Assembly: GCA_030998015.1 (NCBI GenBank)
Contig: JARWMV010000034.1
Location: 95,905-159,904, forward strand
Length of the DNA: 64,000 bases
Direction of reading: 5' to 3'
Origin: Ceratorhiza oryzae-sativae
Taxonomy: Eukaryota > Basidiomycota > Agaricomycetes > Cantharellales > Ceratobasidiaceae
In this document: positions 1-64,000 of the stretch, piece after piece
How positions within the stretch are numbered: the first letter of the stretch is position 1
How the letters are laid out: every line of letters begins with the position of its first letter
The notes under the pieces: generated by a model
Told to the model about the DNA's origin: nothing
Seen by the model: only the letters and a program-made list of their open reading frames with translations
Database searches by the model: none
Position numbers and translations under genes: made by a program

Positions 1-148
1 GCCGAGATAACGGTTCGCATCTACTGAGGGACCGTTAGTGAAGAGAGTCGATCTACAATTACGAACTCATTCTTATATGCGGCTTGAATACTGATATCCA
101 TTCTGGCAATTTCAAACCAGACAAGACAAAGCTCAAATCCTGCAGGCA

Positions 149-3100
149 TTGATTCAACCGGCAAACCTGCGCTTCTTACCAAGGTATGTGAATTCAAATC
201 CCGAGTCATGGAATTTAACCTCATTATCTTACAAGACGACGACCGCCCCACTGGAAGATGTGACCTACTTGAAAGGAATCGGCCAAGAAGCACAGGTTTG
301 GACAACCTACGTTAAAGAGACTAAAGAATTCGATGACGACATGGTTGAAGGCTGGAATAGGTACATTCCCATGCTAACGTGTGAACAACAAATAGCTGAA
401 GTCTCGCGAATTTTATTTATAGAAATCTAGATGTTACACTTGGTGAGCAATCGTGGTTAAAGCAGGATTACGTACTGTCTAATCACGATTGGGTTGGCTA
501 TCTCCTTGATAGTATTTGTACGTTTCTTGAATTTCACTAGGCTTGCTTTCGCGCTTAAAATCCGCATAGGCCGCCCTTTTCTCTGCCATATTAACGGCGT
601 AAGCCTCACACTGAAGTGTCTCATGAGCGGATGAACTAACATGACCGGTTGAAAGCTTCGTCCTTGAAAGTGCCAAAAAGCTGGAGCCTGATCCGGCCTC
701 CCAAACCGTGGATATATTACTAGAAATATCCCGAGCGCTTCAGGTGAATGGAGGGGCTGTACAACCCATCGTCAATCAAACCAACCCCCAGGGACAGTCT
801 CCATTTCGCCCATCAACTAGTACCGTATGGATCAACTGCCTCTGGTTTCTTTCTCTCAGCCTTAGCATAGCCGTATCGTTGGCCGCAATGCTTGCCAAGC
901 AATGGTGTTATTACTACGTCTCATTTCGAAGCGGTGATACCATCACTCAAGCGGAAGATCGCCAAAAGAGATATGACGGGCTAGCTAGATGGAGAATGCG
1001 GGGGATACTGGAGCATTTGCCGATGCTCATGCATATTTCTTTAGGTCTGTCATTTTGAAATTGCGAAGCATTTTTTACGGAACGCTCATGACGATTTGGG
1101 ATAGCACTCTTCTCGGTCGGTTTAATTCTATATCTATGGAACATAAATGTCGCCATCGCCAGTACTGTCTCGGCCGTCACGATCAGTGCTCTTTTCTGCT
1201 ACCTCGTGACAGTTCTATTACCGGTTTGGGATTCGTTCTGCCCATTTAAAACCACCCAGGCTGTCTACGCAAGGGTCTTCTTGAAGAACATGATTCGCCG
1301 GTTGCCAAAATTTCAACCCCTTTTGGTCCCAGTCTCCAGTGCTTCACTTCATTCCGCCATAGGGTATATGGTTGGTTGGTTTACGGAGCAACATGTACGA
1401 CAACCTAACCCTATTCGACCTGACGGGCCAAGAAATGAACCCCGCCCGGCACCTCCCAATACAGAGGGCGACAGCCATGTTATATATATCCCTAGCGTGC
1501 TATCGGATAATCACAGCTCTACCGCATCTTCGTCGTCTACTTCAGATGACGAAACCAAACCCTTTGTTAAAGGCGCCCTCGAATGGCTTATCCTATATTC
1601 GCAAAAATCAAGTTCTATTGACACTGCCATAGCGGCTATAGCAATTGGAAAAGTTCCTGTCGAGAACAAAGAGCTCAAACACCACATATACCTTCATCTT
1701 GTGAAGCATTTTTGCGATTGTTTCACTCCGAAGCAAGAAGGTTTCAGCCTTCACCTCTCACGTCGCAATAATGCTTTGGGTATGGCACTAGATTACATCA
1801 ATTGGATGTCTTGCCTCTCCAACAGTAACCACGAACTTATCAAGCGCCAGCTCTTGGAACTCAAAGAAGCCCTTGAGCCCGAGTTGGTAACACGTTTCGG
1901 GCTTTCGCTTGCCAGGTGAGTTGCTTGGCCCCCCCTGCGAGGACAAGCCCTGATAAGATGCCAAAACTATATTATCAGCCTAGCCCAGAACAGGACCCTC
2001 CCACAAGATGCTGGCAAGCACGTAAGTGAATTATGAAGATTTCAAGAGAGTGACCCCTTATATGCGTTGAAATAATTCAGATTGCATATTGGCTCTCTGC
2101 ATTCGTGATCTGCTACGATGAATCAGGCCTATATTTCCATCCAGACGTTCTCTCATTGTTGGTTCAGGGCCTCGCCATCACTGGACGTTGTGTCCACAAT
2201 GCCAAATCGGCATCAAAGAGAGCAGTAAAACTCGCTATCCCTCAACTAATTAGCATTCTTTGGAAGGTCTCTCACTTGGAGGAATCAGAACTACGGTCCT
2301 CAATAGGATTGAATCTTTCCGTATTTGCATTGACGACAGGTCTTCCTTATCCTATACAAAAGCACAATTTTAAATCAACCGCCGATTTTCTAGCATACGA
2401 TTACCGACCTACTGTTCTCAAAGAGAGAACTTTTGCTCCGTTTGGTATCTTTGCCCTCTTGGGTATCTTGCTTCCCGAAAGCAGGGTTGACCTTGGTGAT
2501 GAAAAAACTGAAATTGCGACTCGAATAATCCACGAAACAAAGTACTTGGAGCAGCCCAATCTATCCTTGGATATACCGAAACTTGTTGGCCAATATTCTT
2601 TTCGCCGGCATATGTCATCTATGGTGATTGAGAACATGGTCCAGTCCTCTGTTGCTCCACTCAATCCGCGGCGGTATCTTCTGTATATGGTATACAAAAA
2701 CCAGGATGTTGCACGTCGGCAGGAACAAAGCGCATTCCCGGTGAGGAATGATATTTATTGAAAATTTCGCTCCGCATTGACGTTTTGATGAAATCGACAA
2801 ACTCTTGTACTCAGACCTTGATCCATGCACTGCACCATCTCGTCGAGCAGCACTTGGATAAAACAGCCGTTTTGCATGAAGATATCATTGTTGCTGCGAC
2901 AGATTTGCTACATAGAGAGGTGCAAAAGCTTCAACGACTTGATTCATCGCTCATAGGGTTTGAGACCGCTCCTGAAGTACAGACAGGTAAGCTGACTCCA
3001 AACCGCACACAGCAAATACTCATTTGCGCATATTCGGGTCACACGCATCACCCGCATCTCAGCCTCGCTTACCCCTGGGTCTCAACCAGACGCTAGAGAT

Positions 3101-4462
3101 GATAACCCTTCCCATAGGGAGATTGAAAATTTGGCAACTCAGACCTTGGCAAGAATCTTGGAAAGGTCCAATAACAAGCAGTGTCTTGAGGCTGCTGTTC
3201 GTGCCGTAATATTCCACACCGGAAGCTGTGACGTTGGCTTAGTGTTAAAGGCGATAGCCTGGTTCGTCAAATCGTTTGGCGGAGCTCAATACGAGCAAGA
3301 CGTGATAACTGAAGATCAAATGCTTCATATGTGCGGCTATATTCGCATACTGATCTCAATGGCTGTGCATTGTCCCGACCCCAGCGGCCTTGCCGAGTCA
3401 CTTTACGCGCCCGGGCGAACGGATTATGATGCAATAATGTGCGAGATGATTCAAGCGAACATTCACACGTGAGCGTCTTCATACAAATGCCGATCCGTTA
3501 ATAACAACCCTTGAAAATCTAGCCTAGAAACTCGATCCCGCGATCCACACGTCAAAACATTCGGGATCGTTTGTTCATCCGTCTGGAAGTTCACGATCAC
3601 CAACCAAACTTTCAGCCAGCAGGACACATATTCCACATTTAGCAAGATATGGCACCTACTTATTTCACATGCCGAAGCCCTCCCGAAGGCCCAGTCTCAT
3701 GACGGCATTCAGCTTGATCATATGATCCGACCCGAAGTTGTTGAAGCGCTCGTTGATGCGACTGTGCTTGTCGCGTCATCGACGGAGGCAAAGTACAGTG
3801 TCTCGCACGTTGAGACCCAAGCGTTACTCAGTTTACTTGGGTATTTCGGTGACAACCCGAGTGCAGTAACCATTCGGCTCGCGCTGGCTGTGGCTATAGC
3901 GTTTTGGAGCCTTTCACTTGAAACCGGTGATTGGGAATTCGAGTTCTGGTCATTATTAGGACACCGGAAAGAATGGTGCAGGCATTACTTGAAAAATCAC
4001 TCACGTAGCAGCGATGCAGCGGCTTTGCTACTGCTAGGTCTCTCTAGGATTTTATCCTACTATGAACAACTCCGTCTCAGCTCGACCAGTATCAAGACTA
4101 TAGCGTCCGAGATTCACTGTATAATGAAGCAGCACGAAAAACAGCGCGAGCCCCTAACACTAGGCTTCTTGAATGGCTACGATGTTCGAAGGCAAGTTCG
4201 GGAGTCGGTTTGGCGGTACCTTCGAGAAACGGAATCAGAGGAACCAATTTCCAAGTCAACGTCCATGTCACGAGATACACTACGAGCAGCCCTACAGTGC
4301 GAGGGAGGAGAAGGGTTCGTTCACGAGCAGCCGCAGCCATTTAGACGAATATCCAGGGGGGTATCCTTTTCAAGTGGACCGGTGTATAATTCCGATGGGA
4401 CGCAGGCAGCTGATACCCTGCAACTACCCGGCAGAATTTCTGTAGAAGTATCATGTACATAG
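149..4462 (+). CDS. DUF6535 multi-pass membrane protein, copy A
   Basis: Multi-exon gene of unknown function. The N-terminal part (149-430) carries the motif LKGIGQEAQVWTTY, which has a counterpart in copy B. The recognisable DUF6535 core lies at about 700-1250: WINCLWFLSLSLSIAVSLAA followed by MLAKQWCYYY, RSGDT, then after an intron ending near 1104 a second hydrophobic stretch LFSVGLILYLW and PVWDSFCPFKTTQ. The remainder (to the stop at 4460-4462) is a long helical tail with conserved blocks LAIPQLISILWKVSH, NNKQCLEAAVRA and RPEVVEALVDA, each mirrored in copy B. Exons can be joined through introns near 1047-1104, 1918-2090, 2742-2817 and 3472-3527 without frame breaks, so it appears intact. 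The true start may lie at or before the window edge. The family is expanded in Rhizoctonia-type fungi and its biochemical role is unknown to me. Confidence 0.75.
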
Positions 4463-6540
4463 TAGAATATAATGAAACGTACCAGAATGTAATCGAGTTA
4501 AGTAAAGAGCGAACTTACCGCACGTCAAGAATGACTCGACGCATACATTAGGGTATAAGTACAGCCGAGCGAGCTTTATTGAAGCAGAAAACTGCTTCAG
4601 TACGCTTAGCGCAGTGGGTGAGAAGCGGACGAGCACATGGCTAGCAGATTCGACTCTCCGGTGTCGCAGGTAATGAGATTTTTGCTATTGCACTATAGAG
4701 AAATACTACAGTTTATATACATAGAGAACGGAGTAACGAGTGAAAAACGTCGGGAACACGGATATATGCGAACCACATGCGCCGGAATGTCGGCAGCGCA
4801 TGATCTCGTTCAACAAGCTTCCCATCCTTCTTACTCTCCATCCCATTCCTTTCATTGTAATTAGATTCCATAGTTTAATATATATACATTTGATTTCTAC
4901 AATTTCAACAGGGGTACCTTTTTCAGGCACAGTGGTTACAAGCGAGGAGTAACTAGTACATCTACTAAGCATGATTCTTTACACCCGATCGTCTCTGTAT
5001 CTGTACTTTTGACAAACTGAAGTTAGTATACTATGCTTATGTAATAGTTCTTAGAGCGGTAACTCACACAATGACATCATGATCGACGAACGGAATCAAC
5101 TGATCTCTGCTCTTTATCCGACCAACCCGGCACGATATCGACGTACGACACGTTCACGCAGCTGACTTTTTGAATGGAAGTTTCTGTGGGCATAAGTCCG
5201 GAGCTGTGGATTGGACCGCTTAGTACATAAGCACTTCGCCCCTCACCTTGACCACATTGGCGACCATAGCTGAAATCTGCCTCCCTACGCATTTTCCATC
5301 ACCATTCTCTTTCCTTCAGATTTAGACTGTTTCCCGCATTACATCGCATACGAACGGCTGAGAGATGCCACCTAGGTCGTCGACAGCATGGCTCCCATGG
5401 AGCAAAATGTGAGTGTAGATCCCAACCACACGGATGGCAAGCTGCTGAACTCGGATTAGAACGTAAATACGAACACCATGTTCCCAGACTTTCAGTTTTC
5501 GACCATGGACTATTCCGCCTACGTGCCTCCGGAGTTGATGCCCCCAGTGGATGGGATGGATGTACATTGGTAAGTCTTCTTTTTTCTCTCGGTCAGCGCT
5601 CCACCTCGGCCAGGCGCCTCATGGAACACGCGTGTAGGGTGAACGTGATGAATGGGTTAGACGACTGGTGGAAAAACTATACATATCTTGGATCGTTTTC
5701 TGGATACACGGGTCAGTAGGCTATGCGCTTTTGTTGTTTGTATTATGTATTTGTAGGATTCTAGTGTCCTGGACTATGTATACGGTTACTTGGGGAGAAC
5801 ACGAAGCATGTGAACCACCTGGCGTGGGTGAGCCCATATCTCGCCGCATCTCTTCGGCATGGTCCTCGTGATATCTCGGGAGCGTTGATGCGACTCGGCA
5901 TTCTGAAATTATTTTGTTGGTATGAATGAAATGGGGTCATCCATACCATTCTCTATTTAGTTGTTGGAGGTTTATCAGCCGCAAGTGACGCTGATCTGTA
6001 TCGCTGATCTAGTTATTTTCAATTGATCCACGTGAAGGCCATCTTGCTGCGCAGATGATGAAAATAGCCGCCTTCCGCTAGGCCTCCGCAGACAATGTTG
6101 TGCGCGTGATTCTTGGCCTGAAAGTACTAATTGCGTATGCACGGTGCTTTTTGTCTGTCTGACGGAGGGGAGGGGTGAGTCTTATGGAAGCGGTGCTCGA
6201 GCTAGGGGGGGCTTACTCAACTTGTTGCTTGTAATAACGCCAATATGCGTCATGCTAGTGAGGTACCTTTCGAGGGGTGGGTTGGTTCTAGCAATCACTG
6301 AGCCGTCTTGTTCGACTTGTACGACAACTGTTGCGTCCCCAAGCCAATATCCTTTATATCATTCAATTCCACGAGGTCGAGGATTTAAGCGTGGATTCTG
6401 GATTGGGCTAGCCTTATTTGCTTCTGTGATGCAACCATCGGCGTCTTGCCATGCACACGGTTCGCGTGAGCTCAGATATAAGCGTACTCTTGAATTGCTT
6501 GAGCGAGCGCTCGTTGATATCCACCGACTCTGCTACTTTG
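4463..6540. other. Intergenic stretch between the two DUF6535 genes
   Basis: No conserved coding block is visible here. Open stretches are short, lack family motifs and have no splice partners. A small AT-rich tract with TATA-like sequence lies near 4880-4890. Confidence 0.5.
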
Positions 6541-7015
6541 ATTAATGGACAGCTCACGCGTACTGCGCAGGTTGAATAAAAACGTTCCACCTCCCAAGGC
6601 GGAGGACACGGATCAAGAAACCGAATGGCTCGAAATGTTTGCAGACGTTTCGTCTCCGTTATCCGACGAGGTGACTCGGTATCGCCTCACCTATAATATT
6701 CGCGGTGTTAACTCAAACTTCAACCTAGGATCCAGTACAATCCCCGACTGAGACTTCAGCGCCACCGTGGTCACCCATCGGAATATCGCCGGGGGCGGCC
6801 GAAGGGCCGGGGACTGAGTCGGTAAGGTACATAATAACCAGAATGTAAGCTATTATTTACCAGGCATTTTCCAATATAGTTTCCCTTCAAGAAAGAGGGA
6901 GAAAACAAAACCTTTAGCAACAAACCGCAACTCCGTTCCAAGGCAAGTGATTGGCCCCATGTTTGCTGGCAACTGCTATTCACAAAGAGTATAGCCCGGC
7001 GAGGAAACCTCCGGA

Positions 7016-10000
7016 GACGATGTGGAATTCCTGAAAGGTATCGGTCGGGAGGCAGTCGTTTGGACAACCTATGTTCAGGAGTCCATGACATTCGATAGCG
7101 AGATGGTTGACGGGTGGAATAAGTACGAGGTCCAACTCGTATCATCGCTTAGTAACTCATGAAACTTGATATATTTTCATTCGCAGGAATTTGGATGTTA
7201 TTCTACGTGAGTCCATAATCAGTTCCCATTGATCGCTCGGAGCTAATTTTGCGTTTGAAAGTTTTTGTGCGTATATGTTCTCAGCAAAAAAGCCAGACTC
7301 CGACTAGCGCCCACTAATACCCTACTGTCTGACTAAGCCTTTTAGCGCCCATTAGGTTCTGGTAGCGCCGGTAGCCCGTGCCACCCGTGATCTAGTGGGC
7401 GCTAAAAAGCTTAGTTCGACGTGTGGGGCTGCTTCGCGCTAGTTGGGCTTTCGGCTTTTTGGCTGGGTTATCCACGTTGGTACGAGGCTTATTCATTGTC
7501 CAGGCCGCTCTTTTTTCCGCTATTTTGACTGCGTACGTTCCAAAATGCTGGGCGAACGCAAGCAGCTAGAGCTCATTATTTTCACTAGGTTCGTACTAGA
7601 AAGTACAAAAGCGCTCGGGCCCGACCGATCAATGCAAACGGTAGCACTCCTTCTGGAAATATCCCAAGCCATTCGGTCGAATCGAACTCAAGAGCCCGGA
7701 TATACTCCACTTGTGACCCAAAAGGATCTAAATGCCCCTCCTACGAATCGGATTGTATGGGTAAATTGTCTGTGGTTTCTTTCTCTGAGCATCAGTGTCT
7801 CTGTGACTCTCGCTGCGATGCTTGCAAAACAGTGGTGCTATTATTTCCTTTCTTCTCGAAGTGGAGACACCATTGCTCAAGCCGAGGAGCGGCAGAGGCG
7901 TTTCAACGGACTAGCAAAATGGAGGATGAGGGGGATACTTGAACAGTTACCGATGCTTATGCACACTGCGCTTGGTAAGTTATCGCACCTGAGATAGCTT
8001 GCTAAACGCTCATTGCTAGACGAAACTAGCTTTGTTCTCAGTAGGGTTGATACTATACCTTTGGGACATTCACACCGCAGTTGCCATTACGGTTTCGGTA
8101 GTAACTGTCACGACCTTGTGTTTCTACCTGGCGACTACTTTTGTACCGGTCTGGGACCAATCCTGTCCCTATAAGACTACTCAGTCGGTATACACCGCGC
8201 TAATCATACGTCCGCTCATCCTCCGTCATATATGGCCGCATCTCCAGAAATTTCGCAGCTTATACCGTCGCTGGAAATATTTCATCGCTCATCCATCACA
8301 GCCTGAGTCAGAGGGGCCTGCGTTCTTCCAGCCAGTTCGAGAAATGGCCTCGCGGACTTTGGTCTTGTGCAACGCGATCATGGGCCAAACGGAGCATACC
8401 AGCACCACGGTTCGGAACGCCTCCGAAGTGCCTGCCGAGCCCACACATACCACTCTAGATGTAGCAGACCCACCATTAGCCAGAATACCTGCAGCTGATT
8501 CGGACGCAAGCTCATTTGTTTCGGTCGTATCAATGGAGACCACTGAGCCGTTTGTGAAAGATGCTCTTGAGTGGCTCATACGCAATTCTCAGGTCTCTCG
8601 CACTATTGATACTGCTATTGGGGCGTTAGCGATTGGACATGTGCGGATCGATAACGAGAGCCTCAAGAAGAAGATCGATTTGCATTTAATGAAACATTTC
8701 ACTGATTGCTTCGTGCAAGGTAGAGATGGAGTCAGACTGGAGATGTCAAATTATCCAAACGCACTCAAATCAGCGATGGACTACATCAACTGGATGACCC
8801 AATTTGCAGGAGGAAAACCGAGGGATATTAGACATCAGGTTCAACAGTTGAATGGCATTTTTGAGGCGGATCTGATAACTTCATTCGGCCTTTCGCTGGC
8901 AAGGTATAGATATTTATGTTGCTGGTTCGAGGTGTTTGAATTGACCCGTTGCGATTTTATTCCTAAGCTTGAGTCAGCAGGCCCTTTCCAATGAAGCTGG
9001 TCAAAATGTCAGCATTTTCCTAGCCACACACAGTCTGAATCTCATAAATTCATCTAGGTTGCATTTTGGTTGGCGTCATTCATTCGCTGTTACGACCAAG
9101 GCAACAACAAGATATATTTAAGCGAGGAAGTGCTTTCAGTGCTTGTGGATGGTCTATCAACTGCTGGTCGCTACGTTCGCGTCAATGAGTCCCATGACTC
9201 ACTGGTCCCGGATGTACAAACAAAAGCTTCAGTTCTGGCTATTCCTGAACTTATAAACATACTCTGGAGGGTTTCGCATATAGGGGGCTCGACCTTACGG
9301 CTATCGCTTGCTGTCAATCTTATTGCATTCGCACTTACTTCGAACCTTCCGTATCCCCAACTAGATCGGTCGAAGATGGAGCAAGCGGCCCAGATGTTGG
9401 TGCATGAATATCGTGGCGTTCGGGATAGAAGCCCTGTTTATGTGTCATTCGTCGTTTTCGCTCTTCTCGGTTTCATACACCCGAAGACCAAACTAGGGCT
9501 CGACATTAACACGTTCGATACTAGTTGTAAAATAATCCACGAGACGAACTACCTGGCCCGTCCAAGTCTGGCAATGGGGATTCCCCATCTCACGGAGCTG
9601 GAATCAATGCGACGCTTGCTAACTCCCATGATGATTGAAAGCCTAGTACGCACTCCGAGAAGAGTCAAGCTTCCGCTCTACTACCTCCTCCAGAGTGTGT
9701 TCAAATCGGAAGCTTCAATCTACAAATGGAATCAGCAGAGTTTCCGAGTTAGTAGGTTTCTTTTGATCCTGCTTTCCAAGCTGACCAATATACCCTGATT
9801 TGGGCAGTCTCTTACCCCGGCACTCCACTATATGATCATCAATCATCTGAGTGGAGAATCAATCCTGCACGACGATGCAATAATAGCAGTTACGGACCTG
9901 TTATATAGGGAGGTGGTAAAACTCGAGACTCTCGACTCAAAAGTTCTTGGATTTGAAGTTAACAGTAAGGGTACAATTCGTAAGTCAATGCCCCAAGATA

Positions 10001-11314
10001 GATGCGATTGAGTAACAAATAACCCATCTGGGGCGACCCAAAATAGCCGCCGCCCATAGGCTGAGTAGGCACTCAGATTCCGATACCAACACCACATCAC
10101 CCGAGTACATGGCGACTATAGCTCTCGTTAGCATCATGCAAAGGTCGACCCATAAGCAATGTCTGGAAACAGCTGTACGAGCATTTCTACACCATACAAA
10201 CAGGAACGAAGGGGATAGCATCTCAGTTGTTAGGGCAGCTGTTTGGCTTTCGGAGTTTTTCCAATCTTTGAACGGGGCAGACCGCGGTATTGGCGCAGAT
10301 CAGCTACTCCACATCTGTGGCTACGTTAGGATCCTAACATCAATGATATTGCATTGTAAGGATCCGAGCGGCCTCGCCCAAAAACTTTCAACCCAGGCGT
10401 TCGAGGATCACCAGATAACCTTGAAGAAGGTCATTGAAGATATGATACAACGGTTAGTCCGATTGAAAATTATTGTTGTATCTCTAATTCACAAGCGGTA
10501 CTCCTTTAATGCAAATAGTTTAATGAAAGCTGAAGACACGCACGTACGGGCATTCGGTATGGCAGGCAAAGTTGCATGGGACTTTGCTTGCTCAAACCGA
10601 AGATACAACACTAGCGAGACGCAAGAAATGTTCGACCAATCATGGGAAATGCTCAGGAAACGCCGTCAATATAATTTGCGCCCAGAAGCTCTGGAGGCTC
10701 TGGTTGATGCAATTTCTCTACTGGGAGTCATGACAGATCCTACGCCTCCTCTGTCTGGAGTTCAAGTCCAAATGCTACTTCAGATCCTCGACCGTTTTCA
10801 ATCCGAAGCTCGTCAGCAGCTCAGGTCAGCTTTAGCTGTCTCAGCCACTTTATGGGGTGTCTCCCTAGACGAGTGGGAGTTCTGGACCCCAGAAATGCGC
10901 TACCAGTTATGGTCCAGCCACACTCGACTGGAAGAACGAATGAAGAACGTACCTGCTTTGTTCCTGCTAGGTCTTTCAAGAATATTGACGAATTACTTCA
11001 AGCTGAAACTTGACCATGCAAGCATCAAGACAATTGCATTGGAGATCGATCGGTATATGCGGCAGTGTGCTACCTCACGCAGCGTATTAACCCTATCCTT
11101 TCTACCCGAGTTCGACGTTCGAAGACACGTTCGGGAGTGCGTGTGGGAATATCTCCAAAATACAAACACCCATGGCCCCTTCACGAAATCGGCAGCGGCG
11201 TCACGAGATAAACTTAGGCTAGCTGTGCAGTACGATGGGGGGGAGGGATTTGTGTATGAGGATCCACATCCGTTTAGCAGGCGAGAGAGGGGTGCATCTT
11301 TCTTGAACGGTTGA
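7016..11314 (+). CDS. DUF6535 multi-pass membrane protein, copy B
   Basis: Tandem paralogue of the upstream gene, same strand and same domain order. It begins with FLKGIGREAVVWTTY at about 7030-7075, then short exons encoding NLDVIL. The core at 7640-8200 reads IVWVNCLWFLSLSISVSVTL, MLAKQWCYYF, RSGDTIAQAEERQ, then LFSVGLILYLW and PVWDQSCPYKTTQ. The tail continues through 8530-8910 (PFVKDALEWLIRNSQ), 9070-9770 and 10109-11314, with the stop in ggttga. An exon at 6545-6751 (LNKNVPPPKAEDTDQE, VTRYRLTY) could be its N-terminus; this is uncertain. Between the LDVIL exon (near 7200) and AALFSAILTAYV (near 7510) lies about 250 bp of foreign-looking DNA with a strong hairpin, so the first transmembrane segment may be disrupted or spliced around. 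Confidence 0.7.
7331..7417. repeat. Hairpin insert with 25-nt inverted arms
   Basis: The arm at 7331-7355 (gactaagccttttagcgccc...) is the near-perfect reverse complement of 7392-7417 (ctagtgggcgctaaaaagct...), with a loop of about 36 nt. A further tagcgcccact copy precedes it near 7309. It sits inside the expected DUF6535 N-terminal region of copy B, so it is probably the end of, or all of, a small non-autonomous element. Confidence 0.6.
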
Positions 11315-12940
11315 CTAATAAGCCAGGCGAAGTTTAAACCAATCACGGGTGCCCCATGATTACAATGTACACGAATTAAATTAAGATCAAATCCTACGAA
11401 ATTTCCCCACTATATGAATTGATGAATAAATGTTTCCCGGAAAGCCCCTATAGAGGATTACGGGTGTCCAGAGGTCAGGGGATGAGTTGTTCCCCGTCTA
11501 ATAAAAACTGCTCATGCTACTGGTCCCTAATAGGTTTGTTTCTTTAATTAAAGTGGGATGTAAAATAAGTGGACCTGGTCTAATTAGTCTGGCGTTTGCG
11601 ACTGTGAGAGTCTCTATCCCAGGGCCAGCAAAGTTGTCCGAAACGCCCAGAGTATGACCGTGGGTACCACCGGACAAGGTACCGCAAGCACGGCACTTTT
11701 TTTTTTAGCCCTTTTCATTAAATTCAGTGTATTACATACAGAATTGAGAGGCTTGGGAGGGGGGGGGGGGATCGGCAAGCAAGGGCAAGATACCAAGGCT
11801 CGATTGTGTACGCACTGGGTGGCGGACTGTTGGAGCCAAACGTATATTATAATGGGTATTGTAGAATACAAACATGAATATATCGAATGTACCAGCATAC
11901 TCTGGCAATCGCATGGCTCGTGTAGTGGGACTCGCGTACTTACTGTAACGTTCTACGGCGTACTAGAGTTAGGGCTCTGGAACGAAGTTGCGCCAGAAGT
12001 GAGTCACCTAGTAAATACCAACCTCATTTCACGGGAAACAATCAAACATCAGCAATATACTTCAACGCTGCATCCCCACCAGCCCGCCTGGTCTGCAGAG
12101 CAGTGGCCAGCACTCCCAGACGAAGCAATGCCATGCTTCCGAAGTTTTTTAAACGCTCTCGGTAAAAAGGTCGGAATTGTTGGATGGGATCATGCGCTTC
12201 CGATATTGCAGCGCATATAACCAGGGTTTATCTGCACTTCGAAGTTGTTAGTACATTTGTCCGCAATGTATGTATATAGGCGATTGTGCATTCGGAACCC
12301 TCGTTATTAAACGCTACTAATAAACCAAACCTGAACCGAGGATCTTGACCCCCACAAATTGATCTACGATACAAGAACCCTAGCCCGTCCTGATTTTTCC
12401 GGGATTTTGTGAATTTGATCTGCAACATGCGTTGTGAACAGAAAGACTTATCGGGGGGGGGGGGGGAATCCCGTCGCTTCGCTAACTAGGGGTGAGCCTG
12501 TATTTTCCATGTGTACAATGCTATCTAGCGTGCCTTCGCCCAGTACTATGTAGGCAAACACACATACCATTAACGACCTCCCAACCGTCGATAAGCTACA
12601 GCTTGACAGAAGTAAGGACCACTCCTACAAGGCTGCATACCCAAGCATTTGCGTTCGGGCTCCTCAGAGTCCGAAGCGGCACACTCAATCACGTTGATGT
12701 CAAACCGCACAAGTAGCAAAGACCTCGGGGAACGGTAATTTGTATGACGTTGCAATCGCCAAATAGAATCAATCGGCGTTAGTAGGTCAGCCATGGTCAG
12801 GGTCCCACCCGATCCTGGGCGAATCTCGCGGCATACCGTATGATACATATGACGAGCGTGAAATCGTAAACGGAGCACTGTGTCGACATCATGCTAGGGC
12901 TGCCGATCAGGCTCGCGGACATATAAAGTCACGATAGAAC
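11315..12940. other. Gene-poor stretch with homopolymer G tracts
   Basis: No supported gene. Long G runs occur near 11758-11770 and 12453-12467, and a T run near 11699. Open frames here overlap on both strands and show no family motifs. Confidence 0.45.
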
Positions 12941-13024
12941 TCCGTGCTTCTGGCATTGTTTTACGTGTGTGTACATTTCCGCTTGCTGTTGCATTTCTAT
13001 AGCCTAGCTATATGGCTCTTCAAC

Positions 13025-13859
13025 ATGCAAACTATGAAAGACACCGTTGCCGAGAACACGGGAACCCGAGGTGCCCACAGCTTAGCAAGGCCCGAGCAAC
13101 AGTTCAAGCTCGATGATACTCCAGATCTGACCGGAAAGGTTGCCGTCGTCACCGGCCCGCGACCAAAGCATGCGCCGAGTCTCTGCTGTAGCAGATCGAT
13201 AGGCTCGATATTCTGCTCAACATCTCCGGACGAGATGCTATGAATTCCCAGCGCAATAATGTCGACATAGACCTCCACATGGCGACGAACCACTTTGGCC
13301 ATATTATACTTACTAGCACTCTCCTACTGCTCATGAAAAAAGACGACCGCCGCAGGAGCTGACTTTGTACGAATCGTCAACGCCGGATTAAACTTGTATG
13401 AATAGGCCCCCGAAGGATATCTGGCTCGTCGATGCCGTCGAGCTAAACAGGGGCCTCGAGCCGAATGGGGAGTATGCTCGCACCAAGCTAGCCACGATCC
13501 TCTACTCTCGTTATCTCGCACAGCATCTTTCCTCGTTGCAGCTTCGGGTGCTCGCGAACGCTTTCCATCCTTGTTTCGTCGTCATCCGCCAGTCAACTGA
13601 GCATATCCATGAGGTCTTGCCGATCCTTGGCTGGGCTGATAACGTGGCCTATCCTATCAAGAAGTATATTTGGGATGGTGCGGTGAGCGTCAGCTACTGC
13701 GGGGCCGTTACGGAAAAAAACGGGCGAATACGTTTGTCCTCTAGCGATTCCAGAGCTTGGTAGCAAAATGTCACGAGATGAGGCTCTTTGTGAGCAGCTG
13801 ATGAAGCTAATAGATGAGCTTTTGAGGGAAAAGTGCCAGACCGAACTTCAATTTCATTG
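13025..13859 (+). pseudogene. Decayed short-chain dehydrogenase/reductase (retinol-dehydrogenase-like)
   Basis: SDR motifs are recognisable but not in one frame. DLTGKVAVVTG at about 13125 is the start of the Rossmann fold, but the glycine-rich TGxxxGIG turn and the following roughly 60 residues are missing. The next block reads RLDILLNISG (normally NNAG), then MATNHFGHIILTSTLLLLMKK, then RIVNAG. The catalytic YxxxK survives as YARTKLATILYSRYLAQHL at about 13470, followed by HPCFV in place of HPGxV. The C-terminus IPELGSKMSRDEALCEQLMK runs in a shifted frame after an A-run near 13720 and ends at the TGA at 13857-13859. The missing cofactor loop and frame changes indicate a dead gene; an assembly deletion is the alternative. 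Confidence 0.65.
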
Positions 13860-16050
13860 AGCGATGAGTCCATCAGAAGGGTCAACTAGCCAGATTGCTC
13901 ATCGCTCCGATAGATGCTGAGATTCTGTTGATGAATTATGAGATGCACCTATGATTCATATTGTATAACAATCGAAATTCGAACCGATCGATGACGAGTT
14001 TTGTTCAAGCAGAATGGACTAGAGGGAAGTCTCCGAGCATCAACCGGCATTAGCACAGGCCGTTTATCGCATATTGTAATTTAGTGCAAAAGCACAAGTT
14101 ACTTCAAGTAGCAGAAATACCACAAACCAAGCAAAGATGATAGACACAGCTTATGATGCGAGTGCAAATTAGATCCGCTAGCCGGATAACCAAACCCATC
14201 GACGATGCCAATCGTAAAGTTCGGATCAGCCTTAGGGATGAACTTTTTCTGTAATGGCTAGTCTGATCAACCTTGCTCGAGGTAGATATGTATGACGAGG
14301 CGCTGGGAGAAAGCAGATTGCGCCGGGCCACGTGGTTTCGCCCCACGCTTGAATCGAACGTGCCGGCAAGAGACTCCCAAAAACCACCCACTACAAGCCC
14401 CCTTCCCCTCCCAAGGTGATCGAACAACATAGGAAATTATAGAGTTTCTGCTGCTGATAAGTAATGCATGTGCCCCCTCCCCCAACCAAGCGTAGAGTTG
14501 AATCAAAAGCGGATCAATCGTTCGTACAAGTAGCATCCCACCTTAAACAAGTATCTGGGACGTGGCTCACAGCGTGTGCCTTGGATACAGGCTTATTAAA
14601 TATCTTGAGCAATAAATCATGCCAAAGCTAAGATGGTTTGAGACATCGGGGTGTCGGAGATGTTATTTTCTGTGCTAGCAAACGCTAAAGTTAGCGTGGG
14701 CTCTAAAACTTGGAAGGGAGCATCCTATAAAGGATACCACATATCTCAATAGTGAAGTGGTGAAATATGTACACGATGAGTAGCTGAGGATTACCGTCAG
14801 AAACATCGAGTGCTGCAAAAGTTATGTTTAAGACTCTTGGCTCTGTTGCGAGTAACGATCGAGAACTGGTGAGAGCAATTCTAATGTGCACGGCCCAACT
14901 CTCAGCCAGCAACTTGCCCTTGAGTCGTTCACGATAACAGTCTGTTCGTAGGCTACCTTGAGTCTACTTTTGCTTGGTCTGTATGGACTGAGGCTTTTGT
15001 TTCATCGGGACAACACGAATATCTAGTTGCTGCACCCGCCCATTTTTTTTTTTTTCATTCGCTCAACATATCCTAAAATTTTTTGCGAGAGGGACCAATT
15101 CTTGGCGGCACACGTTAAACCTCGAACACTTTGAGATTTAGATCCACGTTTCATGCAGGGTCTTATCGGAAGGCATGGGCTATCTTCGCGCGCATGCATG
15201 CAACTTATCCACGTCGCGGAACAACCAAAATTCGGACCACATGCTTTCGCCCAAATTACGTTTACCGTGCGTTGTAGAAGGTACTTCCGGCTCATCGACA
15301 GTCCCGGTAGAGATGGGCTCGCTTCGGAGCTTCCGAGGGGTCGAATGGGTCTCGTCAATTTCAAAGAATGGATTGCGATGAACTGCGACTAAAAAGCTCG
15401 GCTGTGATGTTGCAATATCCCATGGAACATTAAAATGAATTGCAGCATAGCTTAGCCCGGCTCCACGAGGTACACACGAAAAGCGAGAACCGTTTATCCT
15501 CGGTAGCCTTGAATGTCAACGTTGGGTGAGACAGATTTTGCATTCCATCTATCCACAGTGCTGTGTAGCTGTCCATGGGCCTGAGAAAGAGGTCAGACAG
15601 GTAGAAAGCGAGCGCCGAGGATTGAATGCTGGATAGCCACCAGTCTGCCAGATACACAGCGCCAGCCAGAAATAACAACATCCCTTTATTGTTAGATGGG
15701 TCTGCTTTCAATCGCCTGTCAACATGAGGGGTTTTTCGATTCTGTTAGCGCGGCACTATGTGCTGGTTGGTTGACCACATTCATAGATCACTTTGTGGAC
15801 GCGAGGCGCATAGACAAGCATTTTCGAATGAAAGCGGCGGTTGTTGCTATGAAAGCACCACAGGGTTATAAGCCTCGAGGACCGAAGTCCATGGTGTTCG
15901 GGTAACGTAACGTAACGGGATTAAGCGCCAACGTCAGCCCCATCATCGCCTCGAAGTGATCCACGAACACGACGAGATATATAGGCCCGATATCGCCCAA
16001 GCTGGCTCTCAGACCCCCCAGATCGCAACCGCGCGGCGACCGCCCGAGCT
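13860..16050. other. Gene-poor stretch
   Basis: I see no supported gene or RNA in this interval. A T run is present at 15043-15054 and a TATA-like gagatatatagg at about 15972, upstream of the short gene start at 16056. Confidence 0.4.
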
Positions 16051-16055
16051 CCATC

Positions 16056-16303
16056 ATGTCCAAGTCCGACGCAGGCTACGTCCCCCTCCCCGCCTACTCG
16101 TCGCGCCCAGCGTCTCCGGCGTCGTACTCTGACTCGCTGTTGCCCGAATACCACGACCAGCGCCGCGGGAGACTCGGAGAATCATACGACAAGCCGTAGA
16201 GGCCCTGCACTCCGATCCGAGGTTTGCGAGGGAGGAGCCGCAAACTTGGCAACGGGTCATGTTGTTGGTCATCATGGCCGGCCTTTCTATGCGGCGTTCC
16301 ATA
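16056..16303 (+). pseudogene. Truncated 5' end of a probable membrane-protein gene
   Basis: An ATG at 16056 opens a reading frame rich in Ser, Pro and Tyr (MSKSDAGYVPLPAYSSRP) that stops at 16199. A second frame over 16170-16303 continues plausibly with DPRFAREEPQTWQRVMLLVI, resembling a juxtamembrane segment entering a transmembrane helix, then stops. A TATA-like sequence lies about 80 nt upstream, and the segment is markedly more GC-rich than its surroundings. It looks like the first part of a gene whose remainder has been lost. The identity of the parent is unknown to me. Confidence 0.35.
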
Positions 16304-17233
16304 TGAAGTCTGCATCGTTTTTGGGAATGGAGGAGTCATAGGGAACCTAGAAAGGTGGGCCTTGAACCTGAGACAATTGTGTTGACCGCGTGCTCACGAT
16401 CGCAATCCCGCCGCCTACCAGTTCAGTTCGCCCTGACGTAGCTATCGGCTATTCTATGCATTATTTCTCATCATATCTATCGGACCGTAACACCAATTGA
16501 AGTCTTTCGTTCCCGCTTAACACTCTGGACAGTCTCTCGTTTCGTGAATAATTGTTGTGTGGCTGTTCCCCCTCTGATTCGTGGTTCTTGTCTCGTCCAC
16601 GCTAAAGTGTCAAATTATATTTACGTTGCCTATATTTCCAATCACTGAGGTTAATCGTTGGGATCTCCATGGACTGGGTGTTCCTTTAGGTGCAGTCCAC
16701 GCCCGCAGTAGATCGCAATAATCTAGTTTTCCAACCTCGGTCTGGGACGAGCAGGGCTCGCCACACCATGTATCAATACATTCGGCTGGACATATATAGT
16801 TTGATTGGAGAAGCGGCAGCCGCTGCACGGGCTGGCGGGCGTTCCCTTCGGTGCGGCAGATTCAGCCTTATTCCTGCCCACGGAGATTTCGCTCGACCCC
16901 GGAGGATAAGTGTCCTGATAAACTATGCTGTGCTCGATTATTTTTTCTTCATTTTTGCAGGGTCTCGAATTTCGAGCCGAACACTCTCAGTACATTCATA
17001 TCACCCATTCAATTCGTTCCAAGAGCCCGCTTTCCCAGGTCCTCCTGAAAGTTGGCACTCCGACTTCGAGCCTCTCTATGACATGATCTCCCATTTGTGA
17101 TATTTACCGTTAAAACTGTGCCGTTCTCCACCGGTTTTTGGTCTTCTCCCGCACCATTGTAAAGAAGGAGATTGCTAAATTTCACCCAGAGTGGCCATCA
17201 ACACACGACCATCAAGCGGTAAACGACATTGAC

Positions 17234-18916
17234 TCACGGGCTACCTTCTCCTACATCTTGCAGCTTATCCCTGATCGCCATGCTTTGAACACGCTCAAGA
17301 AGTTCGGCCGGGGTGAGATATTTCTTTTCGTATCCCAGGATTTCAGCCATAACACCCGTAACATGTGCCACCGCAATCGAAGTCCCACCATCTGTTGCTT
17401 GATTGGAAGGGCCCTTAATTCCAGCCGAGATAATAACATCTCCTGGTGCAAAAATCTTGATCGCAGGTCCGTAGTTTGAATCGGAACAACGTTTGTCGGT
17501 GATGTCGGTCCCGCCTACTACAACGACCCCGGGACACACAGCGGTGTGTTTTGACTCGCGTCTTCACCATCGTTGCCAGCGGACGCGCATACGGTGATGC
17601 CAGATGCAATCACTTTTCGTATTCCGGAATTGATGATTTCTTCAGAGTCGTCCCAGTTGCTGCTCAAATTCACGATGCTTGGTCTACCACTGGACTTGGT
17701 CTCCTTGAGGACAAAATTGAAACAAGCCTGCGTCCAGTCTGTTCGTCCATCATCGTTATCATCCCCATCCTTCAGAGCGATAACGTTGGCAGTCTTTGCG
17801 ATGCCGAATTGGCGTCCAACTATGACGGCTGCAATGTGCGTCCCATGACCACTCAAATCACTTGCTGTTGCGTTAGGAACGATATATCCCCATCTTGCTC
17901 TACCACAAACTCTTCGTGCTCGACATAGACCCCTGTGTCAATAACGTAGACATCAACAGGTGTCGGATCGCAGCACAATCTGCTGCGGTATGTATAGGAC
18001 AATTCTTTCGGATTGGAGCCCGGAGGTATCGGATGAAGAGTACTAATACGCTGGAGTCCCCATGGTGCGCCGGATCTGCCATGGAATCGATCAGGCACCC
18101 TCGGCGGCTATGACGTGAACCCACTTACTGCGCAATCACAGGAAAATCGATCGTGGTCGAGCTTTGACCCCGCTGCGTTTTGCTTTGCGGCGACGGTTTT
18201 GACGAATGGAATCAACCTCTGGCCTACGCGCGACAGCTTGTAGCGCTCCGCCCGATAGCTTTGCGGAATATCCATTAAGAGCTACAGAAAATTTAGCCAA
18301 TGGTGAAGCCGACATGATGTGGAACCTGCCATCGAATTCCATTTCAATTTCACATAATCCCGAGTGGCTGCTCGGCACACTTTTCACCCAATCCAGGTGA
18401 ACCTTTTGATCGCTCGAGTCTTTTAAGGTCACCTTTGGAGCACAATAAATAAATAAACCCTTATAAAGTGAATGCCGCAGGGGGGTGGTTCCTACGTACC
18501 ACGTAAGAGTCCGGAACGCCATCTTTCTTTGCCATGATAATTTCGACTGTAGCTGGCCTGGCGATTGCCTCGGGCGCTGGCGTATGATCACTATGTAATG
18601 TCAAGTCTTGCAAACCCTGGCTGATTTCTTGATCACCCGTTGCCCTCTCCTCAGTCGGCGAATGTAAGCTAACGGTATCGCTATCAATCAGAATGGGGTT
18701 ATTGTTCAAGCCACTGGCACGTCGTTTGCCGAATCGGCTTTCAAACGGCCATGTTAACACATTGAGAATTCGTTTGCGCAGGCGTTTCCCGCGACTGGAT
18801 TTATGCGTGCTCGCTGGTGATGGGGGGCGATGGTCGATTGTTCCAAGCCTGTTGATGCCATCAGGCACGGATGCATAGTATTGAGTGCGCTGAACAGAGT
18901 AAACCATACTGGCCAT
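17234..18916 (-). CDS. Intracellular-type I9-S8 subtilisin-like protease
   Basis: Starts at 18916 (MASMVYSVQRTQYYA), with a basic, signal-less N-terminal region of about 115 residues. The inhibitor-I9 propeptide then begins as VEIIMAKKDGVPDSYV, is split by an intron, and resumes VTLKDSSDQKVHLDWVKS and LNGYSAKLSGGALQ, ending RRPEVDSI. The S8 domain shows all three catalytic residues: Asp in DVYVIDTGVYVEHEEF (codon near 17937-17939), His in SGHGTHIAA (17845-17847) and Ser in GGTSIAVAHVTG (17378-17380). The usual AAPHVAG is altered to AVAHVTG. The oxyanion-type ASAGND is present. The frame changes once after DGEDAS (near 17555), and the Asp-to-His exon junction is unclear, so it may be decaying. 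With no signal peptide, cytosolic action is inferred. It is homologous to the protease half of the 31.8-35.5 kb locus. Confidence 0.7.
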
Positions 18917-20960
18917 TGTGTGCGATACAAATAGTAGAAAGGGTTAACTGCGACAAATGGATTTATGTATGCGAGCTTCAGGTGATAGGGGACAGAGTGT
19001 AGTCAATCGATAAGCTTGGAGAACTGATGCTTTATCCAATGTGCCACCTTGTTTGCATACATGTGGCGGCGAACAGCCACGGCTTAAAACGGCAGCCAGC
19101 GATGGTCCAACTCGTGTTGCACACCCCTTTTTCCATACGAGTTGCATTTGGTTAGAATACAAATTCATGAAATTGGTTTTAGGTCCTTGAAGTCAATCAA
19201 CCGTGGGCCACCTGGGTTAAGTAGGCGAGGCAGTCCTGAGCAATGTGTTCAATCAAGCCCCCAGAATGGCTTTCTAGCCTTGGTCCCGACTGGGGACATG
19301 TCTTCGCCACGAAACTACATTTTGGTCACATGTGTAGCCAACTTGAGATATAATTTGAATTAGTTGTGATGGTTACTCTCTCATACTACGCGGGATCCTT
19401 GTCTTGGCACCCTGACCACACTCGCTCGCATATGCCTTTATACTTTCATCCATAAATTCTGGTGGAGGCCTTTCAGAAAATCTCGTGTGTTGCTTGAGAT
19501 GATAACCTCCACGATGGCGAGGAAACTTACGACAAACCTTGGAGTAGCCCTAAAGTTTTATCGACCATCCTAGATAGGAAATTTCTTTTAGTCCGTCCAG
19601 GCGAACGAGTATACTAACATGTGAGTGGACTCCTAGCAATCAAGTTCGTCGAGTGTCAATATCGTGAAATTTCGTGGGCAATAACCTCATGTTTATGATT
19701 CGCGGAGATGACGGGCATAGTGCGGTGGTATAGATTTCAGACTCGCGCACAGTAGCGTTACTAGTACGCTCCCAGGCTGCCAGCCGTATCACCTTTTTCT
19801 GACTTTGTGTTCTGAAAGAATTGAGCCATATTTCGTATTGAATACCTCTCTGTCACCGATCGCATATCTAAGAATATCTGGAGGGATTAGCTATAGTCAT
19901 ACCCGGAGTCCTGGAACGTCATAGGGCAGTCAATAATCAAATTTATAAACTGTGGTCATTATCAGTGCTTCGACATTCTCAAAGCGTTTTTGGGAGACAG
20001 AAATGGGAGGCTGTAGACTTTTCGCGTAAGATCCTACAGCATATATGCACAAAAAAAGTCACCCATCAACAGATCCTTGGGGCATCCTACACACTCACAA
20101 TAGGTTGGATGCCTTTATTTTCAAAGGCAACAACGAGCTCTAGACAAACCCCTTGCATCAAGCCTAGTTGAAAGACCCTGCAAGCCGGTCACCTTGGTCT
20201 ATGCAGCGCTCTGCATGCTTGTTTTGCGGACTCCAGTCCGTGAAGGCCCCCATGTTCGCCTTTAACGATCCCACGTTTTAGCGAGTAGTAGGTATCTTGG
20301 CCTATCACCTGTTGGCAACGAATGGTGTTGGTGGAATCGAACGTGCAGCGGCATGGGTTGTAAAAGCAGTGCGAGTAGCGAAAGCCTTCACGCTACTGAA
20401 GGTGTTTGTTGTCCGTACCTCGTGTACAACTTGGCTTCCGGGTTGGCCGTGTGTTCGGAGGCGCTGAGAAATGCTGCGCTGAAGATCAGGCACTACTACC
20501 ACCAGGTTTTAGATGTGATCTTCCTGTGTTTCAAATCCGCCTGAGTGCAGTCACCCTCACGAGGCAAGGATCGCCTCGCGCGCTAACAGCCCGGAACCTT
20601 TTTAGCAAACGAATTGAGATCGCCGGCATCTCGCCCTCTTCTCTCGTGGACCACAACAACGGATATTGTTCACTAGGAAGAGCTAGAGAACGGTAAGACG
20701 CTTCCGGCATGGCCATTGTCGAGAACTGGACATCATTGCCTGTCCAGAGCAAGTACCAGCAGCAGAGTATAATGAGATATATCATTGAAATGCGTGCACA
20801 AGTCTCGTTAATACATAACAAAGCATTGCTCGTAAGAACAGAATGGTAATAAGGAAAATGGCCAAAAAAAAAAAGAAAAAAGACAATCAGATCGAGAGAG
20901 AGAGAGAAAATGAAACAATATGAAAGCAACATCAAGTCGTGTAGCAATAACCCAAATCAC
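18917..20960. other. Intergenic stretch
   Basis: No supported gene. An A-rich tract and a (GA)n run are present at about 20865-20907, just downstream of the stop of the Ser-rich gene. Confidence 0.4.
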
Positions 20961-20971
20961 GTATCGTATGG

Positions 20972-23900
20972 TCATACACTCAACTTTTCACCATCGTGCA
21001 TCCCCAACTCTCGTAGCTCGGCCACGCACTGGTCGAGCCGAGCCGTCACTTCTCGCGCGTATTCCAACAGTGGTTTGATCGTCTCGGGCGTCAACGCCAG
21101 GCGACCTTCTACTCCTACTCCCCCCGCTACCCCTCCCGCACTCGGATACCCAGACCCAATCGGCGACTGCAACGGCGCAGACCTCAATCCAGGCTGCACA
21201 CCCGCCACAGAAGTCGAGACCTGCGTAAGCCCGTTCGGAGTCTTGTTTTTGAACCGGTTACTCTCGCTCCGCACCGGTCCCGCTGCGCTCGAAGAAGCGA
21301 CAGGCGCCAGATCCGTGCCTGTCCCAAACGCAGCCTCGTCCGGCGTCCGTCGTCCGAGCTCGATTTGTGATTTGCTGGCCGCGAATTGGGCAGGGATAGC
21401 CGGCACGGGCGGGCGCGTGCTTCCGAGCGAGCCAGATTTCTTTCCTCGGAGCGTCGCGTCCTTTTCATCCACTCCCGCTGCCTTGAGCCTCAGATCCAAG
21501 TCTGATGCGCTATCCATCCGGTCCCAATCGCTCTCGTCTGGGTCGTCTTCTGTCGCGCTCGAGGTCGCAGTCCCGATATGATTGGCCGATACTGCTCGAC
21601 CCTTGGACTTGCTTCGCCCGCCAGCCCCGTTCAGCCTGAAAATCGACGCCAAACTCGGCCTCCGAGGACTACTCTTGTGGGGGATAGCCCCAGGACCTTG
21701 CGACCGTCGAGTCGAGGGCAGATGCGTCTGGGACTGTCGAGGCAAGTTGAGCTGAGACGGGTGTCCGGCTTGGAGCTGCGACTGGCCCGGCAAGTTGATC
21801 TCGGACTTGCTTCCCAAGTTGACCTGGGACTGGGACCCCGCTCTCGAATCCATCCTCGTCGGCGGCCTGGAGCCGTTCTCGCCCGACTGGGGTTTCTTCA
21901 TGTTCAAATGTTTCAACAGGTCTTTGATACCGTTGATACCTGCCCGACTTGCTCGTCGAATCTTGCCCGGAGCCGGAGCCGGGCCCGACTTGGCCGAATC
22001 TGGCAACTTGACGACCGACTGGCTACCGGCCCAGCGCTCGGCGCACCCGAGTTGGGATGAGCATGCTGAGACGACGCCGAGCTCGAAGGAAGTGTGATCG
22101 CACTAGCCGTCCCGCCCGGATGAAGCGCGTTCAGGTATCCTCCGTTTGTCGGCGGGAGCGGGACATGCAACAAGGACGGGTTCGGGGTCGATAGCATCTC
22201 TCTCAGGATCTGCAACTGCCTCGGCGACAACTCTCCGTTGCGCTCCTTGTCCCATTTCTCCTGCTTGGTCACGGGCTCGACTGTCGGCGCAGCTTGATTC
22301 CCAGCGAGCGTAATCGCACGCTCGCGGCCGTTGTCGGCGAGGGTTCTTTCTCGGGTACTGGGGCCGTTTGTTTTTCGTCTCGCGTGTTCGACCCGCCTCC
22401 GCCAAGCTCGACCAAAACGTCGGCACACTCCCACCAAAGACCGTATCGATCGTCAATGGTATTCAACCGATCGGCCACTCGTCCGACTTCCTCAGGGGGC
22501 ACACGCATGAGCGTAGCCGACGTGGCAGACCCTCGCGGAAAGAGCACAGGCGAAAGCGGCTCGCCATTCTCGATTGCGTATTTGAGATCTGCAAGCAGGC
22601 TGCGATAGAGCGTCTGAAGACGGCGAATCTCTACCCGCGCGCGCAAGTCCCGTTAGTTGACGTTTGCAAAAAAGACGGATGGGGTACCCACGTTCAATGC
22701 TCCCCGCAAATTCCCTAACCATACCCAGATTGCTCTTCAACCCGCTCTGCGCTCGACTGATCCTCGCCGGAATCTTCAAATCAGACAGACTGTTCCTCCT
22801 CAACATGCTCGCCTCGATCGGGCCTCCTGGCTGAGTCGCAGCTCGGCTCAACGAACTCGACTGGCCGATGGGCGAGTTGTTGTGTAATCGGGCCGTGAGC
22901 TTGGAGGGCGTGCTCGACGGGGTGACGAGACCCGACAAGGAGCGGGGCGGGGTCGTCAACTGGAGCAAGCTCATTTGCTCTTCACCTGTTCTTCCAGACA
23001 AGGTCTGAGGTGGGCTCGGAGGCTGGAGTTCGATCGGGGGTAACAGGTCAGACGACATACGCGTGGGCTCCGACGCAGACTTGGTGTGTGCAAACGAAGC
23101 TGATTTACGATGCAACCTCGATCGAGAGCTGAGCGAGCCAGAACCCGACGTCCGACCGATGGATCCAGACGTTCGTCCAATCGAACCCGACGTCCGGCCG
23201 GCCGAACTAGACGACAATGACGGTCGACCAGGCGCGATACCTGGCTCGGGGACCACATCCTCTTCTTCTCCCCTCGGTGGATCACACTCTTCCTGTCCCC
23301 TTGGTGGATCCGACTCGGGCGTGAAAATCGCATACTCGACTCCGTCTTCAAACACGACGGGCGCCGACCCCGTGAGTGCCTTGGTCCTCGCTGGGGTGAC
23401 AGGGTCTTTCAGCACGATCGTGTCTTGGGCTTTCGACTTTTCGGTACTCGTCATGGTCTGAGAGAGCGGGGTCGGGAGGCTGGGCACGGCGGGAACATCG
23501 TCTTCTTCCTGTTCGCCCATCACCGGAGGTCCAGCAAGAGGCGTCATCGGCCGCTGATGCAACGGAGTTTGCGGCCGCTGATGCATAGGCGTACTCGGCC
23601 TCCTCATCGCAAGCGGCGAACTCGGCCTCGACATGGGCCTGGTCGGAACAAGCGGCGAGCTGGGCCTAGACGAACTCGATCGCATCTCGAACGTCAAGCT
23701 CGGCCGTTCGCCATCGTCCCTCTCGCCCAGCCCGAGCGGAAGCGTAAACACACTGCCGCTCGGATCAAAGTCCCGCTCTCGACCGGTTCCCGACAGCACG
23801 ATCGCGCTCGCGCTCTTGGGCACGCTCGTGCTCGTTCTCCTCGCCGTCGCTTGACCCTCATCCCAATCGTGCAGACTGGGCACCGTGCTCGAGCTCGGAA

Positions 23901-25889
23901 CGCGCGATCCGGCCGTGTTGATACTCGACGCGGGCGCCGTACTCTGTCCGCTCGGCACGCGCTCCGTCTGGCTCTTTTTCCTCGAATGCGAAAACTTGCG
24001 TAGACTGCGCAACACGCCGCCTTTTTCCTTTTCCCCTTCTTCAGCCAAGACCGAAGCCCACCCTGCGCCCCCGCCCCGCCCCAAGCTCGCAGGCACGATC
24101 TTTCCAACCGCGACCGGGGCACTCGAAGTCGGACCCGACATGGACATGGGTCGCCGGCCCTTGGTCAACTTGCTCATTCCGGGTGGAGTCGGACTCCCAG
24201 CCTCGGCGGGCGGAAGCGGAAGAGCCGGCAACGGCGGTCGGGTCGTCGTGCTGTTCGACTTGCGCGGAGGCTTCTTGACCGTCTGCTCGTGATCCACATC
24301 GCCGTCCGGGTCCTCGGACACGTCCGTTACGGGCGAGCGGCCAGACGAAAAACTCCCGACACCCTTCCAAAACGGCTCTTTGCTCTTGCGCCGCGCTACT
24401 GGGTTGTGAGCTGGCGCTGGCGCTGCTCCCGCTGCTCCGTCCTCGGGTGAAGAGCCGGCTTGCTGAGCCACGTGCGTAGACGAGGCAGACCGAAACCAAC
24501 CCGACGTCGACGGTCGATTTTTGGGCGTCTCGGGCGAAAGGGGTTGTAGTTTGGGTGTGGTTGAGGATCTGGGTGCGCGTGTTCGTGCGGGGGTACTGGG
24601 GATCGGGACGGGAGAGGTTGTGCTCGTGCCGTGGGGGGGAGAGCCAGAACTCGAGGTTTTTGGGCGGCGAGCACCGAGTTTCGTTTTGAGCGAGCCTGAG
24701 TGACGAAAAGACGTAAAATAAAACAAGGATAGACGTGCGACGAAGATCAGGTTGGACAACCACGAGGCATGGAAGACAGCCATCAGTAACCATCACGATC
24801 CACCATCAATTCAATTGAACACACCGATACGAGTCAGGAGCGGAGACCTTACAGGTTGGCTCGATGGCCCGGCTACGGGGGCGGGAGGCGGGCTGGGAGT
24901 ACGCTCGACGGGCTGGTGGTGGCTGCTCTCACTCCAGCTGGCCTCTTCCTCGGTTGTCATGGCGAGACCCAGTGCTGTTCCAGGCCCATCGTCGAGCGGG
25001 CTCGGTTCGCGCATGACGTATCCTCCCCTGCCATCGTCGAGCTCGGCTATATCTCCCGGTCGTGCAGGGCGGCTCTTTTTCCGTAATCGCCGTCTCGGCA
25101 CGCGAGGCTGAGCGGGGACAAATGGGCCAATGTTGGTGGTCTCGTGCGAGCGAGTGGTGCGGAGGTGGGCGGTGCTGGACGCTACGGACGGAGCGTACTG
25201 CTGCGCGGTGCTCATCGAGAAGAGCGAGAGCGCGGGGGAGCCGGGGACCTGGCGCGTGTGCATTACGGGCGACGAGCGGGCAGAGGCTGACGTCGAGGTC
25301 GAGGAGCGGGAGGGCGAGGTGGGGCGCGCTCGTTTGCCGGGGGACGTGGCTGAGCTGGGACCCGCTCCATTTCCACTGTTTGAAAATACCGGCAAGGGCG
25401 ACACCGTGTCCTCGTGGCGCGCCGAGAGCCCATACTCCTCGTCCTCCTCGTCCTCTGTCTCGGCCCACCGTGCGAGGTCTGGGCGGTGAGCGACGAGTGC
25501 AGCACCAGCCGCTTGGCCAACGCTGCTCGAGCCGGCCGAGCTCTGGCGTTCGGCCTCTTCGCGCTCGAGCTCCTCGTCCCATCCTCCGCCGGCCGACGAT
25601 ATACTGTGCGAGCTCCATCTCTTTTCGGGGGGTACTTGGTGTGCCATTCGCGGGCGCGAGGTTGGAGGTTTCGCCGGCGAGGGCTCTGCTTGGAACAAAA
25701 AGTCATCGTCCTGCGGGGCGGGGTGTCAGCTGGCAGAAGGAGATAGTACGAGAGAACAAACCCAGTTTTCCGATGGAGCTGCCGAGTCGAGGAATGAGCC
25801 AGCGAACATGCGAATAAATGAAAGAACGAACCCGAGACCACAGGCGGCGACGAGAACGGCTCGTCTCGAATCGCAGTCGCAGCCGACAT
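20972..25889 (-). CDS. Large Ser/Pro-rich protein with a conserved helical block, function unknown
   Basis: A likely first exon begins at 25889 (MSAATAIRDEPFSSPPV), joined to DDDFLFQAEPSPAK after an intron. The exon at 24850-25700 is Ser/Asp/Glu-rich. An intron of about 155 nt leads to a long exon, 24700 to about 22690, full of low-complexity Ser/Pro/Arg sequence including three copies of GRTSGSI-like units (near 23140-23215) and HQRPxTPL repeats. The only block that looks globular follows: RARVEIRRLQTLYRSLLADL, PEEVGRVADRLNTIDDRYGL and WWECADVLVELGG, then ELSPRQLQILREML. The C-terminus contains GINGIKDLLKHLNMKKP and a helix LLEYAREVTARLDQCVAELR. Frame changes near 22310 and 22030 are needed to join the blocks. 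Mostly disordered; no enzymatic motif seen. Possibly a cytoskeletal or signalling scaffold, but I do not recognise the family. Confidence 0.6.
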
Positions 25890-26149
25890 CAACCAAGAGA
25901 CCCAGTCGTCAAGAACAATCCAAGAAACAGTATATATGAGCACTCGTCGGGTGTTCTTGGACGAAGTGGACAGAAAGAGACCAGATCCAACACGCGTGAT
26001 CAAGGCGCCGGGTCCGGGGATTATGATAAGCGCCGAGGGTGCAACAGGCGCCGCCCCAGGTCTCCAATCCAGGCTTGGTCCGGCGGAAACACGTTCTGTG
26101 GTCGCGCCCTCTTATGCACCCGAATGGCCCACTGGCTCCTTTGACTAGA

Positions 26150-26290
26150 TGCGTCGGCTGTCGCTCGTCTGATGACGGCCCAGTGCGCAGATCGCCCTTC
26201 CCTTTGTGCGTGCGTCACCCTGGTCGCAGAACCTTGTCAACAGGTCATGACAAACGGTGCCTCTTCCCACCACTGTGCGCAACTCCCAAC
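26150..26290. repeat. Diverged direct repeat, copy 1
   Basis: Shares tgcgtcggctgt and, exactly 50 nt after its start, ccctttgt with a second copy at 27732. Further matched blocks follow (caggtca..., cttcccaccrc...). Same orientation, 1.58 kb apart. Confidence 0.45.
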
Positions 26291-27731
26291 TGAGACAGCT
26301 CTATGGGAGAAGGATAGAGATGATGAATTACCTAAGGGAGTCCTCCCTGAAGCGAACGGCCAACATCTCAGTCTAGAAGAGGGCATCGATTTTTGTAGCC
26401 CAACTTTGCTGGACCTGCTCTCTGATCAGCCGGTTAGGGTGTCTCGTGCCCCTGGTAAGGAAACCAAGGCCACTCGTAGGAGTCAGCCAGCCAAAGGTCC
26501 CGCGCTGGCTAAGGACGTGGCCGGGGTGGACAAAAGCTCGTTCTAAATATTTAAATTCTACTACATCATATATTAGGCAAATTTGACATCTATATTGTCC
26601 AACGCTGATTTAAACACCATGATATGCGCTGGAAAAAGCTATGAACATGTTAGTCAGTCTCAAAGGCTTTCACGGACTCTCAAGACAAAGTCAAAGAAAC
26701 CCCATGGGATCGAGCAATAAAGGCTAATGCCATAAATCTTAAAACGCCTCTTAGAGAGAGAGAGTGGGTGGTCTATCGTAATCCTTATCCCATTGAGTCC
26801 GCACTAATTCGAGCAGGACTCGTGGTCTGATCGATCCCCTATATCAGCTGAGGTTCTTCGAACGACACACGTTTTTTCATGTCTCAGTTCCACATTTGTC
26901 TACCCACTAGCGTTTGGGAGGTGTTTTTTCATGTATTTCATTGTGCAATTACACCAACGGCTCTCGAATAAACATCTGTGCAATGGAATAATGACGCCGC
27001 AGCTCACATGTGATTACACAGACCTACATTCTGACCTGCGGGAAAAAACATAGGTCATATCGTGCCCTAGCGGGATGCGATGTTTCCCTGACAGAAAATG
27101 TGAATCATGAAGTCCACACAGCCATTGTCGATTCAGGTTTCACGCCCGCGGAAAGTTCTGCAGGACACCAGTCACTGCTCGCGGCTTTTCCGACCGGCAA
27201 ATCTCGCGGGAGTCCTCGTTCCCATGTCACTCTCCGGATAATACCCAGATCGGCACAGCTCAGCTTTGCAGAGAGAAAGTCCCAGGCGCTTCCCCCCTCG
27301 GGCTAATGCATATTAAATGCTGGGAAACTTCATACAGGGCCGACTTGTTGAATTTATAATCATATCCGTTCATATGCGGTGTGTTTGTACTTGTTTTCTG
27401 TCCATTTCTGATATCATGCGCGAGTTTGCGGGAACCCCCCTTTTCCTTAGCTCTCTACCTTCGTAGTTGAGCTAAGTATGATTGTATCTTAGCTCCCCCG
27501 AAACCTACCTGCGTGAGACGACTTGCCTATATAGACCTACGCAGGACTATTGGAGCGCGGACTCAGCCGAATCTACCCAACACGTGATCAATTGTGAGCG
27601 CTAATAATACGCCAAACGTGCGGAGTAGGGAATAAAACGGCTCGCATCTGGTCATTTCCCGCGGATGATAAATAAAGCTAACTATCTGATCCGCTTCGGT
27701 TTCACGGTTAGCTCGAGGTCCTCTGGTCCGC

Positions 27732-27885
27732 TGCGTCGGCTGTTGCTCCTCTTTTGAGGGTCCACCTGGCGCACCGCCCACCCCTTTGTCGCGCGTCATC
27801 TTCCCCGGTCGGGGGAAGCAGGTCAACGCGTCATGCCAAGTCTCTGCTTTCCCACCGCCATACGTGAGCTCAACTTGCTTATGCT
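27732..27885. repeat. Diverged direct repeat, copy 2
   Basis: Partner of the copy at 26150. Followed within 30 nt by a TATA-like tttatataaaccc (about 27900) and a CA/GT-rich stretch. The pair could be old LTRs or two solo elements; no reverse transcriptase or integrase motifs lie between them. Confidence 0.45.
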
Positions 27886-29249
27886 GTAGTTTGCAGCATC
27901 TTTATATAAACCCGTGCGTGTGCTCGTACACACACATTAATACAGAACCATGAGGGGATCAGATCGGGCGGTACCCGCAATCAGGAAACGATGATTATTA
28001 AACCAAAGCACGACATGCACGAGTCTCTTGTTTCGCGGGTTTAATAAATTCTCTGGTGAATGTTCATATACACTCATATACGCATTCCCTAACCCTGGTC
28101 TTTCCGAACACGCCCGTCGGGGAGCAGTGTGATGATTTCATTACTGGAAATCACCAGCCATGCCATGGCACTTGGCATCCTGTATTTCAATTGAGTAGCT
28201 TGATGTTCGATAAGTGCCAAGTGCGGCCTGTAGAGCAAATAACGGCTTTCATACCCCCGCTCACAGGCTACGCCGATCGGCTAGCCGAATGGGTCAACGC
28301 ACATCTGTAGAAAACACGCATGTATGCTAAAATGTACTAGAAGGATCAGTCAGTAATCTAATCAACTGAGTGCCAATCTCATATGACTCCGAGTGATTTG
28401 TAGGCATAAATAGAGGCCCTGCGGGCCCTCTGAACGTCATTTCTCTACTCACTCACATCCCTCTCTTTTATTGTACTTAACTTCACACCTTAGTATATAT
28501 TTGATTTCTACACATGCTGCGGATCAGAATAACCTATTCGTCGACCGTCGGTAGCCCCAAGTAAGCCTGTTAATGGGAGGTTTAGGCATAAACATAGTTT
28601 TTGCGACTCGTCCCGCTTGATCTTCTTCATCACGACATAGCCGTGTGTGATACCGCTTTGGTGGCCTGATGGTCCCTTACGCCATGCAAGATGCACATAT
28701 ATGATCGCATATAATGCGATTATACCCCTACACTCCAATTTTAAAATTGACACATGCCTATAGGGCTCAAATATCGAGGTGCATCGCTCAATTAGCACTG
28801 TCTCAGTGAATATATCACGTGATCGCACCTCAAAATGACCATTCACAAAAGGGTACGTGAGCACGTCGATCACACTGGGCATACAGATGCCACAAGAGAA
28901 CCAGAACGTGGTATTCAGTCATCCGAGAGATCTTTTGGCGAAGATTGTCCTCTCGTTATCGTGCCGAGGAGCGCGGAAACACGTGGCCAGGCCTCGAGGC
29001 TACGGCATGGCCAAATGACAATCCTGAATTTGTGCCTTGCCAAAAAGTCAAGTAGTAAAGCTCAATGAACTTGAGTTAGTTGTGGCGATAAAACCGGAGT
29101 GAATCTTCCATGCATCACAGGTGCATCGCAGGGCAAACCCGGTACAAGAGCCAAACTCCAAACTACCCTGAGATGAAGATCAAACATGGAACACCATGTT
29201 TTGCGAGGCTCCAACGTGTTCGACACTGCCTCGTTTCGACCCTCGCATT

Positions 29250-30638
29250 AAGATGCCGGATGATTGTGGATTCTATCATCGTCTCGCCCACGACCTGCTC
29301 TCCTGAATCACATCAATGGCCTTTATTTCCACGAGCAGCGCCGATGCGATGATAGCCTATGGCGGAACTTGGGATGACCGAGCCCCCAACGCTCGCTACG
29401 CTGGTGCGCCATGGTCTAGTGCGACACTGGTATTCAACGGGACAACGTTCAAGGCTTATGGGTAAAGAGAATCAATAAATAGCCGTGGAGAGTTCTGACC
29501 AGTCACGTATACGATTAGTTTATTTAATTCTACAAATGTAGGGTCAAATTTTATATCGCGAAGACAATAATCGAACGGAATTTAGGCGATCTATACCTGT
29601 AACGTAGACGGCGAGCTGCGTGACGCCACCACCGCCCCATTTCAGTTGTCCTCGGACCTCAACCAGCCTTTTCTTGAAATTTCAAACTTGAATAGCAATA
29701 CTCATACTGTCACTTTGAACATTACCGGCGGCGCTCTTGGTCTCAGTCGCATGGAATGGTACAATGCTCAAGCAAGGTGATTCTACCGCTGCGAATAACG
29801 CATTGTTATTCACCAGTTTGCTCCGAAGTAATTCTTCAGGTCCCGTCATTCATGGATCAACAGACTCTGGCGGCAGCTGGACTTCTACCACGGCTCAAGA
29901 CGGAACACAGTTGAAGTACGTAATTGTACTATTACTTATGCTCACACGGTTCACGAAAAAAACGGCAATAAAGTACAACTAGCACTGCTTCTGCGAGCAT
30001 TGTCTTCAATTTCCAAGGTATTCACACTCAACTGGTTGAGCTTCCACAGTGTCTGATATTCTAACCGTCAGGTACTGGGATCGTTGTAACTGGAATCACT
30101 GGACCTGGTGCCGGTGTTTTCAAGTGAGTCTTTATTCGGTAAATGAGACGATTTAACGCTTACATTTGACAGCGTTGTGTTGGATGGGACGGCACCAATT
30201 GCTCGAAACGCGTGGACACAATTCTTCAACCATTCGGCTGTATTGGTGAGGCTATTTACCTCTCAACTTTTTCTCGAACCCTCACATATGCAATACCAGC
30301 ACCGAAGCGATGGACTTCCCGCCGGAGACCACACCCTAACTCTTACCAATGGCGAGAACCGACTCCTTCAAGTGGGTCAGGCTCAGGTGTTTGTGGCTTC
30401 CACTACGCCGACAGCAACATCGACCCGTCCAGTGATCCCGTCATTCAGTGGTATGCAAACGTCGACGGCTCTGCCAGAGTCACATGGTATTGGCGCCGGC
30501 AGCATTGCTGGAATCGTGATAGCGCTGGTTGCCTTTTTGGGCCTTGGGGCTCTCATAATGTGGCTCTGGCTCCTGTTCCGCAAGCGCCGTGCCGCTCGAA
30601 AGAATGCCGAAAAGGAAGGGGATATGTATAGACACTGA
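29250..30638 (+). CDS. Single-pass type I membrane protein with beta-sandwich-like ectodomain
   Basis: Exon blocks: AYGGTWDDRAPNARYAG and TLVFNGTTFKAYG (29350-29460); then after an intron YTCNVDGELRDATTAP, NQPFLEISNLNSNTHTVTL (29585-29750); then small exons with GTGIVVTGITGPGAG; then the C-terminal exons. The last exon ends with a Ser/Thr-rich stalk, a clear transmembrane helix SIAGIVIALVAFLGLGALIM (about 30505-30565) and a basic cytoplasmic stop-transfer segment RKRRAARKNAEK, terminating at 30638. This organisation is a common Agaricomycete surface-protein design. The start codon is not resolved, and the junction near 29460-29585 does not keep phase by eye. Ligand and function are unknown. 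Confidence 0.55.
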
Positions 30639-31782
30639 CATCCTGCCGATCAGCCCTCGATATCTCGATTATACCTAACTTCCTGGTTTATCATGTGTGA
30701 AAATACAACATAAATCGAGTAATACCTTGTGATTCCTTTCTACCTTCTTTCAATCTTCTCTCGTAACATTCCTAAAATTATTAGTGGCGCCTATTTGACC
30801 CAGGGCACACCCCGAGTATTCTTATGTTTTGCCTCGAGCCGCAGTGCGCACAGTGGCTTCGGGTGGACGCGCATGTATGCTTGTGGTAAAATTTCGAACA
30901 CATAAATGCGCAATTATGCAGATTTGCAAACATGGACACCAACCTATTTCACCAGCACATCTTGTCATCCAAGTGATACCACCCCACACCGGGGACTGGG
31001 GACCGGAGGCATGATATGGTGGTTCTCTCACAGGTCGTGGAGCTAATGGGAGTTAAATTAGAAGCAAGAGGTTATCATGGAGTCGAGAAAAAGAACGGGA
31101 GCAGAAGACAATAGCGACCATCGGGACTTGTGGTTGATAGCGTGGAAGCGAACCTGACATTCCATCAGTACTTTTGGGTGGACTCAGCGGCCACCCACTA
31201 TTCCACGGGTATGAAAAGTTGCATGTTTCCACAAACTGTGGCAACTAGAGCTATTTGTTTGATAAGTTCACTCCTCTCCACATTTCTTTGATCACTCGCG
31301 TTTGGCAGATAGCTGACCTCAATACTCAGAGAACACTCCATGATCCAGTTCCTCAGTTAACTCCATTAACTGCAAAAAGGAAATAGGAGATTAAATCTCA
31401 TTTCAAGCTCAACAATTCGTGTTTCATGAGAAACACTGCAAGAGCAGACCTAGAATCACGTGATATAATTTCGAATGTTGATCTTTGTGCGTTAAAAGTC
31501 TCGTTAGCACGGTGTCGGTATATGCGCACCTTCTTCCCGAGAGGTGAAATTTAGTTGTTTTTCTATACAGGATAGACTGAGATGTGCACGGCATAGGTCT
31601 GTGCAGTGCTCTAGAGCATGGCAGAAGCTAGACGCTGGGCCTTCCCCTTTGGGACAATTGAAGAGCGCTCGCGTGTTCCATCAGATTCGGAGCTATCCTC
31701 GGGGTCTACAGCTTTCACGCAGCCGTTGTTTGCTTTAAAGATCTACCGAACGACCCTGTTTCTCACTACCATCACCCCGACA
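30639..31782. other. Intergenic stretch upstream of the pseudokinase locus
   Basis: No supported gene. Contains the 10-bp palindrome atcacgtgat at 31455-31464, about 320 nt before the pseudokinase ATG. Confidence 0.4.
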
Positions 31783-34276
31783 ATGTCACAATCCCAGTCG
31801 GCCTCTGTGCAACAGAGGGGGGATCAATCTCTCATGACATCGCCAACAGGTGGTAATCCGAGCGAGCCATTATCACTGAGTGAACAATGTGCTTTGCCTC
31901 TTGCAACAGTTGCGGCCGAGTTGGCACCTATTCCTTACATCGGCGATGTGGTTAAGGATTTGATTAGCATTTTTGTGATCATCGGAAGGGCCCGAGTGAA
32001 TAGGTTGGCGTCTACCATATTTGGAGAGATATTATAACTTAAATGTTTCACAGAGAGCAATGGAGACTACTACAAGGACGATGCGTGATGGTTGCGCGAA
32101 TCGCTGGCTCGGAAGTTGCCAACGGCGGCGGAACACATTACCCCAAGCTCGCAGAGGCGGCGGAACATCTCAAGCGGTATTTTCCATCTCCCAGGACTAA
32201 GACCCCGAATTTACCTCTTTATATAGTACTATTGCAAACATTGGTCAACGCGCAGACCAGTGGAACAAAATGAACGTGTTTGTCGAATTTCTGCAGTTCA
32301 AGAATATCAGCGAGGAAATCAAGAATCATTTTGCTGAACTTGACGCTTGCATGTCGTACTTCTCGGTTAGCCATCAACATACGATCATTTGATGCTCAGA
32401 TTGCTGACTCAAACTCAGCAAAGCGTCTCGGTGTCCCAAGAACAGTGGGTTCCGGATTTTAACGTAGTGCAACAGCGGGAATTGGCCCAGCTCGAACTTT
32501 TCTTGAATCTCCTACGAGAGCAAATGCATATCGAATTTGAGCCAGTGAAAAAGAACCTGGAGACGATCGAGAAAAGGACGAGCGAAATCTATCGTCTTCT
32601 GGAGCAGGTCGTCCAGCAGAAGCACAACGTATGTTACTCGTGTTTCATTTGCGAGTTTTACAGGTCAACATAATCCCTTGTCTAGATATTTAAAGACCCC
32701 GAAAATAAGACGGTGGCTGAGTATGCTGACGCTGAGGAAGTACTACAAGTAATTCGAATCGTCGCGGGCATTCAACTCCCTGCCAGTCTCCTGGTTGGGC
32801 GTCAATGTGTTCTCGAAAGTCCCTTGCCAATTCGGACAGGCGTAACCTGCGACGTGTACCAAGCGCGATTTCTGACTGAAAGGGTTGCCAAGAAAGTGTT
32901 CCGTATCGGAACGTCTGACAAAGATGCGGTATCCCGTTATGCTGAGGCAAGCACACGAAGCTATATCTGACGGAAATCTTTTACTGATTGAAGGATAGAA
33001 ATTTGTAAGGGATGCTAGCTTGTGGGCGACGTTCAAGTCCGAGTACACCCTACCACTCTACGGGATCGGGATGGAAACCGCAGGCGTTGACAAGGACGCC
33101 TGGCAGCTGTAAGTACATCCCACGAAATGCATCGTGACGGCTTAATAACGATGCGGACAGTTACATGGTGTCTCCGTTGATGAAAAACTACGATGCTGTG
33201 GGTCCATTTTGAGAAGGGAATGTAGATTGATTATGACTATCCTGCCCGCAGGTCACATATTTGAAAAAGTACAGGAATAACCCAAATATGCGGGAAGGGA
33301 TCATGCGTATCGTAAGCCGTGATAACACCAGTCCTAATTACTGTAGCTCAACACATCACTTTAGATCACGGACGCGGCAGAGGGGTTGAAATATTTACAC
33401 AACCGAAACCCTCCTGTGGTTCACTCTGGGATGCGAGGGGACAACATCCTGATTACAGACAGCGGTGGGGGAATCCTTGGAGGATTTGGATTAACAAGGG
33501 TATGTGGGGTTGATGATTCAAAACTCGAGCCGCCTGCCTTATCTGTATGAATTCAAGGTACTCGCCACTGGGGATGCTCCGCCGACTGTGATGACGGGTA
33601 GGACCGATAGCTATCGGTGGATGGTAAGGCATTTTTATTGGGTGTTTGGGAAAGAGTAGTGACTAGTTGGTAGGCTCCCGAAATGTTATCTGTGGATCAG
33701 CCACCCCTCCAAACACACTGTGATATATGGGGATGGGCAATGGCAGCGCTCGAGGTAATATATCTACCCACTCTACTCAACATGATTCAACAGTTGTATT
33801 AAAGCGATCATTAGCTCACCAGTGGTATTGTCCCCTTTCACGAGATTAGACAACCCTGGGCGATTATGAGCAAAATCACCTCGAACATACGTCCGATACG
33901 CCGCGACTATCCGGATTTCGAGCGCTGTGCGCTTAATCCTGACCGCTTGTGGTCGCTCTTGGAACGTTGCTGGGTGACAAAGCCCGAAGATCGGCCGACT
34001 ATTGACGAGGTAGTCCTGGAGTTACATCGCATACAGTCTCCCCTTGAAGAGCGTTTGATCGTATCACAATATTCGAATACGCAAGTCGAGAACCTAGCAA
34101 CGAAAGACACAATGGAAGTGGATGTAGACACCGAAGCCGAACTGACCAAATCTGAAAAATGGGCTTCAAAGTATCCGCATGTGGAGTTTGACTTGGCGGA
34201 AGATAGTGACGAAGATGTAGTTCCCAATTCGTATATGTGCGCTCCGTTTCGTTTCGCGGTACTCAATTTAGTCTAA
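31783..34276 (+). CDS. MLKL-like N-terminal domain plus TKL pseudokinase (5' part of a kinase-protease fusion)
   Basis: Starts MSQSQSASVQQRGDQ. The N-terminal helical region reads ELAPIPYIGDVVKDLISIF, then across a 50-nt intron (32004-32053) REQWRLLQGRCVMVARIAG, DQWNKMNVFVEFLQFKNISE and NHFAELDACMSYFS. This layout resembles the four-helix MLKL/HeLo-like domains fused to TKL kinases in Agaricomycetes. A coiled linker follows (LELFLNLLREQMHIEF). Kinase features: VAKK lysine at 32893-32895; catalytic loop VVHSGMRGDNIL, where the HRD aspartate is G (33428-33430); DFG replaced by GFG (33482-33490); then YRWMAPEML, HCDIWGWAMAALE and the C-lobe CWVTKPEDRPTIDEVV. It should be catalytically inactive. 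The last exon (from about 33813) runs past the kinase without a stop into the first strand of an I9 propeptide (DVVPNSY), so the protein probably continues into the protease below. Confidence 0.7.
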
Positions 34277-34279
34277 TCA

Positions 34280-35466
34280 GGGCACAAAAAGATCACTCTC
34301 AAGATTAACACTGATATGGCAAATCACATAAAGTGGGTGAAAGGGTTGTATGACGAGGATACAGATTCAGAGGTTCTATGCGCGATCGAACGCGAATACG
34401 AAAGTAAGTTATCACAAATCTCCGCTAAGAACTGACTGATTAATACAACAACAGTCATCAAAGGGTACTCGGCTCAGCTCGACGAAAAATCACTATGTCG
34501 CCTTGTCGAATCCCAGATATTGAGAGTGTTACCTCGAACACCTTGGGACAGCCAGCGTTTCGAGATGACGTTCCTCCTGGGGTAAATATTAGAAGCAACG
34601 TTCCGTGGGGCCTTCAGTGCATCAGCTCCAGGTAGCTGTTATCCTGCTTCAGCTGCTGAAGGTTACATATTTCGTCAAAACTTAGCCGACAGGGAGCCGA
34701 CGCCGGTCGACGTATACGTTATGGATTCCGGAGTTTACGTGGCCATGAGGAGTTTGGTGGCCGTGCAAGCCTCGGAAAGGATTTTACAGGAAACCGGACG
34801 ACGTAACAGGGCACGGTACTCAAGTTGCTGGCATTATTGCTGGGGCTCGTATTGGTGTTTGTGCCGATGCCTATATCCATGCTGTCAAGGTCATCGGCAC
34901 TGGCGGCGCCAAGGTGGATGACTGCATCAAGGCATTCGAATGGGTTCAGGACCAGGCTAATGCCTCGCAGCGAGCTAGCATTATCAACTACAGTATTGTC
35001 CATCGTGGTGTTCGGGTACTCGATAAAGTCGTCCGGAACGTGATAGCTGGACAGAGGACTAGAGGAAGTGAAGTTGAACGGTGCGGTCCGGTGTTCGTAT
35101 GTGCTGCTGCTGGAAACGCCAAAGAAGGCAAACAAGCAGAGAACGCGGTCAAGTACAGCCCTGGGAGGGTTCCTGAAGTTGTGACTGTTGCTGCTTCGGA
35201 TGTCAACAATCGTTTCTGTGCGTTCTCGCATTGGGGTCCGGCCGTTACGATAGTCGCCCCAGGCGAAATATCCTCTCTGCGAGTATCGAGGGCTCTTTGC
35301 ATTGGCCCCATGCAATGGTACTTCGTTTGCGGCTCCCCATGTTACTGGGGTGGCGGCATGCATTCTCAGCTTCGAAAATCTTACTCCGGCTGAGCTGTCT
35401 CAACGACTTGTTACGATGGCTACTAATGGGGTATTAGAGGGAATTCCAACACAGGACACACCGTAG
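34280..35466 (+). pseudogene. I9-S8 subtilase, frameshifted 3' part of the kinase-protease locus
   Basis: After a 50-nt GT-AG intron ending at about 34279 comes I9 sequence KKITLKINTDMANHIKWVK, AIEREYE, a second intron, then IKGYSAQLDEKSLCRLVES. The S8 domain follows: DVYVMDSGVYV (Asp codon 34724-34726), HEEFGGRASLGKDFTGN, GHGTQVAG (His codon 34812-34814; the second His of HGTH is Q), INYSIV, VFVCAAAGNAKEG, VTVAASDVNNRFCAFSHWG, ILSASIEGS and CNGTSFAAPHVTG (Ser codon 35323-35325). It ends LSQRLVTMATNGVLEG at the stop 35464-35466. All catalytic residues survive, but at least five single-base frame changes separate the blocks (near 34290, 34735, 34800, 35270 and 35300). Either a recent pseudogene or a low-quality consensus. 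Confidence 0.7.
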
Positions 35467-36159
35467 GTTCCAATCTCGAATTCTTACTTGGTTAGGCGCT
35501 GAAGATGGTCATCTGATATCCAGTAATCTTTTGCTCCATAACGGGGCACCAGCTTGAGAGCTTGTCGATGGCGGACACAATTATAACAAGGGATGAGGGT
35601 CCCAAAATTTGGCGAGTGAAAGAAACGCGAAAGGAGGGACAGGATCAAGTATGTAAATAACAAGGCTACTTCCGATATGGACCAATAAAAATTAATAACG
35701 AGCAGTTGTTGTTCGGGCCTGGGCGACATGCTGTGTGATATGGCTACGGCAGGGTATACCACGTTTTAGGGTAATAAGAAGTTGATTTGGGATAGCGCGG
35801 TTCCAGCCAGCTAGTTAAAGCCATGATGCGGCCATCATGGCCGATGCGAAGCTCGTATGTAACGATTACCTAGCTGCCTCGGATAATATCTCCGTTTAAG
35901 CGCACACGCGAGCGGGCGCCGAGGGATCGACGTCAGACGTAGCGGCGCCAATGTGTGTTATGGACGATGAGCACACCCACAGACGTCGCGTTGAAGCGTG
36001 ATGGGCAGTCTCCACACGCACTGCCAGATTTGAAATTCGGCCCCACAGCCGTGCCCGAGGTTGACTCGCCATTGACGCCGACGTGGGGATTGGCTCGCGT
36101 ATCTGGCGCACCAGAGATCCAGAAGCCAGTTGGCGGCAAGGCTATCCTCGGCCCCTCTG

Positions 36160-36167
36160 TATAAAAC
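36160..36167 (+). promoter_or_regulatory. TATA box of the AAA gene
   Basis: tataaaac lies 38 nt before the ATG at 36205, a suitable position for a core promoter. Confidence 0.5.
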
Positions 36168-36204
36168 CCGACGTTTTGTCAAAGCCCTCCATCAACCCAC
36201 CACG

Positions 36205-39200
36205 ATGGATCCCCACAACTTTCCTCGCTTGGTGAGTTTGGCACCAGCCTATGTTACTCCCACTCATAAATCTCGGTAGGACGCTTTGTTGTCCGAATAC
36301 CCCCGGTTTGTCGTGGTCGAGTTTTGTGCTGGAACAAACTACAGCAACAAGCCGTCGCTGGACGACCTCAAGGCCACGGTGCGTTGATCCGTATAAGGCT
36401 GCAACTTGTACTCATATTCTACCGTTATCAAGTTCAAGGACGTCAAATTCGCGAGGCTATCGCTTGGGAGTATCCAAGATTTTGCTTGGGTGTGAGTCTC
36501 TGAATTTGATCCGAGATGCTCTACTAACGTTCGATCTTTGTAGTGTAAGTATCGAATAGCCCACAAATAATCTTGACTATTATTTATCATGATTCACAGA
36601 GCGGCCGTTATAATATTCGGAACACACCCACGTTTGCCTTGTTCAAGGACAAAGAAATTGTCGAACTCATTGGCGCGAACGAGCTCGATACCATTAACGG
36701 CGCGATCAAAAAGCATGCACCCCCGGTCCAAGAAAAGCCTGAAGAGACGACACCTCCATCGGACGTCCTGCCAGCTCGTGCACTTGAACACATGTGGAAC
36801 TCTCCAGCGCTAGCCAACGCCGATTCTCGTGGTTTACCCTCGTCGAGCCACCTTGAAGATGCCCTATCGCAACTTAGGATCACTCTCCTGCCAAAAACGC
36901 AGCACAAGGCTGTCCATATTGTGGATGGATCCCATCTGGTCGAGCCGAGCTTGGCGCTGTTTTGTCCCCTTGAGGGTGGAGAGGTACGATTAGTTTGGTT
37001 TAATTCTATGCGTGATCATAACCAAGCGACTTGCAGTTTGTGATCGATGCAACAGTCAAGCATCTCGCCGAAAAGACCGAGTCTGAGGTCCAAGTGATCG
37101 ATATGGCGCAAGTCGCCGCGGGCGAATGGGGCGTATTCGGCAAACGTGAGTCCCCCCGCATACAATTCGACTACACTGCATTTATTCATATTTCGTCTAG
37201 TCGCATCGGGCTTCCGTTTCAAGAACAACTCACTCGGCAAGGTCAAACCCAACGAAGATCTAGACGACGACGACGAAGGCGACAAGAACCAAAAGGCTCT
37301 GGAGCTCTTCTGGCGTACGTTAATCGAATCGAACCCTCCTGCCGGCTCCGCCTCAACCACTCCCGCTGACGATGAATCTTGCCATACCCTAACCGGACCC
37401 CGCTCCCGCATCATCTACATTCGCGACTTTGGTCTGCTCGCTCCCCGAGTTCACAGCTGGTTCCCGCCCCTGTACAACGCCCTCCGCGCACACCGAACAG
37501 GCGGTCTCGGCTCTTGGTCCCCTATCGCGAATCCTACAACCGTCATCTTTGGCGTTTCACCTCGCATCTCATCGGTTCTCCCGACCTCGGCCGAGGGCGG
37601 AGGGTGTAACTGCGATTCGTGTCGACCGCCGACCAAAGAGTGGGACGAGAGCGCGAGCAAAGAACGCAAGAAGCGACTCAAGGACCTTAAAGACAAGTGG
37701 GACAAGGGTCAGCTCTCGAAGGATCTGCCGTCGTTCAAGCCAGTCCTTAAGATTATGAAGCGGGAGTTAGAGGCCGAGAAAAGGTTGCATGCTGAAAAGG
37801 AGAAGGAGCAGGCACCGAAAGAACAGGTCACGGTCGAGGAGTCGATGCCAACTAAGGGCGAAGCTCTTGGCGAGCTGGTCGAACCGGCTTCTGAGCCCAT
37901 GACTAAAGAAAAGGAAGACATAGTTGATGATTCAAAGGCCGATATGCCCGCCGAGACCGAGGACGAGCCCGAGAAGGCGCCCGAAGCCTTCACAGAATCC
38001 GAATCCCAGAAGGAGCCTCAGTTCGAGACGAAACCCGCACCCGAGAAGGAGCCTGAACCTGAGACTTCAGACGAGGACAAGCCCGAACCAGAGAAAAAAC
38101 CCGATGATTCGGATAACGCCTCCACCTCGCAATCCTCTACTTCCTCTGACGAATCGAGCTCGGAACCGGCCCATGAACAAAAGGTCGAAGGCTACTTCCG
38201 ATCCTGTATTATCGCCCCTGCGAAACGAAGCGCCAAGCTTGAGCGCGCCGCGCGTGAGGGCCGCCGGCGGGAACTGAATGAACTCATGCTCCGTATGATC
38301 GTCGGTATCAAGGGCGGCGAGATCGAGCACAGTCCGGCCCCTGTTCCGATCGAGAAAGAGAGCGAGGAGAAAGTGGAGAAAGACAAGGACAATGAGGACG
38401 AAGACATGGTCAAGGCATGGGAGGAGCGACTGTTGGATGCGAATACCCTCACAGGTGTCGTGGATCGCGCGCTCGAGCTAGCCATGCTTTCAAACGAGGA
38501 CGATAAGGAAAAAGACCCCGTCCGGCTCACTTGGGCGCAATTCCAGGATGCATGGCGAGCTAAACGAGCAGCGATCGGGAACGCAAAGCCTGGACCAAGC
38601 TAGATGACGATTCTGAAGAGGGTGACGACGAGGACGAGGAAAAGCCTCCGGTTGACGAGGTGGTTGAGAAGGTCAAATCTGCAGACCTGGACGAGTATGA
38701 GCAGCGACTGCTCGGGTGCATTGTGGACGTTGGTCAGTATTTGTTATTATCCCGATGACATGTGGCTAATCTATATTGCGACGTGTTTAGCCAGGCTCAC
38801 GACCACATTCGAAACGTTCATCTTCCGCCTCAAGTGATAGACAGTGTTCGTTCGATCGTGTCCCTGCCTCTTCTGTACCCCGACGCATTTAAGTCTGGTA
38901 TCCTCAAACAACAAGCGATCTCCGGCGCTTTGCTCTTTGGTCCCCCTGGAACTGGCAAAACACTGGTTGTCCGCGCCCTTGCGAAGAGTCAGGCTCCCGC
39001 ATGGTAAGCCGCATATAGTCCATCTTTTGATGTACCTTGTACTGACCTCTATCCCAGCTTGCTATAAAACCCTCAGATATTGCGGACAAGGTTAGCGACT
39101 ACACCAAACCCCTCGGGGTATTGAATGGCTAATCTTCTTGAACAGTGGGTTGGCGAAACCGAAAAGCTTGTTCGGAGCATCTTTAAGCTTGCCCGCCGCC

Positions 39201-40485
39201 TGAAGCCATGTGTTGTTTTTATCGATGAAATTGACTCCATCATGGGCTCTCGTATGGGAAAATCGTGCAGCGGCAGTTCCCGTTGGCATACCAGCATGCT
39301 TACCGAGTTTATGCAAGAGATGGACGGACTCATGGCCTCGAGCGTGATTGTTATCGGCGCCACGAATCGTCCATTTGACATTGATGATGCGGTCCTGCGT
39401 CGTCTCCCCTGCCGCCTGTTGGTCGATTTACCAGGAGTGGAGGCCCGGGAGGAGATCTTGAAGATTATGCTTCGCGATGACAAGTTGGCACCCGATGTGG
39501 ACATTAAGGAGCTGGCGAGGAGGACTGATAGGTTCAGTGGGTCGGATATAAAGCGTGAGTCTGGATTTTCCCCCGCCCTAGACGTTGCTAATCAGTACCT
39601 TCAGACCTATGTGTTGCTGCCGCTATGGATGCGCTGAAGGAGACTGTCAAGCTGCCTTGGCTTGCCAAAAAGGATGACTCGAATGACGCTGCCGAGGCCA
39701 AATCTGATGATGCCTCAAAGCAAGACTCTGACTCGTCCGATGGCGAGTCTTGGCAGAGCGTCTCAGACCCCAAATCAAAATCTGCATCCAGTGCTTCAAC
39801 GGGCGCCAGTACACCAGCGGAAAAAGCAGAACCGATCAAACCTCGTATTCTCAATGCTGCTCATTTTCAACGTGCGCTCATGGGTGTCGCTCCTTCGTCA
39901 TCTGAGTCTCAAGGTTCGCTGAGTGAGCTTCGCAAATGGAACACCCAATTTGGCACTGGCGGTCGTGACCAGCCTCGCAAACCCGGATCCCTGTCATATA
40001 TTTATGGAGGTGGCACCTCGTCTCTCCCGGGGTCGACCGCTATACCTGGAGTTAACGGAATCTCGGGCTACAGTACAGGCGGTCTCGGTTCTACAGGGCT
40101 TGGCTCGGCTGGACTGCGGGCTTCTGCCCTGAGTTCGAGCTGGCAAGGTTCAGGAGCCCTGGGCTCGGGTGGTTTCAGTGGCGTTGGTTCCTCTAGCTCA
40201 GGATCGTTGGGACTCGGGTCCTCTCGACTCGGTCCGTCTGGGTTGGACTATAGCAGCCTGGGCGGGGCTGGTCTAGGTTCAACCGGTCCGAGCTATCCCA
40301 CTGGCGCAGGTGATGCCAAGCTTGGCGTTCCAGGAGTCAGTGGGTACGTCCCTCCGAATTATGTTCCTCCCGGCACTGCAGGCACATTTGAAGCTGGTGC
40401 AGGTAAATTCCCCGTGTACGGTCGTACTATCCCAGGGTACACGCCCGGTGCTCCCGGGGGTGGACCCCCGGCTCCCGGTACATGA
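36205..40485 (+). CDS. Thioredoxin-like domain fused to an AAA+ ATPase
   Basis: Exon 1 MDPHNFPRL, then FVVVEFCAGTNYSNKPSLDD (thioredoxin beta-strand whose CGPC site is replaced by non-cysteine residues), small exons, then RYNIRNTPTFALFKDKEIV and LIGANELDTINGAIKKHA, a typical thioredoxin C-terminal half. The same exon continues without a stop into HKAVHIVDGSHLVEPSLALF, the N-terminal region of a fungal AAA family. Then VIDMAQVAAGEWGVFGK, RIIYIRDFGLLAP, a long Glu/Lys-rich linker (37700-38160), and the AAA module: Walker A GPPGTGKT (near 38945), WVGETEKLVRSIFKLARRL, Walker B CVVFIDEIDS, GATNRPFDID and LRRLPCRLLVDLPG. The C-terminal helix block HFQRALMGV ... LRKWNTQFG resembles Msp1/spastin-type AAA proteins. 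A Gly/Ser/Leu-rich tail ends at 40485. One-base frame changes near 38580, 38815 and 38985 break the model. Confidence 0.7.
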
Positions 40486-40918
40486 TCGAATCGTGCCGAA
40501 TATACTCCGCTGTATCCTTTGCGCGTTTGTAATTATACCATGAAATAGAATATAGAGTCATCGATTAGGCAATGCATTCACGGTGCTTGGTGTAACAATG
40601 CACTGGATCATTTGCTTTTGGGTGTCATATCCACGCAGGTAAACTGATACTGTTCGTGATCTGATGTTGAAGCCATCAGACCCATGCCATCATGCCTCGC
40701 ATAATTATCGCAGCGACGTTCCTTTCTAATATAACTTGACTTCATTTAAACATCATTCGAAACGAGCATATACACAGACACTCGAACCCCTCTTCCTGGT
40801 CTTGCACATCTCTTAAAGAATTCTGGTTCATCTCATCAAACTTAAACCCATTTGCCATTTCCGGAATGGTACGTGCTTTCAAAGCTTGGGGAGTCGACAA
40901 GCACCTACGTCCACCAAC

Positions 40919-41306
40919 TCAGTCATCAAATCCGAGAGCAAACACAACGAAACTGCTCCTTACAAAGCACGAGTGGTCGTCCCCAGCGTCCCCAATGAAA
41001 ATAGCCAGTTGTCCCGACCCCGAACGAGCCGTGAACCCAGCCGACTCTACCAGGTCGGTCTTGTGGCCGAACAGGATTGTTCCGGGGTACGGGGACCCGA
41101 CAGCAGCTAAATGTGCAGACAGGTTAATGATTGAAATCTTCAGAAGCGAGCGCTTGTCCTCATCAAAACTCACAGGAACCTCCATCCGGCGCATATGCTT
41201 TCTTAATCGAAGAGACCGCGATCCACTGAACGGAGCCATCGTCGCCAACGTTGACGACGCAAGAGTTAACGGTAGTGAAGAATTGAGGGGGCTTGAACTG
41301 AGACAT
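40919..41306 (-). CDS. Small unknown protein, palindrome copy 1
   Basis: Two-exon gene of about 107 residues. The ATG at 41306 opens MSQFKPPQFFTTVN and VINVGDDGSVQWIAVSSI. An intron beginning gtgagttttgatgagg joins to AVGSPYPGTILFGHKTDLVE, then FTARSGSGQLAIFIGDAGDD and SSFVVFALGFDD, stop TGA at 40919-40921. No signal peptide and no transmembrane segment; the composition (alternating hydrophobic residues and Gly/Asp turns) suggests a compact beta-rich cytosolic protein. It differs from copy 2 by a few substitutions (SAGF, ALGF here). I do not recognise the family. Confidence 0.65.
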
Positions 41307-41365
41307 CGTGAGGAGAAGAGAATTGAGCGATGAGCGGTGGATGGTGAGGGAGCATAGAGAACTGG

Positions 41366-41376
41366 GTATTATATAC
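41366..41376 (-). promoter_or_regulatory. TATA box of palindrome copy 1
   Basis: gtattatatac on the plus strand (gtatataatac on the minus strand), 60 nt upstream of the copy 1 ATG. Confidence 0.5.
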
Positions 41377-41997
41377 GACAGTGCTTCATGGACATTTTGT
41401 GATTGCGACAGTCGAGAAAATCAAGTGTTCATGGGTAGGGGCGCTGGGAGACGCATAGCGCGGAGGGGCAGCGATCCGCGGGCGGCTGGGCGCACCCAAA
41501 AGTAGTAATCGGAGGCGTGCGGAGCGCCAGCGGAGCAACGAATACCTCATGTAACGATGACAAGAACACTTCGGCTGTCAAGATACTCGGGGCTGGGAAA
41601 ACCTCCGCCGTATCCATGAGCCGGCAGTGATAGCCGAAACCAGATATCGACCACCCGGTCCGGGCGATGAGTCAGATACAAATAGGGTCACGCTGAATGT
41701 CCACAGGTTTCTGGACCGGGCGGTCGATATCTGACTTCGGCTATCACTGCCGGCTCATGGATACGGCGGAGGTTTTCCCAGCCCCGAGTGTCTTGACAGC
41801 CGAAGTGTTCTTGTCATCGTTACATGAGGTATTCGTTGCTCCGCTGGTGCTCCGCACGCCTCCGATTACTACTTTTGGATGCGCCCAGCCGCCCGCGGAT
41901 CGCTGCCCCTCCGCGCTATGCGTCTCCCAGCGCCCCTACCCATGAACACTTGATTTTCTCGACTGTCGCAATCACAAAATGTCCATGAAGCACTGTC

Positions 41998-42008
41998 GTA
42001 TATAATAC
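41998..42008 (+). promoter_or_regulatory. TATA box of palindrome copy 2
   Basis: gtatataatac, 60 nt upstream of the copy 2 ATG, at the mirrored position of the copy 1 element. Confidence 0.5.
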
Positions 42009-42067
42009 CCAGTTCTCTATGCTCCCTCACCATCCACCGCTCATCGCTCAATTCTCTTCTCCTCACG

Positions 42068-42455
42068 ATGTCTCAGTTCAAGCCCCCTCAATTCTTCACT
42101 ACCGTTAACTCTTGCGTCATCAACGTTGGCGACGATGGCTCCGTTCAGTGGATCGCGGTCTCTTCGATTAAGAAAGCATATGCGCCGGATGGAGGTTCCT
42201 GTGAGTTTTGATGAGGACAAGCGCTCGCTTCTGAAGATTTCAATCATTAACCTGTCTGCACATTTAGCTGCTGTCGGGTCCCCGTACCCCGGAACAATCC
42301 TGTTCGGCCACAAGACCGACCTGGTAGAGTCAGCTAGGTTCACGGCTCGTTCGGGGTCGGGACAACTGGCTATTTTCATCGGAGACGCTGGGGACGACCA
42401 CTCGTGTTTTGTGAGGAGCAGTTTCGTTGTGTTTGCTTTCGGATTTGATGACTAA
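42068..42455 (+). CDS. Small unknown protein, palindrome copy 2
   Basis: Divergent twin of the gene at 40919-41306, with the same two exons and the same phase-1 intron (donor near 42199). Encodes MSQFKPPQFFTTVN ... YAPDGGS then SAVGSPYPGTILFGHK, ending SSFVVFAFGFDD with a TAA stop at 42453-42455. Differences from copy 1 include R for G in SARF and F for L in AFGF. Both reading frames and the splice sites are preserved, suggesting both copies are functional or that the duplication is recent. Confidence 0.65.
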
Positions 42456-42533
42456 GTCGGTCGACGTAGGTGCTTGTTGACTCCCCAAGCTTTGAAAGCA
42501 CGTACCAGTCCGGAAACGGCAAATGGATTTAAG

Positions 42534-45490
42534 CAGAGTTCACGGTGTGTTTATAGTCAAAGGGTACATGAAACTGCAGAGGGTCTATGTATGGAGAACG
42601 ACCTAGAATCCAAATGAATCAATAATCAACAGGGTGATCGCCTCAGAGTTACGATGTATATCAAGATGATCCAATGAGGTAAAGGGGGTGGTTCAGTATA
42701 TATACATCATATAAATGTCACCCGCCCTCCCAGATACAAAATCCCCAAACGCGCTAAAGCAGATACCCGTAGAATCATCCATGTTATGCATAAACGCAAC
42801 CGGCAGCCCCGTGGCAGGTCTGTCAAACAACACCCCCAGGGAAATTTGACCCCGACGCCGAATCTATACGGGGTAATGCAAGCGGACAAAGTTGCCGCCC
42901 GCTTGACAGCTGCATAGTAAATTACCCCAAATTCGCCTGTTTTAACCCTTGGTAAATTAGGTAACAGGCAAATGGGCAATAAACTGTGGATGCTGTAGGT
43001 GTCATAATTGTAACTACGTGGTATTTGCTCCACGCGACAGGACCTACAACTTTTTCAGCAGCCTTGGCATCAAAATCGTCAATTAGCCATAGGCGGTAGG
43101 ATAGATATGCCATTCTTCAGCTGTGGTTATTTGGGCAAGGCTTCCAGGGGGGGTCTTTCAGATAGCGCATATATACGACTGGATTTCGGGTAGGGACCAT
43201 AAACGCCGTATAACATATCGCCTTTCCGCCCTCATCCTCCCAAAAACCATTGTACATACTCTATACTCTCGGGATCAGTCTTACAAGTAGGCTCAGCAGC
43301 AACCACGCATGCCTCTTCATAATACGACGACCCTTATTTTTAACCACGAACCACACTTGAGCGTGACATGCTGTGGTACAATTATGGCGCTTAAAGAATA
43401 GGTAGAAAGAAACGCACATTTAATGTACGTGTCTAACCCTTCGAAGACGGTACCGTCATAACAATCATGATTCATCGCTCGTCCATATAGATCATAATCA
43501 ATCCCCGTCAGACCCGAGACGACATCTTGAGCCAAGGTATGGAAATGATGTAATGGTGCAGTGAATAAAAGTGGGCTTGGGTGCTCGAGCATATGGCAAT
43601 CGCACAAGCATGTCTGGGATGAAGTGTGAGCACCAGGATAAACCCGGGTCCCATGGCCGGGCACGTGAGTATTGAGGTGTTCGAATCGTCCATTCAGCTA
43701 AGACGAGTCATTTATGTATTTATTTACGAGCTCATTTGCCTACTACATAATCACGTACATAAGGCTTATCTGCGCGAGTGCATATATGAACAGAACCCCT
43801 TCCTCCTCAGGGCTTTCGCTCCCCCAAGATTGCCCTCCAAGTGTTGCGGTCACAGAATCACAGGCGCCTCGAGTGAAGCAGAGCTCAGCCATTCGTGTCT
43901 TTCATTCGTGCATCTTGTTTTCCCTGGGCAAAGCATCCCTCCAACGACCTTCCTCCATTATCCCGGTTCCCTTCGACGGTCCGTTCCGTGCAACTCGTCA
44001 AGCCCCAAACTGAGTCCTTACTTCGCGAATACATGCCACTCGGTGTTTCGTGTACTTTTCCGGTTGTAAGGGTAAGGCGCATTGAACGTGAGAGCGCCCT
44101 GTGCTCGTTTCGTATGTGTCTTGGTGCCGTGTAAACCCATCAGGAAATGTCATGTGGTCTCGGTGCGTGTTTCGCAACGACGACTCGTTACGGGCCTCAC
44201 CTGCGGCTCGGTCTTTTCGTCCCTCCCCCCCGCCTCGTTTCATGTCTCTCGAGTCGGATCAGGCCGACCGACCCGCGAGCCATTTCCCTCGCATCTGGGC
44301 GTCACAATCCTCTCCTCCACCGTTGCCACTACCGTGGTGCCGGGGGTGGGGGGGACAGTGTTATCGGTATCCGGCTCGGACAAGACAAACACCATATGTT
44401 GTACGTGGGGATCTTAGTTATATACGCCTGTACATCGTAGACATAGTGGCGCTGGGGGCGTAGGAGTCCCAGAGGAATAAATCTTATATGAAGTGGGAAC
44501 GGGGATTACACAGGGCCGAAGATAACGGGGCGGAAAGGGAGTGACGAACTCCGACGCCCAAAGGTGGCCTTGTGTACTGGAGAGAAAGACTCTCCCGCTG
44601 CATGACCAATAGTCGCACGACAAGTGACTAGTTACGGTGAATCATACTACCATCGCTTGGCTCGCCTTTGGACCCGCTTATACATGTTTCACTAACAGCG
44701 TGACTTGTATTACAACATGAAGCATGTTCCATCCTGTGATAAACAAAGCGCGCCAGAAAAACTCCGAAGTATGCCCGCCGTTTGACGATGTTTGCTCTAT
44801 CTGTTGGATCGTGTGCTTGATTCGACCACGCCGAAAAGTAAAAAGCCCTGGAGACGATTCGGTTGTTTTACATAGTCTGGTTTGGGACACTGTTTTGCGG
44901 ATAGCTTTGCACCTTGGGCTCGAATTTTTTCTTGAGGTGTGTGTCGTTGGAAAAATTTGGCCGGCTAGTCGCTTGTCCTCGTGTCAAGCTCACCCCTGGT
45001 TCTTGATCTTAGAGGCTGTCCCAAGCTGAAATCTTGATTCTGCGCTGGAGATGTTTATTCTCTTTGATCTACAAGCATATGGGGGACTCTTGGACCAAAC
45101 TTGGGTTGGCTATTACCTTGCCTGAATGACGAGATCCACACTTCGAATCTCCGTGACAAACCCCCGCTGCGGAGGATGTCGTCCGCAGTGGCGAATCTGA
45201 TAGAACCTCTAAAGTCCTGCATGCGCCTGCCGAATATGTCGATGATTAAACTATGCTGTCCAATCCGGTTCACCCCTGGCGCCGAGCGCACGTATTATCT
45301 CATATCGTAGGTCGCCATTCCGATTTCAACATATTCGTTTCAGGTGCCTCGATCACATCCCGCGAAATTCCTCAGAGACATTCATGAATTGGGAGTCGAA
45401 TGCAACGTGATGCGTACAAATACATGATGAATGATACTCAAGCGGTCTCCTTCCCAGGCCAGAATATTTTTTTTTTGATGTCAAATCCGA
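42534..45490. other. Intergenic stretch
   Basis: About 3 kb without a gene I can support. Open frames at 43.6-44.5 kb overlap each other in several frames, contain no family motifs and lack credible splice partners. Confidence 0.4.
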
Positions 45491-45496
45491 TGAACG

Positions 45497-46219
45497 TTAT
45501 TGGCACTGGTCGATCAACTGGTCGATCCTGTCCATATCCGCCCCGCTTCTCCACCAATCCCAAATAAACATGGCGGATCGGTCTTGCAAGTTGCGCAAAA
45601 AGTCGAGATAAATGATGTGTCGGACGAGTGGGTGGAGTCGGGAGCTGTTTCTCAGGCAGGCAAAGAAACACTGGGACGGGTCGTCGACGGCTCGGCCGGT
45701 AAAGTGGATTCCGTATTCGTCGCTCTCGATTAGGACTAGTGGAGTTATTTCGTTTGGAGAGGTTTCCATCCCGACGCCTGTATCGCTGTGAGTGTCGGTT
45801 GGCAGTGCATGTCTAGCAATAGCCTTTACCGATTACAATAGGCTCATCTTCTCCGGGCACTAGCCTAATGTCCATCATCAATCCGTCTGGAACAAACCAT
45901 TCGGAGAAATCCGGGCCCGGGCTCACCGGCGATAGAGCTTCACGTCAAGCTCCTCGACCGCGCGCGGTCCGCTATCCACAAACTTGCAACACGCCCGAGA
46001 CGCATCTGGACAACTGGTGTACTCTTTGACTCGCTGCATCGCGGGTTCGAAACGGAGCGGCTTTTCGCAAAACTTTGATTCATGGAGAAACACTGGATGA
46101 TCGGCTTTGGTTTCCAGCCTAGACCGTCTTGGGAAAGAACGACGCACTTGGTTCGACCACTGTTTCTTGTGACGAGTTGCCTTCTGCGGGGCCGAGCTGT
46201 GTTGGTAGCGGTGGAGCAT
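45497..46219 (-). CDS. Unknown conserved-looking protein
   Basis: The 3' exon (45497 to about 45790) encodes DTGVGMETSPNEITPLVLIE, DEYGIHFTGRAVDDPSQCFF, RNSSRLHPLVRHIIYLDFLR and ends DWWRSGADMDRIDQLIDQCQ. An upstream exon (about 45845-46219) contains CKFVDSGPRAVEELDVKLYR and EWFVPDGLMMDIRLVPGEDE. The intron of about 45 nt between them (gtaaaggctattg...cacag) gives a phase mismatch by eye, so one base may be missing or a different site is used. The chosen start MLHRYQHSSA at 46219 is only the first Met in the exon. Cytosolic by sequence; no family recognised. Confidence 0.4.
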
Positions 46220-46999
46220 CGAGATAGCTGGGACTCACTCGAGTTGTAAAACGGTCGCCTCAACCAGCGCCGCACGGTCGACCAGAGCCGGTGGCGAGAC
46301 AGAACAGCACCCATCACGAGTCGGGTTTCGGGCGAATGGTCGAGTGTGGAGGATGGACGCAAGACGGTGGCAGCCACATGCTTTATCCCCGCACCCGATG
46401 TTGTCTGAACCAAACGGGGGACCAGGTGTCGCGCCTTCGCGCCTGGACACAGCGCAGCCCCGATCATCGATGACGCCGGGAAACAAGGGCAACAAACTTG
46501 TTCGGATCGGCGCAACGCGTAATTTGCGTAATTTACGCCTGATACGGCAGTTGAGTCTACGTACGTTGTGTCATAAACGACAAGTGTCCCTAGCATGTCC
46601 CTTGCCTGCGCATCTACTCGGACTGAATACTGATCCGTCGACACGAGGCGAGTCTGCTGACCCCCCAAGTTATGGGGTACGTTCGACCGTACGTATCAGG
46701 AAGGGTGCTTGCGCCACAGGATTGTTGCCACGCACGTGCAAGCGCATACACTCGTCAACGTGGTCATGTATATGCGAATTGGATACACTGCTGGATAGAT
46801 CTTATCGCCCAGGCGGTTCTTCGCCATGTCCAAAACTTGCACCATGGAGAGCACTCATGTTCATGCACCAACAATACCCACGCGATAACACGAGCGATCT
46901 CTTGACCCGCGTCTCATTGAGTTTACACACACGATATACTGGATTTCATTAAACACGCTTTCAAGCAAGGCTAGGTACGCCGACCTCAACTTATTCATC

Positions 47000-47632
47000 C
47001 TTGAACGGGACGAGAATCCACTCTTGGCCAGGACTGCCGTTTGCGCCTCGCAGCCGTATCTGCCGAGGTCCATTTAGTGCTGCACATGTCAACTTTAGGC
47101 CCGACCGCGTACCTCGGTGAAAGCCTCATCACTCTCGGACGTCCAATACTCGTCCGAGTTGGTGCTCTTAATTCTAACAGTAGAACGGTTGAGGCCAGAG
47201 TTGGCGCGGAAAGCTGGATGGCTACTGACCGATACACATTTAGCCCATTCCCGGATTGACGGCCCAGACCATCGGTTTCTCTCCCCGGGGAGCAAGCTTG
47301 ACAAGCTACGAAAACGTCATGAGCCAAGATTGCGCTGCGCAAGGTGATCAAACGACGAACTTCATCTGGGCCGACGCCAACAAAGAGGTCGTGGGTCTTG
47401 ATCAGATAACTGTCCTCTCCCGTCGGTTCCAACTGAAATATATCCTAAGTCGGTAATGTTAAACAACTATAGGGGAGGTCAATTGAAAGGTAGAACGCAC
47501 CTTCAACACAGAGATAACGTTTCGTAGAGGAGCGGGGAAGGGAGGATAGACCGGGGGAACGGGCCCAGTTCCAATAAAGTTGTCCGGATTCATACAAGAT
47601 TGGATATAGCATTTATCAAATCCCAGCGACAT
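47000..47632 (-). CDS. Possible I66-family (mycospin-like) serine protease inhibitor
   Basis: The first exon (from the ATG near 47632) encodes MSLGFDKCYIQSCMNPDNF and GTGPVPPVYPPFPAPLRNV. An intron (gtgcgttc...gacttag) joins to DIFQLEPTGEDSYLIKTHDL and GVGPDEVRRL. Further blocks are MVWAVNPGMG and VRIKSTNSDEYWTSESDEAF, then after a 52-nt intron LRGANGSPGQEWILVPFKDE and the stop. The order YxI..., VWxVxP, YWTxxSDEAFTEV and GSPGQxW...VP matches my recollection of small beta-trefoil I66 inhibitors of basidiomycetes (about 150 residues, cytosolic). The middle exon borders are not resolved, and a stop follows MVWAVNPGMG unless spliced. Family assignment is from memory of motifs, not a search. Confidence 0.45.
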
Positions 47633-49838
47633 AGTAGATATTCAAATGGCTCAAAAGATGATGCAAAAGCGGGATGCCGAGGTGGTCACCCCTCCCCCAT
47701 CCTTTATATAGTACCCGCTGCTGTTTGAATTTGTATGCGACGAGACCTGTTGGGGGGGGGGGGAGCCACAGTGACGTCAATGAGGGTCTTGACATGAGAG
47801 ATTAATCGACGTGCAGGGTTCTGCAATCACTCTGGTCCGAATGGAATGTTATTCAAAGTGTGGGGGCCGGCTGTATGCTACCATTCGACAGGTAGGATTC
47901 ATGAATGCATTGTGAAACTTCTGCATCCGCTATGACTAGATTATCATTGACAGCGGAGATGTGGCGTTACTACCCTTCGCTCGGACATGACCCCAGGTAA
48001 TCTCTTCGACGTAAATGGTCGACGCTTGACCGGGCTCGTGGATCGCCAGACGTCCAAGACCCAAACACCTGCCAATCAAGTGAATGAACCACGCTGATCA
48101 TTTATCGGATCGGATATTAGTCCCACTCACTGATTAAATCCAAAGTTGCTCAGACACCTGTTCGGATCGGCACAATGCTTTGTTTTATATAATTGAACCT
48201 CGGCGCAGAACTGAATTCATCCTTGACTGGGCGAATTTGATCATCGTACCGACTGGTTGGGGATAACATGCCCACGTCCAATGGGTCGGCGATAACCGAC
48301 CTGAACTCCATTCACGCATAACTGGTGCCCGGTGACGCGTGGGTTGGCTATACCCAGTGACGAAATCCACGATTTTACGTCTTCCGAATCCACCTCAAGC
48401 CCGAGAGCGATGTTTTCGGGCCAGCTCGAATTAGATTCACATGAGTGAACCGCCAAATGATTCACGCCCCGAACACATGGCCATTGATGATCAAACTCCA
48501 CTCATAATTTATCAGATGAATCTCCGGCGGAAGAAGGCCTACTGCCCGTACGTATTCACTACCCACGCAAGGCTAGGCGAATGCAACATTCTTTTCGCCA
48601 AGTATTCATCGATCTACGAAAGACCCCTGCGCATGAAGTTTCTTTCAATTCAGTTGATCAGTTTACAACAAAGCTGAGTATCTGGGTTCAATTTCACACG
48701 ACGCTGAATGCATTCAAGCAATCTGGCCAGGGCTGGTGTTTGGTCACCATCGTCCTGTTTAGGCTGTTTAGTGTGTCAATAAATACTGTCAAACGCGGTC
48801 TATTAGGCAATAGGATGAGACCCCTAAGAAATGCTTCGGAATCATCTCATAGTAAGCATGTAAAGAAAGAGCTATAGCAAGGCTCGTTTGGGATTCACTG
48901 GCAATAGAAATCAATTCTTATGTACGATACAAATAATAGAAAATGTCTTAAAACGGAGTAAAGACAGTAAGATATAGAAATAATGGGATGGTCAGTCAGG
49001 GGTCGAAAGCGCCCCACTTATACCCTAAAGTTCTTCGAGTCATACTCGCACTCGGATGCAAATATACGGCGCATATACCGAACTGAATCGATGACTGACT
49101 CGACTTGATGAATCAGTCCATTTGAGAACATTCTACTATGCACAAGAATATTCTACACGTTCAAGAGTATTCGCATACATCGAAGGTGAACAGCCGATCA
49201 GCATGCTTTTGCCGCACAATCTCAAACGCCATCGGCCGAGTCACATTTTAGGTCCAACGAGTTTGCGGCTCATGGATCGCTCGCAACATTCTGGCCTACC
49301 CATCCATGTTTGTTCAAGCATTCAATTGAATTCATATTGGGAGCCTAGCGCGAGTTACAATTTACAAAATATCGAGCTTAATTATCATCGGCTGGCACAA
49401 GGTACCATTGTTGCTGTCGTTCCCCTTGGGCATCTTCGAGTCTAATCTACGAGTGACAACGCATTCAGGCCTATCATACCATCGGAGAATACCTCTCAAC
49501 TTACCACTGCCTCATTCCCGCCAGTGGGAGTCCAACATTTGTCATCGTTCGCAAGCTTAATGCTGGATATATGCCAAGGAATCAACTCTCAAAACAACAT
49601 AGCGAATTAATCTGACGGCACTCACATGAAATAATCGCAGCCGGCTGGATCGGCGCGCCAGACTGCTGGACGTTGTCCGGCCGTGGTGTTCGGCATATCG
49701 TCTGTTTGGACCCGTGAGAAATAAACGATTGTAACAGGCAGCTCGCGCGTGAAGCGCTGAAAGGCATATATATCCAGTGACTAAGTGCTAACGACACCAA
49801 TAGCGTGAATATATGCATGAGACACATAGCGGGGTTCG
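47633..49838. other. Intergenic stretch
   Basis: No supported gene. A 12-base or longer G run lies near 47752-47763 and a TATA-like tttatatag near 47702, preceding the inhibitor-like gene on the opposite strand. Confidence 0.4.
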
Positions 49839-50246
49839 GGAGTCGGAAGAAAATTGATGGATTTCGAAAAGCAAAAAACAAGCATTGTACGATAAGTTGG
49901 AGCTCAGTGAAGAAGCTGAAATAAAGGTCTGAATCGCAGAAGAGTTGTGCACATTTCTACGTACGTATCGTCTGAAAATGTGACATTTTAAAAAAAGGTC
50001 CACCCAGGGGGACCGTGGTTTGTGCAACGTATTTGAGGTCAAATGGAGCCGAAGCTCGTGGGAGTAGTTATTTGGCATCCACCATTGTACGCGAAACACT
50101 GCCGATTCTGGGGCAGACGATTTCACGAAGATGTCGACAATGGTCATACGGTGGTTCGTCCTCTGGAATGTGACCCCCGTTTCTTACGATAGTAAAATCG
50201 CGACAAGACCAGAATTTGCCCACTTGTTCTGATGGTATTCATCAAG
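49839..50246. repeat. Left arm of a fold-back element
   Basis: Reverse complement, with moderate divergence and small indels, of 50351-50772. Matching landmarks include the segment ccgaatc..gggg region encoding TIVDIFVKS on the minus strand here and on the plus strand in the partner, and gagtcggaagaaaattgatg at the outer end. Confidence 0.7.
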
Positions 50247-50350
50247 CCTTTTCAGAGTTTTGAGGTCAAAAGGTGGCCTATCTGTTGGCTTACGATGTTG
50301 GCAAGACTACCCATAAGGAGCACTAATACAGACCATGCTACTAGTACAAA

Positions 50351-50772
50351 CTTGATGAGGATTTTCCATAATATAGAGAATTTTTTATTATCAAATGAGC
50401 GGATTCTAGCATTGTCAAGATTCCACTATCGTAATAAACGGGGGTCATATTCTAGGGGATGAACCACCGTTTGACCATTGTCGATATCTTCGTGAAATCG
50501 CCTGCCCCAGACTCCGCCTTTTTTCGCATACAATGGTGGATGCCAAATAACTACTTCTACAAGCCTTGGCCCCATTTGACCTCAAATACGTTGCACAAAC
50601 CACGATGCCCCCCCCCCGGTGGACTGTTTTTTAAAATGTCACATTTTCAGACGATACGTACGTAGAAATACACACAGCTCTTCTGCGATTCAGACCTTCT
50701 TTACTAAGCTCCAACTTACCATACTATGCCTGTTTTTCGCTTTTCGAAATCCATCAATTTTCTTCCGACTCC
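50351..50772. repeat. Right arm of a fold-back element
   Basis: Partner of 49839-50246, separated by a spacer of about 104 nt. No transposase is encoded; the short open frames are mirror copies produced by the inverted arrangement. Confidence 0.7.
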
Positions 50773-51652
50773 GGCGCTTGAAATCCTACCCGGCAAGCAC
50801 TTTTGCAAAGCGCTGTAGCGCGAGCCATGTGATAGGAGGGAACGGTCGGCCCAAGCAATTTGATCATCAGAATCTGAATAGCTGGATTGAATTTGTCCAG
50901 CGAATAAGGCACCCGTCGAAAAGAGGCTCTTGCATAGAATACACGCGGGAATATGCCGATTAGATCAGCGCGACCTGGGAGTTGCATGGCTTGCGCTGCT
51001 ACGACCCGCTGGGGCGGCCGTACGGTCACACGAGAGGTGAGAGCGGGATGCGAGGGGATTTCGACCTACAGAGTAGGATCAGACCCCTTTGGTATATATT
51101 CACGTCCTATGCATCAGAAATTGATAGGAATCAAATACTAAAGAAGAGTCATATGTGGAAGTCTTTATGTATGCGACGCTCAATTAGGCCAGAGGCCTCG
51201 CTTAATGACCGCAAGTCTGGGGTAAGGCTGCGCTTCGTGGCTCACAACATGCGCTGTAAGACTCATACATCTACTCCATTGTTCCGCAACGTCCTAGAAT
51301 GACTAGTCGGAAGATAAACACAGATGAGGGGCACATTCTACCCCTATCGGCGGTAACCTTGCACATTTGAACATGTTCATATCCCCTCGTTTGAAGCGCG
51401 CCTGCAAAACGCGCAAATATTGCAGGATTTCCAGCATCTGTCTCCACAGGTTGGACTCTAACTGTATTCAAACACGGCTATTCCCAAGAGCAGAACGTGT
51501 GTATTATCAAAACGACTCGGGGATTAAGTAACGGCAATTTCACTTTCTTCCAGCTGGTAGAGAGTGCCTGCCGCGCGATAACAGATAAACCTCCCATTAA
51601 AAAAAGTATACAAGGCGAGAAATGACAGGCAGGTGTAGTGAACGATTACACC

Positions 51653-53524
51653 CTACTTGCAAGGGTTAGGGTATTTGCGTTCCGTCGGATCCGTCGGGAT
51701 CCATCCTTTCGCCAGGCCTGTCTGATAACTCCACTCGGCCGCCATTTCGTTCTAGAAGAATAGCAGAACAGATTTAATGCAACTCGCCGAGCGCATGTCC
51801 AATTCACGAACCTTCCAAGTCCAGAAGATCCAACCCGCTCCCTGGGACTCATACGTCTGGGCTTGCACCTCGAAGAACTTGCGAAGTTGGACCTTGTAGT
51901 CGTCGGTAAAGTTGTCGCCAAAGCCGGTCTTGCTCGAGCAATCGCCGACGAATTTAGAACCGCCCAAAGTCCCGTCGTATCGAGCTCCCTTGCCACGTCC
52001 GTTGAGGTATTTGGCGCAATCGGTGGTGGCAAGACTCCATTCGCCCGTCACGACGTTGTTCTGGTTCTTCTGGTAGGGGGCAATGTTGCCGGACCCAAAG
52101 TCGCAAATGCTCTGTTTTGGTTTAATTAGTGGTACAGATGGAGCCTCGGACACTTCAATTCACCTGGACGTGCTGGTCAAAAGTTCTCGCAACCTCTCCG
52201 TCACTGAAAACCTCGTAATGATGCTGATATGGGGTTTCATAAGGCGGCCACTCATTAACTTATCATGCGACAGACTTACAGTGTCCATAACAACTCCAGT
52301 AGCGTTGGGCTTGGTGAGGAAGCCGTTCCAGTAGCTCAGAGGCTGGAAAGCATCGTGGATCACTTCCACTAGATTACCCTATGTGATCGTCAGACACGGA
52401 GCGATATGGACTCTGTGACGCGCACCTCCCGGGAGTCGCCGTAGGGGTAACGAATGTTTTGATAAGAATCCAGCCAGTACTGGCGTGTCACTTCCAATAT
52501 GTTACCACCGCGGAATCCAGCTGGCTCGTTGAGAGGCGCAATCGAAGTGACAACATTCATGTATTTTGATTTGCTGTGGTGGAACTCAGCAAGGAGATCT
52601 TGGCGGCCAAATTGCCTGGCGTACCTGAACTCCTTGGCAAGGAATTTAATGATAGCGTTTGTGCGATCGACGTTCTTCTGGTCAAGAGGCCAGGAAGTGT
52701 TACCGGCTCGTCCCGAATTATCAAATCCATTCTGTGGCATGGGATCAGCAAGGTGACAAATAGATACTAGAGCACACACCTGGCTACCCGGAGCACCGTG
52801 AAGGTCGATCAAAACCTTGACCCCGTGCTTTGCGGCCCATTCCACGGCCTTGCATAGGTAAGGAAACTGGCCTTGAACGTAAGGCTCACCGCCCGAGACA
52901 TCAAAGGCCCAAAACCCGACGGGGAGGCGAACATGATTTAGGCTGCGCGGGGTGAGTCGCCGAGCGGGTCTAAGGACGGTTGGTGCTCACCCAGCAGCGG
53001 CAATCCCGGCGAAATCGGGCTCGGTGATCCAGGTGCTCCAGTGCTTCTCCAACTTAGCCTTGGCAACGGTTTTGTCTTGATACTGTCCAAAACTGAGAGC
53101 AATTTAGCGTTACGCGCACCCAAGGACCAGATAATAATTACTGACGTATACTCGTCGATGATTCTGTTGTCCCCAGTGCCATCAAACAAAGACGGGGTGA
53201 TCCAAGGCTAAATGAAGGACGAAATATTAGAGCCGACACTCCATACGAGTCGCATGATCGACGAACCTCGAGCACGAGCCAACCACCCAGGTTGACACCT
53301 CGAACCTTCTCCTCGCCGTACGGGAATCGAAATTGACCCGGTTGCTCAGTGTAATGCTCAGCGGGAGGTCCAAGGTCGATCTCGATGTTGATGTCAATGT
53401 CCCGAGCTTGGGGACCACGGCCATGGTGCCTGCGACGAGGGCGAGCCGCATGGGGCTCGAGTTCGCCCAATGCGACGGGGAGCACTGCAAGCAGAGCAAT
53501 AGCAGTTCTGGAGTCGAAAATCAT
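51653..53524 (-). CDS. EXG1: Glucan 1,3-beta-glucosidase (GH5 family, exo-beta-1,3-glucanase)
   Basis: Starts at 53524 with signal peptide MIFDSRTAIALLAVLPVALG, then a His/Arg-rich propeptide-like stretch. Exon 1 ends RGVNLGGWLVLE; further exons give PWITPSLFDGTGDNRIIDEY, FGQYQDKTVAKAKLEKHWST, FAGIAAAGLNHVRLPVGFWA and WAAKHGVKVLIDLHGAPGSQ. The acid/base Glu is in SIAPLNEPAGF (near 52525) and the nucleophile Glu in VVTGEWSLATTDCAKYLNG (near 52040). It ends TDPTERKYPNPCK at 51653. All introns read as GT-AG with frame kept, giving roughly 480 residues, normal for fungal GH5_9 exo-glucanases that release glucose from beta-1,3-glucan at the cell wall. Secreted. Intact. Confidence 0.9.
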
Positions 53525-53636
53525 CCTAACAAGGGAGCTCAGCGAGAGGAGGGATTTTGAGCCGAAAAGAGTGTAGGCGCCCAATGGGTCGAACAGACAA
53601 GATGCCTGGGTTGGGTGGGCTCAGCCTGTCGGAAGG

Positions 53637-53645
53637 CCTTTATAC
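53637..53645 (-). promoter_or_regulatory. TATA box of the GH5 gene
   Basis: gtataaagg on the minus strand, about 113 nt upstream of the ATG. Confidence 0.4.
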
Positions 53646-53649
53646 ATCC

Positions 53650-54840
53650 TGCGGTACTCGACCCGCTTTGGAAAAAAAAAAACCCCCCCGCCCTTCGCCG
53701 TCAAAAGATGCGGGTTCTTCAAAAGGTTTGGGTATTCTAGTGACAGGTCAGGCTGAATCAAGAAGCGTATCACGTGATATCCGGATGGTTAATCCTATCA
53801 AGAACCCACCCTGCGGCACCGAAGCACCCACATCGAAGTATTCGCGAATAAAACATTGGAAATAAGATGCAGTGCGAGGAGTAAAATCTACAAGTGGCAT
53901 CCACCCAACGTCAGAAATAGAACGCTAAATACAATGAACACCAAGTCAATTATCCTCGGCGACCGTCTTGGTCGTGGCTGGTACTTTAAACTCATTCTAA
54001 TGAGTCGGCGCATAGTTTAAAATGAATTATCAACACCTCCCGAGGTCGAGAAAACGCGATACATGGGTCAGTTATCTAAGACCTTTAAGATGCTTTTTTT
54101 TAGTGAGAACGCCCCTCAGGCAGGTCTGTCGATCCAGTGGGAGTGAAGGACATGCTAGCATTAGTCAGCATCAAGGCATATATGGATCATTCCATCAAAT
54201 TTCTGTAATATCATTAAAATTCAACACTCCCAGAACCGTGCCTTCAGCGTCGCGCCAGAGGGCCCGCGACATAGTTGAGCTGATCCAAAGAACATGTGAT
54301 ACCAACCGAAGCCGTCGGGCGCTATCAGACACTTTAGCCGCCCCTAACGGTAATCGAACCACTTCTCGAGCCACAGCCGAAGTCCCTCGACCGCTCTGTC
54401 CTCCAACGAGTTCCTTTCATGTAAGCACTAAGTAGGGTACCGAGTCTTTGTCTCTGTGGGACTCATTCTGCGGGTTTCTTACAGCATGAATGATTTTTAC
54501 AATCAACTTGCCAGTTTGTATTAGTGAAATCAATTCACTGGGGCTAAATAGACACATTAAAATGAATACAAGGCCATCAGAAACGTTGCCCAATCGGTAT
54601 TGGCAGAATTGCTGGTGTTCTTACCTGTTGACAGTACCTTAGGACTTTCTCGAACAGTTTTTTATTGGAAAATCCCTCTATATAGCGGCCATGCGCCCCT
54701 CAACATATTCGAATCAAAACATACAACTCCCTTTCAGTGTGTTAAAACAAATACATACTATAAGACATGCATACACACGCATAGTTGATTCAGATGATAT
54801 TATATGCTCCCCATAATTGTGTCACGGGTATTCAAAGTCA
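53650..54840. other. Intergenic stretch
   Basis: No supported gene. Contains an A/C homopolymer (53672-53689) and the palindrome atcacgtgat at 53769-53778. Confidence 0.4.
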
Positions 54841-55725
54841 TCAAGGTACTGTCAAGGCATACGTCCACTTATAGTCCTTTCGCATGCTCTGGGACGTGAA
54901 CTCGTCTATTGGCTTGTATGTTTTGTGAGACATATCCCAAGCGTTCGACATAGCATCTTCAATGTTCTTTTGGTGATTTGGGTTTTGAAGAGGCACAGCA
55001 TGAATGAAATCTCTCATTTGATCTTGGAATGTCTCAAGCGACATTCCTTTAAGGGATATTTTGTTCTGAAAAAGTCCGACACTATGATTTGAGCTCTATC
55101 TCATTCAAAAACTCGCCTTGAGCTTGATAGTCCCATCAATACTTTGCACCCTGTGGTTCCCAAGCTCCTTCACCACATCAGAAGTAACCCACCGGACTAT
55201 CTCTTGCATCGTATCTTCAATCAGGTTGACAGCCATGACTTGGGCTTCCAATCGAGTTTTGGCCCAAACCGTTTTCCAGACCTCCCAAACCTCATTCCAC
55301 ATTTCATATCGCTTCGGATTATTTATATGGGCGCTGGTCTGGGCAACAACCTTTTTCGCCGCGTTTAGGGCAGCCTCGCAACCAGCCTCAAAGGCTATAT
55401 TAAACATCATCCCGTGTGACAAGACTTCTTTGTATTTCCCACGTCCCGCTTCACAGGCTGCTGGCAGGGCAGCATGCAACGCGGCGTTCCATAATTGGCT
55501 CAACTGAATCACATTTTTGCCAAAGAAAAGATAGCCTAGATGCTGGATTGCAGGAAGACGACTGATGTCCTGGTCGAATTCCTGGGTCAAATCGCCACAC
55601 CCATCGGAGAGCGCATCCAGGATACTATCCCAAAGAACTTCGAGAATCTGATTTTTTACTGGTACGCTGAATATTTCGTCCAAATTATACAGCCAGAGCC
55701 GAGTGTGAAGAGTGTTATCATGCAC
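54841..55725 (-). CDS. Unknown Ala-rich helical protein
   Basis: A long exon from 55725 (MHDNTLHTRLWLYNLDEIFS) encodes FSVPVKNQILEVLWDSILDA, LPAIQHLGYLFFGKNV, then Ala-rich helices AALHAALPAACEAGRGKYKE and AFEAGCEAALNAAKKVVAQT, and WNEVWEVWKTVWAKTRLEAQ. The second exon continues NKISLKGMSLETFQDQMRDF and ends DYKWTYALTVP at 54841. The two join in frame if a GC-AG intron is used (donor gcgagt, acceptor ctttttcag, about 55056-55108). Total about 280 residues. No signal peptide or enzymatic motif; predicted all-helical, cytosolic. The W-rich and Ala-rich pattern suggests a helical-bundle fold. Family unknown to me. Confidence 0.55.
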
Positions 55726-56059
55726 GTTTGTGTTGGTTTTTCAGTACCTCTTTGAGGATATTTGGAGCTAGACCCTCGAGCTGCGAGCACACTCGTTTCC
55801 GAAATTGAGCTCGGAGACCAAAGTGAAGTCTTAACCTGAGGCAATGGGACATGATTATAGGACGGCTGGAGTAGGCAACCCTCAGACGGCCAGTTCTCGT
55901 TTACTAAGCCCAGTATAGAGCTTTCGGCCGGTAGCCCTTTTGAACTCTGTGACGGTGCCGAGAACAATTTTTAACAGTGCGTCGACTATTTTCTCTGTAA
56001 GCGAGCCAGTGAAAGCGTCTAGCTTTTGCGTCAAGTGACAGAACATCGTCTAGAGATGG

Positions 56060-56590
56060 GAGTGTGAAAGTGGGGTGTGACGCATGACGATCATGGTGAT
56101 AGTTCAAGCAAAGAAGTAGCAATTGTATTCCAAGAGCGCATACATGGATGCTTTCGGATCTTGAGAGATGGCATAGCATGCCGAGAGAACAACGTCGACA
56201 TTTGTTTCGCGCGGGAGGGTAATGTCGATCTCCTGGCGGCTAGTCGCCCTGATCGTTGCCAAATTCGCCTGAACATTTTTCTTTGATATGCAATGCGTCA
56301 TCAACCGCTCTCCTTCCGGGGGTTCCGACGGTTTCGACTGCGATCCGTACCGCATTGGGGTCTAGAGGACGCCGGTCGAATTGGCAAAGTGTCCCGTCGG
56401 CCACATGCGCCAGTACGAATCTATGAGGTACCGCACCGTTTTCTATCCGGACTTCGAGTTTGGCCATCGTTGTGTTTCGTATGCCCCCTGTACCAATCGA
56501 ATATCTTTCCTTAGCCCAGAAAGAACTGAATTCTATTGGAATGCGTTCACCTTTATCCAAACTAGAGTCCAAGCAAGAGGCGAGGAACAT
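56060..56590 (-). pseudogene. Unknown fungal protein with frameshift and in-frame stop
   Basis: The first block from the internal Met near 56468 reads MAKLEVRIENGAVPHRFVLA and HVADGTLCQFDRRPLDPNA. The second block in a frame shifted by one near 56350 reads SEPPEGERLMTHCISKKNVQ, EIDITLPRETNVDVVLSACY, ISQDPKASMYALLEYNCYFF and A, then TGA. The frame beyond the TGA remains coding-like (TITMIVMRHT). A Trp codon is plausible where the TGA stands (FFAW), which would make it a nonsense change. Function unknown. Confidence 0.45.
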
Positions 56591-56886
56591 GTTAGGGAGC
56601 GGGCTGGAAGTTTAGGGCGGGTGGGCTGTTTGGGAACGCTGATCTACTTTTATTCGTGTAAACGCCACTAAATACCGCTCACATTGTCACGGGCGCCCAC
56701 CCCAAGAGGACGAGCGATAGTCCTCCCGTTTGCAACGTGGTCTTGGTTTAAGTTGTCTCAGCAGGCCCCACCAGGAACAAAAGACTCATTTAGAAGTTTT
56801 TTTCGAACACGAGGTGATTGTGCAGGAGGAGGTGTGTAACATGCGGACTAGGACGATCGAAACGCGCACCAAAGCTTTTGTGCAAA

Positions 56887-58180
56887 TCAAAACGCAGCAA
56901 TCACCTTGCCATAACCGGCGCTAACACCACCCGCAGCACTCTCTACAAACACCCCAGAGTAGTATAGCCCCTCGAGAGTCCCCTCCTGAATTCCACGGTG
57001 CACAACATCACTTTGCTGCGATGCCGTATCTTTCGGATTCGCAAGCGGCAGCTGAAACAGGAAGCGATGAATGATATGCCCCCCCCGCAAACATTATTTA
57101 TCGGCAATTACCTTGAGGACTCCAAAGTGGAAGTCTCCTTGGCCAGTAGCACCAGGTTTTGTGCTGTTGTTGGAGACTAGTTTTGAAGCTTTCTTGAGTG
57201 GTTCAACGCCCTTGGATGCAAAGACGCCAAGGGTGCGGGCGTCCCAGTCGACCTGATGAGCATTCACGTCATGAGTATGACATACGCTGATCAATGGAAC
57301 GGAAGCGCCGCAAAGTCGTGGGCCTACGACTAACCTGAACCGCAAAATTATGCCAAGTTAGAGGGTCGAAAGGAGTGCTGTAAATCACGTTAAGCGCATG
57401 GTCGAGGACCTCGAGGTTATGGGCTGTTGCAGTAGGCAATTTGGCTGCAGTGGGAATCGTAAAGCTGGATCCGACTTTAACGCCGAAAACGTGTGCTGCA
57501 AACGACCGAAAGTTAGTGGGGGGGGTCGTGGGATCATGACGTGCTAGCACTAACATCCATCATCGGGCTCGATGAACACAATTTGGTATTCGTGTTTATA
57601 GTTCAAGGGCCGTTTCGAATCGGGCATAATGCTAAAGTGCCATACGGATTTGCCGGACTCAAGCGCAGTCCGGTTGTTTTGGGCGATAATTTCAGTGCTA
57701 AGCCGGTGTTCGAATCAGAACATGCGTAGAATGGAAGTTCTTATTGAGCGCACCGGCGGAATCCGTATTGGGAATTTGCGACATTTCCGCCAGGGACAAA
57801 GACGGATGAGTTGTCGATTTTGACGGACACCGTTTGCTCCCAGCGAGCTTTGGTAGATTTTTCAAGGAGTACCAGAGAGGTGTAGGCGGTGGAGTATTGG
57901 GGTCGAAAGACACGTACTAGAACCAGAATTAATAATTTATCCAGGTTATACTAGATTAGAATCCACCTGGCTGGCAGCCTTGCTGCCCTTGACGACACTG
58001 TATATGGGTTAGAACGCAAATGAGCAGGAGGCAGGATTACACTCACTATACGTATGGGGATGTAAAGGCGTCGATCTGAGCCCAAGTGTAATTTAGAGGC
58101 GCCCGTCCATCATAGAGCACAGGGACGGCGAGAGCACTAGCGACGTAGGCGGCGAGGAGACCGAAACGTGACGGTAGCAT
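56887..58180 (-). CDS. GH131 beta-glucanase, secreted
   Basis: Starts at 58180 with signal peptide MLPSRFGLLAAYVASALA; the mature protein begins VPVLYDGRAPLNYTWAQID. Exons then give YTSLVLLEKSTKARWEQTVS, VKIDNSSVFVPGG, SQYGFRRTEIIAQNN (joined across an intron), VWHFSIMPDSKRPLNYKHEY and QIVFIEPDDG. Further: THVFGVKVGSSFTIPTAA, LEVLDHALNVIYSTPFDP, TWHNFAVQVDWDARTLGVFA, GQGDFHFGVLKLPLANPKD, and the C-terminus GIQEGTLEGLYYSGVFVESA. These are the hallmark blocks of GH131, broad-specificity endo/exo-glucanases acting on beta-1,3/1,4/1,6-glucans outside the cell. All introns are consistent and no frame break is needed. A TATA box sits about 57 nt upstream. Confidence 0.88.
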
Positions 58181-58235
58181 AACTTGAAGAGGGTGAGAAG
58201 CGTAGGGAGCACATTCTCATGATCTCAGGTCACCC

Positions 58236-58243
58236 ATTTATAT
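58236..58243 (-). promoter_or_regulatory. TATA box of the GH131 gene
   Basis: atataaat on the minus strand, 56 nt before the ATG. Confidence 0.5.
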
Positions 58244-58833
58244 GAGCGAGTTGTCGCCAGGTTGGCAGGCGATGAGCATACACCTCGGACGAAGAGTTGA
58301 TTCTCCGAGCGCAGAGGTTCTGCGCCTTTTTCACTTCTATATTCTAGGCTGAGGTCGAGGAATTATCGGCTACTTACTCCAAAATGCCGTGCGTTGAATT
58401 GAAGAAACATGTCCTGTGGGTCGCATAGATGGATCGGTAAAAATTCGGTCCGAAGCCGGTGGTGCGGGGACTACCTCAGGGTAGCGGCAGCATGTGCCTC
58501 GCTGGACGCCGAAGGGAGAAAGGTGAGCAGGCTGATCAGCCATGCTCGTGGGAGGCTGAAACTCGATAGCTGAGCTCTGCCAGCGCCAGAGCGCGCATGG
58601 CGATGACGTTTGCTTCGTCGCACATGTTATGTATTAGATCAAGAGGACTTGAAGTGGGTGATGTAATTGAAATCGATTCTGTCGACATTGGGAGCAGTCT
58701 GATCGGAAGACCAAATTTATTTCATGAGTGGGGACGATCGGTGTTCTGCTTTGGCCAAGCGCTGACCTTCCATGGATCGCCCTTAGCGCCGACGTTCCCC
58801 ACAGTTTTACCGACCATCACCCCAGCACTGGTC

Positions 58834-60040
58834 ATGTCTAACCAACTTGCTGACAAGGTAGACGACCTTGCGTCATCTATAGAAGAGCTGGAAGATGTTC
58901 TCAAACCTCTGCTAGAAATCCCTCTCTCGACGCTTACCGAACAGCTACCTGCTCTCGACCGCGCAAAACTTCAAGTCTGGTTGTCTTATGTGTTGAATGA
59001 TTTGGTGTGGAGTATGAAAATCGTTGCAGCATAAAAATAAGTACTGAGTTAGGGCAAGTCTATCTTAGGTCACGCGGAATAAATCCAACAAACACCGAAT
59101 CGGGCGAGACACATGATGTGGTAGCAGAGCTCGTGCGTTTGTCGTTTGTTCTTGAACTAAATACATTCATTAATTGTGTCGTTTCTTAGGATCGTGTTAA
59201 AAGTTATTTCGCCAAGATCAAAGAGGCCGAGGATCCCGCGAAGCGTGAGACACTTGGTTCTATCGTTGGCCTTGGTTGACCGACTTGCATCAACAGGCTC
59301 TCTTGTTGTGGATGGGCAAGTTGCCAATCGATTCATCAAACACGCTCTATCATCCGCTATATCTGCGGCTAACTTTGACGCGTCCTCTGCTTCAAAACCA
59401 ACACACACCCGCTTCGATGAAGAAGGCAAACCAACAGATCCACGACCTGCCCCAAAATCTCCCAAACAAGTGGAGCCGGAACCTGTCGTAGTGATCAGCA
59501 GCGACAGCGACGAAGAGCCGGAAGCAGGAACTTGGAAAGCGAAAAAGCAAACAAGGGAGGCCGATTTAGCGAGGCAAAGAGGCAGCAGCCAACAGGAGGC
59601 GGAGTCGGACGATTCTCTCGAGGGCTTGGAGGAAGCCAACCTGACCCCGGTTCCTGTTGTCGAGGAGGAAAGGGTTCAGAGCGAGGTTCTCGATCGGACC
59701 AAGCGACCACGGATGGACCCGTTTGCGGGTGAGTGGTCCACAAGTTAGTCTGATGATGACATGTCCTCATTGACTGATGCTGTTAGGTTACGACCAGTCT
59801 GTTTCAAACATCGCTAAACGGGTAGCCACTACCAACGATACTCCGGCATCTTCATCCGCGCCATTTCCCAAACCAGCTGCCATTTTGCGGCAAGAAGCTG
59901 AAGAATCAGACGTTCCATCGCCAGCCTCGTCATCTGTGCCCTCGTCTACGGCGAACCCGAAGCGCCGTCGAGGGAAAAAGGGGGGGTCGCGTCACAAGAA
60001 GCAGCACAAGACGTCTCAACACGACTCGAATGAGGGATGA
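58834..60040 (+). CDS. LRP1: C1D/Lrp1 (Rrp47) nuclear exosome cofactor
   Basis: Starts MSNQLADKVDDLASSIEELE at 58834. The Sas10/C1D domain continues LDRAKLQVWLSYVLNDLVW, then after introns IYLRSRGINPTNT, DVVAELDRVKSYFAKIKEAE and SLVVDGQVANRFIKHALSSA, matching the C1D core (helices ending in RFIKHAL). All four introns (donors near 58999, 59132, 59243 and 59730) keep the reading frame, and the stop is at 60038-60040. The C-terminus is acidic/Ser-rich then strongly basic (NPKRRRGKKGGSRHKKQHK), as in Lrp1/Rrp47 proteins that bind structured RNA and partner the Rrp6 exonuclease. In yeast it supports 3' processing of rRNA, snRNA and snoRNA in the nucleus; the same role is inferred here. Confidence 0.88.
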
Positions 60041-61317
60041 TTCGTCTAATGCGCCTAAACCGAAGCTTTGTGGGATACCGAGGGTGTTGACACTCATATT
60101 TAAAATTTAGACTTTGTATTACCCATTCCGCACTATCAATCGCGAGCAATTTCCGCGACCAGGTTTTCCTATCCACACTTACCAAGCGGAATGGTGAGAA
60201 TGTTGCGCGCCCCGTTTCGTCTCCAAGAAACCAACACCGAACAAACACTTGAGCGCTTTGCCGCGGGATACTCCTCGCACCCTCTGTGCTTTGATTCAAG
60301 TAACCTCAAGCAGCAATCTCGAATCACCCTTCCATTCGTATATGGGGTGATCACACGACTTGGATAACAGTCATGCCTCCCACAAATCAAATTTCCTAGG
60401 TGGCTATTCACCAAGTTTACTAGCACACGTACATATAAATAACCGGCTGAGACCGACCGCTCCCATGCAAGCGTGACGGGCATACTCATCGCGCCTTGAC
60501 TAACCACGCCAAGAGGTAATCCCTAAATCGACGGCGCGTAGGATCTCGAAATCTTAGACAACTTAGGATGGCTCATAAATACCAATTCATTGAAGCTACC
60601 ATATTGGCTCGCTTGAGTATCAAACCCATCCACCACGGGTATATCCACATGCTTCAAGCGATCTAGCAACCTCCAGTTTCGAAGCGGTCCTCTGCGATCA
60701 CTTTCAGATTAGTCGTTGTAGTTGCGAATTCGGATCACATACATCGGTGAAAAGGCCGGGCTATTGACAGCGCTTGCAATAGAATTCCAATCGCTTGCAA
60801 GCCGTTGAAACCCCCGAAATTTTCCAAACGGGGTTTACAACGGTATCACATGGTCTATTCAAATCCCAAAGTTTATGTTAAGCACTAGATTGGGCGTCAA
60901 TACGATGTGTTGAAATTCAAAGCATGACAGACTATGGAACACTGAGAACTGCGTTAAGACTTGTTTCAATACATTGCGCATCATGTGGAAATAGAATTAC
61001 CGTAGTCAAATCTTTCATCCATGAGAGCCATTTCACTCGATACGAACCCTCGCATAACGAGATCAAAAACTGCAACCATAACGAGGTTCTAACACAATGA
61101 CATAGTTATTAACTATCATATGCTCATTGAAAGCGGGAGCATACAGTGCCAATCCGGGCTTTTACCCAGGGTGTTTTAGCTGATCGGCGACCCGCCCATA
61201 GCCAACGCATTCGTGATACAACTAGCGCAGCATTATAAACAAACATGGTATTTGTGCTATTTCATGTATTTGCAAACGACTAAATATTAAAACACGTTCA
61301 ATTTAATCCGCCTGCTC
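60041..61317. other. Intergenic stretch
   Basis: No supported gene or RNA seen. Base composition is AT-richer than in the flanking Lrp1 gene. Confidence 0.4.
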
Positions 61318-62682
61318 TTATGCTTGCGGCTGTGCTGCTGTACGTGCCCGTGCCCGTGCCCGTGCCCGCGCCTGCGCTTGTAGTCTAGCTACCATCGTTG
61401 AGGGCTTCGCATGTCGAGGGGTGAGTTTTGGCGGGAATATTTTCCTGCCTGAGAGGTGATTAAAAAATAGGCGATCAAGCACATTCACGTACTCGTTCCA
61501 CCATGCCATCAGTACATCATTATCCTCCTTGCACTCCAGGTTCTCAAGATGTGTCACAATTGAATCGTAAAACTTCGAGTAATTGAATATGTTTCCGTTG
61601 TTGTTGAACTGCGTCTCCGAGGATAATGAATATCGAAGCTGATCTTAGAGTCATTAATCTATATATGTATAAGTCAGTCGAGTAAGCCTACAAGGACGGC
61701 CGCATATGCGAGTAGCGCTGGTGTGACTTTTTTTAGCTCATAAACCGTAGCCTTCGAACGTCGATTTGATTGAAAGTCGGGTTTGTCCTCAGCGTTTGCA
61801 ACGCTTGGGGGAAATACAATTGTACGAACAGCCTGGGATAGTCGTGTCAAGATGATTCCAATCGAACAGGCAAGAATTTACTAACCCGTACCATAATTTC
61901 ACTTTGTAGAAGCCCCTCCGCCAGTTTTTCGGTGTCTCCAATGTAATTTGAGTACATAAATGCTGGCCATTCTTCGTCGGCAGTGGTTGGAGGAGAAAAT
62001 TCCTCGATGAAGCGTCGGCGCTCTCTGTGGTACAGGGTATGAACTCAGATTTATTACTAGGTGTGATAGGTATGTACTTACTCTCTCTATCGGCCCATTT
62101 GAATGAAATTGGTGCAATCATCATGGCACACTCCGGGTGGACAGGTCCGCGGTCGTATTTCGTATACGGTCTGAGGGGAGGATTCCAATTGGGCCATTCA
62201 GGAAGTTTGGTCTTAAAAGTGAGATTGTCCTCTGTTTTGGCAGCGCTTTTGCCCTCCTCAAATTAATTGGGTCACTAAGTGTTAATATTTTGAAAAGGAT
62301 TACTAACTTGATGCTGAATATTGTCCCAATCACTCACATCCATCAGAGCTACAATACACTCACAAAGAGAGAGGAACAACTCATATATTGGTCATTTCCT
62401 CAAGTTAAATAATCAGCTGAGTGCTTCTGGAAGATGGCTTTGACAAGCATACTCATCTGAACCAGAATCAATATGCACCTCAACCACATGGGGGTTGTCC
62501 ATGGCTAAGAGTTCAACTCCCACCCTGATGACTTGCTCTGGTTCCCAATTCATATTGATTGTCTGAGTAACTTGCCAGGCAACAACTCCATAACAGCATG
62601 TTGCCCCCCTCTTGGCTGAGAATATAATGCTATTTCTTTTTTTAAATATTAATGAAATATAATTTACTAATGTATGCACCAT
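61318..62682 (-). CDS. Unknown multi-exon protein
   Basis: Coding-like blocks on the minus strand: LAMDNPHVVEVHIDSGSDEY (62500s), then EEGKSAAKTEDNLTFKTKLP, EWPNWNPPLRPYTKYDRGPV and HPECAMMIAPISFKWADRE (62270-62085) in one open frame. Further downstream are LVNSCLFDWN and MTHLENLECKEDNDVLMAWW, NEYVNVLDRLFFN, ending in an Ala/Arg dipeptide run made by a GCCCGT-type hexamer repeat and TAAQPQA, stop at 61318. Exon borders are only partly resolved, and the 5' end abuts AT-rich transposon-like DNA, so a mobile-element origin is possible. No family recognised. Confidence 0.4.
61336..61378. repeat. Hexanucleotide tandem repeat (cgtgcc)n
   Basis: Several copies of cgtgcc/cgcgcc in tandem, translated on the minus strand as alternating Ala-Arg near the C-terminus of the unknown protein. 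Confidence 0.7.
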
Positions 62683-63084
62683 TGATGCTGAGGAGCTGGC
62701 TCATTGTCAGATCCATTGGAGGGGGATGGGTTACATGGTCTGTATGGACCACATGACTGAAGAGTCACCTGACTCCCTTCATCATCACTTGAATGTGAGT
62801 TTGTCTCTGAAGACATGCCACTGGTGTGGGGGATTCTAACTCATGGATTTCTACTTGCTGGTATATTTAGGCTTTAAGACCATGAACCAACATTTTCACC
62901 CACCAGAGAAATAAATGTTTCAGGTTGGACAGCATGCATTTAGCAATCAAGTGCTGTCAAGCTGTCAGCCAAGCTGTCCACACATTTAGGGGGTATCTGA
63001 TAGTTTTAGTAAATCTATCCTTTTTTGGAGTTCAATTGGGTTTAGTTAGTACTCTACCTCAATCTGGGATACCCACAATTGGAC

Positions 63085-64000
63085 CTGAAGGTGGATATCA
63101 CAACCTCTCAAAGCAGTTGCTGGACTTTGCTTTACAAGTGGCTAATGCCTCTGATGGGTCTGGACTATATCCTGACTACTGCTGATGCATGGCTCATCTT
63201 GGTTTGATGCCTGGTGTCATGAGCCACAATCAAAGGTCTCATGGCTAACCATCATTTTCTTTCCTTTGTCCTCCACTTTTGTCTTGTGGCTGGACCACCC
63301 CACTTTCATGAGTAAGCACCTCCACCTGCTTACTGAGCCAGGTCCTATTATTAGTTACTTGCTTACCAATCACCACCATTCACCTTACTCATGCTACTAT
63401 TATTAGTACTGGCTGACTGATGGACATACTATTATTAGTAACTGGCTGACTGATCACTGCCATTCATTCTTACTCATCCTGCATGTACACTTAGTCACTC
63501 CCTTGGTTAGAATAGTATAAAAGCAAGGAGAGCAAGCTGGTCTACCCCAGCTTGTTCTACCTTGTCAATTCCCCTCTAAAGCATCCACTGTGAAGAACAG
63601 TCCCTAGCTGACTTATTAGCTTAAGTAACAGCTAGAAGGGTCTTGAGTCAAGACCACATCACAAGCCCCAGCACTAAGCATCTGACTTAGCTGCTGTCCA
63701 CAGTTGCTTATTCAGTGACAGGTACCCATCAGCCATGAGCACATAAGTGCATATGGTGCCAAGCCACAAGATGGTAGACACACACAAGGCATTAAGCCAA
63801 GATGAGCCATGCATCAGCAGTAGTCAGGACATAGTCCAGACCCATCAGAGGCACTATCCACTTGTAAAGCAAAGTCCAACAACCACTTTCAGAGGTTGTG
63901 ACACCTAGTGTGTGTCTACTGTCTTGTGGCTTGACACTGTATGCACTTATGTGCTTGTGGCTGATGGACACCTGTTGCTGAGTAAGCAACTGTAGACAGT
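63085..64000. mobile_element. Nested inverted repeats with LTR-like region at window end
   Basis: The segment 63085-63215 (ggatatcacaacctctcaaa ... ctggtgtc) is the reverse complement of 63785-63910 with high similarity. In addition 63694-63790 is the reverse complement of 63905-64000 (landmarks gcacataagtgcata and agccacaaga). Between them lies a region starting tgtcatgagcc (63215) with a clean TATA (tataaaag, 63516-63523) and pyrimidine-rich leader, like an LTR promoter. Short open frames such as LTTADAWLILA are mirror products. The element continues past the window; no transposase or RT is visible here. Confidence 0.55.
63345..63480. repeat. Imperfect tandem repeat, about 3 units
   Basis: The units share ctattattagt followed by actggctgactgat and ccattca/cttactcat, at roughly 33-55 nt spacing. 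Confidence 0.6.

What the first reader, a model, noticed from the sequence alone, without database searches (positions are those of the whole stretch)
31783..35466. Candidate new fusion: MLKL-like domain, pseudokinase and I9-S8 protease in one locus
The exon that encodes the end of the kinase C-lobe (CWVTKPEDRPTIDEVV) stays open through a 55-60-residue linker into DVVPNSY, the first strand of an I9 propeptide. Subtilase sequence follows directly after a 50-nt intron. In the second subtilase of this window (17.2-18.9 kb) an intron sits at the same place (VPDSYV then VTLK; here VPNSY then KITLK). This ties the linker to the protease, not just to the kinase. A cell-death-type sensor with a dead kinase coupled in cis to a self-inhibited protease would be an unusual necroptosis/caspase-like architecture in fungi.
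Basis: partly seen in the sequence, partly recalled or inferred. Interest (0 to 1): 0.87.

Follow-up and report, generated by a model that had tools for sequence, protein, structure and literature searches.

The report
Fungal pseudokinase fused to self-inhibited protease
A fungal gene joins a necroptosis-like (MLKL-like) region and a dead kinase to a protease that carries its own inhibitor; relatives have the same joined gene intact, while here the protease part is out of frame in the assembly, so it may be a compact cell-death switch but its working state in this strain is unknown.

Summary
The fusion is real and old, not a mis-joining of two genes. An MLKL-like helical region and a pseudokinase (HRD reads HSG, DFG reads GGF) splice cleanly over 12 exons. 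The last exon runs without a stop through a linker that ends in a motif otherwise found at the start of an I9-S8 module. Ceratobasidium sp. AG-Ba (P0001, 984 aa, 46% identity, 98% coverage) and Rhizoctonia solani (P0010; P0037 cut short) have one annotated protein in the same order. On the kinase part alone the four fused genes form one clade (100/95), nested among unfused kinases; the protease tree agrees. The same linker-I9-S8 module sits behind a caspase-like domain (L053, own genome) and a CVNH domain (P0079). Yet its conserved residues are kept as well as in intact relatives, so the breaks are very recent or local assembly indels; undecided. Reviews mention kinase-S8 and HELL-kinase fusions; I did not find the triple order in print, but a key paper was not available. 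How it works is inferred.

The parts
31783..34276 (+). Spliced frame of 634 residues plus stop in 12 exons (31783-32003, 32054-32176, 32227-32365, 32419-32628, 32686-32946, 32999-33108, 33161-33197, 33252-33311, 33365-33499, 33558-33623, 33674-33754, 33815-34276); the stop at 34274-34276 is reached only if the intron after VVPNSY is not removed
   Evidence: no frame break in this part
31942..32356 (+). MLKL-like helical bundle (about residues 54-158), followed by brace-like helices to about residue 256; approximate
   Evidence: positions carried over by hand from the model of P0002 through the alignment; PF22215 in 4 of 8 relatives at E <= 10, not in this copy
32839..34021 (+). Pseudokinase domain, residues 283-550 (PF07714)
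   Evidence: E 1.3e-26
33422..33430 (+). HSG (residues 407-409) in place of the catalytic HRD
33479..33487 (+). GGF (residues 426-428) in place of DFG
34022..34234 (+). Linker in the last kinase exon; its end (34172-34234, YPHVEFDLAEDSDEDVVPNSY) is the conserved start of the I9-S8 module
34292..34550 (+). I9-like propeptide in two exons (34292-34403 and from 34455) around a 51-nt GT-AG intron
   Evidence: (E 0.02, below cut-off)
34551..35462 (+). S8 subtilase (proteinase K type) with Asp 34724-34726, His 34812-34814, Ser 35323-35325; six changes of reading frame in the assembly
35524..35557 (+). Last short exon (NLLLHNGAPA and stop), after a GT-AG intron
   Evidence: own reading, like the end of L053
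17230..18943 (-). Second subtilase with I9 and the homologous intron position, no kinase; two frame changes in the S8 part

Best explanation
Shown: a conserved gene fusion in Ceratobasidiaceae, most simply of single origin, that puts an MLKL-like helical region and a pseudokinase in front of a linker, an I9-like propeptide and a proteinase-K-type S8 protease. Inferred: it is an intracellular cell-death or allorecognition switch. The S8 domain is made as a zymogen held by I9. Autoprocessing just before the conserved PWGLQ would cut the chain into [bundle - pseudokinase - linker - I9] and [S8], so that the inhibitor stays part of the MLKL-like half and clamps the protease. A change in that half (ligand, oligomerisation, membrane contact) would loosen I9 and free S8, or S8 would cut the linker and free the bundle to attack membranes. 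Pseudokinase and bundle thus act as sensor and possible executioner, the protease as trigger or second executioner, in one chain. In this strain the protease frame is broken in the assembly; the MLKL-pseudokinase half is intact.
For: One-protein models in two other species. Fused kinases form one clade, 100/95, with the protease part cut off; the grouping holds with P0010 and P0037 left out (97) and at 90, below the star, with P0001 left out. The S8 tree groups window, P0001, P0010 and P0079 at 96/96. Linker motif in 3 of 58 database kinases, the three counted as fused. I9 and S8 of P0001 (593-980) align with a 384-residue proteinase K chain from residue 37 on (8rse), and mature proteinase K starts at P0001 ~680 (1ic6). 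H[SCA]G in 51 of 58 and GGF in 52 of 58 relatives by simple patterns. The model of P0002 has helices fitting bundle and brace, and a kinase (mean pLDDT 82). Asp, His and Ser motifs are present in P0001 and P0010.
Against: No transcript, protein or phenotype data. The S8 part of the P0001 model is poor (pLDDT mostly under 50), so how I9 sits on S8 in this chain is not shown. I9 is below the Pfam cut-off in the window (16 bits) and in P0001 (19.6) and not found in P0010. P0010 lacks the second half of I9 and P0037 ends before S8. The bundle has no PDB sequence match; the full-length MLKL match to the P0001 model has rmsd 18.3 and does not recur among the 50 rows shown for P0002. The long branches of P0001 and P0010 drew a warning. 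The window copy is frame-broken. The same module occurs behind CVNH and caspase-like domains, which fits a general trans-acting protease as well.
Confidence: 0.5

Rival explanations
1. The protease is the executioner in trans: the MLKL-like bundle and pseudokinase only sense and oligomerise, and the freed S8 cleaves another protein such as a gasdermin, as HET-Q2 does with HET-Q1.
For: [quoted passage not shown] PMC10197012, section 15). The same I9-S8 module sits behind unrelated N-termini: caspase-like (L053) and CVNH (P0079).
Against: None of the 20 window ORFs scanned (of 47 listed) has an annotated gasdermin or NLR domain; weak evidence, since fungal gasdermins may lack a Pfam model and exons were scanned singly.
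Confidence: 0.3
2. State of this copy, reading A: in this strain the protease part is a true pseudogene and the gene now makes a 634-residue MLKL-pseudokinase with a leftover linker.
For: Six frame changes plus a non-frame-keeping intron in ~1.1 kb, none in the 634 upstream residues. Two haplotig-like pairs of loci differ by 8 single-base gaps in 16,207 aligned columns (five longer gaps not counted), so the cluster is far above the usual rate.
Against: The window module keeps 87-93% of columns invariant in three intact relatives, like P0001 (93%) and P0010 (88%); its S8 end branch (0.38) is the shortest of the fused rows; the Asp, His and Ser are in place and each homologous segment, bounded by me at the frame changes, has a stop-free frame; five of six shifts go the same way.
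Confidence: 0.4
3. State of this copy, reading B: the shifts are local assembly errors and the gene is intact in the organism.
For: Conservation without decay, short branch; another subtilase of the genome, L061, also shows three same-way frame changes in conserved sequence (own reading).
Against: The upstream 12 exons are clean, and HSP70/TCP1 genes show about one abutting frame change by my rough reading of coordinates; a bad patch just over the protease would be a coincidence.
Confidence: 0.5
4. Two neighbouring genes were joined by eye; kinase and protease are separate.
For: I found no frame-keeping splice that joins them in this assembly.
Against: Linker motif inside the kinase exon, one-protein models in two other species, one clade of fused kinases and an agreeing S8 tree.
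Confidence: 0.04

Closest known systems
Tyrosine kinase family catalytic domain protein, Ceratobasidium sp. AG-Ba (P0001), and R. solani protein P0010
   Same: Same order of parts, same dead-kinase motifs, same linker
   Different: Protease frame unbroken; 46% and 44% identity; I9 of the P0010 model incomplete; the names given mention only the kinase
Basidiomycete MLKL-like (BaMLKL / MLKL_NTD) and HELL domains, some joined to kinase or pseudokinase domains
   Same: Helical region plus pseudokinase; an extra N-terminal helix and a short helix between helices 3 and 4 are described for BaMLKL (PMC9815663, passages), and helices in fitting places are seen in the P0002 model (own comparison)
   Different: No protease in those described in the passages read
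HET-Q2-like S8 proteases that cut fungal gasdermins, with WD40, ANK, TPR, NLR or kinase-like partners
   Same: S8 protease in a multidomain protein; kinase-like partners are mentioned (PMC12881547, passage)
   Different: No gasdermin gene was recognised here; I9 and an MLKL-like bundle in the same chain are not mentioned in the passages read
Animal MLKL
   Same: Four-helix bundle, brace and a kinase without HRD and DFG Asp (recalled); MLKL pseudokinase structures match both models (6o5z)
   Different: Animal MLKL has no protease and is switched on by RIPK3 phosphorylation (PMC12881547, passage)
Proteinase K-type subtilases (S8A with I9)
   Same: I9 and S8 of P0001 align with a proteinase K chain that includes the propeptide (8rse)
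   Different: The I9 N-terminus is joined to another protein

Membership tests
MLKL-like (4HB + pseudokinase) | N-terminal four-helix bundle with brace | tested here: inconclusive
   PF22215 in 4 of 8 relatives at E <= 10, best 2.6e-7, not in the window copy; profile of 8 against PDB finds no MLKL at E <= 1; models with fitting helices; 4btf at rank 14 over 515 columns but rmsd 18.3, not among the 50 rows shown for P0002; bundle not searched alone
MLKL-like (4HB + pseudokinase) | Kinase fold without catalytic HRD and DFG Asp | tested here: met
   HSG and GGF; PF07714 E 1.3e-26; common in the family
MLKL-like (4HB + pseudokinase) | Oligomerises and permeabilises membranes | not testable with these tools
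   needs protein
S8 subtilase | Asp/His/Ser triad in S8 sequence context | tested here: met
   Motifs present in the window pieces, P0001 and P0010
S8 subtilase | Continuous coding frame in this copy | tested here: not met
   may be assembly
I9 propeptide | Pfam PF05922 above cut-off, directly before S8 | tested here: inconclusive
   Position fits; 16 bits in the window, 19.6 in P0001, none in P0010, 22.7 in L053; cut-off 21.2
HET-Q2-like gasdermin-activating protease | Gasdermin gene nearby | tested here: inconclusive
   20 of 47 window ORFs against Pfam, none annotated so; fungal gasdermins may lack a model
NLR receptor | NACHT or NB-ARC domain | tested here: not met
   No Pfam match of that kind in P0001, P0010, P0037 or the spliced window frame
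Active TKL/tyrosine kinase | HRD and DFG Asp | tested here: not met

The most novel reading that the evidence does not exclude
A one-chain death switch: the protease's own inhibitor is welded to a necroptosis-type pseudokinase, so that normal zymogen cleavage leaves the MLKL-like half as a detachable clamp, and activation of that half both frees a protease and arms a membrane-attacking bundle. The linker-I9-S8 unit would be a plug-in trigger that Ceratobasidiaceae put behind an MLKL-pseudokinase, a caspase-like domain or a CVNH lectin domain.
Probability: 0.25. Interest if true: 0.85.

Novelty: new variant of a known kind. Interest (0 to 1): 0.6.

Why it matters
In animals the membrane executioner (MLKL, gasdermin) and the protease (caspase) are separate proteins. 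A conserved fungal protein with an MLKL-type region, a dead kinase and a self-inhibited protease in one chain would let one ask directly what a pseudokinase does for a protease, and would link the necroptosis-like and pyroptosis-like branches of fungal cell death. The shared linker-I9-S8 module behind caspase-like and CVNH domains gives a way to find further such switches.

Tried and rejected
Two separate genes: rejected because the linker motif is inside the kinase exon and relatives have single proteins. Frame-keeping splice at the kinase/I9 border: no plausible GT-AG pair found by eye; weak donors, such as a GT upstream that would remove the conserved VPNSY, or GC donors, were not pursued. 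Tiny introns as cause of the frame changes: the homologous segments abut with no room. Kinase paralogs of the own genome with the same protease behind them: seven of the 32 non-window matches were fetched with long flanks (L054, L055, L056, L057, L062, L063) and none shows an S8 match; the other 25 were not examined this way. L019 (match to 3-135 with stops), looked at as L057, gave a kinase match only. Linker-I9 query in the own genome: three weak matches at E 0.25-0.37, one of them the window. Caspase-I9-S8 relatives in the protein database: 33 hits, none with a listed S8 domain, but only 7993 candidates were scored. The search with the P0001 protease region missed P0010, so absence in such a search means little. 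MLKL by sequence profile in PDB: nothing at E <= 1. Deeper S8 relationships are unresolved (module clade 63/5). Print: the searches showed no description of the triple order in their listings; the main gasdermin-protease paper (PNAS 2022, recalled) is not held and was not read. Papers: PMC12881547 seen in passages and section 21; PMC10197012 in passages and section 15; PMC9815663 and PMC4986451 in passages; all others as search listings only.
Full report
What is there. The window lies on contig C34 (bases 95905-159904) of a 48.8-Mb genome in 253 contigs. From the ATG at 31783, 11 introns of 50-60 nt (10 GT-AG, one GC-AG at 32947-32998) join 12 exons into 634 residues and a stop without a frame problem. 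Residues 283-550 are a protein kinase domain (PF07714, E 1.3e-26) in which HRD reads HSG (407-409) and DFG reads GGF (426-428), so it should be catalytically dead by the usual motifs. The last exon, 33815-34276, runs from the kinase C-lobe through a linker to YPHVEFDLAEDSDEDVVPNSY and, if the next intron is not removed, to a stop 13 residues on. After it come an I9-like piece (E 0.02, below cut-off) and S8 pieces (E 4.5e-20 and 6e-10) with Asp, His and Ser in place, and a short last exon that ends at 35557.

The frame. Kinase exon and I9 exon use the same frame, so an intron between them must be a multiple of three; the 50-nt intron proposed is not. From about 34.55 to 35.31 kb the S8 homology changes frame six times in my segmentation, five of them in the same direction. 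The second subtilase of the window (17.2-18.9 kb, minus strand) changes frame twice.

Is the fusion real? A database search with the spliced frame (X at each break) returned 77 proteins at E <= 0.001 among the 7997 candidates scored. The best, P0001 of Ceratobasidium sp. AG-Ba, is one annotated protein of 984 aa, 46% identical over 98% of the query, with kinase and S8 above cut-off and I9 just below (19.6 bits against 21.2). P0010 of R. solani (917 aa) has kinase and S8 but only the first part of I9; P0037 of R. solani AG-3 has the same front part and a fuller I9, but its model stops before S8. Of P0001-P0058, the 58 hits with the MLKL-kinase family, three carry the linker motif, and these are the three counted as fused; 51 of 58 have H[SCA]G and 52 of 58 GGF in the simple patterns used, which were not tied to a position. 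So the dead kinase looks like a family trait. P0010 and P0037 are near-identical and count as one lineage.

Origin. With the protease part cut off, a tree of 54 of these 58 proteins (P0038, P0040, P0049 and P0050, chimeric or double-kinase models, left out) plus the window puts the four fused rows on one branch, 100/95, inside the unfused kinases. The program warned that P0001 and P0010 have long branches that meet. Without P0010 and P0037 the window still joins P0001 (97); without P0001 it joins P0010/P0037 at 90, below the star (eight of the 58 left out there). In a 20-row S8 tree the window, P0001, P0010 and P0079 form a group at 96/96. So both halves tell the same history, which two neighbours joined by eye would not be expected to give.

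A shuffled module. The pre-I9 motif is also found in L053 of the same genome: behind a caspase-like domain (PF00656, E 1.1e-15) comes an exon with SYPHVEFDLAKPGDKSAIEDCYI, then I9 (22.7 bits, above cut-off) and an unbroken S8 (E 1.6e-34). The Pfam caspase match ends just before that exon; the exon's first residues (QHPVCEGINRDRIIFDG) resemble a stretch found by a strict pattern in 2 of the 33 caspase hits (P0140, P0143), so exon and caspase part seem to belong together, though the start codon was not fixed. P0079 of R. solani AG-3 has CVNH (E 3e-20), then FDKIDFQL...CVPNSYIV and S8. The deeper tree of the module is unresolved (63/5).

Decay or assembly? For decay: the breaks are clustered over the protease, the 12 upstream exons are clean, two haplotig-like pairs differ by only 8 single-base gaps in 16,207 aligned columns (101 mismatches; five longer gaps not counted), and HSP70/TCP1 matches show about one abutting frame change by my rough reading of coordinates, with stops inside matches taken as introns. 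Against long decay: where three intact relatives agree, the window module agrees in 76 of 86, 78 of 90, 80 of 91 and 68 of 73 columns (87-93%), as P0001 (68 of 73) and P0010 (68 of 77) do, better than P0079 (68 of 87) and L053 (68 of 85), while the second subtilase keeps 70-75%. Its S8 end branch (0.38) is the shortest of the fused rows, and each homologous segment, as I bounded it, has a stop-free frame. L061, another subtilase, also has three same-way changes (own reading). I cannot decide between very recent inactivation and a local bad patch.

The MLKL-like part. The window copy has no Pfam match there to MLKL_N, and a profile of 8 sequences (window and 7 relatives) has no MLKL match in PDB sequences at E <= 1. 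But 4 of those 8 match MLKL_N at E <= 10, best 2.6e-7 (unrelated families such as GD_N also match weakly, 5 of 8, best 0.0065), and the database lists PF22215 for P0017, P0034 and P0048. AlphaFold of P0002, the nearest unfused relative, gives confident helices that fit bundle and brace, and a kinase (mean pLDDT 82), with an extra helix in front and a short helix between the third and fourth, features that PMC9815663 describes for basidiomycete MLKL-like domains (the match is my own reading). Foldseek with the P0001 model lists full-length MLKL (4btf, TM by target 0.48, 515 columns, rmsd 18.3, so the two domains do not superpose together) at rank 14 among kinases; for P0002 no full-length MLKL is among the 50 rows shown, only the MLKL pseudokinase (6o5z rank 2, 7jxu rank 26). 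The S8 part of the P0001 model is unreliable.

How it may work. P0001 residues 593-980 align with a proteinase K chain that includes its propeptide (8rse), and mature proteinase K begins at about residue 680 (1ic6). Ordinary zymogen cleavage there would leave I9 on the MLKL-like half. That this half then acts as a clamp, and that its activation frees the protease or the bundle, is inference. The rival, a sensor that releases a protease to cut another protein, fits known fungal systems (PMC12881547, PMC10197012).

Against what is known. A review mentions HELL domains with kinase or pseudokinase domains, and S8 or CHAT proteases with kinase-like domains. I found no text that describes all three together in the listings or in the passages read, but the key gasdermin paper could not be read. 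I rate it a new variant of a known kind.

Noticed in passing
L053:3491-6278 (own genome C48, about 40.99-43.78 kb): Unbroken caspase-like (C14) domain followed by the same linker, I9 and S8, with a hydrophobic C-terminal stretch that looks like a membrane anchor; none of 33 database hits of its front part lists an S8 domain. Start codon not fixed.
   Followed up: partly
P0079 (R. solani AG-3 Rhs1AP, 542 aa): CVNH lectin-type domain followed by the same linker and S8.
   Followed up: partly
window 17230-18943, minus strand: Second I9-S8 gene with a ~130-residue front part without Pfam match and two frame changes; its conserved columns are kept less well (70-75%) than in the fusion.
   Followed up: partly
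L061 (own genome C237:1227000-1233500, minus strand): Another subtilase with three same-way frame changes in conserved sequence (own reading).
   Followed up: no
L067:4496-4753 and its near-copy L068:4159-4416: I9-like stretch related to that of L053 (E 1e-11) without a matching S8 directly behind it.
   Followed up: no
L060 against L059: Near-identical subtilase copies (about 99%) of which one has a premature stop where the other has Trp.
   Followed up: no
P0038, P0049: Gene models that join an MLKL-like pseudokinase to a second, apparently active kinase, in either order; could be gene-model fusions or a RIPK-MLKL-like pairing in one chain.
   Followed up: no
window 645-4459 and 7443-12217, plus strand: Two similar-looking multi-exon genes in tandem; the five of their ORFs that were scanned have no Pfam match.
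   Followed up: no
window 32947-32998: GC-AG intron inside the kinase N-lobe.
   Followed up: no
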